DNA of 60,118 bases from Bacteroidota bacterium (lineage in GTDB: Bacteria; Bacteroidota; Bacteroidia; Flavobacteriales_D; Sanyastnellaceae), in NCBI GenBank assembly GCA_027619225.1, contig JAQCFW010000014.1:1-60118 (forward strand). Direction: 5' to 3'. Within the stretch, counting starts at the first letter, position 1, and each line of letters opens with the position of its first letter. The notes beneath the pieces are model-generated. The model saw only the letters and a program-made list of their open reading frames with translations. It had not been told where the DNA came from and made no database searches. This document shows positions 1 through 60,118 of the stretch, one piece after another. The translations under genes were made by a program, and so were the position numbers.

Positions 1-275
1 CATTTTAATGAATGTTTCGCAAAGCTCAATTCCCGCAATTTTTTGAGGACTGCGTCATCTGGGAATAACGTTAAATCTCTTAGGAAATCATCAAATTGAA
101 TAAAAAAACTCACCTTATCGTCTGTAGAACCTCCATTTGGAAAAGGTTTAAATTCCTCTGAAAACAATTTTTTTTTGGCGACAATTGATTTGATTTTTAA
201 TTCCTCAATTTGCTGTTTATACAAAATGACATCTGCATCATATTGTACTTTTATCTCAATTGGTAACTCAATCAT
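1..275 (-). CDS. Hypothetical protein, 3' end beyond window
   Basis: An open frame runs leftwards from an ATG at 275-273 to the window edge (91 codons) without a stop. The ATG overlaps the TGA stop of the upstream integrase gene by an ATGA junction, so the two are probably translationally coupled. The visible product is charged and begins MIELPIEIKVQYDADVILYK. The start looks helical or coiled-coil, with a run of four lysines near residue 36. I do not recognise the family. It should be an accessory gene of the integrase-bearing element, and its length is unknown. Confidence 0.55.
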   Translation of the reverse strand, partial: MIELPIEIKVQYDADVILYKQQIEELKIKSIVAKKKLFSEEFKPFPNGGSTDDKVSFFIQFDDFLRDLTLFPDDAVLKKLRELSFAKHSLK

Positions 276-1390
276 AATTCAAGATCAATTTGGTTCGCTG
301 CATTTACCTTCGTTTCTGTTAATACTTTAGCATATATCATTGTTGTTTGTATGTTTTTATGCCCCAGCATTTTAGAAACAGTAAAGATATCTACGCCTTT
401 ATTTAGCAGTAAGGTTGCGTATGTGTGGCGAAAATTATGAAGTGTAATTTTTTTGTTTATGCCCGCTCTCAAAACCCATCTTTTTATTTTGTCATTATTG
501 CTATCAGAATACTTTAGTCCTTCAAACACTTTTTCTATAGGCTTACCCTTTTCGCCAAGCACCTTAACAGCAGTTTCACTTATAGGGTGCATAATTACGT
601 CATCGGTTTTCTTTTGGAAAATATGAAGAAAATAACTGCTTTTAGTTTTTTGAATATCTCCCCAAGTTAAATTTTTAATATCTGACCATCTTAAACCCGT
701 CAATGCTGAAAAAATAGCCACATTTTTTAATGCATCCAAATCACATTCTGTTTTAGCTAAAAGTTGCAATTCTTCTTGCGTTAAAAACTCGCGCTTTGTT
801 TCTTTTTCCTTAATCCCTTTTATATGTCGCAAAGGATTTTCGTTTATTAACCGAGCATCAAACGCTTCGTTAATCGCACAACGAAATTTATTGAAGTAAC
901 TCACAGCTGAGTTTTGAGATAATTTTAATCCCTTAACTGTATTTAAGCGGTTAGCGTGTAAAAGGTATTTTTTATAAGCACTACAAAACCCCTCTGTTAA
1001 ATCGCCCATCTTACAGTTCTCGCCAGTATAGGCTTTGAGGTATTTTAATGCACTAAGCCAATTGCCATAAGTACCATCAGTCTCTTTGCGATTATCACAT
1101 AAGCTTTGAAAAAACTCAATAAAATCTCGCTTCTTGTTTTTAGTGTTAAAAAGACCATCTTGCTCATTTAGAATCTCTTTTTCCCTTCTGTTCTTAAGTC
1201 CTTCGGCAAAAACCAAATTTTCTTTGTTATGAAGTTTTTGTTGCGCAGTTTTTGGTTTTTCATATATATATCGTTTAAGATATTCCCTACGAGTATATGT
1301 GCCCTTCTCTCCTTTTACCGGTGGGTAAAAGTCTAAGTACAAACTCTCTTTACCATTTGCAATTTGCTTTTTTCTTAAATGAACCCCCAT
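272..1390 (-). CDS. Tyrosine recombinase (phage-type integrase)
   Basis: This 372-residue protein is a site-specific recombinase of the Bacteroidetes mobile-element type. The N-terminal part (about 1-100) resembles an arm-DNA-binding domain. It is followed by a SAM-like core-binding domain (about 100-200) and the catalytic domain. The active-site set is visible: Arg in TGLRWSDI, H318-x-x-R321 in HNFRHTYATLL, H344 in LGHKN, and nucleophile Y353 in MIYAKV. Length and domain order are complete, so it is probably active. It is preceded by a small HTH gene and by a copy of the mnmE tail sequence about 590 bp upstream. The nearby repeats suggest that it inserts elements at the 3' end of mnmE. The catalytic class is seen in the sequence; the target specificity is inferred. 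Confidence 0.93.
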   Translation of the reverse strand: MGVHLRKKQIANGKESLYLDFYPPVKGEKGTYTRREYLKRYIYEKPKTAQQKLHNKENLVFAEGLKNRREKEILNEQDGLFNTKNKKRDFIEFFQSLCDNRKETDGTYGNWLSALKYLKAYTGENCKMGDLTEGFCSAYKKYLLHANRLNTVKGLKLSQNSAVSYFNKFRCAINEAFDARLINENPLRHIKGIKEKETKREFLTQEELQLLAKTECDLDALKNVAIFSALTGLRWSDIKNLTWGDIQKTKSSYFLHIFQKKTDDVIMHPISETAVKVLGEKGKPIEKVFEGLKYSDSNNDKIKRWVLRAGINKKITLHNFRHTYATLLLNKGVDIFTVSKMLGHKNIQTTMIYAKVLTETKVNAANQIDLEL

Positions 1391-1393
1391 TTT

Positions 1394-1747
1394 CTATTTT
1401 ATTAAATAGTTTATTACTTCTTTTTTTATTATCACTTTACCTCCAAGTTTTGAAGGTGTAATTGTTTTGTTTTTTATATATCGATACAAACTCATTCTGC
1501 TAATACCAAGAAGCAAACACGTTTCTTTAATACTTAAAAATTCCTTTGACTGAATTAACTCCATATCAATACCAACTGATTTTAAATATTCTTGGTCCTG
1601 TGCTTTTTTAACTTTCTCATTCTTTTTGATATGTTTGTATGACTTTCCCGAACATTTTTTAGAGCAAAATTTTGTAACTGTTGTTTTTGCTATAAAACCA
1701 TTATTACATTGTATACAAATTTTGGGTATCGTTATTTTACTGCTCAT
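1394..1747 (-). CDS. Zinc-finger-like plus helix-turn-helix protein (possible excisionase)
   Basis: This is a 117-residue basic protein. The first 35 residues carry CIQC and FCSKKC, a four-cysteine zinc-ribbon-like knuckle. Residues about 65-117 form a MerR/excisionase-like helix-turn-helix (SIKETCLLLGISRMSLYRYI) with the following wing and the closing VINYLIK. Domains of this kind (HTH_17) occur in recombination directionality factors and element regulators. It ends 4 bp before the integrase start, so the two are co-transcribed. A role in excision or in controlling the integrase is inferred from family and position. A plain transcriptional regulator is the alternative. Confidence 0.75.
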   Translation of the reverse strand: MSSKITIPKICIQCNNGFIAKTTVTKFCSKKCSGKSYKHIKKNEKVKKAQDQEYLKSVGIDMELIQSKEFLSIKETCLLLGISRMSLYRYIKNKTITPSKLGGKVIIKKEVINYLIK

Positions 1748-1800
1748 TTATGTAACATTTTATAATATGTTGTAACATGATGTATCAAAGTGTAAATGCT

Positions 1801-1861
1801 AGATACAATTTTATTAAATTAATTGTACCTCATCACTTCAAGGTACATCAAAGATACAATT
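1801..1861. repeat. Direct repeat pair AGATACAATT (possible integrase arm sites)
   Basis: Two identical 10-base copies lie at 1801-1810 and 1852-1861, 51 bp apart (about five helical turns). Both contain the GATACA string that also sits in the core site at 1991-1996. They lie between the integrase operon and the core repeat. The repeat is seen directly; the binding role is a guess. Confidence 0.4.
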
Positions 1862-1981
1862 CTTTTAGTATATAATGCAAATCAATGTGGGTAAGAATTA
1901 GTCAACAATTTTGTGTAAGTGTTGATTTTAAAGGCTTAGCAGTGATTAAGTGCTAGTAAGTTAGATAGACTATTATACCAC

Positions 1982-1999
1982 TTACTTTCCGATACAGAA
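1982..1999 (-). repeat. mnmE-tail attachment core, copy 1
   Basis: Read on the minus strand this is TTCTGTATCGGAAAGTAA. It differs from the end of the resident mnmE at two positions only, both synonymous, so it still encodes F-C-I-G-K-stop. The inverted arms ACTTTC (1984-1989) and GAAAGT (1997-2002) flank a 7-base centre CGATACA, the layout of a tyrosine recombinase crossover site. Being the copy nearest the integrase, with the best symmetry, it is the best candidate for the element's own attP-derived half. Confidence 0.75.
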
Positions 2000-2060
2000 A
2001 GTGATTAAATGTTTGTCGATATAATGAGCCAAGCAAAAAAATAAATACAGAAAACGATAC

Positions 2061-3221
2061 TTAAATTTCATAATTAACCATTGATTTCCAGCTAATCAAT
2101 TTCCCATTATTTCTAAGCTGATTTTCTTGCCCTCCGTAAATAACAAAAGATTTTACGGGATCATTTTCGGATATTTTATTCCAATAATCTAACCCATTAA
2201 AGTAATCACTCCTTTTAGTGCTACCTGATTTTATTTCTATCGGTGTAATAAATTCTCCATCGTCAATTATTAAGTCAATTTCTTTGCCTTTATTATCTCT
2301 CCAAAAATAAAGATTAGGTTCTTTTCCTATATGAAGATGTCGCTTCATTAGTTCCCCAATTACTAAATTTTCAAATATTGCTCCTTTGGCGAAGTGGATT
2401 TTAATTTGTGAGGATTTTTTAATACCTAATAAATAAGATAATAATCCTGTATCATAAAAATACAGTTTAGGCATCTTAGTTAATCTTTTGTTGTAATTTT
2501 TATGGTGAGAGTATAACCGAAACACTATGTAGCTGGTCTCTAAAATATTTACCCATGATTTTATAGTATTAACTGATACGCCTGCTTCATTTGATAGCTC
2601 CGACATGTTTAACAATTGTCCGGCTCGCCCTGCACAAAGTTTTAAAAAGGTTGTAAATGTATTTAGATTACCAACTTGGCTTAACTGGCGCACATCTCTT
2701 TCAACATACGTTTGAAGGTAGTTAGGGTAGAAATCTTCTGGATCAATGTTTTGGTCAAAAATTCTAGGATAAAATCCTTTATAAGCTACATCTTCAAAGG
2801 TTTCAGATAAGGAGTTCGCGGCCTTTAATTCGAACATACTAAAAGGCAGTAATTTTAGAATACCAACTCTTCCTGCAAGACTTTGACTTATCTGTTCTGA
2901 TAACAAGAAGTTTTGAGACCCAGAGAGTATAAATTTAATTGATGGATCAGCATCGACAAGTCCCTGTATATATGAAAAAAGTTGTGGCACTCTTTGTACT
3001 TCATCAAATATTGCCCCTTTTGGATAGTTATTTAAAAATCCCCTCGGATCTTCTAGTGCAAACGCTCTGTCATCAGGGTTCTCCAAGGATACATACGGTA
3101 AGTTTTTAAAAACTTCTTTAATCAAAGTAGTCTTACCAGATTGCCGAGGGCCTGTTATTGATATTACTGGGAATTTCGTGTATAAGAGCTTAAGCTTATT
3201 TTCTAGTGTTCTTGCTATCAT
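2061..3221 (-). CDS. AAA ATPase with C-terminal DUF4143 (nuclease-like fold)
   Basis: This 386-residue protein has a Walker A motif GPRQSGKTT (residues 24-32), a Walker B with D73-E74 (AIFDEVQ) and a sensor-like FILSGSQN, typical of the AAA_14 family. The C-terminal third is a DUF4143 domain with KEIDLIID followed by PIEIKSG. These match the D and ExK pattern of the PD-(D/E)XK nuclease fold. The family is widespread and its biochemical role is poorly known. It stands alone between two att-like repeats and is AT-rich compared with the core genes to the right. The frame is intact. Confidence 0.85.
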   Translation of the reverse strand: MIARTLENKLKLLYTKFPVISITGPRQSGKTTLIKEVFKNLPYVSLENPDDRAFALEDPRGFLNNYPKGAIFDEVQRVPQLFSYIQGLVDADPSIKFILSGSQNFLLSEQISQSLAGRVGILKLLPFSMFELKAANSLSETFEDVAYKGFYPRIFDQNIDPEDFYPNYLQTYVERDVRQLSQVGNLNTFTTFLKLCAGRAGQLLNMSELSNEAGVSVNTIKSWVNILETSYIVFRLYSHHKNYNKRLTKMPKLYFYDTGLLSYLLGIKKSSQIKIHFAKGAIFENLVIGELMKRHLHIGKEPNLYFWRDNKGKEIDLIIDDGEFITPIEIKSGSTKRSDYFNGLDYWNKISENDPVKSFVIYGGQENQLRNNGKLISWKSMVNYEI

Positions 3222-3493
3222 ACCTTAAAGGTACAATATTGCAATCTAATTTCAAAATAGTACTATTTCCCGATACAGAAAGTGACTTATAGAATGTAGT
3301 GTTAAAAATATTTATTTTTTGTTGGACCAAAAACAAGTCAGAGTTCATATTATTTTTTGGGATTAAATCTTTGACTGCTGATAAGCTCTACTCCTACACA
3401 CTTTCTGCTAGAAATCGTTTTATTTTATATATATTACAGAATATTACTGCACAATTAATGATAAGCTTGTTGCCAAAAATTAAATGACTTACA
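3222..3493. other. Intergenic region with att core, upstream of the pyrimidine cassette
   Basis: These 272 AT-rich bases separate the divergently transcribed ATPase gene and the pyrimidine cassette and contain att core copy 2. The cassette promoter should be between 3290 and 3480, but I see no convincing TTG/TANNTTTG pair. A 62-codon frame at 3299-3487 has low-complexity hydrophobic content and no recognisable family, and I do not treat it as a gene. Confidence 0.45.
3263..3280 (-). repeat. mnmE-tail attachment core, copy 2
   Basis: The minus strand reads TTCTGTATCGGGAAATAG, identical to the end of mnmE except that the stop is TAG instead of TAA. It still encodes F-C-I-G-K-stop. The exact match with the mnmE copy covers 17 bases (3265-3281 against 13379-13395). 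On the other side the match with copy 1 continues through GAAAGTGA. It therefore looks like a hybrid junction between two inserted units. Confidence 0.75.
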
Positions 3494-4960
3494 ATGGAGA
3501 CTAAAGAGAAACGGAATGAGGTGAAAAACTTCATCAACGGAAAATTTGTGCGAAATGGACAGAAGCCATTGAACGTGGAGAGTCCAATTGACGGTGCGAT
3601 TGTTTCAACGCTTCCACTTTCAACTTACGCTGATGTAGATCAAGCTGTTCAAGCAGCATCTAAAGCATATAAAACCTGGTCAGCTACAACCATAAAAGAG
3701 CGCTCCCAAATATTTTTTAAGTATAGGTCTTTGCTTGAAACCCACATGCATGAGTTGACCCAACTCAATGTCCTTGAAAACGGAAAAACCTATGGTGAAT
3801 CAAAAGCTGAAGTTGAAAAAAGCATGGAATTATGTGAATTTGCAGTTTCGTTGCCCCAAATTGTAAATAATGAAGTTCAAGAAGTAAGCTCCGGTGTGGA
3901 ATGTCGTACCGAACGACGACCTATTGGAGTTGTCGCGTCGATTGCACCTTTTAATTTTCCAATTATGGTTCCTCACTGGACGATGCCAAATGCATTAATG
4001 CTAGGAAATACAATGGTTATGAAACCGTCCGAACTTGTTCCATTAAGCGTGGTTCGTATCGCTGAATTGTTAAAAGAAGCTGGACTTCCTGATGGTGTTT
4101 TTAATGTTGTAAACGGTGGAAAAGAAGTTGTAGAATCAATTTGCGATCATCCTGGAATCAAAGCTGTTTCGTTTGTTGGATCTACGAATGTGGCCAAAAT
4201 TGTATACAAACGTGCGACTTCAAACCTGAAGCGATGCGTTGCTTTAGGTGGAGCAAAAAATCACCTCATCGTGTTGCCAGATGCACATTTAGATATGACC
4301 GCTTCAAATGTAGTTGCCTCTATGTCGGGCTGCGCAGGACAGCGATGCATGGCAGCTTCGGTCATGGTGGGTGTTGATAAGGTGCAGCACATTATCGATA
4401 AGATGGTTGAAGAAGCAAAAAAGATCGTACCAGGTGAGAATCTTGGTTCAGTGATTAGTGCCGCAGCCAAAGAACGAATTGAGGGTTATATCACAGCTGC
4501 TGAAAAGGCTGGGGCGACTATTCTCCTTGATGGTCGTGGAGCCAAAGTTGCGGGTAAAGAAGGTGGATATTACGTCGGACCCACCATTATTGATCACGTT
4601 ACTCTAGAAATGAGTGTTGCGTCTGAAGAAATTTTCGGTCCAGTGATCTCAATAATTCGCGCAAAAGATTTAGATGAGGCGATAGACATTGAAAACAGTT
4701 CAAACTATGGAAATGCAGCTGCAGTCTTTACACAAAGTGGTGGACTCGCAAAACAGGTCATAGAACGTGCAAGTGCGGGAATGATCGGAGTTAATATTGG
4801 TGTCCCAGTTCCGAGAGAGCCGTTTTCATTTGGAGGCTGGAATGAATCCAAATTTGGCGTCTGTGACATTACTGGCAGAAGTTCGGTCGAATTCTGGACG
4901 CAAAATAAAAAGACCACAATCAAATGGAATCCAGAGGCTCAGACGAACTGGATGAGCTAA
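3494..4960 (+). CDS. mmsA: CoA-acylating (methyl)malonate-semialdehyde dehydrogenase
   Basis: This 488-residue member of the aldehyde dehydrogenase superfamily, MmsA/IolA branch, oxidises malonate or methylmalonate semialdehyde with NAD+ and CoA to acetyl-CoA or propionyl-CoA and CO2. The cofactor region contains APFNFPIMVPHWTMPNAL. The catalytic cysteine is C285 in GQRCMAAS, next to the family-typical GGAKNH. The length is normal. It is the first gene of the cassette and would catalyse its last step, using the semialdehyde produced by the adjacent aminotransferase. The ATG at 3494 fits the conserved N-terminus (NFINGKFV). No strong ribosome-binding site is visible, as usual in this phylum. 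Confidence 0.92.
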   Translation: METKEKRNEVKNFINGKFVRNGQKPLNVESPIDGAIVSTLPLSTYADVDQAVQAASKAYKTWSATTIKERSQIFFKYRSLLETHMHELTQLNVLENGKTYGESKAEVEKSMELCEFAVSLPQIVNNEVQEVSSGVECRTERRPIGVVASIAPFNFPIMVPHWTMPNALMLGNTMVMKPSELVPLSVVRIAELLKEAGLPDGVFNVVNGGKEVVESICDHPGIKAVSFVGSTNVAKIVYKRATSNLKRCVALGGAKNHLIVLPDAHLDMTASNVVASMSGCAGQRCMAASVMVGVDKVQHIIDKMVEEAKKIVPGENLGSVISAAAKERIEGYITAAEKAGATILLDGRGAKVAGKEGGYYVGPTIIDHVTLEMSVASEEIFGPVISIIRAKDLDEAIDIENSSNYGNAAAVFTQSGGLAKQVIERASAGMIGVNIGVPVPREPFSFGGWNESKFGVCDITGRSSVEFWTQNKKTTIKWNPEAQTNWMS

Positions 4961-4985
4961 TTACTAATGTTATTTTTATAAAATC

Positions 4986-6341
4986 ATGAGTGAGTTGAAC
5001 ACAGCGTCAAAGGAGGTGATTCAGAATAATTTGGATTACACTCTATTTTCATGGTCTAAGCAGGCTGGTTTGGACCCCATTCACGCTGAACGAGCTGAAG
5101 GAGTATATATCTACACAGCAGATGGATCTAAAATTATAGATTTTTCATCACAGTTAATGAATGTGAATATTGGTCACGGAAATCAACGCATCACAAAAGC
5201 TGTTTCAGATCAAATGGAAAAACTATCATATGTCTATCCTGGAATGGCAACTGAAATCCGAGGTAAACTTGGAAAAAAACTCAAGGAAATTACACCGGGA
5301 AACCTAAGCAAGGCATTTTTTACTGTATCGGGCGCTGAAGGTATAGAAAATGCAATAAAATTGGCCAGAATTTATACGGGTCGGCATACGATCATATCCC
5401 ATTATCGTTCTTATCATGGCGCTACCAATGGTGCAATGTCTGCTGGAGGTGATCCGCGCAGGTTTCCAATGAATGTTACTGTTGCACCTCATTTTGTGCA
5501 TGTTGAAAATCCATACGCTTATCGTTGCCCTTGGGGGACTGGATCACTTGAAGAGTGTGGAGAAATGGCATTGGCTCAACTAGAGCGAGTCATCAAATTT
5601 GAAAATCCAAATAGCGTTGCTGCAATTCTTTTTGAAGGTGAATCGGGATCATCTGGATGCATAAAATATCCACCAAATTATTGGAAAAAGTTGCGCATTA
5701 TAGCGGATAAATATGGGATTCTCCTCATCGATGATGAAGTCATGAGCGGTTTTGGAAGAACAGGTAAAATGTTTGGCATTGACCATCATGATACGACTCC
5801 AGACATCATGGTTCTGGCAAAAGGCCTCACTTCAGCCTACATTCCATTTGGAGCCATGATGGTGAGCGATAAGATTGCCAAACATTTCGATGATATCCCC
5901 TTGGCACTTGGTCTGACTTGTTCAGCCCACCCGGTCGCCTGTGCTGCGGCACTCGAAAACATTCGTGTAATAGAAGAAGATCACCTGGTGGAAAATGCCG
6001 CAAAAATGGGCGAATATATGGAACAAGAGGTCGCAAAATTGATGGAGAAACATCCTTCGATTGGAGATTTTAGAAATACAGGGTTATTTGGTTGCATCGA
6101 GCTGGTTAAAGATCGTGTGACAAAAGAACCGGTTACGCCGTGGAACGCTTCACCTGGTGAAATGGAGCCAACGTTGCGTATGGCTTCAAAAATGAAAGAA
6201 CTCGGCATGTTCACCTTTGTCCGTTGGAATTGGATTTTTATTGCGCCACCATTAATAATTACGAAAGAACAGATTGACGAAGGATTGAATATTGTATCAC
6301 AAGTAATTGAAATAGCCGACGAATATTACACAGGATCATGA
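4986..6341 (+). CDS. Class III aminotransferase (likely beta-alanine aminotransferase)
   Basis: This 451-residue PLP enzyme belongs to the omega-amino-acid aminotransferase group. It has the DDEVMSGFGRTG motif, with the Asp that contacts the PLP ring nitrogen, and the Schiff-base lysine at about 278 in VLAKGLTSAY. The substrate is not readable from the sequence. Its place between MmsA and the pyrimidine enzymes indicates beta-alanine (from uracil) or beta-aminoisobutyrate (from thymine), giving the semialdehyde used by MmsA. Related enzymes act on taurine or other omega-amines, which is the alternative. It overlaps the next gene by 4 bp (ATGA), so translation is likely coupled to the transporter. 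Confidence 0.85.
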   Translation: MSELNTASKEVIQNNLDYTLFSWSKQAGLDPIHAERAEGVYIYTADGSKIIDFSSQLMNVNIGHGNQRITKAVSDQMEKLSYVYPGMATEIRGKLGKKLKEITPGNLSKAFFTVSGAEGIENAIKLARIYTGRHTIISHYRSYHGATNGAMSAGGDPRRFPMNVTVAPHFVHVENPYAYRCPWGTGSLEECGEMALAQLERVIKFENPNSVAAILFEGESGSSGCIKYPPNYWKKLRIIADKYGILLIDDEVMSGFGRTGKMFGIDHHDTTPDIMVLAKGLTSAYIPFGAMMVSDKIAKHFDDIPLALGLTCSAHPVACAAALENIRVIEEDHLVENAAKMGEYMEQEVAKLMEKHPSIGDFRNTGLFGCIELVKDRVTKEPVTPWNASPGEMEPTLRMASKMKELGMFTFVRWNWIFIAPPLIITKEQIDEGLNIVSQVIEIADEYYTGS

Positions 6342-8068
6342 TTGAAGAAGAGATTGTTGAACTAACTGAAGACTTGTCTGCATCATCACTTTACAGTGAA
6401 GATTTAGCTCCGGTACCCAAGAATATGCGCACTTGGACTAAATGGAGTTTGGCAGCACTTTGGGTGGGTATGGCAGTCTGCATCCCCACTTATCTGCTTG
6501 CATCTTACATGATGAAAGATGGAATGGGATGGCTTGAATCGCTAATTATAATTGGTATTGCCAACCTCCTTATCACGATTCCAATGGTTTTAAATGGTCA
6601 TGCCGGCGTAAAGTATGGGGTGCCATTTCCGGTACTTGGAAGATCTTCATTTGGAACCAAAGGCGTTCATCTTGCTTCTGTATCCCGAGGTATAGTTGCT
6701 TGCGGTTGGTTTGGAATTCAAACGTGGATTGGCGGAATGGCCATTTACGAAATTATCTATGCCTTCAGTGAAGGTTCAACTCCCATGGATTTGAACTGGC
6801 TCATGTTTGTCTGCTTCGGCGTCTTTTGGTTTATGAATATGTACTTTATATGGAAGGGTACCGACAGCATTAAATGGCTAGAAGAATATTCTGCACCCAT
6901 CCTCATCCTCATGGGCGTTGTACTCATAGGTTGGGGTGCATATTACGGGGGTGGATTCGGTGTTGTGCTTGATCAAAGCCGCCAATTACAGAAAGCTACG
7001 TTAGAAGTCTCTTCGGCAGAAGATTCCTATGTTATAACACTGAATGGTATTGCCGACAAAAATGGCAAAACCAAAGCAAATATGTACGCCCACAAAAGGG
7101 TGACAGAGACGGGTTCTGAGATGATAGAATACAACGCCTTCCCAGAAAATGGAACCATTTCAATTCCAAAACGCGTCGCAAATAATGAAACGGGGAGCAT
7201 TCAATTAATCTACAAAACAGATACTGAGCTTATCGAGTCCAGTTGGACTCCAATCATTCTAGATGCGGCTCCTAAACAAGCTTCAAACAAACTGTGGCAG
7301 TATATCAAATGGTTAACGGTCATGCTTGGGTTTTGGGCAACCATGTCTTTGAGTATTTCTGATATTACGCGGTATTCCCCTTCTCAGAAAGCACAGAAGC
7401 AAGGTCAATTCATCGGTCTTCCTGGAACGATGATGCTTTATTCTTTCGTCTCTATTTTCGTAACCTGTGCGTCTGTTCTTATTTTCAAGGATGTCCTCAT
7501 CGCGGCCGATGCCCCTTGGGACCCCACAACACTTCTAGGCAAATTCGACAATCCATGGGTCGTAATCACAGCACAAATATTCATGATCATTGCTACTTTG
7601 AGCACAAATATTGCCGCGAATGTTATCGCTCCCTCCAATGCATTCTCAAACGTATACCCAAAGAAAATTAGCTTCAAAATGGGCGGGACTATCACTGGTA
7701 TTCTGGGAATACTTATTTGTCCATGGTGGTTGATGAATGATATCGCAGGAATTCTTATTCTTGTCAGCGGTTTCCTTGGTCCTGTCCTGGCAATTATGCT
7801 TTGCGATTATTTCTTTGTCCGCCAAAAGCGTTTGAAATTGGCAGAATTATACAAGTCCGAGGGTGAATATAGCTACTCAGGAGGATTCAATATGAACGCA
7901 ATTGTGAGCCTCGCAATGGGTGTTGGAGGCGCATTGATTTGGTATTTGGTTCCCTCCTTGACATATTTGTCAAATCTAGCATGGTTCACAGGGTTTATCA
8001 TCTCATTTATAGTCTATTATATGCTCATGCGCAAATACATAGAGCCGAAATCACGTTTACAACACTAA
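6338..8068 (+). CDS. NCS1-family nucleobase transporter with inserted domain
   Basis: This 576-residue inner-membrane permease belongs to the nucleobase:cation symporter-1 (uracil/cytosine/allantoin/hydantoin) family. The family motif PFPVLGRSSFG is at about residue 95, and the TM6 motif GFWATMSLSISDITRY follows at about 328-345. Between TM5 (ending near 205) and TM6 there are about 100 hydrophilic residues (roughly 215-318). They alternate beta-like stretches such as SYVITLNGIAD and SIQLIYKTDTEL. Family members are usually about 490 residues, so this is an insertion. By the LeuT-fold topology the loop faces the periplasm. It probably imports uracil, thymine or dihydropyrimidines for the downstream enzymes. 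Confidence 0.88.
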   Translation: MIEEEIVELTEDLSASSLYSEDLAPVPKNMRTWTKWSLAALWVGMAVCIPTYLLASYMMKDGMGWLESLIIIGIANLLITIPMVLNGHAGVKYGVPFPVLGRSSFGTKGVHLASVSRGIVACGWFGIQTWIGGMAIYEIIYAFSEGSTPMDLNWLMFVCFGVFWFMNMYFIWKGTDSIKWLEEYSAPILILMGVVLIGWGAYYGGGFGVVLDQSRQLQKATLEVSSAEDSYVITLNGIADKNGKTKANMYAHKRVTETGSEMIEYNAFPENGTISIPKRVANNETGSIQLIYKTDTELIESSWTPIILDAAPKQASNKLWQYIKWLTVMLGFWATMSLSISDITRYSPSQKAQKQGQFIGLPGTMMLYSFVSIFVTCASVLIFKDVLIAADAPWDPTTLLGKFDNPWVVITAQIFMIIATLSTNIAANVIAPSNAFSNVYPKKISFKMGGTITGILGILICPWWLMNDIAGILILVSGFLGPVLAIMLCDYFFVRQKRLKLAELYKSEGEYSYSGGFNMNAIVSLAMGVGGALIWYLVPSLTYLSNLAWFTGFIISFIVYYMLMRKYIEPKSRLQH

Positions 8069-8069
8069 G

Positions 8070-9449
8070 ATGTCAATACTCATTAAAAACGGTCGAGTTG
8101 TTACCGCTGCAGAAGATTTCATCGCAGATATTTATATCGAAGGTGAAGAGATTGTCGCAATTGGCAGGAACTTAGACTACCCAGTAGATAAAATAATTGA
8201 CGCAACTGACAAGCTTGTTTTTCCTGGTGGGATTGATCCTCACGTTCATTTAGACATGCCGTTTATGGGGACGTATTCTAGCGATGATTACGAGACCGGA
8301 ACAAGAGCCGCACTCCATGGTGGAACAACATCCGTGATCGAGTTTATCCTCCAAACCCAAGGCGACACTTTGCACAATGCACTCAAAGAATGGCAGGCTA
8401 AGTCCTTGCACAAAGCCGTGGGAGATTTCTCTTACCACATGGCCGTCACTGACTTCAACGATGATGTCGCAAAGGAAGTTGTGCAAATGATAGAGGAAGA
8501 AGGAATCACCTCCTTCAAAACATTTATGGCATACAAAGGGGCATTAATGATTGACGATGGCCAGATGGTGCAATTGATGAAAGTTGTCAAGGAGCATGGC
8601 GGACTTGTGACTGTTCATGCAACAAATGGTGACATGATTGACTCACTGATCAGTAAAAATCTCTCGGAAGGAAATACAAAACCTATTTACCATTACTTGT
8701 CCCAGCCAGAAGTCACCGAAGCAGAAGCATCCGCTCGCTTTACTGACATGCTATATTACACTGGTTGTCCGGGTTACATTGTTCATATGACATGTGAGGG
8801 AGCTCTTAATGCTGTCCGAACAGCGACCATGCGGAACCAGAAAGTTTTTGTTGAGACTTGTACTCAATACCTCATGCTCGATGCATCTCTTTACGAGCGA
8901 GAGGATGGCGCAAAATGGGTCATGAGTCCTCCGCTTCGTGAGAAAAAAGACCAAGACGCCCTTTGGGTTGGAATTAATCAAGGTTTAATCCAAGTCGTCG
9001 GAACAGATCACTGCCCCTTCACGCTTGAACAAAAAGCCTCAGGAAAAGACAACTTTGCAAAAATCCCAAATGGTCATCCCGCAATCGAGCACAGAATCGA
9101 ATTTATGTATTCAGAAGGTGTACGAAAAGGTAAAATTTCGCTGAATAAATTTGTAGAAGTGACCTCAACGAATGCTGCAAAAATATTCGGAATGTATCCT
9201 AAAAAAGGTACTATAGCCATTGGGTCAGATGCTGATTTGGTCATTTTCGACCCCTCAAAACAGCATACTATTTCCGCAGACACCCATCACATGAATTGTG
9301 ATTACTCTGGATATGAGGGTAGGAAAGTGATAGGAAAGACAGAGATTGTTCTCTTAAGGGGAAAGGTCGCTATTGAAGATGAAAAATGTCATTTGAAAGC
9401 GGGCGACGGGAAGTTTATTCCGAGAGGCAAAACATCACTCATTATTTAA
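8070..9449 (+). CDS. hydA: Dihydropyrimidinase
   Basis: This 459-residue amidohydrolase opens the ring of dihydrouracil or dihydrothymine to N-carbamoyl-beta-alanine or its methyl analogue. It carries the binuclear metal signature: HxH in GGIDPHVHLDMP, the carbamylated lysine in TSFKTFMAYKG, histidines in TVHATNGD and YIVHMTCEG, and the Asp in VVGTDHCPF. The length is normal for the family, and the motifs separate it from allantoinase and dihydroorotase. It starts one base after the transporter stop. Hydantoinase activity is a possible side function, but the preTA and ureidopropionase neighbours fix the likely substrate. Confidence 0.95.
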   Translation: MSILIKNGRVVTAAEDFIADIYIEGEEIVAIGRNLDYPVDKIIDATDKLVFPGGIDPHVHLDMPFMGTYSSDDYETGTRAALHGGTTSVIEFILQTQGDTLHNALKEWQAKSLHKAVGDFSYHMAVTDFNDDVAKEVVQMIEEEGITSFKTFMAYKGALMIDDGQMVQLMKVVKEHGGLVTVHATNGDMIDSLISKNLSEGNTKPIYHYLSQPEVTEAEASARFTDMLYYTGCPGYIVHMTCEGALNAVRTATMRNQKVFVETCTQYLMLDASLYEREDGAKWVMSPPLREKKDQDALWVGINQGLIQVVGTDHCPFTLEQKASGKDNFAKIPNGHPAIEHRIEFMYSEGVRKGKISLNKFVEVTSTNAAKIFGMYPKKGTIAIGSDADLVIFDPSKQHTISADTHHMNCDYSGYEGRKVIGKTEIVLLRGKVAIEDEKCHLKAGDGKFIPRGKTSLII

Positions 9450-9467
9450 ATTAAGCTTATTGAAGAT

Positions 9468-10334
9468 ATGTCAAGAAAAGTAAAATCAGGATTAATCCAA
9501 ATGAGTCTTCCAATGACTGAAGGCGAAGGGACGATACAGGAAATATGTAGCGCGATGTACGACAAACACATTCCGTACATTGAAGAAGCAGGAAAACAAG
9601 GAGTTCAGATCCTTTGTCTACAAGAAGTCTTCAACACCCCCTATTTCTGCCCTGGACAAGATAGTAAATGGTATGAATCAGCGGAGGCCGTCCCAGGACC
9701 GACGACTGAAAAGCTACAAGTAATTGCTAAGAAATACGACATGGTAATTGTTGCTTCGTTGTACGAGAAAGAGCAAGCCGGAATTTTATATAACACTTCT
9801 GCAGTCATTGACGCCGATGGCACTTATTTAGGAAAATACCGCAAGAATCACATCCCTCACACGAGTGGGTTTTGGGAGAAATTTTTCTTTAAACCTGGAA
9901 ACTTGGGATATCCTGTTTTTCAAACCAAATACGCTAAAGTTGGTGTCTACATCTGTTATGACCGTCACTTCCCTGAGGGTGCTCGTGCTCTTGGCTTGAA
10001 TGGCGCTGAAATTGTATACAACCCTTCTGCAACTGTAGCTGGATTAAGCGAATATCTTTGGAAACTTGAACAACCGGCACATGCTGCAGCAAATGGGTAT
10101 TTCATGGGCTGTATCAATAGAGTCGGTGAAGAAAAACCATGGAATCTAGGTAAATTTTACGGTCAGTCATACTTTGTAGATCCACGTGGACAAATCTTTG
10201 CGGAAGCATCAAGAGATAACGACGAATTACTCGTCGCCGAATTTGATTTGGACCTCATCGAGGAGGTGAGATCTACTTGGCAATTCTACAGAGATCGTCG
10301 TCCTGAAACCTACGGTGATTTGACAAAACTCTGA
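9468..10334 (+). CDS. Beta-ureidopropionase (N-carbamoyl-beta-alanine amidohydrolase)
   Basis: This 288-residue nitrilase-superfamily enzyme releases beta-alanine, CO2 and ammonia from N-carbamoyl-beta-alanine. The catalytic triad is in place: Glu in CLQEVFNTPYF, Lys in LGKYRKNHIPH and Cys in VYICYDRHFPEG. HIPH followed by FWEKFFFKPGN resembles the carbamoyl-amidase branch, which also includes N-carbamoylputrescine amidase. Putrescine-type activity is therefore the alternative, but the operon points to pyrimidine breakdown. It follows dihydropyrimidinase by 18 bp. Confidence 0.9.
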   Translation: MSRKVKSGLIQMSLPMTEGEGTIQEICSAMYDKHIPYIEEAGKQGVQILCLQEVFNTPYFCPGQDSKWYESAEAVPGPTTEKLQVIAKKYDMVIVASLYEKEQAGILYNTSAVIDADGTYLGKYRKNHIPHTSGFWEKFFFKPGNLGYPVFQTKYAKVGVYICYDRHFPEGARALGLNGAEIVYNPSATVAGLSEYLWKLEQPAHAAANGYFMGCINRVGEEKPWNLGKFYGQSYFVDPRGQIFAEASRDNDELLVAEFDLDLIEEVRSTWQFYRDRRPETYGDLTKL

Positions 10335-10370
10335 TTAAGACAACATTCATATACTAGAATAATTCGACGC

Positions 10371-11717
10371 ATGGCTGAATACAAACGACCTGAAAATGAA
10401 CAGGAGTTCAAGGAGAATTTCAAACAGAAAAAACCCTTGATGAATGATACTCAAGCACACATCGAAAGTTCTCGGTGTCTGTTTTGCTATGATGCTCCTT
10501 GCATGAATGCTTGCCCTACCGGCATAGACATCCCGCTGTTCATTAAGCAAATCAATACAGGAAACAAGCAGGGCGCCGCAAAGACAATTTACGATTCAAA
10601 TTGGATGGGTAATGCTTGCGGTACAATTTGTCCAACTGAAGTTCTATGTGAAGGAGCGTGTGTCTATAATGAACAAGACGCTCCTCCTATACTCATCGGT
10701 CGACTGCAAAATCACGCAACCATTTCCGTCATCAAATCTGGCAAACAACTTTATTTTCCAGGAGAAGACAATGGCAAAAGGGTCGCCATTATTGGTGCGG
10801 GACCTGCAGGAATTTCTTGTGCCTGTGAATTGAGAACTTTGGGATATAGTGTGGACATCTTCGAAGCAAAGGCTCAGCCATCTGGATTAACAGTCCATGG
10901 TGTCGCGCCCTATAAGATTTCAAATGAAGAAGTGATGGCCGAGATGGACTACTTACAAAATCAACTCGGATATAACATCCTTTACAATCATCCCATTTCT
11001 ACGAAAGAAGATCTAAAGAAATTAGAGTCGGATTACTCCGCAATATTTATCGGTGTGGGGCTAGGTAAAACGGCAAATCTTCAGATGACTGGTGAAAATC
11101 TACTAGGAGTTCACGGGGCGGTTGAATTTATTGAAGAACTACGCAGCAAGCATTCTGAAGTGAAAATTGCACAGAAAGTTGTCGTGATAGGTGGGGGGAA
11201 TACAGCCATGGATGCCGCCTCAGAATCTGCTAGACTGGGTGCTGAAGAAGTGACTTTGGCATATCGAAGAGGAAAAGAAAGCATGGGCGCTTATGATTTT
11301 GAATACGATTTGGCAGTGAGCGCTGGCGTGAAAGGATTGTTTAACGCCTCACCTGTTGAGATCATCGGTGGTGAGAGAGTGGAAGGAGTTCGCTTTGTAA
11401 AAACAGAAATTGTGAACGGAAGACTCACGAACATTGAAGGGTCAGAGTTTACTGTTGCTTGTGATATGGTGATTAAGGCTACCGGCCAAGCCAAGCAAGG
11501 CAAACTCCTGCGTTTAATTGACAAGTTAACGTTAGATGAAAAGACACGAATTGTGGTTAATTCAGACACAAATCAAACAACTAACCCGATGTATTTCGCG
11601 GGTGGAGATGCCATTAATGGAGGGGCTGAAGTTGTGAACGGCGCCTATGATGGCAAACTTGCCGCCAATGGTATTCACCAATGGATCACAGACAACCAAA
11701 GACAACCAAAGACATGA
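10371..11717 (+). CDS. preT: NAD-dependent dihydropyrimidine dehydrogenase, subunit PreT
   Basis: This 448-residue flavoprotein subunit takes electrons from NAD(P)H and passes them to PreA for reduction of uracil or thymine. The N-terminal region has iron-sulfur cysteines (CLFCYDAPCMNACPTG, then GNACGTICPTEVLCEGAC). An FAD-binding GxGxxG follows at VAIIGAGPAGISCACEL and an NAD-binding GGGNTAMDAASES further on. The order matches GltD/PreT proteins. It overlaps preA by the ATGA at 11714-11717. A perfect tandem duplication of a 10-mer (11691-11710) forms its last codons, giving the ending TDNQRQPKT. Confidence 0.93.
   Translation: MAEYKRPENEQEFKENFKQKKPLMNDTQAHIESSRCLFCYDAPCMNACPTGIDIPLFIKQINTGNKQGAAKTIYDSNWMGNACGTICPTEVLCEGACVYNEQDAPPILIGRLQNHATISVIKSGKQLYFPGEDNGKRVAIIGAGPAGISCACELRTLGYSVDIFEAKAQPSGLTVHGVAPYKISNEEVMAEMDYLQNQLGYNILYNHPISTKEDLKKLESDYSAIFIGVGLGKTANLQMTGENLLGVHGAVEFIEELRSKHSEVKIAQKVVVIGGGNTAMDAASESARLGAEEVTLAYRRGKESMGAYDFEYDLAVSAGVKGLFNASPVEIIGGERVEGVRFVKTEIVNGRLTNIEGSEFTVACDMVIKATGQAKQGKLLRLIDKLTLDEKTRIVVNSDTNQTTNPMYFAGGDAINGGAEVVNGAYDGKLAANGIHQWITDNQRQPKT
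11691..11710 (+). repeat. Two tandem copies of GACAACCAAA
   Basis: A perfect 10-base tandem duplication followed by GAC ends directly before the preA ATG. Ten bases is not a multiple of three, so copy-number change by slippage would shift the preT reading frame and alter its overlap with preA. Confidence 0.8.
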
Positions 11718-13093
11718 GCAAGAAAGATAAGATTGATTTATCCGTAAATTTTGCGGGAATTAAGGCTCCAAACCCTTTTTGGTTGGCTTCTGCACCTCCG
11801 ACTAATTCAGGTTATCAAATCATGAAAGCCTTTGATGCTGGATGGGGTGGTGCTGTTTGGAAAACATTGGGAATGCCTACGATTAATGTTTCAAGCCGCT
11901 ATGGTTCAACCAACTACGGAAACTCCCGAATGGCTGGGTTTAGCAACATTGAGTTAATTACTGATCGACCTTTGGAAGACAACCTTCGCGAAATGGCAGA
12001 GGTGAAAAAACATTTCCCAGATCACGCTGTGATTGCCTCTCTCATGGTGGACACACGCCAAGAATGGGAAGATATTATCAAGCAAGTAGAAGATGCCGGT
12101 GCGGATGGTATAGAGCTGAATTTTGGATGTCCGCATGGAATGTGCGAGCGAGGAATGGGGTCAGCCGTTGGACAAGAGCCCGAAGTATTAAAAACGATTG
12201 TTGAATGGGTAAAGCAAGCGGCGACTGTTCCCGTGATCACAAAATTATCACCGAACATCACGCACATTACGGATCCAGGACTGGCTGCCGTACATGGAAA
12301 AACAGATGCGATTTCATTGATTAATACAGTGAAAAGTATTGTTGGGATTGACTTAGAGACATACGCTCCCTATCCTATTGTAGATGGGAAAGGAACGAAC
12401 GGTGGCTATTGCGGTCCTGCGGTGAAACCCATCGCTTTGCATATGTTGAAAGACTTGATGCAGCATCCAGAAATTTCAAACACCCCAATTAGTGGAATTG
12501 GTGGTATTGAAACGTGGCGTGACGTTGTTGAGTTTATTCTTCTGGGCGCTACTTCCGTTCAAGTTTGTACGGCTGTGATGCACTACGGATTTGGGATTGT
12601 GCGAGAGATGGAAGCGGGATTGATTGATTTCATGGAAAATAAGGGCTATACAACGATTTATGATTTTGCTGGGAAAGCCCTGCCAAACGTAACAGAGTGG
12701 AAACATTTGAACCTAAAAAGTGAAGTAAGAGCAAAAATAAATGAGGATAAGTGCATTGGATGTGATCTGTGTTACATCGCATGTGATGACGGCGCCCACC
12801 AGGCAATTGCGCTGCCAACAGATGGAAGCCGTATCCCTTTAATCATTGAAGAGAACTGCGTTGGTTGTAATTTATGCTCACTTGTTTGCCCTGTTGAAGA
12901 GTGTATCACGATGGAGAAGTTTGACGATGGGAAAGAGCACGAAACTTGGCACGAATTAACTGAGCAAAATCGAATTCCTAATACATGGAATGATGATCGT
13001 GCAGGAGGTAAAGGACATTATGTTCCCGAACCCACCGAGGCATTAAAGCACAAACGCAAAGATAAATCTGGGATTAATAACAAAGCAATGTGA
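11714..13093 (+). CDS. preA: NAD-dependent dihydropyrimidine dehydrogenase, subunit PreA
   Basis: This protein has a dihydroorotate-dehydrogenase-like FMN barrel (about 1-330) followed by a ferredoxin domain with two 4Fe-4S motifs, CIGCDLCYIAC and CVGCNLCSLVC. The barrel contains KAPNPFWLASAPP at the start and the catalytic-loop region NFGCPHGMCERGMG, whose cysteines match dihydropyrimidine dehydrogenases. The longest frame begins at 11681, but the ATG at 11714 forms the ATGA overlap with preT and starts MSKKDKIDLSV, as homologues do. I therefore use it (459 residues). With PreT it reduces uracil or thymine, the first step of the pathway. Confidence 0.93.
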   Translation: MSKKDKIDLSVNFAGIKAPNPFWLASAPPTNSGYQIMKAFDAGWGGAVWKTLGMPTINVSSRYGSTNYGNSRMAGFSNIELITDRPLEDNLREMAEVKKHFPDHAVIASLMVDTRQEWEDIIKQVEDAGADGIELNFGCPHGMCERGMGSAVGQEPEVLKTIVEWVKQAATVPVITKLSPNITHITDPGLAAVHGKTDAISLINTVKSIVGIDLETYAPYPIVDGKGTNGGYCGPAVKPIALHMLKDLMQHPEISNTPISGIGGIETWRDVVEFILLGATSVQVCTAVMHYGFGIVREMEAGLIDFMENKGYTTIYDFAGKALPNVTEWKHLNLKSEVRAKINEDKCIGCDLCYIACDDGAHQAIALPTDGSRIPLIIEENCVGCNLCSLVCPVEECITMEKFDDGKEHETWHELTEQNRIPNTWNDDRAGGKGHYVPEPTEALKHKRKDKSGINNKAM

Positions 13094-13324
13094 GAGCAAT
13101 GGGAAAATTCAGGGGTAACTAATTTTAGTGGTTTCACAGGCTTGCCTGGCGGCTGCCATGTTTCAAGCGGTTTCTTTAATAATGGAGAATTCGGAAGTTG
13201 GTGGTCGTCCTCAGTGTCCTGATCCAACTCGTGGATGCATAAGCTAATCAGCTACACCGACATTGCATACCGCTACAACAACGATCGGAGCAGCGGCTTT
13301 TCTGCTCGTTGCGTCCGGGATTAA
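13094..13324 (+). pseudogene. Remnant of a FISUMP (Fibrobacter major paralogous domain) protein
   Basis: The plus frame of 13118 reads TNFSGFTGLPGGCHVSSGFF, then NNGEFGSWWSSSVS, an in-frame TGA at 13220-13222, and after it ISYTDIAYRYNNDRSSGF and SARCVRD before TAA at 13322. GLPGG, GSWWSSS, RYNNDRSSGFS and RCVRD are the hallmark end of the FISUMP domain of secreted Bacteroidetes and Fibrobacteres proteins. The start is missing and the internal stop breaks it, so this is a decayed C-terminal fragment. It sits directly after preA and beside the island end, probably the scar of an earlier insertion or deletion. Confidence 0.8.
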
Positions 13325-13376
13325 AAATTTAAATTATAGCGACGCAGTCGTGCGTTTGTAAATCACGAGCCGTACT

Positions 13377-13394
13377 TTATTTCCCGATACAGAA
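13377..13394 (-). repeat. mnmE-tail attachment core, copy 3 (inside mnmE)
   Basis: These are the final 18 bases of mnmE, TTCTGTATCGGGAAATAA on the minus strand, encoding F-C-I-G-K-stop. ATTTC and GAAAT form short inverted arms around CCGATACA. This is the chromosomal junction of the island. SGI1-type islands in Proteobacteria are known to use the same part of trmE/mnmE. Confidence 0.75.
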
Positions 13395-14753
13395 ATGGGA
13401 AAAGATATGTCCTAGGATATCATCTGCATGGACGGCTCCCGTGATCGCACCTAAATGATGTAAAGACTCTCTAACGTCGATGGATACGAGGTCGGAGGGG
13501 AGGTCGCTAGACAGCCCGGTTTGAACTGCCAACAATGACTTCTCTGCTAAAACGAGCGCTTCAAAATGTCTTTCGTTCGTTACCACTAAAGAGGAAGTCG
13601 AGGCTTCGAGTCCGTGAGAAGAGGAGAGCACATCTCGAAGTTCTGCAATTCCTTCTCCCTTGGAGGCAGAGATTTCTAACGTACGGGATGCGGCATCTAC
13701 TTTTTTACACACTTTTTCACTCAAGTCACACTTGTTCCAAACCGCGATTACAACAATTCCCTCTGGAAGATTCAAATCCGCGATGTCTTGAGATGCCTGT
13801 GTCGCTGATTCACAAGAGGCGTCAAGAAGGTAGAGTACTGAATGTGCGCTTTCTGCTTTTTTTAGGGCGCGTCGGATTCCTTCAGTTTCTATTTCATCCT
13901 CGGTATTGCGAAGTCCGGCGGTGTCGATGAATCGAAAGAGAGTTCCGTCGATAACGCAGGTGTCTTCGATGATATCTCGGGTTGTTCCGGCGATATCTGA
14001 GACGATGGCTTTGTCGTCACCTAAAAGAACGTTGAGCAATGTGGATTTTCCTGAGTTGGGGGCGCCGAGAATGGCAACAGGAACGCCTGATTTTATAGCG
14101 TTTCCGTCTCGGAAAGAAGCGGCAAGGGACGAGACTCGAGAAAGGAGATCGTTTAACAAATCGTTGAAGCGAGCTCGGTCCGCGAATTCTACGTCTTCTT
14201 CAGAGAAATCGAGCTCCAGCTCGAGGAGTCCGGCGAACCCAATTAAGGCTTCGCGCAAAGCGCCGATTTCGCGAGAGAACCCACCCCTCAGTTGTGAGAT
14301 CGCAAGTCTATGGGCGCCTCGATGTTCGGAGGCGATGAGATCGGCTACGGCTTCAGCCTGGGTGAGGTCGAGGCGTCCATTTAGGAAGGCTCGCTGCGTG
14401 AACTCGCCAGGTCCGGCAAGTCGACATCCTGCAATAACGAGGAGGCGAACGACTTCTGCCTGGATGAACCTTGAGCCATGGATATTTAATTCTACCGTAT
14501 CCTCGCCCGTGTATGAACCAGGTCCGCAAAGAACCAGGGCGAGCCCTTCGTCAATTGTTTCTCGTGGCTCGGATTCGGACAGGATGCGACCGAAAACGAC
14601 CTTTCGATCTGAATCGCAGGTGAGCGTTTTCGAAAATACGGCGCTGGAGAGCTCTAAAGCACGGGGCCCAGAAACACGAACTACGGCGATTCCTCCGGCT
14701 CCGGGAGCTGTAGAGATAGCGACAATCGTTGAGCCATCTAAGGCCTTGGGCAT
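13377..14753 (-). CDS. mnmE: tRNA modification GTPase MnmE (TrmE)
   Basis: This 458-residue GTPase works with MnmG to make (c)mnm5U34 in the wobble position of certain tRNAs. It has the N-terminal folate-binding domain (ISTAPGAGGIAVVRVSGP), a helical domain, an inserted G domain with GAPNSGKSTLLN, DIAGTTRD, DTAGLR and NKCD, and the C-terminal FCIGK that holds the essential cysteine. The longest frame starts at 14786; the ATG at 14753 gives the conserved MPKALDGSTIVAIS start and is preferred. Its last 18 bases are the attachment core repeated at 3263 and 1982. The gene remains complete despite the insertion. Confidence 0.96.
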   Translation of the reverse strand: MPKALDGSTIVAISTAPGAGGIAVVRVSGPRALELSSAVFSKTLTCDSDRKVVFGRILSESEPRETIDEGLALVLCGPGSYTGEDTVELNIHGSRFIQAEVVRLLVIAGCRLAGPGEFTQRAFLNGRLDLTQAEAVADLIASEHRGAHRLAISQLRGGFSREIGALREALIGFAGLLELELDFSEEDVEFADRARFNDLLNDLLSRVSSLAASFRDGNAIKSGVPVAILGAPNSGKSTLLNVLLGDDKAIVSDIAGTTRDIIEDTCVIDGTLFRFIDTAGLRNTEDEIETEGIRRALKKAESAHSVLYLLDASCESATQASQDIADLNLPEGIVVIAVWNKCDLSEKVCKKVDAASRTLEISASKGEGIAELRDVLSSSHGLEASTSSLVVTNERHFEALVLAEKSLLAVQTGLSSDLPSDLVSIDVRESLHHLGAITGAVHADDILGHIFSHFCIGK

Positions 14754-14825
14754 AGTGTTTTTCACGCGGTAATAATTACTGTGCAAAAGTGGGGTAAAAA
14801 ATGGGAGGATAGATGTGGTTTGGTC

Positions 14826-14833
14826 TAAATTTG
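14826..14833 (+). promoter_or_regulatory. Possible -7 element of sucD
   Basis: TAAATTTG matches the Bacteroidetes -7 consensus TANNTTTG and lies 37 bp before the sucD ATG. I see no matching -33 TTG at the right distance, so it is only a candidate. Confidence 0.4.
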
Positions 14834-14870
14834 AGCCGCATTACACCCGAGAAGAAAAATACATCAAAAC

Positions 14871-15740
14871 ATGAGTGTTCTAGTTAACAAAGATTCTAAG
14901 ATTATCGTTCAAGGATTTACAGGTAGTGAAGGGACTTTCCATGCAGGCCAAATGATAGATTACGGCACCAATGTCGTTGGCGGAGTGACCCCCGGAAAAG
15001 GCGGTCAGACCCATCTTGGAAAACCGGTTTTTAATACGGTGCAAGACGCTGTAAAAGAAACTGGAGCTGACGTGAGTATTCTTTTCGTTCCCCCAGCTTT
15101 CGCGGCGGACGCGATTTTGGAGGCAGCTGATGGAGGCATTAAAGTGATCATATGTATAACAGAAGGTATCCCAGTTGCGGATATGGTAGGGGTGAAGCAT
15201 TACATCGATCAGCGCGATTGCACGCTCATAGGCCCCAACTGTCCTGGAGTGATGACTGCTGGAGAAGCAAAGGTGGGCATTATGCCTGGGTTTATATTCA
15301 AGCCAGGCACGGTGGGGATTATTTCGAAATCTGGAACCCTCACGTATGAGGCAGTGGATCAGTGCACTAAAGCAGGGTTAGGCCAAACCACAGCGATCGG
15401 TATCGGCGGTGATCCCATCATAGGAACCACGACCCTTGACGCTGTCAAGCTACTTATGGCGGACGACGATACTAAGGGAATTGTGATGATAGGCGAGATC
15501 GGGGGGGACCTCGAAGTCAATGCCGCTCGCTGGATTAAAGAGCACGGCACGAAGCCAGTTGTAGGATTCATCGCGGGAGTTACCGCTCCCAAAGGCCGCA
15601 CGATGGGTCACGCCGGAGCGATCGTGTCCGGAGAGGATGAGACTGCCGAAGCAAAGAAGCGCGTCATGAGAGAGTGTGGAATCCACGTTGTGGACAGCCC
15701 AGCCCACATCGGCTCGAAGATGGCCGAGCTAATCGGGTAA
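14871..15740 (+). CDS. sucD: Succinate-CoA ligase, alpha subunit
   Basis: This 289-residue subunit of the TCA-cycle enzyme interconverts succinyl-CoA and succinate with formation of a nucleoside triphosphate. The CoA-binding Rossmann start ([15 protein letters not shown]), the GGVTPGKGG loop and the phosphohistidine motif ([13 protein letters not shown], His near residue 245) are all present. The length is standard. The beta subunit gene is not adjacent, so the two are encoded separately here. The gene is divergent from mnmE, with about 117 bp between the starts. Confidence 0.96.
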
Positions 15741-15759
15741 TTTAAATTAAGACACCCTT

Positions 15760-17178
15760 TTAAAACTCTCTAAAGACTGGATGTACCCTTGGCGTTTTCC
15801 AAGCTCCGTTTGTAATGTCCGGGATATTCACTTTTTCGTTTCCAAGTGCGACGCTTTCTTCGCTTAATGCTCCAACTAAAGACCAAAGCACTCCGTCGTA
15901 AACATTTAAGTCAAGTGAAACACCTTTGTTGAGAGATCTAATCAGTCTGTACATCATCACAAAGTCCATTCCTCCATGGCCTTGTTCGTTATCTAAAATC
16001 TGAGATTGGAGTTTACTCCACATCGGATGCGAGAATTTCTCTTTGTATTCTTTATACCCCGCTTCATCTTCCCACCGGTGTCCATTCCAAGTTGGGCCAT
16101 GGTCTTTATACAGCCGAGAAGGGTAACCATAATGTGTAGCTCCCGATCCACAGAGTTTATTCAATCTGTTGTAAGGTCGTCCAGTATGAACATCGAATTG
16201 TAGCATAATGCTTCTTCCCTGTTCAGTCTTGATGAGGGTCGTATTTACGTCACCACATTTAACTTGATCAGCGAGCGCATTTAAGGAAAGGTCTTCAGAT
16301 TCTCTAAGGGCTTTTGACAGGGAAGCTTCATTTGAACTCATGGAAATTAAGTGGCTCAAATTGTCGCCTCTTAGAACATCCATATACATGCAAACAGGAC
16401 CTAGACCATGCGTGGTATATAGGTTTCCATCTCTCTCAAGATGGTGTTGCAAACGCCAACGATTGTGGTAGTATTTCTCATCAATAAGCAGCTGTCTCAA
16501 ATCGTGTATGTACGCACATTCAGCGTGTGTTAGATCTCCGAAAGCGCCTTCTTTCACCATATTCAACACAAACAATTCTTCCTCATTGTAACAGCAGTTT
16601 TCTAGCATGATACAATGCCTTTGGGTCCTTTCCGCGGTCTTTAGGATTTCTAAATTTTCCTGTACAGTATATGCGATGGGAACTTCGGTAGCTACGTGCA
16701 AGCCTTTTTCCATCGCGTAAATGGCCATAGGTGCATGCCACCTCCAAGGTGTAGTAACGAGAAGCAAGTCAGCTTCTTCAGGATTGCACATGTTTTGCCA
16801 TGCGTTTTCATCGGAGCTTCCATCTATGCGCCTCGGAGCAGAGTTCTGAAATTTCGCTATGCTTTCTTCAGCTCTGTCTAAAAACGTAGGTTGTACATCA
16901 CAAATAGAAACTATTTCTGCGTGACCATTCTTGACTAGCCAGCTTAACATCTCCACCAATGTACTGCCACGATTTCCCAGCCCTACAATTGCCACTCTTA
17001 CTTTTTCTATAGGAGCATCTGCATAATCGAACATGCTTCCTTGAATCCCTGCATTCGCAATGGTTTCGCTTGGGTGGATACCCGAAACACTCTTCTTCCT
17101 ATTGCCGGCATACGCAGCACCTGAAAACAAACCTCCTCCAAAGAGGGAACTTAATTTTATAAAATCTTTTCTACGCAT
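15760..17178 (-). CDS. Gfo/Idh/MocA oxidoreductase, GH109-like glycosidase
   Basis: This 472-residue protein begins MRRKDFIKLSSLFGGGLFSG, a Tat-like twin-arginine signal followed by AYAG, so it is probably exported. The Rossmann motif VAIVGLGNRGSTL (about 62-74) binds NAD. TPWRWHAPMAIYAMEKGLHV, TEVPIAYT, then RDGNLYTTHGLGP, agree with glycoside hydrolase family 109. Characterised members remove alpha-N-acetylgalactosamine by an NAD-dependent mechanism. The exact sugar here is not known. It converges with sucD and lies downstream of a nucleoside kinase gene, with no other carbohydrate genes nearby. Confidence 0.85.
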   Translation of the reverse strand: MRRKDFIKLSSLFGGGLFSGAAYAGNRKKSVSGIHPSETIANAGIQGSMFDYADAPIEKVRVAIVGLGNRGSTLVEMLSWLVKNGHAEIVSICDVQPTFLDRAEESIAKFQNSAPRRIDGSSDENAWQNMCNPEEADLLLVTTPWRWHAPMAIYAMEKGLHVATEVPIAYTVQENLEILKTAERTQRHCIMLENCCYNEEELFVLNMVKEGAFGDLTHAECAYIHDLRQLLIDEKYYHNRWRLQHHLERDGNLYTTHGLGPVCMYMDVLRGDNLSHLISMSSNEASLSKALRESEDLSLNALADQVKCGDVNTTLIKTEQGRSIMLQFDVHTGRPYNRLNKLCGSGATHYGYPSRLYKDHGPTWNGHRWEDEAGYKEYKEKFSHPMWSKLQSQILDNEQGHGGMDFVMMYRLIRSLNKGVSLDLNVYDGVLWSLVGALSEESVALGNEKVNIPDITNGAWKTPRVHPVFREF

Positions 17179-17200
17179 GTTATTTGGGTGTTATTTTTCA

Positions 17201-17836
17201 TCAAGGTTTTATCTCATACACTCCAGGTTTACGTGGGGTGATGATGCAGTTAAAGAGTTTTTCGTAATCTTCTAGATTTTCTACGAAATCGAGCTCTGAG
17301 GTATCTATTAAAAGAATCCTAGAACCGCGATGCGATTTGTAGTAGGATTTATAGCCCTTCTCGATTTTTTCGAGATATCCTTTTGGGAGATCTTGCTCAA
17401 ATTTACGGCCTCGTTCTTTGATCTGTTCTTTCACCTTTTCGAGGCCCGGATTGAGGATAGCTACGACTTCTGGAGAAGGGATTTGGTCTTCCATAAGACG
17501 AAACATAGTGCGGAAAAGAGAAAATTCATTCTTCGGGAGATTTGCCTTCGCAAAGATGAGAGATTTCGCAAAATTGTAATCAGATATTACGTTCTGACGG
17601 AAGAGGTTGCGGCTGCCTAGCGCCTCTCCGAGTTGCTTAAATCTATCGGCGAGGAACGCCAGTTCAACAGAAAAAGCATGACTTTCGGGGTTCTCGTAAA
17701 AACGTTCCAAAAATGGGTTTTCCGCGAATCTTTCATGAATGACTTTACTCCCAGTCCTCTCCGCCATCAGTTTGCTGAAGGTGGTTTTCCCAGCTCCGAT
17801 ATTCCCCTCAATCGCTATGTATGCATATGGACCCAT
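17201..17836 (-). CDS. Deoxynucleoside kinase (dAK/dGK type)
   Basis: This 211-residue kinase salvages deoxynucleosides by phosphorylating them to 5'-monophosphates with ATP. The P-loop is IEGNIGAGKTTFSKL (about 8-22). HERFAENPFLERFYENP and FLADRFKQLG match the substrate-binding and DRY/DRF region of deoxynucleoside kinases. The lid arginines are near KEQIKERGRKFE. The start at 17836 gives MGPYAYIAIEGNIGAGK, as in homologues. It follows folK by 5 bp, so the two share a transcript. Specificity between deoxyadenosine, deoxyguanosine and deoxycytidine cannot be read here. Confidence 0.88.
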   Translation of the reverse strand: MGPYAYIAIEGNIGAGKTTFSKLMAERTGSKVIHERFAENPFLERFYENPESHAFSVELAFLADRFKQLGEALGSRNLFRQNVISDYNFAKSLIFAKANLPKNEFSLFRTMFRLMEDQIPSPEVVAILNPGLEKVKEQIKERGRKFEQDLPKGYLEKIEKGYKSYYKSHRGSRILLIDTSELDFVENLEDYEKLFNCIITPRKPGVYEIKP

Positions 17837-17841
17837 TCTTC

Positions 17842-18372
17842 TTACTTTAACAGCACTTCTGGTTTAATAGGACAAACTCTTAACGCTTCCTCTACAGTGC
17901 AATTTTCCCCCGGGATTGTCATCTTTGAGTCTAGATCTGCCAAGGGTTGTAATACAAATCTACGTTGAGTAAGTTTGGGATGAGGAACAATTAGATGGTT
18001 AGTTTTCAAGAGAACTTTCCCGTCTAACAGGATATCCATGTCGAGGGTTCTGTCTGAATATGAATCCGAATAACCTCCCTCAGATTTTGTTGCATCGCGT
18101 TCCCTTCCACAAGCAGTTTCTACAGCAAGCAACAAAGAAAGTAAGCGCTCTAACGTGACATTCGTTTCTAAGGCCACCACAAGATTTAAAAAGGCAGGAG
18201 TTCCGTCTGGCATTCCCCATGCCTGGGTTTCATAAATAGGCGATTCGGTTAAGGACTTAATTGCTTTTAACTCCACCAATTCTTTTTCGAGAAGAGCTAT
18301 CCCTTCCTTTAAAAGGGCTACGCGATCGCCTAAATTTGATCCCACACTAATATAAATTGTTCTAAATTTCAT
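17842..18372 (-). CDS. folK: 6-hydroxymethyl-7,8-dihydropterin pyrophosphokinase
   Basis: This 176-residue folate-biosynthesis enzyme transfers pyrophosphate from ATP to 6-hydroxymethyldihydropterin. The conserved start YISVGSNLGDRVALL, the metal-binding RTLDMDILLDG and the closing LIVPHPKLTQRRFVLQPLADL are all present. The length is in the usual range. It is the first gene of a two-gene operon with the deoxynucleoside kinase and is divergent from sppA, with 41 bp between the starts. Confidence 0.94.
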   Translation of the reverse strand: MKFRTIYISVGSNLGDRVALLKEGIALLEKELVELKAIKSLTESPIYETQAWGMPDGTPAFLNLVVALETNVTLERLLSLLLAVETACGRERDATKSEGGYSDSYSDRTLDMDILLDGKVLLKTNHLIVPHPKLTQRRFVLQPLADLDSKMTIPGENCTVEEALRVCPIKPEVLLK

Positions 18373-18413
18373 TTTTCACCAATCTCTGCAATTTACAATC
18401 GTATTATTGTAGA

Positions 18414-20294
18414 ATGAATTTTATTAAAAATATTGCGAGCTCTACCATAGGCTCTATAATCGGGATGCTTATCGCAGGGACGATACTCATCTTTATTTTC
18501 GTGGGTGCTCTTGTAGGTGGAATTTTCGGTGCCATATCGGAAATGGAAGATGCTGAGTCTGAAGTTTATTCTGGCGATGCGAATGTCATTGTAATGAACC
18601 TGAGCTCGAATATTGTCGAGCGTGGAGGCGAAGTGCCTTTCGCTTTAAATTTCGCCAGTCTTACGCCTGACCCTCAGATAGGTTTAGACCAAATCCTTGA
18701 CGGTCTTGCCCGCGCTGCCATTGACGATAATATAAAAGGTTTGTACTTAAATGTTTCTGGTGTTTCTGCTATGCCTTCAACCATAGAAGATATACGTCAT
18801 GGGATTGAAAAGTTTCGTGAGTCTGGAAAATGGGTAGTCGCTTGGAGCGAGACGATGAGCCAAACTGGATACTACCTTAACTCTGTGGCAGACGAAGTGT
18901 ATCTTCATCCAGCTGGTGGAATGACGCTTCTGGGTTTACGTGCACAATCTATGTTTTACCCTGGGTTACTTGATAAACTTGGGATTGACGTAACAGTCCT
19001 TCGCGGGCCGAACAACGAATACAAGTCTGCCGTGGAACCCCTGTTGCGCAAGAATTACAGCGAATCGAACAAAGAACAACTCGGGGCGTTGTTGGGAGAA
19101 TTTTGGACGACCATAAGCTCAAGTATAGCAGAAAGCAGAGGCCTTAGTACTTCAGACCTAGACGCTATAGCTGAGGATATAGGGGTGAGGTTGCCATTAG
19201 ATGCTGTTGAACTTGGACTTATTGATGCCGTATTTTATGAGGACGAGTTGGAAGCTTTGCTAGAAAGTAATCTAGATAGTTTAGAGCTTGAAACGATTTC
19301 TTTCGGGGAATATGCATTGCCTGAAAATATGTTCGGCATGTCTATGTCAGAAGAAAATTTGGCAGATCTAGTATCGACTCTTTCAGATGATGACAGCGAG
19401 GAATCAGACACTGAGGAATTGGGAGGAGAAATTGCCGTCATCTATGCAGTCGGAGCGATTGAGTCAGGTGACGGAGACGCTGAGACAATCGGCTCAGCAA
19501 CAACTGCTGCCGCAATAAAAGCCGCACGCCTTGCTCCAGATGTAAAAGCTGTGGTTTTGAGAGTAAACTCTCCTGGTGGGAGCGCACTGGCCAGCGATGT
19601 TATTTGGCGTGAAACAATACTTTTAAAAGAAGCTGGGAAAACGCTTGTCGTAAGTATGGGTGATCTAGCTGCTTCCGGTGGGTATTATATCAGTTGTGCG
19701 GCGGATAAAATCTATGCGAATCCGACTACAATAACTGGATCCATCGGCGTATTCGGTATTATACCTAATTTAGGAGGGATGTATGAAAAACATCTCGGCG
19801 TAACGTTTGATGAGATCGCCACGCATTCTCATGCTGGTAAACCCGATGGGGTTTTTGCGATGTCGGATTTCGAGATACATGCTTACAATGAAATTATCAC
19901 AGGGATATACTCAGATTTCACATCTAAAGTAGCTCAAGGTAGAAATCTTACGGCCGCACAAGTTGAGGAAATTGCGAGAGGAAGGGTTTGGTCAGGCAAT
20001 GATGCTCTTGAAATCGGGCTCGTGGACGAAATCGGAAATCTAGAAGACGCAATTAATTTCGTAGAAGAACTTATTAATATCCCTGATGCGAAACTGATCT
20101 ATCTTCCTGAGATTCTCGACCCTCTTGAAGCTCTTATTAAAGATTTAACTGGAGTACGTGCTGGATTTGATGCCTTGGGATTCGTAGCGGGAGATAATAC
20201 TACTATAAACGAAATTATTTCTGTGAAGCGCATGGTGGAGTCTAAAGACATATACCAAACCCGTCTTCCTTTCTCGCTCCTCTTCATCGAATAA
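18414..20294 (+). CDS. sppA: Signal peptide peptidase SppA, 67K type
   Basis: This 626-residue inner-membrane serine protease degrades leftover signal peptides. One N-terminal membrane segment (about 12-42, rich in Ile/Gly) is followed by two tandem S49 domains. The general-base lysine is in the first domain (NNEYKSAVEPLLR) and the nucleophile serine in the second (GDLAASGGYYISCAAD), the arrangement of long SppA proteins. Residues about 315-335 are an acidic linker (SDDDSEESDTEE). The following methyltransferase gene starts at the base after its stop codon. Confidence 0.93.
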   Translation: MNFIKNIASSTIGSIIGMLIAGTILIFIFVGALVGGIFGAISEMEDAESEVYSGDANVIVMNLSSNIVERGGEVPFALNFASLTPDPQIGLDQILDGLARAAIDDNIKGLYLNVSGVSAMPSTIEDIRHGIEKFRESGKWVVAWSETMSQTGYYLNSVADEVYLHPAGGMTLLGLRAQSMFYPGLLDKLGIDVTVLRGPNNEYKSAVEPLLRKNYSESNKEQLGALLGEFWTTISSSIAESRGLSTSDLDAIAEDIGVRLPLDAVELGLIDAVFYEDELEALLESNLDSLELETISFGEYALPENMFGMSMSEENLADLVSTLSDDDSEESDTEELGGEIAVIYAVGAIESGDGDAETIGSATTAAAIKAARLAPDVKAVVLRVNSPGGSALASDVIWRETILLKEAGKTLVVSMGDLAASGGYYISCAADKIYANPTTITGSIGVFGIIPNLGGMYEKHLGVTFDEIATHSHAGKPDGVFAMSDFEIHAYNEIITGIYSDFTSKVAQGRNLTAAQVEEIARGRVWSGNDALEIGLVDEIGNLEDAINFVEELINIPDAKLIYLPEILDPLEALIKDLTGVRAGFDALGFVAGDNTTINEIISVKRMVESKDIYQTRLPFSLLFIE

Positions 20295-20792
20295 ATGAGA
20301 TCGGAAGATTACATAGACGAGCCACATCTTCCAGTTGTATTTGTCCTTGAGGATGTCAGAAGCGGAAACAATGTTGGTTCTTTTTTCCGAACTGGCGATG
20401 CTTTCTGTATTTCTGGAATTGAATTGTGCGGGATAACAAGCCATCCGCCACACCGTGATATTCTCAAAACGGCCTTGGGAGCGAGCGATCACATTCCATG
20501 GCGTCCTCACAAATCTGCTTCAGAAGCCATTTCTGTACTTCGAGATGAAGGATATAAAATAGCAGTCATCGAGCAGGACTCGAGAAGTATATCACTCGAA
20601 GAGTGGAAACCTGTAAAAGGTGAGAAATGGGCTCTTGTTTTCGGCAACGAAGTCCGTGGTGTTAAACCCACCACCTGTGACTCTGCCAACATACTTCTTG
20701 AAATTCCTCAACTCGGCGTTAAGAATAGCATGAACGTAAGTGTATGTGCAGGTATCGTTCTATGGCATGCGAGCCAGGGGATGCGGGTGTGA
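20295..20792 (+). CDS. TrmH/SpoU-family RNA 2'-O-methyltransferase
   Basis: This is a 165-residue SPOUT methyltransferase. The conserved motif 1 region FVLEDVRSGNNVGSFFRTGD, motif 2 WALVFGNEVRGV and motif 3 LGVKNSMNVSVCAGIVLW form the knotted SAM site. It has no extra N-terminal substrate-binding domain, so it resembles the short TrmH-like proteins of Bacteroidetes. The target (tRNA or rRNA 2'-O-methylation) cannot be fixed from sequence. It is tightly coupled to sppA. Confidence 0.88.
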   Translation: MRSEDYIDEPHLPVVFVLEDVRSGNNVGSFFRTGDAFCISGIELCGITSHPPHRDILKTALGASDHIPWRPHKSASEAISVLRDEGYKIAVIEQDSRSISLEEWKPVKGEKWALVFGNEVRGVKPTTCDSANILLEIPQLGVKNSMNVSVCAGIVLWHASQGMRV

Positions 20793-20821
20793 TGATAGTC
20801 TCAAGCGGATTATTTTACCCA

Positions 20822-20853
20822 CAAAAAAAAAAGACCTAGCCGAAGCTAGATCC
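20822..20853 (-). terminator. Rho-independent terminator with UUCG loop
   Basis: On the minus strand GGATCTAGC and GCTAGGTC pair around a TTCG tetraloop (one G-T wobble) and are followed by ten or more T. It lies about 50 bp past the stop of the TPR lipoprotein gene and ends its transcript. Confidence 0.85.
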
Positions 20854-20903
20854 TAATTTTCAATTTTCTTGTCTAAATTTTTACGAGCGTGTGCCCGAAT
20901 GTT

Positions 20904-22619
20904 TTACAGTCCTAACTCAGCACTGAAGTTAGCGAACTCAAGATCTGTTTGAGCTTTTCCTTTGAGTGTGCCATCTTTAGTTAGAGCAGCATTCACGTTG
21001 GCTTTAACTCCAGCAGCATCGTCTAAACGAGCACAGCAAATAGCGAGTAGGTAGCTCGATATAGCGGAGTTATCTCCTGCATTCATAAGTGTAGTCTTCG
21101 CACCGTTAGTATCACCATTCAATAGCTTCGCGAGAGCTAGGTTTGCAGAAGCAGAGCCGCCCATGTTAGAAATAGCAGAGCCGTACTCTCCTTGTGTAAT
21201 TGCAACTAAGCCTTTGTTGTAGCTTACTTCAGCTCCAGAACCCGCTTTTGCAAATAGAGATGCTGCTTCTTCTGTCATGCCCTTTTGGCGAGCGATAGCT
21301 CCAACGTTGTTTAGAACTGCTGCGTTGTTAGGTGAAAGTGAGCGAGCAGCATTGAAAGCTTCTTCAGCTTGATTGCGTCTTCCCATTTCCATGAGACAAA
21401 CACCAGCATTGTTGTAACCGCGGTGATCATTACTGTAAACTCCAGAGCAAGATGTGTACACAGATAACTTGTCAGAAACATCTGGAAACAAAGTAGCTGA
21501 GAATAACAATTCCTCAACTGTAAGAGTAGAAGGCGAAGTCATTGCAATTGCAGTTAACTCTTCATCTGTGTAGCCTTCAACAGTGTAGTTCATGGCAATT
21601 GAAGATCGGCGAAGAGAAGGAAGGATTTGGTCTTCAATTTCAGAATACGTTTTTGCGATGTTGCGAATTTCTTCTTCTCGCTTAGTCTTGTCAGAGTACA
21701 TCTCCAGCACGCGAAGAATGAGATCCTTGTCAGCAATATTTGAAGCACTCATAAGACGCTTGAAACCATCCCAGTCTTCGCCTTTAGCCATGAGCGTATA
21801 AAAACCTTCAGCAGTTTCAACCTTCTGGCTCTTTAGCTCACTCATTAGCGCTTTCTGTGCAGACTCTGCACGGTCAGTAGCGAGGTCCTCATTAAGTGTA
21901 ATCTCTCCTTCTGGAGAAGCGTATGCCTCGATAGTGGCACCAGAAAGATTCACGCTGTCAGCAGAAGATGCTAAAGCGAAGAGTTCTTTCATAGCTCCCC
22001 AACCTTCTTCACGCAACGCAGTGAGAGTTACTTTCGAACTGTTGTAATCGTAGTTCAGATCATTGCCTAATGTGTAAGACATAGTGCGCTGGAAGCGGTC
22101 TGGCGTCATGGCGAACTTGTCGTCTGGCTGAACGAGATGAGGTGTGGTGATCACACCTTTGCAAATAATGTATGGCTCAAAGTCCACAATCTTGTCTCCT
22201 TTGAGTCCGCGCAAGCGAAGTTCTAAATGACAGGCATCCTCCATAGCAGCATCGAAAGGAATGCTCGCAGTGTAAGTGAAAGATTTCCCAGCTTCGAAAG
22301 GAACTACAGTGTAGTTTCCTGCGGCTTCTTCACCTTGAAACCCTTCAGTAGCAAATGCAGCTTCTCCTCCTTCCCAAACAAGGACAGGTGTAGCTTCCAA
22401 TCTTACTTTCTTAGCAAAATATTTTGCGGGAAAGTTACCTGTAATCTCCACTTCGACGATGTCGCCGCGAAGAATTAGGGTTCCTGGGTTTACATTTAAA
22501 TTGAGTGTTTCAATGGCCTTCTCCATTGATCCAAGTCCAGCACAGCCGGCGAGGAAAATCACTGTAGCAACAGCTATAAAAGATGCTTTAGTACGTAGCA
22601 TTTGAAAAAATTGATTCAT
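20904..22619 (-). CDS. Outer-membrane-type lipoprotein with OmpA-like and TPR regions
   Basis: This 571-residue protein starts with a signal peptide ending in the lipobox LAGC (Cys near 26), so it is a lipoprotein. Residues about 35-165 are beta-rich and unassigned. At about 235-260, ATIEAYASPEGEITLNED and LATDRAESAQKAL resemble the OmpA-like peptidoglycan-binding core. TPR-like helices fill the C-terminal part (NNAAVLNNVGAIARQKGMTE). Similar proteins are common in Bacteroidetes and have no assigned function. It is a single-gene transcript with its own terminator. A cell-envelope structural role is inferred. Confidence 0.75.
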   Translation of the reverse strand: MNQFFQMLRTKASFIAVATVIFLAGCAGLGSMEKAIETLNLNVNPGTLILRGDIVEVEITGNFPAKYFAKKVRLEATPVLVWEGGEAAFATEGFQGEEAAGNYTVVPFEAGKSFTYTASIPFDAAMEDACHLELRLRGLKGDKIVDFEPYIICKGVITTPHLVQPDDKFAMTPDRFQRTMSYTLGNDLNYDYNSSKVTLTALREEGWGAMKELFALASSADSVNLSGATIEAYASPEGEITLNEDLATDRAESAQKALMSELKSQKVETAEGFYTLMAKGEDWDGFKRLMSASNIADKDLILRVLEMYSDKTKREEEIRNIAKTYSEIEDQILPSLRRSSIAMNYTVEGYTDEELTAIAMTSPSTLTVEELLFSATLFPDVSDKLSVYTSCSGVYSNDHRGYNNAGVCLMEMGRRNQAEEAFNAARSLSPNNAAVLNNVGAIARQKGMTEEAASLFAKAGSGAEVSYNKGLVAITQGEYGSAISNMGGSASANLALAKLLNGDTNGAKTTLMNAGDNSAISSYLLAICCARLDDAAGVKANVNAALTKDGTLKGKAQTDLEFANFSAELGL

Positions 22620-22680
22620 GAATCTAAAAATATATAGGGCGAAATTAAGGTAAAAGGTGCGTGTTTTTTAACTGTAAATG

Positions 22681-23634
22681 TTAACTAGTCACCACTCCCA
22701 TGTTAGAAAACTTGCGTATTCGAGAATCGATGCGTTTATCTGCATCCATAGGCATCAACTTCTTCAAATAATCAGTGATTTCACTTTTCAAAGTAGCGTA
22801 CATCTCTTCTCGATTGTGGTGTGCACCACCAAGAGGTTCAGGGATAATGCCGTCTATTAGTTTGTTGGCAAGCATGTCCTCTCCAGTGAGTTTTAACGCT
22901 TCGGCAGCTTCTTTTTTGTGATCCCAAGATTTCCAAAGAATAGAAGAACATGATTCAGGTGAAATAACACTATACCATGTGTGTTCAAGCATCATCACCA
23001 TGTCTCCGATCCCTATCCCTAAAGCTCCCCCAGACGCTCCTTCGCCAATGATAATACAAATAATAGGGACCCTGAGTTGCATCATTTCTATTAGATTCCT
23101 TGCGATAGCTTCACCCTGACCTCTCTCTTCAGCTTCTAACCCAGGATAAGCTCCTGGAGTGTCGATTAAAGTCACAACTGGGATGTTGAACTTTTCAGCT
23201 AATTTCATAAGTCTGAGCGCTTTTCTATATCCTTCAGGGTTCGCCATGCCGAAGTTGCGGTATTGACGCATTTTCGTGTTGATGCCTTTTTGTTGGCCTA
23301 TCAGCATAACAGGTTGACCGTTAATCTCACCTAGTCCACCCACCATCGCCTTGTCGTCCTTCACGTTTCTATCTCCATGAAGTTCCATAAACTCACCGTT
23401 GGTCAAGGCGCTCATGTAATCAAGAGCATACGGTCTGTCCGGATGGCGACTTACAAGAACATGCTGCCATGCACTAAGTTTACTGTAAATTTCCTTAGTC
23501 ACCTCAACAATCTTATCTTCAAGTTCCACAATCGTAGTGGTCATATCAAGGTCGTTTTTTGACTCAATATCTTTCGCCTGAACTAACTGCTCACGCAGGG
23601 TCTTAATAGGCTCTTCAAATTCAAGATAATTCAT
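22681..23634 (-). CDS. accA: Acetyl-CoA carboxylase carboxyltransferase, alpha subunit
   Basis: This 317-residue subunit takes part in the transfer of carboxyl from biotin to acetyl-CoA, the first step of fatty-acid synthesis. AccA landmarks are [38 protein letters not shown], the oxyanion region [16 protein letters not shown] and [13 protein letters not shown]. The length is typical for short AccA. It is the last gene of the long minus-strand operon, 37 bp after rdgB. On the minus strand CATATTTG, one mismatch from a -7 element, lies only a few bases before the ATG and may give it a separate transcript. Confidence 0.96.
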
Positions 23635-23671
23635 TTTGCAAATATGGGCTAAACCTGATTAAACATCGCTC

Positions 23672-24265
23672 CTACACCCCTAAATATTCTAACATTGAGC
23701 GTATTGCACTCCCCCTATGACTCATAGAGTTCTTTTCTTCAGAACTCATTTCAGAAAAGGTTCTGTCTTCTCCCTTTGGGATAAAAATAGGATCATATCC
23801 AAATCCAGCTGTGCCTGACTGTAACGGAGCTATATGCCCATTACAAATCCCATCTAACCCCACTTCCTGCCCATTTATAATGAGGTGGATCGCAGTTCTA
23901 AATCGTGCACCCCGCTCCGACGTCTCTAATGCTCCGATTTTCTCAAGTTCATTCATCAAGTAATTCATATTTTGCTGCGCGTCTTTCTCTGGTCCGCCAT
24001 AGCGAGCTGTGAAAACTCCTGGGGCGCCATTTAGTGCTTCAACTTCTAAACCTGTGTCATCAGCAAAACAATCAAACCCGTATTTTTCTTTTACGTAGTC
24101 TGCCTTTTGCTTAGCGTTACCTTCTAATGTATTCGAGGTTTCAGGGATATCTTCGGTGCATCCAATATCGACTAAGGACTTCACTTCGTACAAATCTTTT
24201 AATAATTCTCGAACCTCAGCAGTTTTATTTTCATTTGCCGTAGCAAAAACAATGACTTGTTTCAT
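23672..24265 (-). CDS. rdgB: XTP/dITP pyrophosphatase (RdgB/HAM1)
   Basis: This 197-residue house-cleaning enzyme hydrolyses non-canonical purine triphosphates (XTP, dITP) to monophosphates. It has FATANENKTAEVRELL near the start, the substrate and metal motif FADDTGLEVEALNGAPGVFT, and GFGYDPIFIPKGEDRTFSEM, with SHRGSAIR near the end. The length matches the family. It starts 2 bp after the menC/E stop and is therefore co-transcribed with the menaquinone genes, although its role is unrelated. Confidence 0.95.
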   Translation of the reverse strand: MKQVIVFATANENKTAEVRELLKDLYEVKSLVDIGCTEDIPETSNTLEGNAKQKADYVKEKYGFDCFADDTGLEVEALNGAPGVFTARYGGPEKDAQQNMNYLMNELEKIGALETSERGARFRTAIHLIINGQEVGLDGICNGHIAPLQSGTAGFGYDPIFIPKGEDRTFSEMSSEEKNSMSHRGSAIRSMLEYLGV

Positions 24266-24267
24266 AT

Positions 24268-26256
24268 TTAGTTTCTTTTAAGTTTGCCTCGATGAGATCG
24301 GATGACCTTTCCGTACACAATTCTCTTAGGCGCGTGATATGCTGCTAATTTTTTTAATTTTCCTATCTCTGCTAAAAGTTCGTTTTCGTTTTCCTCAGTA
24401 AGTTCCGGAGTATCTAAAAGCAATGTTACTTTCTCTCCAAGCGATTCATCAGGCATGCCTTTTATCATATACTCGCAGCCAAGTGGTTTAATAACCTCTC
24501 TAATTTCCTGCTCTACAACTTCAGGCATGACTTTAATTCCACCTGAATTAATGATTGAACTTTTTCTCCCAAGCCAAACAAATTTCTTTGAGTCTATCAG
24601 TTCAACGAGATCATCTGTCACTAAACCTGTCACTTCTCTAGAAGGAGCATCAACAATAAGTTCTCTGTCTTTCGAGATCCTAAAGCACACTCCCGGCATA
24701 GCCACAAAGGGGCTTTTAGAACTTCCACGTTGAAGTTTTCTAATGGCAATATGAGTTATCGTCTCCGTCATTCCAAATCCCTCATAAAAGTCAATCCTCT
24801 CAGGTAATCTTTCAATAAGATCGTCGGAAACAAAACCTCCTCCTAAAAGCACCTTCTTAACGGGAGGGAAATCAGGCAGTAGCGAGAAGCATTGGTTTGG
24901 GGTTAAGGCAATAAAATCAGCGGGAGTTTTAAAATCGGGTTTTCTTGTAGGTTCGACAATTTCCAAGGCCAACCCCCCAACTATTGCTCTCACTAACATC
25001 ATATGTCCAGCGATAAAATTTACAGGAAGAGAAAGTACAACTCTGTCACCTGGTTTTAAGTTGAAGTACGCTAAAGTCTCTTTTGCACTAGCGATTACTG
25101 CATCCCGGGAGTGAGTTATTTCACGAGGAGGACCACTTGACCCTGAGGTTTTGTAAGAAAGGGGAGCCTTGGGATGTGCAAACCAATTTTCAATCGCTGT
25201 TGAGATTGCTTGAGTCCATTTTAATTCGGAGTGGAGGGGGCTGGAGTAGAGTTTCCCATCAGAAATAAGGAGAGTAGATGCAATGTTGTTTCTGTAAAGG
25301 CTTCCTGTGCCTAACCCTTGAGCCATGCTTTTTAAATTTGGCCTAGATTTCAACAATTCAGAAGTCCACTCGGCGATCTCTGCCAGCCCGACATTAGATT
25401 CTAAAGCGGAGGTAGTCCACCAACCTATTGAAAGGCTTTCAGCGAGGGTGATCCAAGATTCTGCGGATTTCAAACCTCCTAAAAGGCTAGGCTTTAATAC
25501 TAAATATGCAGGTCGTATTTTCTCAAGCAGAGCCCTTTTCTCTGATTTAGAGCGGATTTGTATTAATTCTTCATCAAGAGCTATGGGAACAGGAGAGGAG
25601 GCGCAAAGCTCCGCCATTTCTTCTGTTAAACCTGGAGATATTGGTTGCTCTATACTGTGCAGGTCTAGCCCAGCGTTGTATAGAATTTGCAGTTTTTCAA
25701 GCGCTGTTAGGCCATCGGATGATTGATTGCTGAAAGCTCCATTTGCATCAATTCTTAACGTGAATTCACTGTAGGGACAACGTCTTCTGATTTCTTTGAG
25801 TAGCTCTAATTCTTCATAAAAAGGGAGGGTGCCAACTTTGATTTTTATGGTTTTATATCCTTTCGCAATTAAGATGTCCACCTGCTTTAACATCCCCTCT
25901 GCATCATCCATCCAAACCAATCCATTAATAGGTATGCCTTCTATCCATGAAGGTGTGCCTTCACGTTTAAGATCTATTAATGCAGTTTCTACAGCAAATT
26001 TCACGGCAGGAAGAGAGTGTGGGATGGATTCTGTATGTAACGAATCTAGTTTTGTAAGTTGCTCTAAAGCTTCTCTTGCATCCTTTTCTGACTCAAGGCT
26101 AAGGCCAGGAATTAAACTGCACTCACCTGTTCCTCTTCGACCTTCATCATCTTCTATTGATAAAAAAAAGCACGGTTTACTTATTAATGTATCGCGAGAA
26201 GTTCGGGCAGGGCTTTTGAATTCTAAGGGGTGTGATGTGAATTCAATGGTGGCCAT
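24268..26256 (-). CDS. menC-menE: Fused o-succinylbenzoate synthase (MenC) and O-succinylbenzoyl-CoA ligase (MenE)
   Basis: One uninterrupted frame of 662 residues carries two enzymes. Residues 1 to about 335 are an enolase-superfamily MenC: the KIKVG lysines, LRIDANGAFS, IEQPISPG, ALDEELI and LKPSLLGGL give the K-x-K, D-E-D metal site and distal lysine, and WWTTSALESNVGL follows. Residues about 360-662 are a short AMP-forming acyl-CoA ligase with KTSGSSGPPREITHS (P-loop), GFGMTETI and LGRKSSIINSGG. The protein would turn SHCHC into o-succinylbenzoate and activate it to OSB-CoA. Gene spacing is 2 bp on both sides. In many bacteria these are separate genes. Confidence 0.92.
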   Translation of the reverse strand: MATIEFTSHPLEFKSPARTSRDTLISKPCFFLSIEDDEGRRGTGECSLIPGLSLESEKDAREALEQLTKLDSLHTESIPHSLPAVKFAVETALIDLKREGTPSWIEGIPINGLVWMDDAEGMLKQVDILIAKGYKTIKIKVGTLPFYEELELLKEIRRRCPYSEFTLRIDANGAFSNQSSDGLTALEKLQILYNAGLDLHSIEQPISPGLTEEMAELCASSPVPIALDEELIQIRSKSEKRALLEKIRPAYLVLKPSLLGGLKSAESWITLAESLSIGWWTTSALESNVGLAEIAEWTSELLKSRPNLKSMAQGLGTGSLYRNNIASTLLISDGKLYSSPLHSELKWTQAISTAIENWFAHPKAPLSYKTSGSSGPPREITHSRDAVIASAKETLAYFNLKPGDRVVLSLPVNFIAGHMMLVRAIVGGLALEIVEPTRKPDFKTPADFIALTPNQCFSLLPDFPPVKKVLLGGGFVSDDLIERLPERIDFYEGFGMTETITHIAIRKLQRGSSKSPFVAMPGVCFRISKDRELIVDAPSREVTGLVTDDLVELIDSKKFVWLGRKSSIINSGGIKVMPEVVEQEIREVIKPLGCEYMIKGMPDESLGEKVTLLLDTPELTEENENELLAEIGKLKKLAAYHAPKRIVYGKVIRSHRGKLKRN

Positions 26257-26258
26257 CG

Positions 26259-27197
26259 TTATACTGTAACGGTTAAAAACATAAAAAGAGCGACTACAAA
26301 AGCTGTTAGAGCGATTTTTTTAAGTTCTGGATCTAATCGTTCTGGCTCCGTAGTTTTCATCACAAAAACCAAGTGTTTGAGTTGAATAATAGCGATTAAG
26401 ACATACCAAATCCCACCTTTCCAGACAGGTAAATCGTTCATTCCAAATAAAAAGGGAAGCATTGTTGCCCAACTCACCAAGATTAATGCAGCGTGATAAA
26501 GTTTGGCATTTTTAAATCCCAATTTCACTACGATTGTGTTCTTGCCAAATTTAGCATCGTTTTCGTGGTCGCGTAAATTGTTCAGGTTTAGTACCGCGAC
26601 GGACATAAGTCCTGAAAATGTAGCTGGTAAAAGCCAGTAAAAACTAAATCCACCGGATAGGAGGTAGGCAACACCTAAAACGCCGATGTACCCGAAAAAC
26701 AGCAATACGACAACATCTCCCAAGCCTTTATAGCCATAAGCCCCACTTCCCATAGTATATCGTATTGCAGCATATATGGAGCTACATCCGAGCGTGATAA
26801 AGAAGAGCGTGATGGCGGACTTCGCCAAGTCAAAATCTAGGGCAAACAACACAGTAGCACACCCAACAACAAAAGCTTTTGTGGAAGTGACGACAAGCGC
26901 CCTTTTCATTTCTTTTTCAGAGATTTCCCCAGAAGCCATGGCACGGTCTGATCTCTCTGGCCCATCCGTCCCTTTTTTGAAGTCGCCATAATCGTTCGCG
27001 TAATTTGCAAGAACTTGCAAATAAATGACCGTAAGAAGAGTGAGTCCTAACACAGTATAAAACCTGGCGTCAGGAAGTTGATCAAGTGAGATGTCAGAAG
27101 GAGAAAGCGAGATCGCTGCTCCTATAAGCACACACGTAATCGCAAGAGGAAGAGTTCGAGGTCTTCCAGCTTTTACCCAAGCTTTAAGTGATGCCAT
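26259..27197 (-). CDS. menA: 1,4-dihydroxy-2-naphthoate polyprenyltransferase
   Basis: This 312-residue UbiA-family membrane enzyme attaches the polyprenyl chain to DHNA to give demethylmenaquinone. The first Asp-rich motif is NYANDYGDFKKGTD (about 66-79), followed by RSDRAMASG. The second is NLNNLRDHENDAKFGKNT. About eight or nine hydrophobic segments are present, the last ending close to the C-terminus. Its stop lies 2 bp before the menC/E start. Confidence 0.95.
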   Translation of the reverse strand: MASLKAWVKAGRPRTLPLAITCVLIGAAISLSPSDISLDQLPDARFYTVLGLTLLTVIYLQVLANYANDYGDFKKGTDGPERSDRAMASGEISEKEMKRALVVTSTKAFVVGCATVLFALDFDLAKSAITLFFITLGCSSIYAAIRYTMGSGAYGYKGLGDVVVLLFFGYIGVLGVAYLLSGGFSFYWLLPATFSGLMSVAVLNLNNLRDHENDAKFGKNTIVVKLGFKNAKLYHAALILVSWATMLPFLFGMNDLPVWKGGIWYVLIAIIQLKHLVFVMKTTEPERLDPELKKIALTAFVVALFMFLTVTV

Positions 27198-27220
27198 TTT
27201 GGTTTCCTTTAAGGTTAAGG

Positions 27221-28042
27221 TTAAGGGAATTTAGGGAATTGCTGGAAATTAGGTTCGCGCTTTTCTAAAAATGCATTTTTACCTTCTTGTGCCTCTTCCA
27301 TGAGATAGTACATCAGGGTGGCATCACCGGCAAAGTCCATCAAACCGCTTTGACCGTCAAGCTCTGCGTTAAGTCCGCGCTTAATCATGCGAATAGCAAG
27401 AGGAGAGTGTTTCATAATCGTGCGACACCACTCGACAGTAGTGTCTTCTAAATTTGCGAGAGACACGACCTTATTTACCATGCCCATTTTCTCTGCCTCG
27501 GCTGCTGTATATTGTTTACAAAGGAACCAGATTTCCCTTGCTTTCTTTTGGCCCACCATATCAGCCAAGTAGCTTGAGCCAAACCCAGCGTCGAAGCTCC
27601 CCACTTTTGGTCCGGTTTGACCAAATTTCGCATGGTCCGCTGCGATTGTTAAATCACAGACCACGTGTAGCACATGTCCTCCTCCAATTGCGTAGCCATT
27701 TACCATAGCGATGACAGGTTTTGGAAGGGATCTGATTCGTTTTTGTAAATCGAGGACGTTAAGTCTAGGGACTCCGTCTTTGGAGATGTAGCCGCCGACA
27801 CCTTTCACGTTTTGGTCTCCGCCGCTGCAAAAAGCAACATCACCCTCACCTGTTAAGACGACTACTCCCACATCAGCTCTTTCACGCGCTATATCCATAG
27901 CATCGATCATCTCAATATTCGTCTCAGGTCGGAATGCGTTAAGTACTTTAGGTCGGCAAATCGTAATCTTAGCGATGCCCTCAAAGAATTCAAAGCGAAT
28001 ATCCTCATATTCTTTGATAGAAGTCCAATTGTAACTGCTCAT
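27221..28042 (-). CDS. menB: 1,4-dihydroxy-2-naphthoyl-CoA synthase
   Basis: This 273-residue crotonase-fold enzyme closes the second ring of OSB-CoA to DHNA-CoA. MenB markers are [51 protein letters not shown] and [16 protein letters not shown]. The C-terminal [13 protein letters not shown] is typical. It follows menD by 21 bp within the menaquinone operon. Confidence 0.97.
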
Positions 28043-28063
28043 ATAATTTTTAAATCTCTTTGT

Positions 28064-29740
28064 TTAACCTTTTAACTTCATTAAAAACTCTTTGTAAATA
28101 TCAGAACTTAATTCAGGATTAGTTGTGATTTCGAGGATGGCTGTTCCCTTGTTTTTCTCTAAATCGATTAAGCCTTGATGTGTACTTTCAGAATCAATAC
28201 CACAAAAGTAATCAACGCCGCAGAAGCTAGCTGCAGCTTTTATGCTTGTTTTAGGTTTTGTCTCAAAATGAGATTCTAGATACCCCACTTGAGCAGGTCC
28301 TTCCAGCCATCTAAAAATCCCTCCCCCACCATTATTTATTACGATTATCCGTAAGTTGTCCGGCACTTGCTGAACGGTTGCCAGTCCGTTAATGTCGTAA
28401 AAAAAAGCAACATCCCCAGTTACAAGAGTTACTCTTTCACTTGTGGAGAGCGCATGACCTACGGCAGTGGAAGTGCAGCCGTCAATACCTGCTACTCCTC
28501 TATTTGCATGGAAACGAATGTTGTTCTTAAAATCAAAGAGTAGCGCATACCTAGCAGAAGTACTGTTCGCGAAGTGCAATGTCGTTTTATTTGTGTTATG
28601 AAATGACTCAAAGATTGTTTTGTAAGCTGCTAAGTCGCTCCAACTTGTTTTTCTGGAGAAATCTTCCTGGATATTTTGTAGGCGAGTTTTTTCTCTATTC
28701 CACGCTTTAAGGTAGTTTTTATCTTGTTGGATGTTTTTTGAAAACTCGGTAAGCCAACCAAGAGGTTCTGAATCAATTGATTTCTCAAGAGTATTGAAAG
28801 AATCATGTCCCATGCCCTCGGAATCACTTACATGTATATGTGGAATGTTGAGCCCCGTAACCCAGTTTCTTAGAGACTTACTCAAAGTGGGGTTTCCTAT
28901 GGTGATGATGTAGTTTGGGGTAAGTTGAGGGTCAGTATTCCACATTTCTCCAGCGATGAATGCGTCTCCTGAAGCAATGAGCGAGTGTCCCTTAATTCCT
29001 GAAAAACTCTCAGAAATCCCAGCAACAGAGTTAAAATCCTGGTCCGTCCAATCAGCTAAAATTCTAGGGCCAGCAATGACTAAAGCACGGTGAGCGTGCG
29101 CTTGAAATATTTCAGGGTAGTCTTGAAAATTAAAACTACAAACTCGTTTGCGAGCTTGAATGATCGGGATTTCTAACTCCAGAGCCTCTGCTTTGCCGTA
29201 CAATGGCTCTTCTAAATGAACATTTATATGGACGGGCCCGCCGGTTAAAGCCCTGTCGTAAATGTTACTTGCCTTTTCGATTGTTGCACGAATGTCTTTT
29301 TCTGTGGAAGCGCTGCCGTTAAAGCTATAATCTTCTAGCGTAAATTTTGTAAACAGTTCTGTTTGGTCTATTGACTGACCGTGACCTTTATTTAAACTAC
29401 TCAAAGCCCTGTCAGCGGTGATGCTTATTAACGGTGTCTTTTGATGGAAAGCTTCGGCTATGGCTGGACCGTGATTGATGGCTGCAGTACCTGAAGTGCA
29501 AATGACTGCAGCAGGATTCCCGGTTTCGAGAGCAAGTCCGAGAGCCACATGAGCGGCTGCTCTCTCATCTATTACAATGTGCGTTTTTATGGAAGAATCT
29601 TCTGTAAAAGCAATCGTGAGTGGAGCATTTCTAGACCCAGGACTGATGACGACATCAGAGAGTCCTTTTTTTGACAAGGTGGCGACAAAGGCTGAAGCGC
29701 ATAGGTGATCAGTTGAAGATCTTTCTTGTCTTACAGGCAT
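28064..29740 (-). CDS. menD: SEPHCHC synthase (MenD)
   Basis: This 558-residue thiamine-diphosphate enzyme adds 2-oxoglutarate-derived succinic semialdehyde to isochorismate. The N-terminal PYR domain has VISPGSRNAPLTIAF, DERAAAHVALGLALETG with the activating Glu, and CTSGTAAINHGPAIAEA. The ThDP-binding motif TGDVAFFYDINGL continues to IVINNGGGGIFRWL. The start ATG overlaps the last base of the menF stop (TAATG), indicating coupling. Confidence 0.96.
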   Translation of the reverse strand: MPVRQERSSTDHLCASAFVATLSKKGLSDVVISPGSRNAPLTIAFTEDSSIKTHIVIDERAAAHVALGLALETGNPAAVICTSGTAAINHGPAIAEAFHQKTPLISITADRALSSLNKGHGQSIDQTELFTKFTLEDYSFNGSASTEKDIRATIEKASNIYDRALTGGPVHINVHLEEPLYGKAEALELEIPIIQARKRVCSFNFQDYPEIFQAHAHRALVIAGPRILADWTDQDFNSVAGISESFSGIKGHSLIASGDAFIAGEMWNTDPQLTPNYIITIGNPTLSKSLRNWVTGLNIPHIHVSDSEGMGHDSFNTLEKSIDSEPLGWLTEFSKNIQQDKNYLKAWNREKTRLQNIQEDFSRKTSWSDLAAYKTIFESFHNTNKTTLHFANSTSARYALLFDFKNNIRFHANRGVAGIDGCTSTAVGHALSTSERVTLVTGDVAFFYDINGLATVQQVPDNLRIIVINNGGGGIFRWLEGPAQVGYLESHFETKPKTSIKAAASFCGVDYFCGIDSESTHQGLIDLEKNKGTAILEITTNPELSSDIYKEFLMKLKG

Positions 29741-30714
29741 TAAGCGAAGGTAGCTTCTATTGCATTAATCTTTGCCTCAGTTTCCATCCACTCGTCTTGG
29801 GGAATTGACCCTTCAACGATTCCACCTCCAGCATAAATCTGAATCCCTCCAACCATCCATTGGGCTGCTCGTAAGTTGACATAGTAAGCACTTCCCGATG
29901 CTGTTTCAACCCCCAAGTAGCCAGAGTAGTAGGCCCTTGAAAACTGTTCATTTGATTTGATAAAATTACAGGCAACTTTTAATGGCCTTCCACCTACAGC
30001 TGGTGTGGGGTGAAGGGTGCTGGCTAGTTTTTGTATATCTCCTTTTATGGAGCATCTAAATCGGGTCTCAAGGTGTAGAAGATTTCCGTATCGTCGATCT
30101 GCACGAGGTTCTATGCTCATCTCAGATGCTCCGTAGTCCTCTAAAACAGATTTAATATAGTCTGTAACTTGAGATTGCTCATGTCTTTCTTTGGTCGTCC
30201 AATCATTTGTAGAATTGCCATTTACAATGATTCGCGTTCCTGCTAAAGAAACAGTTTCCACTCTGTTGTCACTTGATGCGACAAGTAATTCGGGCGAAGC
30301 TCCACACCAAACCCCACAACTTGGATGATCAATCAAATAAACAAATGCATCCGGGTGTTTCTCGCATTTCAATTTAAATGTGACTTCAGGCGTAGCGTCT
30401 GAAATGATAGATTTGATTCTTGCAACGACTACTTTTTCTAATGTGCCATCTGCGATTTTAGATATTGCTTTTGCAACGGAATTCAAATGAGAAGCTTTGT
30501 CTGTAGAAAAGTCATCAAAGGGTTTAGTGACCGTAATCGTACCAGGAGTAGGAGCTTCAGATGTGATAACATGCCCCTTTATTTCTATCGTAGGGTATTT
30601 GTCAGAACTGCTAAAAGGAATAAACCTGAAGCAAGAAGTTCCACATTGGGAAGGCTCAAGAGTATACACTTCATTACTTCCGGGGGGACTCCACCACACA
30701 CGTGCAACATTCAT
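29740..30714 (-). CDS. menF: Isochorismate synthase
   Basis: This 324-residue chorismate-binding enzyme makes isochorismate, the entry step of menaquinone synthesis. The fold is recognised by KVVVARIK, the WCGASPELLVAS region, VSLAGTRIIVNG, HPTPAVGGRPL and YAGGGIVEGSIPQDEW, which holds metal and catalytic acids. It is shorter than E. coli MenF because the N-terminal part is reduced, as is common in Bacteroidetes. Anthranilate and salicylate synthases share the domain, but the menD neighbour settles the role. It overlaps the thioesterase gene by ATGA. Confidence 0.92.
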   Translation of the reverse strand: MNVARVWWSPPGSNEVYTLEPSQCGTSCFRFIPFSSSDKYPTIEIKGHVITSEAPTPGTITVTKPFDDFSTDKASHLNSVAKAISKIADGTLEKVVVARIKSIISDATPEVTFKLKCEKHPDAFVYLIDHPSCGVWCGASPELLVASSDNRVETVSLAGTRIIVNGNSTNDWTTKERHEQSQVTDYIKSVLEDYGASEMSIEPRADRRYGNLLHLETRFRCSIKGDIQKLASTLHPTPAVGGRPLKVACNFIKSNEQFSRAYYSGYLGVETASGSAYYVNLRAAQWMVGGIQIYAGGGIVEGSIPQDEWMETEAKINAIEATFA

Positions 30715-31118
30715 AAAGCGACAATCATTACGGTGAGTCTTGAAGTGCAGATTAACTCACCCTCTTCGTCCTTCAATTCTATAGACCAAACATGTATTCT
30801 CCCTCCCTTCTTCACTATCCGAGCTTCTCCAAAAACCCAGCCTGATCGAATGCTTTTAAGGTGATTTGCATTTACCTCTAACCCGACAGCAGCTTTCCCT
30901 TGACTTTCCACTAAAACATGAGAACCTATAGAACCGAGGGTTTCAGCGAGAACGACGCTTGCCCCACCATGGAGCATGCCATATGGTTGGTGAGTTCTAG
31001 AGTCTACAGGCATCTTGCCTTTCACAACTCCATCTTCAACAGATGTTATTTCAATACCAAGAACTTCGCCTATCGTTCCTTTGCCTAAGTCTTTATTGAA
31101 ACTTTGTTCGTTAATCAT
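30711..31118 (-). CDS. Hotdog thioesterase, likely DHNA-CoA hydrolase (MenI type)
   Basis: This 135-residue single-hotdog protein of the PaaI/YdiI group has the motif GMLHGGASVVLAETLGSIGS, in which His, Gly and the catalytic Glu line up with YdiI/MenI. As the first gene of the menaquinone operon, overlapping menF by 4 bp, it most likely hydrolyses 1,4-dihydroxy-2-naphthoyl-CoA to DHNA before MenA acts. Other acyl-CoA substrates are possible for this family. Confidence 0.88.
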   Translation of the reverse strand: MINEQSFNKDLGKGTIGEVLGIEITSVEDGVVKGKMPVDSRTHQPYGMLHGGASVVLAETLGSIGSHVLVESQGKAAVGLEVNANHLKSIRSGWVFGEARIVKKGGRIHVWSIELKDEEGELICTSRLTVMIVAL

Positions 31119-31132
31119 TGATGATATCCTTG

Positions 31133-31140
31133 TAAATTTG
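31133..31140 (+). promoter_or_regulatory. Possible -7 element of the response regulator gene
   Basis: TAAATTTG matches TANNTTTG and lies 34 bp before the preferred ATG at 31175. A TTTG at 31103-31106 is 26 bp upstream, longer than the usual spacing, so the pair is weak. Confidence 0.35.
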
Positions 31141-31158
31141 TATCTCTAAAATATTGCG

Positions 31159-31166
31159 CAAATCTA
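31159..31166 (-). promoter_or_regulatory. Possible -7 element of the menaquinone operon
   Basis: The minus strand reads TAGATTTG, a full match to TANNTTTG, 40 bp before the start of the first operon gene at 31118. No clear -33 TTG is seen at 18-21 bp, so this is a candidate only. It lies within the start region of the divergent regulator gene. Confidence 0.4.
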
Positions 31167-31174
31167 ATTGGCAA

Positions 31175-31906
31175 ATGTCTGAAAAAGCTAACAGAGTACT
31201 TGTTGTTGAAGATGATTCATCTCTTCAAAAGATGTTAGTCATGAATCTAAAAGCTGAAGGCTACCATGTCGTGGCCGTTGATGATGGTGTCGATGCGCTT
31301 GAAGTAGTTAGAAGTCAGCGAATTGACGCGGTAATTTTAGATGTTATGCTTCCTGTAATGGATGGGTTTCAAGTATGTTCTATCCTCAGAGTTGAGGGTT
31401 ACAAAATGCCTATTCTTTTTCTAACAGCAAAGAATTCTGGTCCCGAAAGACTTGAAGGACTTCTTTTAGGAGCTGATGATTATCTGGGCAAACCGTTTAG
31501 TGTTGATGAACTTCTTCTAAGATTGGCAAGATTAATCGAACAATCTAAGCGATCATCAGATTACGGAGCTGTAGGAGTTGCTCTTGATGTAGATGTTTTC
31601 AAAATTGGAAAAGGTGAGGTCAGGTTTGATCAGTATTCAATCGTAACTCACAATGGGCTGACAAAGAAAATATCTAAGAGAGAAATCATGCTTCTTCGAC
31701 TTTTAATTTCTAAAAAGGGAGAGGTGGTCAGCAGAGAGGAGATTTTAGAAACGATTTGGGGGTATTCAGTTTATCCCAACACACGTACTATTGATAATTA
31801 TCTTCTTTCTTTTAGGAAATATTTTGAGCCCAACCCCAAATCACCGCTCTATTTTCACTCTGTAAGGGGCGTAGGCTATAGGTTTGATAGCGAAATTGAA
31901 AAATAA
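31175..31906 (+). CDS. OmpR/PhoB-family response regulator
   Basis: This is a two-domain regulator of 243 residues from the chosen start. The receiver has VLVVEDDSS (acidic pocket), the phosphoacceptor Asp in AVILDVMLPVMDGF and the lysine in DDYLGKPFS. A winged-helix DNA-binding domain follows (KKISKREIMLLRLLISKKGE to HSVRGVGYRF). The longest frame starts with TTG at 31154; the ATG at 31175 gives MSEKANRVLVVEDD, the normal register. No histidine kinase gene is adjacent, so it is an orphan here and its signal is unknown. It is divergent from the menaquinone operon. Confidence 0.92.
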   Translation: MSEKANRVLVVEDDSSLQKMLVMNLKAEGYHVVAVDDGVDALEVVRSQRIDAVILDVMLPVMDGFQVCSILRVEGYKMPILFLTAKNSGPERLEGLLLGADDYLGKPFSVDELLLRLARLIEQSKRSSDYGAVGVALDVDVFKIGKGEVRFDQYSIVTHNGLTKKISKREIMLLRLLISKKGEVVSREEILETIWGYSVYPNTRTIDNYLLSFRKYFEPNPKSPLYFHSVRGVGYRFDSEIEK

Positions 31907-31934
31907 AATTATTTTTTTTCAAAAAAAGGCAACC

Positions 31935-32040
31935 CCTTGAAAATTGTTACGTCTAACAAGTAACATGGTCAATGACTATGTTGGTTTCAATTTTCTTGCA
32001 GGTATAGAAAAGACCCAGAGGTGGGTCTTTTCTTCTTTTA
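31935..32040 (+). ncRNA. Candidate structured RNA ending in an intrinsic terminator
   Basis: GAAAATTG at 31939-31946 pairs perfectly with CAATTTTC at 31988-31995. Inside, AACATGGTC (31962-31970) and GACTATGTT (31974-31982) form a 9-pair hairpin around a 3-base loop. The terminator hairpin at 32007-32032 follows after 11 bases. Such a compact nested layout does not look like chance. It could be a free small RNA (for example of the 6S type) or the structured 3' end of the response regulator mRNA. I found no convincing separate promoter. Confidence 0.4.
32007..32040 (+). terminator. Rho-independent terminator
   Basis: GAAAAGACCCA and TGGGTCTTTTC form an 11-pair stem around GAGG, followed by TTCTTTT. 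It stops plus-strand transcription from the response regulator or the candidate RNA. The A-rich left arm means it may also act on the minus strand. Confidence 0.85.
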
Positions 32041-32108
32041 CAAACTTTTGAACTTGTCTATATCACCAAACTGACGGTCAATTCAAATTCATCATTGATC
32101 ATCTTTCT

Positions 32109-32132
32109 GATCATTATCAAGATCATTATCAA
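32109..32132. repeat. Two tandem copies of GATCATTATCAA
   Basis: A perfect 12-base tandem duplication, followed by GATCTT and preceded by further GATCAT strings, lies directly after the rsmG stop codon. No function can be read from it. Confidence 0.8.
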
Positions 32133-32136
32133 GATC

Positions 32137-32760
32137 TTAAAGCGTCACGTAAACAACGGCTTTGGTTTCGAAAAATTCCTCCTTGAAGTATTGAGAAATC
32201 GGAATAATTTCAGTCGTCCTTGTGACTTCATCTAACTCAGCTTGTAAGTCACCTCCTTTTAAATACAAAATCCCGTTAGGCCAAGGGTTAAGACTTCTTT
32301 TGTGAATTTTATTTTCCACCCAAGGAATAAATTTAGAAAGTCTAGCCACAGCACGACTTACAACAAAATCAAACTTCCCAGGGATATCAGCCGCTCTTTC
32401 GTGAACCGCCTCGACGTTCTTCAATCCCAGCTCATCCACCAACGCCTGAACTACTTTTATTTTCTTTCCGGTGCTGTCACATAAAACAAAGTTCACCTCT
32501 GGCATCAAGATGGCTAATGGAATCCCAGGTAAGCCGCCTCCAGTTCCTACATCTAAAATTCTTGAGCCAGGAGCAAATTTCATTGCTTTGAAAATTGCAA
32601 GGCTGTGAAGAACATGTCGTTCTTGAAAATCTTCCATGTCTTTTCGGGAAACTAAATTTATTTTAGTGTTCCATTCAGGAAAACTCTGTGCAAGGATTTC
32701 GAATTGTTTTCTTTGAGTATCACTAAGATTAGGGAAGTATCTAAAGACAATTTCTGTCAT
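32137..32760 (-). CDS. rsmG: 16S rRNA (guanine527-N7)-methyltransferase
   Basis: This 207-residue SAM-dependent methyltransferase (GidB) modifies G527 in 16S rRNA. The N-terminal WNTKINLVSRKDMEDFQERH region and the SAM motif RILDVGTGGGLPGIPLAI are diagnostic, and VVSRAVARL follows. The length is standard. It lies 11 bp downstream of the sigma factor gene and is likely in its operon. Loss of this gene gives low-level streptomycin resistance in other bacteria. Confidence 0.95.
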   Translation of the reverse strand: MTEIVFRYFPNLSDTQRKQFEILAQSFPEWNTKINLVSRKDMEDFQERHVLHSLAIFKAMKFAPGSRILDVGTGGGLPGIPLAILMPEVNFVLCDSTGKKIKVVQALVDELGLKNVEAVHERAADIPGKFDFVVSRAVARLSKFIPWVENKIHKRSLNPWPNGILYLKGGDLQAELDEVTRTTEIIPISQYFKEEFFETKAVVYVTL

Positions 32761-32771
32761 ATTTATCGCTT

Positions 32772-33380
32772 TTATAGATGTTTTTTCGAACTTTCCATTA
32801 CGCTTGTCAGTATGTCTCGTGCACGATAAAGCTGTGCTTTTACCGTTCCAAGAGGCAAGTCTAGTTCAAGTGCGATTTCATCGTAGCTATATTCCTCAAA
32901 ATACCTCAGTTCTACAAGTTTTCGATAGCGGGGTTTAAGTTCAGAGACAACTAACCTCATCTTTTCAACTCTTTGTTTCTTTTCAAGAGTTTCTATGGGG
33001 TCTGGAGCATCGTCCTTAATCGTAAATTGAATATTCCCTCCTTCTTCAGTTGCTAAGCCTCTGTCAAGTGACAGTGCGTTTATCCGCTTTTTACGAATAA
33101 AATCAATACAGTGATTTGATGCAATTTTAAACAGCCATGTAGAGAAAGCAAACGCAGGGGTATATTGATTAAGTCTCTGAAAAGCTTTCCCGAATGTTTC
33201 AATTGTTAAATCGTCAGCGTCATCGTCATTGAAAACCATTTTGCGACATAGATGAAAAATAGAATCTCTATACCTCTCCATTAGCTCCGCATATGCTTTC
33301 TGGTCGCTCTCTTCAGTAGCTCTTAGAATAAGCGCATAGTCGTGCTTTCCTTTCTCGGAGAGATTTGGGTTTAGTTCCAT
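32772..33380 (-). CDS. ECF-type RNA polymerase sigma factor
   Basis: This 202-residue protein contains sigma-70 region 2 (DDADDLTIETFGKAFQRL, then FSTWLFKIASNHCIDFIRKK) and region 4 (LVELRYFEEYSYDEIALELD, with LPLGTVKAQLYRARDIL). Regions 1 and 3 are absent, as in the ECF group. No anti-sigma gene is next to it. It overlaps the end of the glycosyltransferase gene by 10 bp, so the order in the transcript is glycosyltransferase, sigma factor, rsmG. The regulon is unknown. Confidence 0.92.
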   Translation of the reverse strand: MELNPNLSEKGKHDYALILRATEESDQKAYAELMERYRDSIFHLCRKMVFNDDDADDLTIETFGKAFQRLNQYTPAFAFSTWLFKIASNHCIDFIRKKRINALSLDRGLATEEGGNIQFTIKDDAPDPIETLEKKQRVEKMRLVVSELKPRYRKLVELRYFEEYSYDEIALELDLPLGTVKAQLYRARDILTSVMESSKKHL

Positions 33381-34468
33381 TGTTTAGGTTTCGCAATCAG
33401 AACCTGCAAGGAAAGAACTTGCCTAATTAACCCCATGAAAGGTTCAAACAACAGCATGAACGCATTTTTACCGGGACGGCCAGCTCTAAGCAGGAATGAT
33501 CGAAAGATAAGACCTCTAATCATTGCATTTACCCCCAGTATACCAATTGCTATCCAAACATTACTGTGCATAAACTCAAGAAAGACTCCGATATACATCA
33601 TTAAGTCGGCGATCACTGGTAAGCTTAATAAGACAAGAGTTGATTTCCTGTAGTTTGTGCTTGCTGATAAGTGCCGCTTCATTTGGTTCATCCACTTTTT
33701 CCACGTGTTAGGCCAAACAGAATTACTCTGCCCCTCCTTCCTTACTTCAGTACCAACACGAACTCCACTTGCCACCATGTCCTGAACAAATAAATCATCA
33801 TCACCCGAGGCAATGTGGATGTGACTGTCAAATCCTCCCACACTTTTCCAGCTAGATTTTAAAAAAGCAAGGTTGCGTCCAACCCCCATATACGGATAGC
33901 CAGATTCCGCCATTCCGATATAGTTTAGAGCTATTCTCTCAGCTTCGAAGCTTTGTAATTTCCCTAAAAACCCACTGCCTTTAAACGGTAAGCTTACACC
34001 AAGTTTAAGTTGGTATTTATCTCCGACACCTTCAACCATGAAGGCAGCCCAATCATGGCTTTGTGGCATACAATCTGCATCAGTACACAAAATTACATTG
34101 TGCTTTGCTTCTTTAATGCCTGTGGCAAGGGGCTTCTTTTTTCCAATCCCTCCACTCTTTAAATGAATCACCCTTATTGAGTCGTTTTTATCTACAAAGG
34201 CATTTAGTTTTTCAGAGGTTTCATCAGTGCTGCCGTCGTTGATGATAAGTATTTCCGGAGGGGGAGGGGTTTGGTCTAAAAGCGACTGAATCAATGCATC
34301 AACATGCTGAGCCTCATTGTGCATACACACAACAATACTGTAGTTTACGTTGTGAGTATTTTTTATCGGAGAAGAAGAAAGGGGCTTGCGCCTTGCACGA
34401 AAGTACATAGCCCAAACCCCTCTAGTTATAAGTCCAAATAGCGCAAGTATAGTAGCAAATCCTATCAT
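33371..34468 (-). CDS. Membrane glycosyltransferase, family 2
   Basis: This is a 365-residue protein. One N-terminal membrane segment (1-20) precedes a GT-A catalytic domain with YSIVVCMHNEAQHVDALIQS, IINDGSTDETSE and the metal-binding CTDADCMPQS. A later acidic GDDDLFVQ matches the catalytic base region. Two or three hydrophobic segments follow near the C-terminus (about 280-350). It would add sugars from a nucleotide donor on the cytoplasmic face of the membrane. Donor and acceptor are unknown. It is related to the cellulose/poly-N-acetylglucosamine synthase group but shorter. Confidence 0.88.
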   Translation of the reverse strand: MIGFATILALFGLITRGVWAMYFRARRKPLSSSPIKNTHNVNYSIVVCMHNEAQHVDALIQSLLDQTPPPPEILIINDGSTDETSEKLNAFVDKNDSIRVIHLKSGGIGKKKPLATGIKEAKHNVILCTDADCMPQSHDWAAFMVEGVGDKYQLKLGVSLPFKGSGFLGKLQSFEAERIALNYIGMAESGYPYMGVGRNLAFLKSSWKSVGGFDSHIHIASGDDDLFVQDMVASGVRVGTEVRKEGQSNSVWPNTWKKWMNQMKRHLSASTNYRKSTLVLLSLPVIADLMMYIGVFLEFMHSNVWIAIGILGVNAMIRGLIFRSFLLRAGRPGKNAFMLLFEPFMGLIRQVLSLQVLIAKPKQWN

Positions 34469-34483
34469 CTGCGCTTTATTTGG

Positions 34484-36745
34484 TTAGTGAATTATTGTGA
34501 TTCGTCGCGTCATGATTTCTGAATCAGCGCCCACAAATGTGATGAGATACATCCCCTCAGACCAAGAGCTTACGTCAAGAGTTTTGCGTGTCTCACCGAC
34601 AAGGTTAGCAGTCATAATTGTGCGGCCTTCAAGGTCAGTAATGATGAAATGTCCTTCCATTGTCGGGAACTCAATCGTTAAGCTTTCATTCGCAGGATTA
34701 GGGTATACAAGTCCTTCTATGTTTGAAGAAACAGCATCAATTCCATTGGGCTCGTCATCTGTACAGAATTGGTCAGTTTCAGATTCACCAAATTCGCCAT
34801 TGCTGTAAGAAATGATAGCTCCATCATCATTTAAGATCTCCCAGTGTCCAAGTCCGTATTCACAGCAAAGACCATCTCCGTAAGAGTCCGTGATTGTAAA
34901 AATATAGCAACCTTCTTCCAAGCATAAATCCTCAATAATGATTTCGCCATCTAGATCATCGTCATATGGTCCGCCAGAGTAAAGTACAGTTCCGAGTTGA
35001 AAGACCTCCCAAGTGATTTCTGAACCGTAATCATCTAAAGTTATCGCAAGCGTTAAGTCAAGTGTCTCGCCAGAGAAAGTAGAGAATGAAACTGCAGAAT
35101 TGTTGTTAAGTATATTCTCATCAGCGATGCCGTTGGGATTGCTTACTGCAACTGTTATCGTGTTTTCTCCTCCTATAGCAAGGAAAGTAGGGATAGAAAT
35201 AGCCTCAGACTCATATTGTGCAAGACTTCCACTCCAAGGCACTTGCTGAGCAGTGGTTCCGTTTATGTTGTATGTAAGCGTTGCCGATGTCAGCGTTTCA
35301 GTTCCTGTATTCATAAGAACCATCTCAAGAGAAATGCTTGCAGCTCCACAAAGAAGTCCATCAGGAGCTCCATTGATAGAGATTCCTGCATCGTTCGCGT
35401 AAGAAACAGCTCCGTCAGGATAACCATCCCAAGCCATTATGCCAGATCCTGTAGGGTCAAGGTATTCAGCAGCTCCGAGAGTGTAGCTTTCGTTGATACG
35501 CCCATAATAGTCAAGTTGGCCGTTGTTTATGACGTCTCCAGCGCACGCTGCAGCACCTCCGTAAAGCTGTCCTATAATGCGGTGATTGTTGTCAAAAAGA
35601 GGGGATCCAGATGATCCTGGTTCTGTAACTCCATGTTCCCACTGGTCTATCATCCAAACAGCTGCTCCACCTACTGAAGCGAAATACGGGCTGTCTTCTT
35701 CGAAGCAAATCTTCTTCACATCACCTGATGGATGGTGTATTCCAGTTGCAATTAAAGGGGTGTTTCCAGTAGCGTCCCAACCCGCGTATTGTACATTGAA
35801 TGATGCAGGAGGAATTTCACTTAGCTCGAGTAGTGCGAAGTCAGATCCTCCGTCGCTTACCAGCAGGGTCCCTCCACTGACTGATTGGTTCGTAGGCCCA
35901 GTGTTTCCTTCGCAAGTTGCACTCTCATGGTTGAAATAGTAAAGCCATGCTCCAGGATTTCCTAAACAGTGGTTAGCTGTAAGGAAGTACGGAGTACCGT
36001 CGTTTAAAGTATTGTTGATGAGAGCTCCAGTACACATCGAGAATCCGCCTTGAACGATCAGTGCCACCGAACGCTTCTCGGTTGCCCAAGTCGCGCCTTC
36101 CGGGCAGTTCACATTAATGTTACAACCTCCTGAGTTCCCGAATGGTCCACGCTCAACTGCTGATTGACTATCTGGGTGAAGTAGTAAGTGACGGTAACCG
36201 TAAACTATTTGGTCTATGAGGATGGGAGCGGTGGTTCCCATCGAAATCGGTTGGTGTAATTCAACGACCACATCCGATCCTTCAACCACCCCTGTCGCTA
36301 ATCCGCCCCAGTCTTTCTTAGATCTGTGGTCAAATTTGCCGATGAATGTATGGCTGTTTTTAGACCAAACAAACAAATAAGCGCCCTTTTCTAATCCGAA
36401 CTCAGCAAATCTAACGGATACAGACGTTGCATCAGCGCAAGAGATCTCGAGACGCCATACTTGTTCGTCTCCCTCTATCGTCCAGTATCCACTATTTACA
36501 GGTGAGAAATTAACTTCGTTTTCTATACCGAATCTCCAAGGCACCTCCTTAATCTGGTCAGTAACGGCATCTTCTTGAGCTAAAACATCTCTCGAGATTG
36601 CAGGCATGACGACTCTGGTTTCAGACAAACTCTCTTGGTTAACAATGAACGATGGAGATCCACCGTAGTTGATTTGGCCCGTGGCCGAGAAAGAACAAGA
36701 GGCAATACTTAAGAGTACTGCAACTGTAGAGTAAATGTTTCGCAT
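34484..36745 (-). CDS. Secreted trypsin-like peptidase with T9SS sorting domain
   Basis: This 753-residue exported protein has an N-terminal signal peptide (to about residue 24), then an S1-like peptidase: GGCNINVNCPEGATW, His in YFLTANHCLG (about 257), Asp in GSDFALLELS (about 303) and Ser in GSSGSPLFD (about 380). The GGCNINV start and cysteine pattern resemble Lys-C type lysyl endopeptidases. A CARDB-like beta domain (about 465-560) and a further beta region follow. The end is a type IX secretion sorting domain (VYPNPANESLTIEF to GMYLITFVG). It should be surface-bound or released and degrade environmental protein. Confidence 0.9.
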   Translation of the reverse strand: MRNIYSTVAVLLSIASCSFSATGQINYGGSPSFIVNQESLSETRVVMPAISRDVLAQEDAVTDQIKEVPWRFGIENEVNFSPVNSGYWTIEGDEQVWRLEISCADATSVSVRFAEFGLEKGAYLFVWSKNSHTFIGKFDHRSKKDWGGLATGVVEGSDVVVELHQPISMGTTAPILIDQIVYGYRHLLLHPDSQSAVERGPFGNSGGCNINVNCPEGATWATEKRSVALIVQGGFSMCTGALINNTLNDGTPYFLTANHCLGNPGAWLYYFNHESATCEGNTGPTNQSVSGGTLLVSDGGSDFALLELSEIPPASFNVQYAGWDATGNTPLIATGIHHPSGDVKKICFEEDSPYFASVGGAAVWMIDQWEHGVTEPGSSGSPLFDNNHRIIGQLYGGAAACAGDVINNGQLDYYGRINESYTLGAAEYLDPTGSGIMAWDGYPDGAVSYANDAGISINGAPDGLLCGAASISLEMVLMNTGTETLTSATLTYNINGTTAQQVPWSGSLAQYESEAISIPTFLAIGGENTITVAVSNPNGIADENILNNNSAVSFSTFSGETLDLTLAITLDDYGSEITWEVFQLGTVLYSGGPYDDDLDGEIIIEDLCLEEGCYIFTITDSYGDGLCCEYGLGHWEILNDDGAIISYSNGEFGESETDQFCTDDEPNGIDAVSSNIEGLVYPNPANESLTIEFPTMEGHFIITDLEGRTIMTANLVGETRKTLDVSSWSEGMYLITFVGADSEIMTRRITIIH

Positions 36746-36764
36746 GTTGGTTTCAATAACAGGT

Positions 36765-37202
36765 TTAATAACTATAGATAATATCTGAGGTCCAATTTTT
36801 TAAAAGTAAAACGGTCGTTCCGTGAGGAGTACCACGAAACCTGCTGATGTCGAATTTTAAATCTACATTGATTAGCGCTCTACAAGGGTCGACAGTGCTT
36901 AAGTGGATTATTTGTATGGGCTGCTTGGGAGGGAGACTCTTCATTAAAAAGCCATTTTGTTTGATCTCGAATTTGTGATGTCCACATCCACCTCCGTATT
37001 GAACATTTGCAATCAATGTATCACCCATAATCTTTACGTCTTTGAACGTGAATGTGGTAGAAACAAACTCGGTTGAATCAACATTTATCTCAACATTTCC
37101 GTCAACATTTGAGTCAACAGCTACATCTACAACCGTTTCTGTTTTACATCCCAAAGTCAATAGCAACGATGTTCCTATTAGAATGTAAAATAGTTTTTTC
37201 AT
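36765..37202 (-). CDS. Small lipoprotein, function unknown
   Basis: The 145-residue product begins MKKLFYILIGTSLLLTLGCK, a signal peptide with lipobox and Cys19. The mature part has alternating Val/Asp residues (VDVAVDSNVDGNVEINVDS), then a beta-rich region with GGGCGHHKFEIKQNG and a second Cys. I do not recognise the family. It lies between uvrB and the peptidase gene on the same strand, and about 20 bp before the peptidase start, so the two could be co-transcribed. Confidence 0.7.
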   Translation of the reverse strand: MKKLFYILIGTSLLLTLGCKTETVVDVAVDSNVDGNVEINVDSTEFVSTTFTFKDVKIMGDTLIANVQYGGGCGHHKFEIKQNGFLMKSLPPKQPIQIIHLSTVDPCRALINVDLKFDISRFRGTPHGTTVLLLKNWTSDIIYSY

Positions 37203-37231
37203 GTTGCAATTTACTCATGCATTTCTAATTG

Positions 37232-39223
37232 TTAGCTTTTAACTTCTAAAAGATTTTTTATTGTAAAGAACTCGTCTCGAAGTCTTGCCGCTTCCATGAA
37301 GTCTAATTCTTTCGCGGCTTGATCCATCGAGCGCTTTGCTATTTCTGCTTGTATGTTTAATTGCTCTATCGTCATGGATAGAAGTACTGGGTCTGAGGTT
37401 TGTTTCGAAAGTGTAGGTGATGGTTCCGCGGCAAGGTTTGCTCTTCCAGTTGATCGTTTAATTTGCTTTGGACTTAAACCGTGAAGCTCATTGTATTGTT
37501 CTTGCTTCACCCTTCTTCTAGTCGTTTCGTCAATCGTAATCTGCATGCTTTTCGTCACTTTGGCAGCGTACATAATTACGCGTCCATTTACATTGCGGGC
37601 TGCACGACCTGCCGTTTGGGTTAAAGACCGAACACTACGCAAGAACCCCTCTTTGTCAGCATCCATGATAGCTACGAGAGAGACTTCAGGTAAATCTAAA
37701 CCCTCACGAAGAAGATTAACGCCAACTAGAACGTCGAAAACGCCGTCCCTGAGGTCCTGTAAAATCACCACCCTGTCAAGAGTCTTCACTTCGGAGTGTA
37801 TGTAGCGAGTAGAAATGTCAATGGTTTCAAGATATTTAGTCAACTCCTCAGCCATACGCTTTGTTAAAGTTGTCACTAAAACTCTGTCGTTTATTGCGAT
37901 CACTTTTCGAATTTCCTCCACCAAATCATCTACTTGATGTGTGCATGGTCTGACTTCTATAGGTGGGTCTAAAAGCCCTGTTGGCCTGATTACCTGCTCA
38001 ACAATTACTCCTTCAGCTCTTTCTAATTCCAAATCGGCAGGTGTTGCACTCACGTAAATAGCTTGGTTAAGCATCTCCGTAAATTCTTCAGCCGTAAGTG
38101 GCCTGTTGTCCAAAGCTGAGGGGAGACGAAAACCGTGTTCGACCAAATTCACCTTCCTGGAGCGATCTCCACCATACATTGCACCAACCTGTGGCAGTGT
38201 TACGTGACTTTCATCAACGACAAGTAGAAAGTCATCATCAAAATAATCAAGTAAACAAAAGGGACGTTCTCCTGGCTTGCGTTTGTCAAAATACCGCGAA
38301 TAATTCTCAATACCGGAACAATAGCCCAGCTCTTTAATCATCTCCAGGTCGTAGAGGGTGCGTTCTTCTATTCTTTTGGCTTCAGTAAGAAGCATGTTGT
38401 CAGTAAAATATTTCTTCTGCTTTTCTAAATCTTGTTGAATAGACCAAACAGACGAATCCGTATTGTCTTTGCTACTCACAAATAAATTTGCAGGATAAAC
38501 CAAGAATTTATCGAAACCATGTAATCTTGTACCTGACTCTGGATCTATTGTGTGCAATGTCTCAATCTCATCACCCCAAAAAGAAATTCTAAGAGCATGA
38601 TCAGCATACGCAAGGAAAACATCAACTGTATCACCCTGAACCCTGAATGTCCCTCTTGTTAATTCAAGCTGAGATCTGCTGTATAAACTCGAAACTAACT
38701 TATGTAAAAGAGCGTTTCTAGTGATTTTCAACCCAGCATTCAGTGTAATGACACTCTTGTGAAATTCGACAGGGTTTCCAATCCCGTAAATGCAACTTAT
38801 GCTGGCAACCACAATAACATCTCTTCTTCCGCTCAGCAAAGCAGATGTCGTACTCAATCTCAGTTTCTCCAGCTCCTCATTAATCTGCAGGTCTTTCTCT
38901 ATATATGTGTTAGAAGCAGGCAGGAAGGCTTCCGGTTGGTAGTAGTCATAATAACTCACGAAATACTCAACTTGGTTGTTTGGAAAAAACCCTTTAAACT
39001 CGCTATAAAGTTGGGCTGCTAAGGTTTTATTGTGTGATAAGACTAAAGTTGGTCGCTTCGTCTGAGCGATCATATTCGCAATCGTAAACGTCTTTCCCGA
39101 TCCAGTAACTCCAAGTAACACCTGATGTTTGGTGCCATTATTCACCCCGCTGACCAATTGTTTTATCGCCTCCCCTTGATCTCCTTGAGGTGTGTAGTCG
39201 CTTATTAATTCGAAGTCTGGCAT
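37232..39223 (-). CDS. uvrB: Excinuclease ABC subunit B
   Basis: This 663-residue DNA-repair helicase verifies lesions in nucleotide excision repair together with UvrA and UvrC. It has the Walker A motif GVTGSGKTFTIANMIAQ, the Tyr-rich beta-hairpin SYYDYYQPEAFLP, the DEAH-like VDESHVTL, helicase motifs V and VI (VGVNLLREGLDLPEV, QTAGRAARN) and a C-terminal UVR domain (MDQAAKELDFMEAARLRDE). The length is standard. A minus-strand -7 box is found 6 bp before the ATG, implying a very short or absent leader. Confidence 0.97.
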   Translation of the reverse strand: MPDFELISDYTPQGDQGEAIKQLVSGVNNGTKHQVLLGVTGSGKTFTIANMIAQTKRPTLVLSHNKTLAAQLYSEFKGFFPNNQVEYFVSYYDYYQPEAFLPASNTYIEKDLQINEELEKLRLSTTSALLSGRRDVIVVASISCIYGIGNPVEFHKSVITLNAGLKITRNALLHKLVSSLYSRSQLELTRGTFRVQGDTVDVFLAYADHALRISFWGDEIETLHTIDPESGTRLHGFDKFLVYPANLFVSSKDNTDSSVWSIQQDLEKQKKYFTDNMLLTEAKRIEERTLYDLEMIKELGYCSGIENYSRYFDKRKPGERPFCLLDYFDDDFLLVVDESHVTLPQVGAMYGGDRSRKVNLVEHGFRLPSALDNRPLTAEEFTEMLNQAIYVSATPADLELERAEGVIVEQVIRPTGLLDPPIEVRPCTHQVDDLVEEIRKVIAINDRVLVTTLTKRMAEELTKYLETIDISTRYIHSEVKTLDRVVILQDLRDGVFDVLVGVNLLREGLDLPEVSLVAIMDADKEGFLRSVRSLTQTAGRAARNVNGRVIMYAAKVTKSMQITIDETTRRRVKQEQYNELHGLSPKQIKRSTGRANLAAEPSPTLSKQTSDPVLLSMTIEQLNIQAEIAKRSMDQAAKELDFMEAARLRDEFFTIKNLLEVKS

Positions 39224-39228
39224 ATTTT

Positions 39229-39236
39229 CAAAGATA
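39229..39236 (-). promoter_or_regulatory. -7 element of uvrB, almost touching the start codon
   Basis: The minus strand reads TATCTTTG, a full match to TANNTTTG, with TTTG 23 bp further upstream (39263-39260). Only 5 bases (AAAAT) separate the box from the ATG. Transcription would start at or next to the ATG and give a leaderless message. This assumes that this box is used. Confidence 0.45.
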
Positions 39237-39260
39237 TGTCTCTAGAAACGAGTTTAGACC

Positions 39261-39288
39261 AAAAAAAGGCTCGCGTGAGCGAGCCTTT
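39261..39288 (-). terminator. Rho-independent terminator of the S6-S18-L9 operon
   Basis: On the minus strand AAAGGCTCGC and GCGAGCCTTT pair perfectly around TCAC and run on into further T. It lies about 25 bp after the rplI stop. The stem is symmetrical but the T run favours the minus strand. Confidence 0.9.
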
Positions 39289-39311
39289 AAATATTTTATA
39301 ATCCGAAGTGA

Positions 39312-39758
39312 TTACTCAGCTACAACGTCAAACTTAACAGTTGCAAAAGTGTCTTTGTAGACTTTTACTTTCGCTTCGTAACTCCCTAGTTCTTTAATAG
39401 CATCATTAGATAAAACAATATTCTTTCTTTCAACATCAAATCCAGCAGCTTGAATTGCTTCAGCCAATTGGATGCTGTTTACAGAACCAAATATCTTTCC
39501 AGTCTCACCAGCTTTAGCTCCAATCTTAACAGTTAGTTTGTTCAGATTTTCAACGATGCTATTTGCAGCTTCGAGTGCTTTTGCAGCTTTGTGAGATTGT
39601 TGCCTAACATCTTCAGCAACAACTTTTCTAGCTGATTCAGTTGCACTAATTGCCTTTCCTTGTGGAATGAGGTAATTGCGTGCGAATCCAGTTTTGACAG
39701 AAACGATGTCATTTTTGTTACCGACTTTATCGATGTCTTCTTTAAGGATAATATGCAT
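39312..39758 (-). CDS. rplI: Ribosomal protein bL9
   Basis: This 148-residue large-subunit protein starts MHIILKEDIDKVGNKNDIVS and carries the bL9 signature VKTGFARNYLIPQGKA. The long connecting helix and the C-terminal domain (KIGAKAGETGKIFGSVNS) are complete. It is the last gene of the rpsF-rpsR-rplI operon, 12 bp after rpsR. Confidence 0.97.
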   Translation of the reverse strand: MHIILKEDIDKVGNKNDIVSVKTGFARNYLIPQGKAISATESARKVVAEDVRQQSHKAAKALEAANSIVENLNKLTVKIGAKAGETGKIFGSVNSIQLAEAIQAAGFDVERKNIVLSNDAIKELGSYEAKVKVYKDTFATVKFDVVAE

Positions 39759-39770
39759 GACGTTTAGTTT

Positions 39771-40034
39771 TTAATGGAGGTTGTCAGCTACATAAGGCAT
39801 CAATGCAAGGTGACGGGCTTTTTTAATTGCCTGAGATGCTTTGCGTTGGTACTTTAAGCTTGTTCCGGTTAAACGACGTGGTAAAATTTTACCTTGAGGG
39901 TTACAAAGCATTAGAAGGAAATCTGCATCCTTGTAATCAATGTATTTAAATCCTTTTTTGCGGAATCGACAGTAACGATCTGCTTTTGTGTCGATTTCGA
40001 TAGATTTCAGGTAACGTACTTTTTTATCTGCCAT
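39771..40034 (-). CDS. rpsR: Ribosomal protein bS18
   Basis: This 87-residue small-subunit protein has CRFRKKGFKYIDYKDADFL, then GKILPRRLTGTSLKYQRKAS, the rRNA-binding core of bS18. A single cysteine remains in the N-terminal part, so it is of the zinc-independent form. It lies between rpsF and rplI with 12-bp gaps. bS18 pairs with bS6 on the platform of the 30S subunit. Confidence 0.97.
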   Translation of the reverse strand: MADKKVRYLKSIEIDTKADRYCRFRKKGFKYIDYKDADFLLMLCNPQGKILPRRLTGTSLKYQRKASQAIKKARHLALMPYVADNLH

Positions 40035-40046
40035 GATTTCAGTTCT

Positions 40047-40445
40047 TTAAGCTTTTTCTTCAGTAGAAGCCTCTTCCTTGGCCGGAGCCTCTTCTTTGGC
40101 TGGAGCTTCTTCTTTGCGGTTAGACTTGTCGCGGCGAGATTGCGCGTACGTAACGTGATGCTTATCCATAGCAGTAGTGAGGAATCTCATGATTCTCTCA
40201 TCGCGACGGAATTCAGTTTCGAAGGGTGAGACAGCAGTTCCCTCAGCTTCCCACTCAATCAGATGATAGAAGCCTGATGTCTTCTTCTGAATTGGGTAAG
40301 CGAGTTTCTTCAGTCCCCATGCGTCCTCATGGACAATTTTACCACCATTGCTGGCGATACTTGCACGGTACTTCTTTACTGTTTCCGCCACCTGCTCAGC
40401 AGATAACACGGGAGTCATAATGAAAACAGTTTCGTAACGATTCAT
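40047..40445 (-). CDS. rpsF: Ribosomal protein bS6
   Basis: This is a 132-residue small-subunit protein. The ferredoxin-like fold (NRYETVFIMTPVLSAEQ to RFLTTAMDKHH) is followed by an acidic repeat tail EEAPAKEEAPAKEEAS, longer than in many species. It is the first gene of the ribosomal operon, with a recognisable promoter at 40471-40501. Confidence 0.97.
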   Translation of the reverse strand: MNRYETVFIMTPVLSAEQVAETVKKYRASIASNGGKIVHEDAWGLKKLAYPIQKKTSGFYHLIEWEAEGTAVSPFETEFRRDERIMRFLTTAMDKHHVTYAQSRRDKSNRKEEAPAKEEAPAKEEASTEEKA

Positions 40446-40470
40446 TCTTTTATTCTTTTATAATGGGGCG

Positions 40471-40501
40471 CAAAAGTACGATATGTATACTGGGAACACA
40501 A
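40471..40501 (-). promoter_or_regulatory. Promoter of the rpsF-rpsR-rplI operon
   Basis: The minus strand carries TTG at 40501-40499, a 20-base spacer and TACTTTTG at 40478-40471, a full match to the Bacteroidetes form TTG-N17/23-TANNTTTG. The predicted leader before the ATG at 40445 is about 20 bases. Confidence 0.7.
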
Positions 40502-40560
40502 GGGTTTTATTGCAAATCATTTACGTCCTTTACAAAGGTCAGACAAAGAATGTGTAAAAC

Positions 40561-40568
40561 TACCTTTG
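40561..40568 (+). promoter_or_regulatory. -7 element of dnaX
   Basis: TACCTTTG is a full match to TANNTTTG, 32 bp before the dnaX ATG. No -33 TTG is seen at the usual distance, so the promoter call rests on one element. Confidence 0.5.
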
Positions 40569-40600
40569 CACAATCATAAAATGCCCCCGATATTCGCAGC

Positions 40601-42325
40601 ATGAGTGAGAAGAACTATTTAGTCTCCGCAAGGAAGTATAGACCACAGGATTGGGATTCTGTTGTGGGGCAATCTGGGATTACTCAAACTCTTCAAAAAG
40701 CAATTTCTTCAGGCACCATTGCTCAAGCCTATTTGTTCTGTGGTCCACGAGGAGTGGGTAAAACAACCAGTGCTCGGATTTTTGCAAGAGCAATTAATGG
40801 TTTCGAACCGGATGATGATGCGATGGCTTTCAATGTTTTCGAACTTGATGCTGCATCTAACAACAAGGTTGAGGATATTAGAAGTATTGTTGAGCAAGTT
40901 AGAATACCGCCTCAACACGGAGTCTATAAGGTATATATCATCGATGAGGTTCATATGCTCAGTCAGGCTGCTTTTAATGCTTTTCTTAAAACATTAGAAG
41001 AGCCACCTCCCCACGCGGTATTTATTCTTGCTACAACAGAAAAGCACAAGATCTTACCTACGATTCTATCTCGTTGTCAGATTTTTGATTTCCATAGAAT
41101 TACTGTTCCTGATATTGTTTCTAGTCTTCAGGAGATAGCTGTCAAGGAAGGGGTGAAAACGACGCCCGAGGCATTGCATGTTATTGCTGCTAAAGCTGAT
41201 GGAGCTCTACGAGATGCCCTAAGTATGTTTGATCAACTTGTTGCTTTTGCGGGTAAGGAGCTTACATATGATATCGTTACTGAGCAGTTGCATGTACTTG
41301 ATCACGATACTTATTTTGAAATCGTTGACTTTGCGTTAAATACAAATATTCCCGATTCTTTGTTGTTGTTTGATAGCGTCTTAGCTCGGGGTTTTGATGC
41401 TCACCATTTTCTTTCAGGGTTAGGCAATCACTTGCGTAGCTTGATGGTTTGTCGTGACCAGCGAACACTTAAATTGATGGAGGCAACCCCAGAGGTGAAA
41501 ACGAAATTCTCAGAACAAGCTTCTGTAGCAGACTTACATTTTATAGTGGATGCTCTTTCAATCACAAATGAAGCTGACACACAATATAGGACGAGCCAGC
41601 ATCAGCGATTGTTAGTTGAGCTAGCAGTCATGAAGATTTGTTCCTTAAAACGCTCCTCAGAAAATCCTCTACCAACGGTGGAGAAAAAAAAAAGCTTTAA
41701 CGAATTAATTCCACCTGATTTAAAGGGTATTGTTGAGGGTAAGGCGATGCCTACTCCTACTCCTACTCTTGTTCCTGCCCCAGAACCAGCACAAATCAAA
41801 GTGATTGCTCCGGTTCCTGTGGCAAAGAAAGTTGTATCTGGAAAATTGCGTGGGGGGGGAGTGAAGTTGGCTGGGAAATCAAAGACTCTCTCAGAAACGG
41901 TCAATTCAGAAGCTGTGAATGCTAAGAATGAAGTGGATGAGTCTTGGAAGGAGGAGGTTACCATTGAAAAGATTCAGGCCGCATGGGATCTGTTTGTTGA
42001 AGTTCATAAAAAGGCTCAAAGGGTTAGCTTAGTTTCTACGTTAACAATGTGTGAACTTGAGTTGAATGGCAATGTGGTGATTTTCAATGTGTTAAATGCG
42101 CTTCAGGAAGTTCAGCTTAATGATGAGCGGACGGATTTGCTTTTTCATTTGCGGAAAACTGTAAAGAATGCTTTAATTGAATTGACGATTAAGGTCATTC
42201 CATCTGAAGATGGTGATGATGCACCAAAGATTTTTTTGAACGACAAAGAAAGGTATCTGGATATGGTTAAAAAGAATCCAAGTCTTGATGATTTACGTAA
42301 AAGATTGGATTTGGATTTAGGCTAA
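40601..42325 (+). CDS. dnaX: DNA polymerase III, gamma and tau subunits
   Basis: This 574-residue clamp-loader ATPase has the Walker A motif GPRGVGKTTSARIFAR, ELDAASNNKVEDIRSIVEQV, YIIDEVHMLSQAAFNAFLKT and the SRC motif in PTILSRCQIF. The four-cysteine zinc module usual after Walker A is absent; from memory this also holds for other Flavobacteria. Domains I-III end near residue 360. A Pro-rich linker and a tau-specific C-terminal domain (about 450-574) follow. Ten A at 41684-41693 allow slippage to a stop at 41698, so a short gamma form of about 366 residues is expected. Confidence 0.96.
   Translation: MSEKNYLVSARKYRPQDWDSVVGQSGITQTLQKAISSGTIAQAYLFCGPRGVGKTTSARIFARAINGFEPDDDAMAFNVFELDAASNNKVEDIRSIVEQVRIPPQHGVYKVYIIDEVHMLSQAAFNAFLKTLEEPPPHAVFILATTEKHKILPTILSRCQIFDFHRITVPDIVSSLQEIAVKEGVKTTPEALHVIAAKADGALRDALSMFDQLVAFAGKELTYDIVTEQLHVLDHDTYFEIVDFALNTNIPDSLLLFDSVLARGFDAHHFLSGLGNHLRSLMVCRDQRTLKLMEATPEVKTKFSEQASVADLHFIVDALSITNEADTQYRTSQHQRLLVELAVMKICSLKRSSENPLPTVEKKKSFNELIPPDLKGIVEGKAMPTPTPTLVPAPEPAQIKVIAPVPVAKKVVSGKLRGGGVKLAGKSKTLSETVNSEAVNAKNEVDESWKEEVTIEKIQAAWDLFVEVHKKAQRVSLVSTLTMCELELNGNVVIFNVLNALQEVQLNDERTDLLFHLRKTVKNALIELTIKVIPSEDGDDAPKIFLNDKERYLDMVKKNPSLDDLRKRLDLDLG
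41684..41700 (+). promoter_or_regulatory. A10 slippage site with immediate -1-frame stop inside dnaX
   Basis: Codons 362-364 are AAA AAA AAA, followed by AGC, giving ten consecutive A. A -1 ribosomal shift or one extra A in the transcript changes the reading to AAG CTT TAA. The product would end with Lys-Leu after residue 364, exactly at the end of the ATPase/clamp-loader part. E. coli and Thermus dnaX are known to use A-rich slippery runs at the equivalent place. Confidence 0.7.
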
Positions 42326-42340
42326 TTTAAACAAGTAAGT

Positions 42341-42703
42341 ATGCGAGTTGATAAATTTTTATGGGCCATTAGGGTGATGAAGACCCGATCAAGAGTTGCT
42401 ACGCATTGTAAAGAAGGAAAGGTGAGTTTAGAGGGTGATAAATTAAAGCCGTCAAAAATATTAAATATCGGAGACGTAGTTGTCGTGAGGAATGGGGCAG
42501 TGTCCTTTTCTTTCAAAGTTGTATTGTTTCCTAAAAGTCGTGTAGGAGCAGCTTTGGTTTCAGAGTACGCAAAAAACATAACTCCTCAAGATCAGTTAGA
42601 TAAGCTTGAAATGATCAGGCTTTCAAATAAGGATAAGCCTAACGGAATAGGGCGTCCCACGAAGCGTGAGAGAAGAAGTTTGGACAAAGCTTTCGAAGAG
42701 TGA
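42341..42703 (+). CDS. S4-domain RNA-binding protein (Hsp15-like)
   Basis: This 120-residue basic protein has an N-terminal S4 domain: MRVDKFLWAIRVMKTRSRVA, then GKVSLEGDKLKPSKIL and GDVVVVRNG. In E. coli, Hsp15 binds 50S subunits that carry nascent chains and helps recycle them. A basic tail (GRPTKRERRSLDK) follows, as in that family. It begins 15 bp after dnaX and overlaps the acetyltransferase gene by one base (TGATG). Confidence 0.88.
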   Translation: MRVDKFLWAIRVMKTRSRVATHCKEGKVSLEGDKLKPSKILNIGDVVVVRNGAVSFSFKVVLFPKSRVGAALVSEYAKNITPQDQLDKLEMIRLSNKDKPNGIGRPTKRERRSLDKAFEE

Positions 42704-43176
42704 TGGTGGAGGTAAAAAGGGTGGATAGCCAGGTGTTGAGAAGTGTGAGGCACAAGGTGCTTTGGCCTCATTTGGCAAATTCTAAACAAGCTATTATTGA
42801 TATAGATAATAGCAAAGGAGCAATTCATTTGGCTGCGTTTTACAAAGGTGATGTTGTCGGAGTCGCTTCGTTGTTTAACCAAAAATGCGAGCGATTTCCT
42901 GGGCTTTTTAAATCGTTAAAAGTGCGCCGATTGCGAGCTATGGGCGTGCTTGATAATATGAGAGGGACAGGAGTTGGAGCTTTAATTATTCAAAAGGCAA
43001 TTGAGGAGTTGAAGGGTGACGGAGTAGATGTGGTTTGGTGTGATGCAAGGGAAGTCGCTTGGGGTTTTTATGAGTTGCAGGGCTTTAAATTTGGAGGTCA
43101 AATGAATGGTGAAGATTTAGAAGCATACCAGGTCCCGAATGTTGGCTTGCATAAAATCATGCTGAAGCTTTTGTAA
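42703..43176 (+). CDS. GNAT-family N-acetyltransferase
   Basis: This is a 157-residue acetyl-CoA-dependent transferase. The acetyl-CoA site is visible as RAMGVLDNMRGTGVGALIIQ, with the later VVWCDAREVAWGFYELQGFK typical for motif B. A GTG at 42700 is in frame; the ATG at 42703 overlaps the previous stop by one base and is preferred. The acceptor substrate is unknown. Confidence 0.85.
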   Translation: MVEVKRVDSQVLRSVRHKVLWPHLANSKQAIIDIDNSKGAIHLAAFYKGDVVGVASLFNQKCERFPGLFKSLKVRRLRAMGVLDNMRGTGVGALIIQKAIEELKGDGVDVVWCDAREVAWGFYELQGFKFGGQMNGEDLEAYQVPNVGLHKIMLKLL

Positions 43177-43219
43177 AAGGAAAAACGAGTGTATTTTTAC
43201 GCGATTAATTTTTGAATCC

Positions 43220-44419
43220 ATGCCACAAATTTCAAATGTTGCGCTGGCAATGCCAAGCAGTCCAATTCGTAAATTGATGCCGTTTGCTAACGCTGCTAAA
43301 AAAGCAGGGAAAAGAGTGATTCATTTGAATATCGGTCAACCCGATGTGCCTTCTCCAGATGTTGCTGTAAGAGCTCTCAAGGATGATGCGCGAACTGTAA
43401 TTGAATATAGTCCTAGTGAGGGCTATGAGTCCTACCGAGAGGCGCTTTCTATCTATTATAAGAATGCGGGAATTCATGTAGAGGTAGATGATTTAATTGT
43501 CACAACTGGCGGTTCTGAAGCGCTCATTTTCGGATTGCTTTCGTGCATGGATCCGGGAGATGAGATTGTTATTCCTGAGCCATTTTATGCCAATTACAAT
43601 GGTTTTGCTAAAATGGTAGGTGTAAACATTGTTCCTGTAACGGCTTACATCGATGATGGTTTTTCGCTGCCTCCAATTGAAGATTTTGAAGCAAAGATTA
43701 CTTCTAAAACGAAAGCTATATTAATTTGTAACCCAGGCAACCCCACTGGGAAGGTTTATGATCCGGAAGCCTTAGATGCACTCGCTAAGCTAGTTCTTAA
43801 ACACGATTTGTATCTTTTCTCAGATGAGGTATACAGAGAGTTTTGCTATGATGGATCTCAACCTAAATCAGTTTTGGAACTTGAAGGTCTGGCTCAGAAT
43901 GCCATTATGATCGATTCTGTTTCCAAGCGATTCAGTATGTGTGGCGCTCGTGTGGGAGCTTTAGTAACGAAGAACTCGGAGTTGCGTCAGGCAATTATGA
44001 AGTTTGCTATGGCTCGTTTGTCTCCTCCTACTTTAGGCCAAATAGCTTCTGAAGCTGCTCTTAAAGCTCCAGCTTCCTATTTTGATGATGTTCGCTCTTG
44101 TTACGTTAAAAGGAGAGACGTGTTGGTCAAAGGCCTCAACAACATTCCAGGTGTTACGTGTCCTATGCCAGGTGGTGCTTTTTATGCTGTATGTATGCTC
44201 CCAATTGACAACAGTGATACATTTTGTCAGTGGATTTTAGAAAGCTTTGACCTTGATGGAGATACTGTTATGATGGCTCCTGCTTCAGGATTCTACTCAA
44301 CAGAGGGAGCTGGGTATAATGAAGTTAGGATAGCCTATGTTTTAGATTTACCAATCTTAGAGCGAGCTATCGTTTGTCTCAAAGCCGCTTTGGAACTTTA
44401 CCCGGGTCGCACCATATAG
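43220..44419 (+). CDS. Class I/II aminotransferase (aspartate aminotransferase-like)
   Basis: This is a 399-residue fold-type I PLP enzyme. Typical elements are LNIGQPDVPSPD, TTGGSEALIFGLLSCMDPGD, the PLP-contacting NPGNPTG and FSDEVYREF, and the Schiff-base lysine in DSVSKRFSMCGARVG. It belongs to the subgroup that contains archaeal and Bacteroidetes aspartate and broad-range aminotransferases. The amino acid used is not determined by the sequence. It ends 6 bp before the next gene. Confidence 0.9.
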   Translation: MPQISNVALAMPSSPIRKLMPFANAAKKAGKRVIHLNIGQPDVPSPDVAVRALKDDARTVIEYSPSEGYESYREALSIYYKNAGIHVEVDDLIVTTGGSEALIFGLLSCMDPGDEIVIPEPFYANYNGFAKMVGVNIVPVTAYIDDGFSLPPIEDFEAKITSKTKAILICNPGNPTGKVYDPEALDALAKLVLKHDLYLFSDEVYREFCYDGSQPKSVLELEGLAQNAIMIDSVSKRFSMCGARVGALVTKNSELRQAIMKFAMARLSPPTLGQIASEAALKAPASYFDDVRSCYVKRRDVLVKGLNNIPGVTCPMPGGAFYAVCMLPIDNSDTFCQWILESFDLDGDTVMMAPASGFYSTEGAGYNEVRIAYVLDLPILERAIVCLKAALELYPGRTI

Positions 44420-44425
44420 ATTGCC

Positions 44426-47400
44426 ATGAAATATCCTCAGAGTTTTAGATTGTCATTTATTGCGCTCCTTATTTCCTTTGTAAATATTGAGTATAATGGT
44501 TTTCATGCTCAAGGGGATACCACTTGGGTTTCTACTTATACCTGGGAAGCCCAAAACAACCCAGAGACTAACTACGACAGTCCAGGAAGAAGGTGGTTCC
44601 AATTCCCCGAGTCTGACAATGATGTTGAGTACAGAAAGGTGCTCATGTATCACAAATTGAAGTGTTTCGATCAAGGAACTGCTGGAGGTTTAGGGTACGC
44701 TTGTGGAGAGTGGGATTACCTTACTTACAGTTATTTGTTTGATCACACAGGTGATTTGGATTCAACCATATACAGCCATCCTTATTACAAGATTAACAAC
44801 CAAGAATTCGAAACAGACTCCTTAATTTTCAGTCCTGAAAATGGAGTTCCTCACGATACTTACAATACGGAGTATTCAAGAATTAACCTTGATATAGTAG
44901 GTGAGGTTATGACATCTGGCAATCCTGAAACAGAGCAGGTCTCAATTTTAACTTCAGCCACAAATGCGAGGCGACTCACGTTTTCGATAACAGCCCAAGA
45001 GTTGTCTGCGATGGGTGTTGTGGCAGGTTTGCCGATTAAAAGAATTGGCTGGAATGTGGATTCATTTCAATCTGATTTGTTAACTCTCAGAGTCAGTCAG
45101 GGTGAAGGGGGGTGGCAGCAGGTTTATTCCTATCCAGTTGAACTTACTGATCTGCTAGAGTTAGACTTGGATGGTGAAGAGGTGATTTGGGACAGCGAAT
45201 CTGATTTACATTTTGACTTGTTGCTAGACGGAGTTGATGGGGTGTCGTCGGATGCGGTTTCTTCTCCAAGCTCCGTGGAGGCTTTTGATGCTGATGGTGG
45301 CTATGTGAGATTTGATGGTTTAGATAAAATCTCAATCAACCCTGATCTATTTGCGGATTTAAACAACGAGATTACACTCGAGTGCCTTCTTCAAGGAGAC
45401 GCAGATTATTTGCCTGCAAACGCTACAATTTTCGAGGCCGTTAATTCTTCAAACCAACGCGAAATAAACGTACATATGCCATGGAGCAATTCACGGATCT
45501 ATTGGGATGCCGGATACGATGGTGGCTATGACAGAATTGACAATGCAGCATTAGAGAGCGATTATGAAGGAGTTTGGGTTCATTGGGCGTTTGTGAAAAA
45601 TGCGACGACGGGAGTTATGAAGATGGTGAGAAACGGTGTGGTTTGGCATGAAGGAGTGGACAAGGACAATTCTTTTGGAAACATAGCGAAAATGTTTCTG
45701 GGATCCGGGAACAATGATGTCTATAGCTATCGGGGTGCTGTTGAGAATTTTAGAATTTGGAGCGCTGCTTTAGATGAGTCTACGATAAGTGAGTGGATGT
45801 TTAAGTCTGATATAGAAGGTCATCCAGCTTCAGATTATCTGATGGTTGATTTTGATTTTAACGGCGAAAATGGCACATCAGAAAACGAGAATGGGGATTA
45901 TTTCGGAAATGCTGGGAGATATGATTTCACTGCTTCGGAATTGTTTTTAGATGGATATGTGCCAGGTGGTGCTGACGTAGGTTATAGACCTGCATTTGTG
46001 TTCATACAAGGAGCGGAAGCATCATTCGAAGCTTCTGCTGAGTATGTGATGGTTGAAACGATGAGGCTTATTCCTCCTGTAAGTCTAAGCTCATGGGAAG
46101 TACAGGGAAATGGGGTGGTGCTCCAAAACGTTGAATATGGTTGGCCAGCCGATCAGCTTGAAGTGGCATACAACCAAGTGGGAGATACCATTTCTGTTTC
46201 AACTATTTCTGGGGATTTAACTGCAATTGAAAATAATCAACTTGAGTACTTTGGAGAATCTTTCGAGGTGGTTGATAGATATGAGTTGGCTAGATATATT
46301 ACCCCTTATGGAATTAATCTTTCTTTGGGCGATGATGGGTGGACTTGGGTGTATGATGTGACAGATTATCTACCATTACTTAGAGATAGTGTGGAGTTAG
46401 AGTGTGGCAATTGGCAGGAGCTGTTAGATTTAAAGTTCGCATTTATTGAGGGGACTCCACCGAGGGATGTTAAAAGAGTAGAGGCATTTTGGAATGGGAC
46501 TTATTATCTCAATACTTGGGATGATCAGGTTATGAGTCACGAATATTCTCCCGAACCTGGTGAAGAAATGTTCAGGCTAGTAACTAGGGCGAGTGGTCAT
46601 GGGTTTGGGCAAGGAAATAACTGTGGTGAATTTTGCTATAACAGTCACAGTGTTTTGGTTGATTCGACAGCGATATGGAGTTGGGAGATCATGCAGGAGT
46701 GTGCGGACAACCCATTGTATCCTCAAGGTGGTACGTGGATATATGACAGGGCGGCTTGGTGTCCTGGGGCTCCAGTTGCTACACAGAGATTCGAGCTGAC
46801 TCCGTACGTTAGTTCTGACGACAACTTTAGTGTGGAGTATGATATTACGCATGATCCATACGGCAATTACAGGATGGAAGGCCAAATCATTTCATACTCA
46901 TCTCCCAACATGGCACACGACGTTGAATTGATGGATATCCTTGCGCCTAACAATAGAAAAACGCTCTCAAGGTGGAACCCCGTATGTGAGGACCCCACAG
47001 TTGAGATCAGAAATAATGGGTCTGAGCCATTGGTCTCTTGCATTTTTACTTATGGTGTTTCTGGAGAAGATCAATCAACGTATGTGTTCACTCCGAATAC
47101 TCCATTGGAGTTTCTCGAAACGACAATTGTGAGTCTTCCTTACGAGGCTCCGGTATATACAGTTGGAGATGATGAAGATGTACTTCAGTTTGATGTTTCA
47201 GTCGAGCTGTCAAATGGACTGGATGAAGAGGGGTCAAATGGTTTTGCGCATAGCGCTTTCCGCCGACCACCAACTTGGGCTTACAATGATCTGGATGATA
47301 ACAGGATTGTTGTTTGGGTTAAAACGAACAACGTTCCTAGTGAAACCTCAATCGTGTTGAACAACAGAGAAGGGGGAGTTGCTTGGACAAGAACCTATTC

Positions 47401-47899
47401 AGAAGCAAATACAATTCACCGAGACACGATAGCTTTGAATGAAGGCTGCTATAGGTTTACAGTGAATGACTCGGGAGATGACGGGTTGAGTTTTTGGGCA
47501 AACAATGATGGAGGAGGATACGCCAGGTTTAAAAAAGTGGCAGGCGGCAACTTTGCGATGTTAGAAGATGATTTCGGAAAGTCTATTTCCTACGCTTTTA
47601 GGTTCGAAACGAATTTAATCACAGAGCATGAAGAGATTCTTGTTGATCATGAACCTCTTTTGGTAGATATTTTCCCCAATCCCACAAACGGAATAATAAG
47701 AGCGAAGCTTACAGGTTTTAATTCAAATGTACATTGGAGTCTCATTAGCACTTTAGGCCAAACAGTACTCTCAAGAGAGTTTAATCCTTTGACTAATAAT
47801 TTATTACTCATTGATATGCTAGATCTTTCCGAAGGGATGTACAGCTTAATTGTTTCAGGAGAAGAAGGACAAATGGCGAGTTGGATTGTCAGAAAATAG
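44426..47899 (+). CDS. Secreted PNGase F-like protein with LamG domain and T9SS sorting domain
   Basis: This is a 1157-residue exported protein with an N-terminal signal peptide (to about residue 30). An early PNGase F-type module has KVLMYHKLKCFD and YACGEWDYLTY (about 92-100). A LamG-like beta sandwich (about 289-457, SDYEGVWVHWAFVKN, GAVENFRIWSAALDES) is inserted. Then a PNGase F C-terminal-like module has ASGHGFGQGNNCGEFCYNSH (about 720-740) and GGTWIYDRAAWCPGAP. The last 85 residues are a T9SS sorting domain (DIFPNPTNGIIRAKL to EGMYSLIVSG). It may remove N-glycans from glycoproteins outside the cell. Catalytic residues were not confirmed. Confidence 0.85.
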   Translation: MKYPQSFRLSFIALLISFVNIEYNGFHAQGDTTWVSTYTWEAQNNPETNYDSPGRRWFQFPESDNDVEYRKVLMYHKLKCFDQGTAGGLGYACGEWDYLTYSYLFDHTGDLDSTIYSHPYYKINNQEFETDSLIFSPENGVPHDTYNTEYSRINLDIVGEVMTSGNPETEQVSILTSATNARRLTFSITAQELSAMGVVAGLPIKRIGWNVDSFQSDLLTLRVSQGEGGWQQVYSYPVELTDLLELDLDGEEVIWDSESDLHFDLLLDGVDGVSSDAVSSPSSVEAFDADGGYVRFDGLDKISINPDLFADLNNEITLECLLQGDADYLPANATIFEAVNSSNQREINVHMPWSNSRIYWDAGYDGGYDRIDNAALESDYEGVWVHWAFVKNATTGVMKMVRNGVVWHEGVDKDNSFGNIAKMFLGSGNNDVYSYRGAVENFRIWSAALDESTISEWMFKSDIEGHPASDYLMVDFDFNGENGTSENENGDYFGNAGRYDFTASELFLDGYVPGGADVGYRPAFVFIQGAEASFEASAEYVMVETMRLIPPVSLSSWEVQGNGVVLQNVEYGWPADQLEVAYNQVGDTISVSTISGDLTAIENNQLEYFGESFEVVDRYELARYITPYGINLSLGDDGWTWVYDVTDYLPLLRDSVELECGNWQELLDLKFAFIEGTPPRDVKRVEAFWNGTYYLNTWDDQVMSHEYSPEPGEEMFRLVTRASGHGFGQGNNCGEFCYNSHSVLVDSTAIWSWEIMQECADNPLYPQGGTWIYDRAAWCPGAPVATQRFELTPYVSSDDNFSVEYDITHDPYGNYRMEGQIISYSSPNMAHDVELMDILAPNNRKTLSRWNPVCEDPTVEIRNNGSEPLVSCIFTYGVSGEDQSTYVFTPNTPLEFLETTIVSLPYEAPVYTVGDDEDVLQFDVSVELSNGLDEEGSNGFAHSAFRRPPTWAYNDLDDNRIVVWVKTNNVPSETSIVLNNREGGVAWTRTYSEANTIHRDTIALNEGCYRFTVNDSGDDGLSFWANNDGGGYARFKKVAGGNFAMLEDDFGKSISYAFRFETNLITEHEEILVDHEPLLVDIFPNPTNGIIRAKLTGFNSNVHWSLISTLGQTVLSREFNPLTNNLLLIDMLDLSEGMYSLIVSGEEGQMASWIVRK

Positions 47900-47916
47900 A
47901 TATTTTTAATATTATG

Positions 47917-47980
47917 CCCCTAAAATTTAGGGGGTGGTGTAAAACTTTTATGCATATTTATGGACTTGCCCCCCTAAATT
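47917..47980. promoter_or_regulatory. Palindrome and repeated half-site upstream of glnN (putative operator)
   Basis: CCCCTAAAATTTAGGGG at 47917-47933 is a perfect palindrome. Its left part returns as TGCCCCCCTAAATT at 47967-47980, between the -33 and -7 elements of the glnN promoter. The two TGCCCC starts (47915, 47967) are 52 bp apart, about five helical turns. There is no T run after the palindrome, which argues against a terminator. A repressor or nitrogen-responsive regulator site is inferred. Confidence 0.55.
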
Positions 47981-47994
47981 ATAGCATATATTTG
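47966..47994 (+). promoter_or_regulatory. Promoter of glnN
   Basis: TTG at 47966-47968, an 18-base spacer and TATATTTG at 47987-47994 fit the Bacteroidetes consensus. The start codon is 23 bp further on, so the leader is short. The spacer contains the repeated CCCCTAAATT half-site. Confidence 0.75.
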
Positions 47995-48016
47995 CATTTT
48001 TAAATATTATACGAGA

Positions 48017-50203
48017 ATGAGTTTAAATCGCCAACAGGTTATGCACGATGTTTTAGATCGCAAACCGAAGCCACCAACCCGACCACATAATAAAATTTCC
48101 TCTTATTACGGAGAGAACGTATTTAATAAATTCGTAATGATCTCTTATCTTCCAGATGAGGCGTACAATGGAATTTTGAAGGCGATGGAAGATGGTACTC
48201 CCGTTGACAGGAAGGTTGCAGACCAAACAGCTACTGCGATGAAGGAGTGGGCGATTTCAAGAGGTGCTACTCACTATACTCACTGGTTCCAACCTTTGAC
48301 AGGGACAACTGCTGAAAAACACGACAGTTTTATCGCTCCAACTGGTGATGGAAGAGCTATAGAAAAATTTGATGGATCATTGTTAGTTCAACAAGAGCCT
48401 GATGCATCTTCTTTTCCCAATGGAGGGATAAGAAATACATTTGAGGCGAGAGGTTACACACTGTGGGATCCAACCTCTCCAGCTTTTGTTTGGGGTGAAA
48501 CACTGTGTATTCCTACAATATTTATAAGTTACACTGGTTTTGCACTAGATAACAAAACGCCTCTCCTTAAAGCTCTGTCTGCAATTGATGTTGCGGCGAC
48601 TTCTGTTTGTCAATATTTCGATAAAAACATTACGAAGGTGAATGCTTCCCTTGGATGGGAGCAGGAGTACTTTTTAGTTGATAAAGCTCTTTTCGCAGCA
48701 CGACCTGATATAGCCATGACAGGCCGAGCGCTGTTCGGTGCTCAGCCCGCAAAAGGCCAGCAGCTTGACGACCACTATTTCGGTTCAATTCCTCAAAGAA
48801 TTAGTGCATTTATGAAGGACTTTGAGCTTGAAGCTCATAAGTTAGGGATACCGGTAACTACGCGACATAACGAAGTGGCTCCCAATCAGTTCGAGCTTGC
48901 TCCAGTCTATGAAGAAGCAAACCTGGCGAACGATCACAACCTTCTTATCATGGAGCTTTTAGATGTCGTTTCACAGCGTCATGATTTTAGAGTGTTGCTT
49001 CATGAAAAGCCTTTTGGAGGTTTAAATGGTTCGGGAAAACACAACAATTGGTCACTCAGTACCAACACTGGAGTCAACCTACTTCAGCCAGGAAAAAACC
49101 CCAAAGCTAATATGCGTTTCTTGACTTTCTTCGTAAACACTTTAGCGGCTCTGCATAAACATGCAGATATTCTTAGGGCTAGTTTTGCTGGAGTTGGAAA
49201 TGATCACAGATTAGGTGCTCAGGAAGCTCCGCCAGCTATTGTTTCTGCTTTTATAGGATCACAGCTTACACAGTTGTTAGATGATTTAGAAGTAAATATC
49301 AAGCACGGTAAATTAATGCCTGCTGACAAGACAGCCTTGAAGCTTGAGATTGGCAGGATACCCGAAGCTCTTTTAGATAACACGGATAGAAATCGAACTT
49401 CTCCTTTTGCTTTTACGGGAAATAAGTTTGAGCTAAGAGCTGTAGGTTCTTCTGCGAATTGTGCTCTTCCTATGACGGTTCTGAATACGATAATAGCAGA
49501 GCAGCTTCAGTTGTTTAAGGTTTCTGTGGATGCTAGAATTAAGAAAGGCAATTCAAAAGACGAGGCAATTCTAAAAGAACTCCAAGTTCTGATTACCCAG
49601 AGTAAAGACATTAGATTTGAGGGCAACGGGTATGGAGAGGAGTGGGTCAAAGAGGCTAAGAAAAGAGGTTTGTCGAATCTGACAAACACGCCTGAAGCGC
49701 TTTCAGTTTGGGGTAGAAAAGAAGTCATTGATTTGTTCGATAAAATGAAAGTCTTACACCCTGCTGAATTGGCTGCACGTCAAGATGTTGAGTATGAGAA
49801 ATATGTTATGCACAGGAAGATTGAGGCGAATGTTGCTATTGATATGGCACGCAATACCATTTTGCCTGCGGCCATTTCGTACCAAAACTTTCTGCTTGAA
49901 AATATTGTGGGATTAGAGGAGGTTTTCGTTAAGGAAGGCAAGTCTATGACAACTGCGCAACGAGATATTCTAAAAAGAACATCTGCTTTAGTAAACGAAC
50001 TTTATGCTTCTATAAAACGCTTACGTGAAAACAAGGAAAAAGTAAACGCTAGAAAAACAACTGAGGAAATTGCTGAAGGGTACGGAAATATCATTTTTCC
50101 TATCACTGAAGAATTGGGTGAAATTTGTACCAAGATGGAAGGACTGATAGACAACGAAATTTGGCCACTTCCTAAATTTCAAGAATTGCTGTTTACTCGT
50201 TGA
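48017..50203 (+). CDS. glnN: Glutamine synthetase, type III
   Basis: This is a 728-residue ammonium-assimilating enzyme that makes glutamine from glutamate, ammonia and ATP. Length and motifs are those of the GSIII family: NGGIRNTFEARGYTLWDPTS, GWEQEYFLVDKALF with metal-binding glutamates, TRHNEVAPNQFELAP, GLNGSGKHNNWSLST and NRTSPFAFTGNKFELRAVGS. It is a single-gene unit with its own promoter and a palindromic operator, which fits nitrogen control. GSIII forms dodecamers and is frequent in Bacteroidetes. Confidence 0.97.
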   Translation: MSLNRQQVMHDVLDRKPKPPTRPHNKISSYYGENVFNKFVMISYLPDEAYNGILKAMEDGTPVDRKVADQTATAMKEWAISRGATHYTHWFQPLTGTTAEKHDSFIAPTGDGRAIEKFDGSLLVQQEPDASSFPNGGIRNTFEARGYTLWDPTSPAFVWGETLCIPTIFISYTGFALDNKTPLLKALSAIDVAATSVCQYFDKNITKVNASLGWEQEYFLVDKALFAARPDIAMTGRALFGAQPAKGQQLDDHYFGSIPQRISAFMKDFELEAHKLGIPVTTRHNEVAPNQFELAPVYEEANLANDHNLLIMELLDVVSQRHDFRVLLHEKPFGGLNGSGKHNNWSLSTNTGVNLLQPGKNPKANMRFLTFFVNTLAALHKHADILRASFAGVGNDHRLGAQEAPPAIVSAFIGSQLTQLLDDLEVNIKHGKLMPADKTALKLEIGRIPEALLDNTDRNRTSPFAFTGNKFELRAVGSSANCALPMTVLNTIIAEQLQLFKVSVDARIKKGNSKDEAILKELQVLITQSKDIRFEGNGYGEEWVKEAKKRGLSNLTNTPEALSVWGRKEVIDLFDKMKVLHPAELAARQDVEYEKYVMHRKIEANVAIDMARNTILPAAISYQNFLLENIVGLEEVFVKEGKSMTTAQRDILKRTSALVNELYASIKRLRENKEKVNARKTTEEIAEGYGNIIFPITEELGEICTKMEGLIDNEIWPLPKFQELLFTR

Positions 50204-50320
50204 TAATCAGCAGTTAGATGGGTTGTTAATATATTAATGTTTGTGTATTTTACAAAACATACCTTAAAATTGCGGCTTTTTCAGTACTTTCGAACTCTAC
50301 TAAATTAAGTGAATAAAGGA

Positions 50321-52321
50321 ATGCAACATTACCTGCAAGCAATCCTGACACGATTTTTCGTGTCATGTGTATTTTTTATAGGAGCCCTAAGCGGCACCTT
50401 AGCTCAAGAACTTTATGAAGAAGCTGATATTGCTTTTAATCGACGAGGCTATTTTGAAGCTTCAAGTGATTATGTAGCCGCGTACGCTAAAGTCAAGTCT
50501 GATGTAGATTTGAAGGCATATTGTGCCTTTAAAGCTGGAGAGTGCATGCGGTTATTGCACGACCCTCGTGGAGCAACAGAGTGGTATGATAAAGCTTTAG
50601 GGCTTCGATATGCAAAGATTAATCCTAAGATTTATTTGCTTTATGGTGATGTTCTAAGAGATCAAGAGGATTTCTATGGCGCTATAGAATGGTATGATAA
50701 ATATGGAAACACTGGTGACAGGTCAGTTGCTGACGCTAGAATTGAATATGCTGATATTGCCGCGATAGCCATTGAAGAGCCTCCAAGTAGATTTATTGTT
50801 GAACCTATGATCGTCGTGAATTCACCCTCATATGATTTCGCACCGGTTTACGCCTCAAAAAAATCTAACGTACTTGTTTTTGCATCTTCAAGAGAAAGTT
50901 CTGCCGGGACAGGTGAGGATCCAATCACTGGAGAAGCATTTATGGATCTGTTCACTACAACACAAGATAAAAAAGACCGTTGGGGAGAGCCGGAGCCATT
51001 AGGGAATACAATAAGTACGAATGACAATGAAGGTGCTGCAGCTTTTGACAATAAATTTATAACGATTTATTTCACAAGATGTGTAGACCAAGACGGTTCT
51101 AATTTAGCTTGTGACATTTACTTTGCTCCAGTAATGGGGAATAATTTTGGTGCATCTCAGCCTTTGAATTTAATTGATAGAGAAAGTGATGACTCCACTC
51201 AGATAGGTCATCCAGCGATTTCACTTGATGGTGACTTTATGGTTTTTGCTACGGATTTACCTGGTGGATTTGGTGGAAAAGATTTGTGGTTTTCAGCTTT
51301 TGATGATAAAAGTGAATTGTGGGGTGAGCCACAAAATTTAGGTGGAGAAATTAACTCTTCTGATGACGAAATGTTTCCTTCATTTAGAGCTGATGGATCG
51401 CTTTATTTCTCTTCGGATAGACCCGGTGGATTAGGTGGATTTGATTTTTTCTTTGTTGAAGCAAGAGAGGGAGTTATGGCATTTTCGGAAGTAAAACACC
51501 TCCCTTATCCATTAAACTCTTCAGGTGATGAGGTTGGAATTATTTATAAAAAGCAGACTAATTCTGGCATTTTCGCATCTAACCGCAAGGGAGGAAAAGG
51601 ACAGGATGATCTTTATGAATTCAGACTGCCGCCAATGGAGTTTTGTTTCAGAGCGTATGTGTATGACTTTGACACGGGTTCAGCAGTTGGTGATGCGACA
51701 ATTACCCTTGAAAGTTCAGAAGGTCAGGTGAACACATATACTGCTGATGCAGATGGAGCTGTAGCGCTTTGTGAAGGTGAGATTGAAGAAGGAGTGTCTT
51801 ATAATGTTGATGTAAAGAATGAAGGTTTCATCGGTACTGGTGACAGGTTCTCAAGTATAGGCTTAACAGAATCTACGACGTTTGCAAGGGAGTATTTCTT
51901 AAAGGAAATTGTACTTGAGAAAGAGTACGATATGCCGCTTGTGCTCTACCCACTTGGCAGTGCGGATCTTCTAATAAATGCTACTGTAAATTCTACGGAT
52001 TCTCTAAATTATCTTGTTGACCTTCTTGATAGAAATGAAAATCTTGTCATTCAATTAGAAGCGCATACTGACAGCCGTGGAACGGACTCTTCAAACAAAA
52101 CTTTAAGCCAAAGACGTGCTGAGACTTGTGTTAAATTCTTACTTGATCAAGGAATCGCAAGTGAGAGATTAATTCCATTAGGTCTTGGTGAGGATAAACT
52201 GATTATTACGGACGCTCAAATTTCCCAGCTACCACAAGACGAGAGAGAGGCAGCTCATCAAATTAACCGTCGTACAGTTTTTAAAATTGTTAGATTTGAC
52301 TACGTTCCTATAGAGGAATAA
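50321..52321 (+). CDS. PorE-like OmpA-family protein (TPR, PD40 propeller, CRD, OmpA)
   Basis: About 666 residues. After a signal peptide ending near TLAQ, TPR helices (about 30-150) are followed by PD40/WD40-like propeller blades with repeated phrases such as GEPEPLGNTISTNDNEGAAA, GEPQNLGGEINSSDDEMFPS and YFSSDRPGGLGGFD. A carboxypeptidase-regulatory-like beta domain is at about 445-520. A C-terminal OmpA domain has LEAHTDSRGTDSSNKTLSQR and RRAETCVKFL. This order and length match PorE of the type IX secretion system, which ties the complex to peptidoglycan. Other proteins share the layout. An in-frame GTG at 50309 would add four residues. Confidence 0.82.
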   Translation: MQHYLQAILTRFFVSCVFFIGALSGTLAQELYEEADIAFNRRGYFEASSDYVAAYAKVKSDVDLKAYCAFKAGECMRLLHDPRGATEWYDKALGLRYAKINPKIYLLYGDVLRDQEDFYGAIEWYDKYGNTGDRSVADARIEYADIAAIAIEEPPSRFIVEPMIVVNSPSYDFAPVYASKKSNVLVFASSRESSAGTGEDPITGEAFMDLFTTTQDKKDRWGEPEPLGNTISTNDNEGAAAFDNKFITIYFTRCVDQDGSNLACDIYFAPVMGNNFGASQPLNLIDRESDDSTQIGHPAISLDGDFMVFATDLPGGFGGKDLWFSAFDDKSELWGEPQNLGGEINSSDDEMFPSFRADGSLYFSSDRPGGLGGFDFFFVEAREGVMAFSEVKHLPYPLNSSGDEVGIIYKKQTNSGIFASNRKGGKGQDDLYEFRLPPMEFCFRAYVYDFDTGSAVGDATITLESSEGQVNTYTADADGAVALCEGEIEEGVSYNVDVKNEGFIGTGDRFSSIGLTESTTFAREYFLKEIVLEKEYDMPLVLYPLGSADLLINATVNSTDSLNYLVDLLDRNENLVIQLEAHTDSRGTDSSNKTLSQRRAETCVKFLLDQGIASERLIPLGLGEDKLIITDAQISQLPQDEREAAHQINRRTVFKIVRFDYVPIEE

Positions 52322-52339
52322 TGTCCATAATAAAATAAA

Positions 52340-53518
52340 GTGTCAGACGCAAGTAGGTATGCAGCAAGAGGAGTTAGCGCGGGTAAAGAAGATGTTCACG
52401 ATGCGATAAAAAACATCGATAAGGGATTGTTCCCACGTGCTTTTTGTAAGATAATCCCAGACCATTTAACTGGAAGTAAAGAGCATTGCGTGGTGATGCA
52501 TGCAGATGGAGCTGGAACGAAATCAGCTTTGGCATATATGTACTGGAAAGAAACTGGAGATATTTCTGTCTGGAAGGGCATTGCTCAGGATGCTTTAATT
52601 ATGAATGTTGATGATCTTATTTGTGTAGGGGCTACAGGTCCCATGCTCGTTTCTTCAACAATCGGACGAAACAAACATCTTATTCCCGGTGAAGTAATTT
52701 CCGCAATTATCCGTGGAACTGAGGAAATACTCGTTGATTTACGTGAGCAGGGAATTGACATTATTTCTACAGGAGGAGAGACAGCTGATGTGGGAGATCT
52801 TGTTAGAACCATTATCGTTGATTCGACGGTTGTTGCAAGAATGAGACGTGACAGTGTGATTGACAATGCAAATATTAAACCCGGTGATGTTGTTGTTGGG
52901 CTCTCAAGTTCAGGACAAGCGGTTTATGAAACGCAGTTCAATGGCGGAATGGGGAGCAACGGCCTCACTTCTGCAAGACATGATGTCTTTAAAAACAATT
53001 TAGCCACGGATTTCCCTGAAAGTTTTGATCCAGGAACCAATTCAGAATATATATATACAGGCCATCTAAGTCTAACAGATGAGGTAGAAGGTGTGCCCCT
53101 CAATGCTGGTAAATTAGTGCTTTCGCCCACCCGTACTTACGCTCCGATTATTCAAAAGTTTTTAAAAAACTGGAGTTCTAAAGTGAATGGGATGGTTCAC
53201 TGTTCAGGTGGAGCCCAAACAAAAGTCCTTCATTTTGTCAATAATATACACGTAATTAAAGACAATCTTTTCCCTACCCCTGTACTTTTTAAAACCATAC
53301 AATCATCATCAGGCACCACCTGGGAGGAAATGTATAAAGTTTTTAATATGGGTCACCGGTTGGAAGTTTACACGTCTGAAAAAGCAGCTAAAGCTTTAAT
53401 AGAAATTTCTCAAAAAATGGGTGTAGATGCACAGATTATTGGTCGATGCGAATCCTGTGATCACGGAAGTGTGACAATCAAAGGGGAGCATGGTGAATTT
53501 AAGTATTCAAACGCTTAA
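52340..53518 (+). CDS. purM: Phosphoribosylformylglycinamidine cyclo-ligase (AIR synthase)
   Basis: This is a 392-residue purine-biosynthesis enzyme that closes the imidazole ring of AIR with ATP. It has the PurM motif HADGAGTKSALAYMYWKETG, DALIMNVDDLICVGATGPML, ISTGGETADVGDLV and VVGLSSSGQAVYE. The only fitting start is GTG at 52340, since no upstream in-frame ATG exists. It is a little longer than E. coli PurM, as in other Bacteroidetes. Its stop overlaps the prfA start (TAATG). Confidence 0.93.
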   Translation: MSDASRYAARGVSAGKEDVHDAIKNIDKGLFPRAFCKIIPDHLTGSKEHCVVMHADGAGTKSALAYMYWKETGDISVWKGIAQDALIMNVDDLICVGATGPMLVSSTIGRNKHLIPGEVISAIIRGTEEILVDLREQGIDIISTGGETADVGDLVRTIIVDSTVVARMRRDSVIDNANIKPGDVVVGLSSSGQAVYETQFNGGMGSNGLTSARHDVFKNNLATDFPESFDPGTNSEYIYTGHLSLTDEVEGVPLNAGKLVLSPTRTYAPIIQKFLKNWSSKVNGMVHCSGGAQTKVLHFVNNIHVIKDNLFPTPVLFKTIQSSSGTTWEEMYKVFNMGHRLEVYTSEKAAKALIEISQKMGVDAQIIGRCESCDHGSVTIKGEHGEFKYSNA

Positions 53519-54588
53519 TGGAAGAGTTACTTGGCAAATTAGAATCTATTCAAGATAGATTCAGGGAGGTTGAAAAATCTATTGGTGACCCAGATTTAAT
53601 ATCTGACAACAACGCCTACCGAGATGCGATGAGAGAATATCGCAGACTTGAGCCGATTGCAGAACACGCAACTAAATTTAGAGGACTTTGGGATGATTTA
53701 AAACAGGCAAAAGAATGGGCAGCTTCCGATGATGCTGAGTATCGAGAAATGGGAAGGGAAGAAGTGGGTGTTTTGCAGGTTGAGATTGAGGAAGTAGTCC
53801 AAACTGCTCGTGAAATGCTTCTCCCACGTGATGAAACTGATGACAGGGATGTTGTGCTCGAAGTTAGAGCTGGAACTGGAGGAGATGAAGCCGCACTTTT
53901 TGCTGGAGAACTTCTCAGAATGTACATACGTCACATTGAGTCAAAAGGTTGGACACACACATTTGTATCATCTTCTGAGGGCACCTCTGGAGGGGTGAAA
54001 GAGGCAGTAGTTAACCTCAGTGGTGATGGTGTATATGGTTGGCTGAAATTTGAAAGTGGAGTTCACAGAGTCCAAAGAGTTCCATCAACTGAATCTCAAG
54101 GTCGTGTTCACACCTCCGCAGCTACCGTTGCGATTTTACCTGTTGCTGAGGAAGTTGATGTGGAGCTTAAAGTGTCAGACCTAAGAAGAGATACTTACCG
54201 AGCAAGTGGCGCAGGTGGACAGCACGTGAATAAAACCGAAAGTGCAGTTCGACTCACTCACCTTCCGACAGGTTTGGTTGTAGAGTGTCAAGATGGTCGC
54301 TCTCAGCATAAAAATCTTGAGCATGCGATGTCTGTGATGCGTACCAGGTTATTTGAACAGGAACGACAAAAACAAGATTCAGAAAGGTCAGAAAGTCGCA
54401 AGCAGCTTGTGTCATCAGGTGATCGAAGTGCGAAAATAAGAACATATAATTTCCCTCAAGGTAGAGTGACCGACCACAGGATAGGATTCACTTCTCATGC
54501 TCTAACCACAATTTTAGAAGGTGATTTAACTGAAGTCATTGAGGCATTGCATCTGGCAGAGAAAGCTGAATTATTGAAAAATATTTAA
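53518..54588 (+). CDS. prfA: Peptide chain release factor 1
   Basis: This 356-residue factor ends translation at UAA and UAG. The GGQ motif that triggers hydrolysis is in YRASGAGGQHVNKTESAVRL. The codon-recognition region RVPSTESQGRVHTSAATV contains the RF1-type PxT loop (PST). The length is standard. The start overlaps the purM stop. Confidence 0.97.
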   Translation: MEELLGKLESIQDRFREVEKSIGDPDLISDNNAYRDAMREYRRLEPIAEHATKFRGLWDDLKQAKEWAASDDAEYREMGREEVGVLQVEIEEVVQTAREMLLPRDETDDRDVVLEVRAGTGGDEAALFAGELLRMYIRHIESKGWTHTFVSSSEGTSGGVKEAVVNLSGDGVYGWLKFESGVHRVQRVPSTESQGRVHTSAATVAILPVAEEVDVELKVSDLRRDTYRASGAGGQHVNKTESAVRLTHLPTGLVVECQDGRSQHKNLEHAMSVMRTRLFEQERQKQDSERSESRKQLVSSGDRSAKIRTYNFPQGRVTDHRIGFTSHALTTILEGDLTEVIEALHLAEKAELLKNI

Positions 54589-54599
54589 ATAAATAAGTT

Positions 54600-55433
54600 G
54601 TGTCACGCAAAGGAAACCTCATTAATAGAGCTAAATTATTTGAAGCTATTCAAGCTAAAAAATCATATTTATGCGTAGGTTTAGATCCTGACCCTGAACG
54701 TATACCAGCTTGTTTTGGCATTGGGGTTGAGGGGTTAGAGTCCTTCTGTAATTCAATCGTTGAATGCACAAAACATGTCGCTGTTGCTTTTAAGCCCAAC
54801 CTCGCTTTTTTTGAATCCTATGGTCCTTCAGGCATACAAGCACTACAGCGAATTATAGATAATATTCCAGAAGACTGTCTGGTTATTGCTGATGCAAAAA
54901 GAGGTGATATAGGAAATACTGCCAGTAAGTACGCTTCAGCTTTATTTGATAACCTAGGTGCTGATGCTGCTACTGTAGCCCCCTATATGGGTGAGGATTC
55001 AGTTAGACCTTTCACGGATAGAAAAGACAAATGGACGATTCTACTTGCATTGACTTCAAATCCGGGAGCAGATGATTTCGAATTCCATGGAAACCCTCCT
55101 CTATTTGAACGTGTCTTAACAAGATCGTCTGAATGGGGTAGTACTGACAATCTCATGTTTGTTGTTGGAGCTACTCGGCCTGAACTTATTTCGAGAATTC
55201 GTGAACTGGTCCCAGATTCCTTTCTGCTGGTTCCAGGAGTAGGAGCGCAAGGTGGTTCATTGTCAGAAGTGGCTAAAGTTGGACTCAATTCTACATGTGG
55301 TCTCCTGGTAAATTCTTCAAGGGGAATTCTGTATGCTTCTAAAAATCCTTCATCATGTGAGGAGGCAGTTGCCGCTTCGCGTAAAGAAGCTGAAGAGATG
55401 GCTTTAGAGATGTCAAAAACGCTACGTTTATAA
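54600..55433 (+). CDS. pyrF: Orotidine-5'-phosphate decarboxylase
   Basis: This is a 277-residue enzyme for the last step of UMP synthesis, of the longer (type 2) bacterial form. It has LCVGLDPDPERIP, AFKPNLAFFESYG and the catalytic lysine and aspartates in VIADAKRGDIGNTASKYASA, with VVGATRPE and LLVPGVGAQGG later. The start is GTG at 54600; the in-frame triplet two codons upstream is a stop. It follows prfA by 11 bp. Confidence 0.95.
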   Translation: MSRKGNLINRAKLFEAIQAKKSYLCVGLDPDPERIPACFGIGVEGLESFCNSIVECTKHVAVAFKPNLAFFESYGPSGIQALQRIIDNIPEDCLVIADAKRGDIGNTASKYASALFDNLGADAATVAPYMGEDSVRPFTDRKDKWTILLALTSNPGADDFEFHGNPPLFERVLTRSSEWGSTDNLMFVVGATRPELISRIRELVPDSFLLVPGVGAQGGSLSEVAKVGLNSTCGLLVNSSRGILYASKNPSSCEEAVAASRKEAEEMALEMSKTLRL

Positions 55434-55497
55434 ATTAACTACCATCATTTATAAATCCTCCGGCAAAATTTTTTGAGGAGCGATTTCTAATCCGTAG

Positions 55498-55828
55498 CTT
55501 CGAGTTGCTTATTCGATCTCTGCTCTAACTACTTATTTTGTGGACGGTGAGTATCGAAACACTTTTTAAAGTTGCTAGGTTGAAAAAAGAAATAGATAAA
55601 TTAGAAAACCATGTAATCGTTTGTGGTCACGGTAGAGTTGGTGAAATGGCAGTCTCAGAACTTAGAGAAGGAGGTGACTCAATTAATCTTGAGGAAATTT
55701 CCATGGATCAATATCCCAATAACACTGAAACTTTATTAGATGCTGATTGTAAGCTTTTTGTTTTGGAGCTTCTGAGCAAATTAAATCACTCAATAAAATG
55801 CTTAAGTTCGCACAGTATAGTTTATTAA
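55498..55828 (+). pseudogene. Decayed potassium-channel gene with TrkA-N/RCK remnant
   Basis: The frame of 55498 reads LRVAYSISALTTYFVDGEYR up to NTF and stops at a run of five T (55563-55567). Reading on in the next frame gives FKVARLKKEIDKLENHVIVC and GHGRVGEMAVSELREGG. This is the junction of pore helix, linker and Rossmann start found in bacterial K+ channels with a cytoplasmic TrkA-N domain. The rest of the Rossmann domain is missing, and the end (LLDADCKLFVLELLSKLN) resembles the terminal part of such proteins. One T too many and an internal deletion indicate a dead gene. A 96-codon frame (55538-55828) covers only part of it. Confidence 0.7.
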
Positions 55829-55852
55829 AAATTTAACCTGCAAATTGAAAAT

Positions 55853-57418
55853 ATGTCTTTAATAAAAAAAATGTCTGTAATATTGTCTGGAATTCTTACT
55901 CCTTTTTTATCTCTGGGACAAGAAGTATCAATAGATGAACAAATTGAGGCTTATATGGAGCCGGTGACAAACAGCATCATGGATGTGATTTTTGTAACTG
56001 TTCCTGTTGGTTTTGGTTATGATGTTCCGTTTGTGCTTATTTGGTTGTTAGTTGGGGCGATTTTTTTCACCTTTTATTTTAATTTCATTTCCATTAGCGG
56101 CTTTAAGCATGCCATTGATGTAGTTAAGGGAAAATTCGACAATCCAGATAACAAAGAAGCTGGTGAAGTAAGTCACTTCCAGGCTTTAACTGCTGCCTTA
56201 TCTGGTACTGTTGGTGTAGGTAATATAGCTGGAGTTGCAATAGCTGTGAGTATTGGAGGTCCAGGAGCAACCTTTTGGATGATCGTAGCTGGTCTTTTAG
56301 GGATGAGCGCAAAATTTATTGAGTGTACTCTAGGAACTAAATATAGAATTCAACATCCTGATGGATCAGTCTCTGGCGGTCCGTCATACTACCTAAGCCG
56401 TGGTCTTGCAAAGAAGGGTAAAACAATGGGGCAGCTTGGTAAAGTCCTTGCTGTGCTGTTTGCTATAGCTTGCATTGGCGGATCCTTGGGAGGAGGAAAT
56501 ATGGTCCAAATCAATCAAGCAACGAAACAACTTATTTCTGTTACAGGAGGCACCGAATCGTTCTTCTTCGGTCAAGCATGGATTTTCGGTGCTATTATGG
56601 CTGCTTTAGTAGGAATGATTATTATTGGTGGAATTAAGAGTATCGCAAAAGTGACCGACAAAGTCGTTCCTTTTATGGTTGGAATTTATGTGATAAGCGC
56701 CCTTGTTGTTCTCACTGGAAATTTATCTGCTATTCCTTCCGCTTTAAACCAAATCATCTCAGGTGCATTTGATTCAGGCGCAATGTATGGTGGTATTATT
56801 GGTGTTATGATTCAAGGTTTTAAGCGAGCGGCATTTTCAAACGAAGCCGGAATCGGATCAGCCTCTATTGCTCACTCTGCTGCAAAGACTGATGAACCAG
56901 TATCTGAAGGTATGGTGAGTCTTTTAGAGCCTTTCATTGATACTGTGGTGATTTGTACGATGACCGCTTTGGTAATTGTAATTTCTGGTTATGGGTCATT
57001 CTCTGCCGAGGAAGCTTTGTCACTTGCTAAATCTGGAGATCTTATGGCTATCGAACTTACTTCATCTGCTTTTGGCCAAACTATTTCTTGGTTCCCTATC
57101 GTATTGTCAATTTCCGTTATTTTATTCGCTCTGTCTACGATGCTTAGCTGGAGTTACTATGGTCTTAAATCTTGGACCTACATTTTCGGGGATTCAAAAT
57201 TCTCAGACATTAGTTACAAGGTGCTTTTCTGTGTGTTCGTTGTTATTGGTTCGGCAATCTCAGCTAAAAGCGTCTTTAATTTTGGCGATGCTATGATTTT
57301 CGCAATGTGTTTTCCTAACGTTTTAGGGTTATATCTACTAGCCCCTGAGGTGAAAGCTGATCTGAAAGACTATCTAGCCAGAGTTAAGTCAGGTGAAATT
57401 ATTCAGTACAAAAAATAG
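55853..57418 (+). CDS. Alanine/glycine:cation symporter (AGCS family)
   Basis: This 521-residue inner-membrane transporter imports alanine or glycine with Na+ (or H+). It has the AGCS signature [40 protein letters not shown] and [20 protein letters not shown]. About ten or eleven membrane segments are visible. The N-terminus (to FLSLGQ) looks like an extra hydrophobic leader. It overlaps the next gene by 26 bp. Confidence 0.92.
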
Positions 57419-58139
57419 TCGAGCTGAGTCAAATAGAGAAGAGGCATTTCATCTCACTTCAATTTCAATTGTTATTCTTTTGTCATTAATTGGATGGGGG
57501 ATTGAGTCAGTGAGCTCTAAGCCATCTGATTTAGTAATGCCTCAATTTCTGACACTTTTAGATTCATGGCCCAACACGAACTATTCCAATTATGTACATA
57601 TTGTAGGTGATGCGGATGGAAACCAGAGTTGGAGAAGTGTTGGCGATGAAGTCAATCCTCAAAAATCAAGATTTAAAACCCATCCCCAATTTCAAGAAAG
57701 ACAGCCTGACAAATCAAATGTGATCGTTCCTGTTCCGGGTTCCTTGCAGCTGAATAGTATGGACAGTGTTGATTTTGAAAAACTCCCAGTATTTGGTCCT
57801 GTACTCTCTTCAAGAACTGTAAAATTTAGATCTGCTTTAGGTGGTTTTATTAATGTGTCTCAGTTGAAAGAGGTGTACGGAATTGACGATGAGGCGTTCG
57901 ATAAAATTAAAAATTGGTTTAATCCTCTACTTTCCCCTGTATCTAAGTTATGTGCAGATTCAGCTTCTTGGTCAACGTTAAAAAAACATCCATATATTAG
58001 ATTTGAAGGAGCGAGAATGATTGAAAGATATCGAAAGCATCATAAATTAGATGTTCTTGAAGATTTAAGTTTAATGCCACAAATGGATGACAGTCTCTGG
58101 GGAGTTTGGTCTCCTTATTTGAAAATCTGTTCGAATTAA
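57393..58139 (+). CDS. Helix-hairpin-helix protein with N-terminal membrane anchor
   Basis: This 248-residue protein is not assigned to a named family. One membrane segment lies at about 22-40 ([20 protein letters not shown]). Residues about 115-180 contain a ComEA-like helix-hairpin-helix ([20 protein letters not shown], then [20 protein letters not shown]). A weaker second repeat is [19 protein letters not shown]. Proteins of this form in Bacteroidetes are annotated as competence or DNA-binding proteins. The GTG start overlaps the transporter gene by 26 bp; the next in-frame ATG would remove the membrane segment. Confidence 0.78.
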
Positions 58140-58184
58140 GAATTTAAACGGCAGATAATAACTCTAACGAACGACATTTGCAAA

Positions 58185-59324
58185 ATGAATTTCGAATTGA
58201 CAGACGATCAGAAGATGATTAAAGAATCTGTTGCAGACTTTGCGCAGAAGAACATTCTTCCCAATAGAATGATTTGGGATGAAGCCCAAATTTTCCCCCG
58301 AGAGCTTTTTAGTGAAATGGGTAAAATTGGACTTATGGGGATGCTCGTTCCTGAAGAATATGGTGGAGCAGGACTTGGTTACGTTGAATATAAAATTGCT
58401 ATTGAAGAAGTCTCAAGAGTATGCGGATCGATTGGGCTAAGTATGGCGGCCCATAACAGTCTGTGCACTGGACATATTTTGCAGTTTGGTTCAGAAGAGC
58501 AAAAGAAGAAATACTTGCCCAAGCTTGCTTCTGCTGAATGGATTGGAGCATGGGGGCTTACAGAGGCCAATACGGGTTCTGACGCTATGCGAATGCAGTG
58601 TGTTGCAAAAGAAGATGGTGATTATTGGGTGATAAATGGCACGAAAAACTTCATTACTCATGGAATAAGTGGTGATGTTGCTGTTGTCTTAGTTCGTACA
58701 GGCGAGTTGTTAGATACTTACGGAATAACCGCGTTTGTTGTAGAGCGATCTACTCCTGGTTTTTCTGGCGGTAAAAAAGAAAATAAATTAGGTATGCGTT
58801 CTAGTGAAACTTCTGAAATGATTTTTGACAATTGTCGAGTTCACAAGTCCCAGATATTAGGTGAAGTTGGGGAAGGGTTTATACAAGCTATGAAGATTTT
58901 AGATGGAGGGCGTATTAGTATCGGTGCTCTTGGGTTAGGCATTTCTCAAGGCGCTTACGATACCGCGCGTGAATACTCAAAGGAAAGAGAGCAATTTGGT
59001 CAATCTATTTCTAGATTTCAAGCAATTGCTTTTAAATTAGTTGATATGGCAGTTGCTATTGAAGCTTCGGATCTTCTACTCCTAAAAGCTTGTGCTTTAA
59101 AAAATGCCGGTAAACCTTGTACTCTGGCAAGTGCGATGGCTAAATATGAAACAAGTGAAATGGCTGTAAAAGTGTCAACCGATGCAGTGCAAGTTCTAGG
59201 TGGATATGGGTATCTCAAAGATTTCCCAGCAGAAAAGTTTTACAGAGACTCTAAGCTATGCACGATTGGAGAGGGAACTTCAGAAATTCAGAAATTAGTA
59301 ATCGCTAGAGAATTGGTTCGTTAA
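58185..59324 (+). CDS. Acyl-CoA dehydrogenase
   Basis: This 379-residue FAD enzyme of fatty-acid or branched-chain acyl-CoA oxidation has the family signatures GAWGLTEANTGSDAMRMQC, QVLGGYGYLKDFPAEKFYRD and the closing GTSEIQKLVIARELV. The catalytic glutamate is probably in IGEGTSE. Chain-length preference cannot be read. It stands alone, followed by rpsU. The ATG is preceded by CATTTGCAAA, a near match to a -7 element very close to the start. Confidence 0.93.
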   Translation: MNFELTDDQKMIKESVADFAQKNILPNRMIWDEAQIFPRELFSEMGKIGLMGMLVPEEYGGAGLGYVEYKIAIEEVSRVCGSIGLSMAAHNSLCTGHILQFGSEEQKKKYLPKLASAEWIGAWGLTEANTGSDAMRMQCVAKEDGDYWVINGTKNFITHGISGDVAVVLVRTGELLDTYGITAFVVERSTPGFSGGKKENKLGMRSSETSEMIFDNCRVHKSQILGEVGEGFIQAMKILDGGRISIGALGLGISQGAYDTAREYSKEREQFGQSISRFQAIAFKLVDMAVAIEASDLLLLKACALKNAGKPCTLASAMAKYETSEMAVKVSTDAVQVLGGYGYLKDFPAEKFYRDSKLCTIGEGTSEIQKLVIARELVR

Positions 59325-59343
59325 GAATCTTCAACTATCTTTG
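59313..59343 (+). promoter_or_regulatory. Promoter of rpsU
   Basis: TTG at 59313-59315, a 20-base spacer and TATCTTTG at 59336-59343 match the Bacteroidetes consensus exactly. It overlaps the last codons of the acyl-CoA dehydrogenase gene. The leader before the ATG at 59362 is about 10-15 bases. Confidence 0.75.
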
Positions 59344-59361
59344 CACTCCAAATTTTTGATT

Positions 59362-59568
59362 ATGCTAAGCATCCCAGTAAATGAAAACGATAATATTGAA
59401 CGCTGTCTTAAGCGCTTTAAGAAGAAGTTCGATCGCACTAAAAAGATGAAGGAATTACGCTCACGACGTGAGTTTGTGAAGCCAAGTCTTCTTAACCGTG
59501 AAGCGATGAAAAAAGCAATATATAAAAACGGAAAGTCCTTAAAAGAGGATTATTACGATTCGTTTTAA
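59362..59568 (+). CDS. rpsU: Ribosomal protein bS21
   Basis: This 68-residue small-subunit protein is used in translation initiation. It begins MLSIPVNENDNIERCLKRFK and continues with the basic RTKKMKELRSRREFVKPS stretch. An upstream in-frame TTG (59341) falls in the -7 box of the promoter, so the ATG at 59362 is the start. It is followed by a strong terminator and then xerC, a neighbourhood found in other Bacteroidetes. Confidence 0.95.
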   Translation: MLSIPVNENDNIERCLKRFKKKFDRTKKMKELRSRREFVKPSLLNREAMKKAIYKNGKSLKEDYYDSF

Positions 59569-59612
59569 TTCATGTTTATAATATTGACGACCTAACTTTT
59601 TGTTTTTGTCGT

Positions 59613-59648
59613 AAAAAAAAGCGAGATTGTATACTTTCTCGCTTTTTT
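59613..59648 (+). terminator. Rho-independent terminator after rpsU
   Basis: AAAAAAGCGAGA and TCTCGCTTTTTT pair around a 10-base loop, with a T run in the plus direction. The symmetrical A and T runs mean it could also work on the minus strand. Confidence 0.88.
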
Positions 59649-59667
59649 CATGTCTAAATTTTAATAA

Positions 59668-60118
59668 TTGATTAAACCTTCAGATTTTCTTTCTAAGTTC
59701 TTTGATTTTTTAATCAAAGAAAAAAGATGTTCAGAGCATACTCTTCGAAGTTATCGAACCGATATAAATCAGTTGTTGTTATATATGAGCGAGAATTATG
59801 ATACTGAAGACTTATTCACTATCGAAAGTGATTGGGTACGTTCATGGGTGGTTTCCATGATGAGAGATGGGAAATCACCCAGAACAATCCATAGAAAAGT
59901 ATCCGCACTTAGAACATTTTCAAAGTATGCGCGCCGAAATGGTAGGATGAAAAATAATCCATTAGATTCAGTGGTGCTTCCCAAACTTCAGAAAAGGCTT
60001 CCTGAGGTAGTCCCTGAGCACGTAATGCGCGAGTTGTTTGATGAGAGTGTATTCTGTGATGATTGGAAAGGAAGGCGAGATCGATCTATGTTGGCTTTGC
60101 TGTATGAGACTGGAATAC
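59668..60118 (+). CDS. xerC: Tyrosine recombinase XerC, 5' part
   Basis: An open frame runs from a TTG at 59668 to the right edge (about 150 codons). It reads LIKPSDFLSKFFDFLIKEKR, then CSEHTLRSYRTDINQLLLYM, GKSPRTIHRKVSALRTFSKY and RDRSMLALLYETGI. This is the SAM-like N-terminal domain of XerC/D up to just before the first catalytic arginine, which would lie beyond the window. XerC resolves chromosome dimers at dif. It differs from the mobile-element integrase at 272-1390, and its place after rpsU is typical for the core recombinase. Confidence 0.88.
   Translation, partial: MIKPSDFLSKFFDFLIKEKRCSEHTLRSYRTDINQLLLYMSENYDTEDLFTIESDWVRSWVVSMMRDGKSPRTIHRKVSALRTFSKYARRNGRMKNNPLDSVVLPKLQKRLPEVVPEHVMRELFDESVFCDDWKGRRDRSMLALLYETGI

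Follow-up and report, generated by a model that had tools for sequence, protein, structure and literature searches.

Site-specific insertions probably arrayed in tandem behind mnmE in a Bacteroidota genome

Composite SCC islands of Staphylococcus are tandem units, some with and some without a recombinase, lined up where a host gene (rlmH/orfX) ends, and SCC uses serine recombinases. Nearer in target are the trmE islands of Gammaproteobacteria (SGI1 type), for which the available text of two reports gives an 18-bp site, a proposed 7-bp overlap, observed tandem arrays, and restriction-modification and anti-phage cargo (PMC2297512, PMC7449626). A preliminary description of the present locus had stated that the same gene end is used in Proteobacteria. 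In ICE-IME accretion, a gene end collects integrase-less elements bounded by att sites (CIMEs) in a stack with one that carries an integrase, and the integration sites that the available part of the same source gives for Bacteroidetes IMEs are other than mnmE (PMC5704250). The window analyzed here is the whole of contig C1 (60,118 bases) of a draft Bacteroidota genome (2.03 Mb, 49 contigs), and its left edge is therefore a contig end. Very probably, the window carries site-specific insertions that have accumulated in tandem at the end of mnmE.

This array shares its target gene with the gammaproteobacterial trmE islands but has an Arm-DNA-bind_5/SAM_5 integrase and units that differ among themselves, most of those scanned being without an integrase. 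Strong conservation of the FCIGK end is probably the reason for the parallel between the two phyla. It had been stated that no array of this kind with a Bacteroidetes-type integrase was known in Bacteroidetes, and we found no description of one in the literature searched (titles and beginnings of abstracts, with few subscription journals and preprints); since tandem mnmE/trmE islands are known in Gammaproteobacteria, the array appears new for Bacteroidota and not new in kind. It resembles CIME accretion in its integrase-less, att-bounded units stacked with an integrase element and differs in having a single-gene unit tight between cores, in the mnmE target, and in occurring in Bacteroidota. 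Compared with NBU/CTnDOT-type IMEs and conjugative elements of Bacteroidota, the mnmE elements scanned show no recognized relaxase. The recombinase linked to the mnmE site belongs to the tyrosine integrases, in contrast to the Ccr serine recombinases of SCC, and for comparison with integrons its Pfam match is of the SAM_5 type. A related backbone (int-HTH-AAA-DUF6371-mobilization protein) is found on the plasmid NZ_CP032820.1, with an integrase 37% identical.

The host tRNA-modification gene (mnmE, also trmE/thdF; 13377..14786, minus strand; Pfam MnmE_helical, TrmE_N, and MMR_HSR1) encodes a complete protein, MnmE_helical running to residue 466 of 469, with HFCIGK* as its C terminus. The pattern TTYTGYATHGGNAARTAR matched the window only at 1982-1999, 3263-3280, and 13377-13394, always on the minus strand, and gave no match in 100 shuffles. 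These are the three F-C-I-G-K-stop copies of the preliminary description, which had their positions, shared orientation, and differences (GGG/GGA, AAA/AAG, and TAA/TAG) right. It had also anticipated another copy to the left. All 49 contigs together held one further match (C4:432-449, plus strand; reversed-pattern control, 0), with the sequence TTTTGTATCGGTAAGTAG, lying 432 bp from the start of C4 and followed by trhO, in the expected orientation and synteny. The start of C4 would thus continue beyond the left end of C1, a join made by synteny and not by reads.

Copy 1 (13377..13394, minus strand), the last six mnmE codons, is a proximal attL-type junction preceded by CAT (CATTTC). Copies 2 to 4 instead have ACT before TTY and read ACTTTYTGTAT, their common stretch being three bases longer on the left than first given. 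Because this left half is absent from mnmE, they are attR-type junctions and not duplicated mnmE ends. Copy 2 (3263..3283, minus strand; ACTTTCTGTATCGGGAAATAG) separates segments A and B, and copy 3 (1982..2002, minus strand; ACTTTC-TGTATCG-GAAAGTAA), with a perfect 6-bp inverted repeat around a 7-bp center, separates segment B from element C; no MnmE reading enters either. The idea that all copies are kept under coding constraint had to be abandoned. Only 13377-13394 is translated as an MnmE end, and the decayed corresponding distal site in one relative (G006), with the different right halves of cores in two others (G005 and G017), means that coding constraint does not hold the distal copies. 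Their conserved part is better explained as a recombinase core.

Empty sites had been expected in relatives and were found in three genomes of the same genus, G003, G008, and G012, where mnmE directly precedes trhO (gaps of 37, 143, and 267 bp) and in which neither an integrase of the family (E<=1e-40) nor any of the searched segment A and B genes was detected. The contrary case, integrase-less strains with the same repeats and genes and no empty sites anywhere, is not what we observed. Nine of 100 genomes (this one included) had at least two FCIGK* copies on one contig, 0.8 to 21 kb apart and in the same orientation, while the control gave 7 hits in the 100 genomes, predicting about 0.1 chance pairs. 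Four of the nine (G049, G051, G064, and G078) had no family integrase at E<=1e-40, and the second copies in G025, G064, G078, and G081 are without the ACTTT left half. Across 399 genomes of the order, the attR pattern matched 26 times in 24 genomes (control, 0). These matches are not the mnmE ends of other genomes, as none of the 26 had MnmE reading into it, five having less than 350 bp upstream and one only 5 bp. An integrase homologue was missing from 12 of the 14 core-to-core intervals scanned (0.6 to 10 kb), a count biased because draft contigs favor short intervals; three of these 12, those of G064, G078, and G081, have a far copy without ACTTT. The same mnmE-end site is used by relatives across Bacteroidota.

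Adjoining copy 3, as first described, is a Bacteroidota-type tyrosine integrase (272..1390, minus strand; Pfam Arm-DNA-bind_5, Phage_int_SAM_5, and Phage_integrase). Its residues R234, K261, H318, R321, H344, and Y353 are kept in all 30 mnmE-site homologues, apart from gaps in one truncated row of the alignment. Next to it, a small HTH_17 protein (1394..1747, minus strand) is a probable excisionase or directionality factor; in 8/8 close named relatives whose sequence extends to the end of mnmE, a homologue is found between that end and int. Only the beginning of the next open reading frame of element C (1..271, minus strand) precedes the contig end; it was recognized by a DNA match to L103, to which positions 37-1860 of the window correspond at 72%, extending into the gene after int. 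No relaxase was recognized in seven L103 and three L070 proteins, element C itself being cut by the contig end. DUF6371, present in related elements, had no match in the genome; element C may therefore lack a part or extend into a gap of the assembly. A 60-residue query for the rest of element C gave no match there, an uninformative outcome since the search had no positive control.

In the 100 genomes, the search at E<=1e-40 gave 11 integrase homologues, every one placed immediately after an FCIGK* copy; the same is true of 8 of 9 close named relatives, the ninth being cut by a contig start. In a 65-row tree, the 30 FCIGK*-adjacent integrases all fell in one 44-row clade (support 99/93), and the site label required 7 changes versus 21.7 in shuffles. 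At the level of gene position and phylogeny, this family is shown to be linked to the mnmE-end site. Among 29 relatives fetched phylum-wide, 18 were off the FCIGK* site, 5 of them scoring like on-site ones, and no tRNA targets were found at the 14 of these 18 loci scanned. A phage origin of the integrase was considered and rejected: viral_contigs gave eight distant partial matches only (25 to 49% identity), and the best matches among "phages" records were unannotated fecal scaffolds, and mnmE itself is present on one of them, L218.

Segment B (2000..3262) is a one-gene cassette without an integrase, 1.26 kb long and almost entirely occupied by a gene for an AAA_14/DUF4143 ATPase (2061..3221, minus strand; Pfam) of the candidate defense family PDC-S01 (PADLOC PDLC04790, E 5.5e-97). 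Over window positions 1992-3271 it is 94.5% identical in DNA to G005, the alignment ending inside both cores, and the proteins are 94.8% identical versus 78.8% for MnmE of the same pair. This comparison shows a horizontally acquired unit bounded core to core. With att sites at both ends, one open reading frame, and no integrase or transfer genes, it has the makeup of a CIME.

The cargo of segment A (3494..13093, plus strand) is a reductive pyrimidine catabolism operon with genes for an aldehyde dehydrogenase, a class III aminotransferase, an NCS1 permease, dihydropyrimidinase, a beta-ureidopropionase-like hydrolase, PreT, and PreA (Pfam matches for six genes; PreA by DHO_dh and 4Fe-4S domains). 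Dihydropyrimidinase was detected in 0/13 other genomes of the genus, several of them incomplete. The preA gene is 96% identical in G190, from another genus, versus 60.5% for MnmE of the same pair, and there it likewise lies in an mnmE array behind an mnmE-tail attR, showing by the same kind of comparison that segment A was horizontally acquired. As a CIME candidate it has no integrase and its genes are metabolic, with a rearranged left boundary. It does not represent a single clean insertion. Adjoining mnmE are the broken remains of a surface-protein gene of the Fib_succ_major (FISUMP) type (about 13094..13360, plus strand), an interrupted frame (FSGFTGLPGG ... SSGFSARCVRD) with a stop within, which makes segment A composite. 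DNA matching the relic region at 74% follows mnmE directly in G004 (L040), G006 (L044) has a match of 36 bp, and G190 (L167) has a full Fib_succ_major gene behind mnmE (PF09603, E 2.3e-52).

Right ends are marked in some units by an arm, TTTGTACCT, 34 to 35 bp before the core, which we found in 7/114 family genomes (this one included; control, 0). The places are copy 4, the far end of a G019 element that bears an integrase, and, in G051 and G190, the ends of units without one. The arm is absent before copy 2 (end of segment A) and copy 3 (end of segment B), so the integrase may not act on either segment.

The repeats, attR left halves, and empty sites bear out the proposed tandem insertion array. 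The integrase (272-1390) and its HTH partner (1394-1747) would recognize a core of ~20 bp formed by the FCIGK-stop codons of mnmE, and the core at mnmE would be recombined with a matching one on a circular element, with the crossover in TGTATC. After each integration, MnmE would remain intact and the far end would carry an attR-type copy, every copy becoming a new target. In this way a Fib_succ_major unit, today a relic, would have been stacked between mnmE and trhO together with a unit for pyrimidine catabolism, a single-gene ATPase cassette, and an integrase-bearing element, in an order that we infer, with strand exchange presumably carried out by this integrase, and serial integration by a Bacteroidota tyrosine integrase would leave integrase-less units behind. 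Points against this reading are that no circular junction was observed, that the ends of segments A and B are without the arm, that DUF6371 had no match, that four array genomes have no family integrase and four second copies no ACTTT, and that 18 of the 29 phylum-wide integrase relatives are off-site. Segments A and B may have arrived as full elements, their integrase being lost afterward, or as units moved in trans. The original interpretation thus stands for the site-specific array, the integrase, the empty sites, and the left copy and falls for coding constraint; segment A is composite.

Short near-identical repeats in a 49-contig draft could suggest an assembly artifact or a duplicated segment with the mnmE end, either of which we regard as highly improbable: duplication is contradicted by the left half of copies 2 to 4 (ACT before TTY against CAT in mnmE), and neither version fits the attR pattern in 24/399 genomes, the empty sites, and the recurrence of the segment B boundaries in a second species. 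How the integrase-less units arose is a separate matter. Probably, complete integrase-bearing elements accreted and later deletions turned them into CIMEs, with no traffic of cassettes in trans, which is the usual route to tandem structures in the available text of PMC5704250. In G190, a relic between attR and the preA cargo resembles by eye the Rep-like open reading frame of L041 (itself a weak REP_ORF2-G2P match, below the cutoff), and with the Fib_succ_major relic of the window it indicates that decay is real; the four array genomes without integrase also fit. Against this, segment B is nearly all gene, its homology to G005 ends in the cores with no leftover element DNA, and the integrase is missing from the 12/14 intervals of the biased count above.

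The alternative is an integron-like system, in which the integrase of element C or of visiting elements would excise and insert integrase-less circular cassettes with the mnmE-tail core in trans and new cargo would enter beside the resident integrase element. We consider this doubtful. The core-to-core boundaries of segment B, the right-end arm shared by integrase-less units (G051 and G190) and the integrase-bearing element of G019, and the several units of one or two genes, some defense or toxin-antitoxin-like, speak for it; however, no circles or movement were seen, the right ends of segments A and B are without the arm, and outside this genome no stable platform with an integrase behind several cassettes was seen. 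Extended to all Bacteroidota, this would be a cassette-capture system with a housekeeping gene's end for its site, in which mnmE-specific integrases would stack integrase-less circles of one to a few genes in trans, a speculative and rather unlikely generalization; just as tentatively, the cargo would comprise defense, toxin-antitoxin, catabolic, and secreted-protein genes, each cassette with a synonymous mnmE end.

The array provides a searchable insertion hotspot, defined by a 21-bp attR pattern, whose control gave no hit in 399 genomes, and by the integrase family linked to it, which spans several Bacteroidota classes and families. Since units with AbiE, an IetA-like ATPase and subtilase, type I and IIG restriction-modification systems, and the PDC-S01 candidate occur at mnmE ends, these could be mined for defense genes. 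Trans-mobilized single-gene cassettes outside integrons become a testable question.

Searching the window for the pattern encoding FCIGK-stop gave three matches, all on the minus strand: the true mnmE end (copy 1, 13377-13394), copy 2 (3263-3280) and copy 3 (1982-1999). None appeared in 100 shuffles, bearing out the preliminary description of an mnmE tail present three times in one orientation. A further copy to the left had been suggested; all contigs of the genome gave a single one, copy 4, on the plus strand of contig C4 (432-449), and reading from mnmE leftwards off the window (the complete contig C1) into C4 leaves the repeat orientation unchanged. Copies 2 to 4 have the sequence (T/C)ACTTTYTGTATCGGNAARTAR, where mnmE has CATTTC, and copy 3 is a perfect inverted repeat, ACTTTC-TGTATCG-GAAAGT.

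On C4, trhO (UPF0176/rhodanese by Pfam) begins 41 bp past copy 4. The proposed comparison of mnmE downstream regions in relatives found the two genes adjacent in the same-genus genomes G003, G008 and G012 (37, 143 and 267 bp apart). One G005 contig that carries mnmE becomes collinear with C4 (ca. 1.6 to 14 kb) 17 kb further on, oriented as expected and with the acyltransferase gene fabD included; the portion of G005 that was read showed no trhO. Because of this adjacency and collinearity, the C1-C4 join is likely correct. In G006, whose MnmE is the most similar to ours among those compared (93.6% identity), mnmE and trhO lie 1.1 kb apart. Neither segment A (between copies 1 and 2), segment B (2000-3262) nor the integrase-bearing element C (left of copy 3) was found in that interval, yet it retains the sequence preceding copy 4 (92.6% over 244 bp) and a decayed core (the shared stretch of ca. 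20 bp at the FCIGK-stop codons), marking an older element end that arose before the split from G006.

The tyrosine integrase of element C (272-1390, minus strand; Pfam) has all six catalytic residues in place. Among 100 genomes, 11 homologues (E ≤ 1e-40) were found, each of them sitting immediately after an FCIGK* copy. In eight cases this copy is the end of mnmE itself; in three (ours, G081 at a contig start and G094 on C9) the fetched stretch had no mnmE. Of the two integrases of the family in G094, L097 (C1) follows mnmE and L101 (C9) an FCIGK* copy at another place. The order mnmE-FCIGK*-HTH-int recurred in eight of nine close named relatives (59 to 79% identity), the sequence of the ninth beginning too late to show the site. 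A search of 296 phylum genomes at E ≤ 1e-35 yielded 51 matches, ours included; 11 of 29 other loci fetched were at the FCIGK* site, all at about 227 bits or higher, and 18 were off it, five of them scoring 238 to 266 bits. In the integrase tree, all 30 FCIGK*-adjacent rows fell inside one 44-row clade (99/93), and site labels changed 7 times versus 21.7 when shuffled, with the truncated L105 entered as off-site. Three off-site integrases of the same clade as the mnmE-site ones (L190, L191 and L192) stand after the dnaK 3' end (HSP70 by Pfam in L190, identical C-terminal letters in all three) in place of mnmE, which suggests a switch of target gene. One related mnmE element has, after its backbone, an RND efflux pump gene (ACR_tran) to which an outer-membrane efflux domain (OEP) is fused or joined (L102, 16905-21116).

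Segment B contains a single gene, for an AAA_14/DUF4143 ATPase matching PADLOC PDC-S01 (E 5.5e-97), found at E ≤ 1e-140 in two of 114 family genomes, ours and G005. The two share 94.5% DNA identity over 1992-3271, reaching from immediately past TTCTGTATC of copy 2 as far as TTCTGTAT of copy 3, while their MnmE proteins are 78.8% identical. The unit's flanks in G005 differ from ours, with transposase-like ORF sequence on one side and other DNA on the opposite side. Because homology runs from core to core between different neighbors, the boundaries of B lie where crossing over within the core would place them.

The cargo of segment A is a reductive pyrimidine-catabolism operon. Its dihydropyrimidinase was found in 3 of 60 genomes, ours included, and in none of 13 others of the genus, several of them incomplete; preA was present in 3 of 114 family genomes (ours, G190 at 96% and G029 at 79%). 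In G190, of a different genus (MnmE 60.5% identical), mnmE is followed by a Fib_succ_major gene and an attR with arms; next come what by eye is a Rep-like relic, a deaminase and preA. In the window, a Fib_succ_major relic and then preA follow mnmE; since this is the G190 order minus one attR, A probably arose by a deletion that fused two units. G078 has the pyrimidine operon and mnmE on separate contigs. G+C content is 31% in C, 33% in B, 43% in A, 51% in mnmE and 42% in the remainder of the window. Fib_succ_major (FISUMP) genes or relics recur immediately behind mnmE in our genome (13094-13360), G004 (L040, 1167-1434), G006 (36 bp only; L044, 9601-9636) and G190 (L167, 11753-13861).

In 399 genomes of the order, ours among them, the junction-type attR pattern ACTTTYTGTATYGGNAARTRR matched 26 times, spread over 24 genomes, and never in the control; our genome had the most (three). 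MnmE read into none of the 26, judged against six MnmE sequences, a weak test for five with <350 bp upstream (one with 5 bp). Nine of the 100 genomes had two or more FCIGK* copies on one contig, invariably in the same orientation. In four of these (G025, G064, G078 and G081) the second copy lacks ACTTT, which makes it another sub-type or perhaps a chance match, the latter above all in the 20-kb G025 pair.

The arm TTTGTACCT, 34 to 35 bp before the core, occurred in 7 of 114 family genomes and not in the control. In ours it precedes copy 4, and in G019 it marks the far end of the integrase-bearing element; units that lack an integrase have it in G051 (0.8 kb) and G190 (2.4 kb), and the remaining three genomes are G001, G011 and G017. 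Genes that stand before attR sites in ours, G011 and G017 encode proteins that, judged by eye, look secreted and contain dockerin-like calcium-binding repeats (L005 on C4, 1-162; L048, 1-760; L084, 10057-11671); two such L084 proteins had no Pfam match. Of 14 core-to-core intervals scanned, an integrase was present in two (G019 and G005) and in none of the other 12; this set omits the G025 20-kb interval, also integrase-bearing, and that of G017, whose far site has a different right half. No mnmE was seen on the contig carrying the G081 interval. As cargo, G064 carries AbiEi/AbiEii and G243 a subtilase alongside an IetA-like ATPase, and restriction-modification genes occur in G019 (type IIG) and G005 (type I). 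G078 has an HTH protein and a ParE-like one that scored below its cut-off, and the genes in G182 look metabolic by eye.

These arrangements fit accretion, in which units would have integrated serially and site-specifically at the mnmE end and later lost their integrase genes, the same scheme as in a review (PMC5704250). Integron-like movement of small units by an integrase acting in trans is a possible alternative, but the arm is absent before copies 2 and 3, at the ends of A and B, and the integrase is missing from four array genomes, both of which counsel caution about such traffic. Two papers describe parallels: SGI1 integrates in tandem at the same gene, in arrays of two to six (PMC2297512), and tandem trmE islands are documented in Vibrio and Proteus (PMC7449626), sharing target gene and tandem integration with our array. 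L218 (MT837961.1), a sequence from faeces that was deposited under the name 'Bacteriophage sp.' and is probably chromosomal, has mnmE ending in FCIGK* with a related integrase 0.2 kb behind (2862-5671); the site seems to be in use in gut bacteria too. Within the literature searched, a Bacteroidota counterpart of trmE arrays with its own integrase family is new, as is a single-gene unit tightly bounded by cores.
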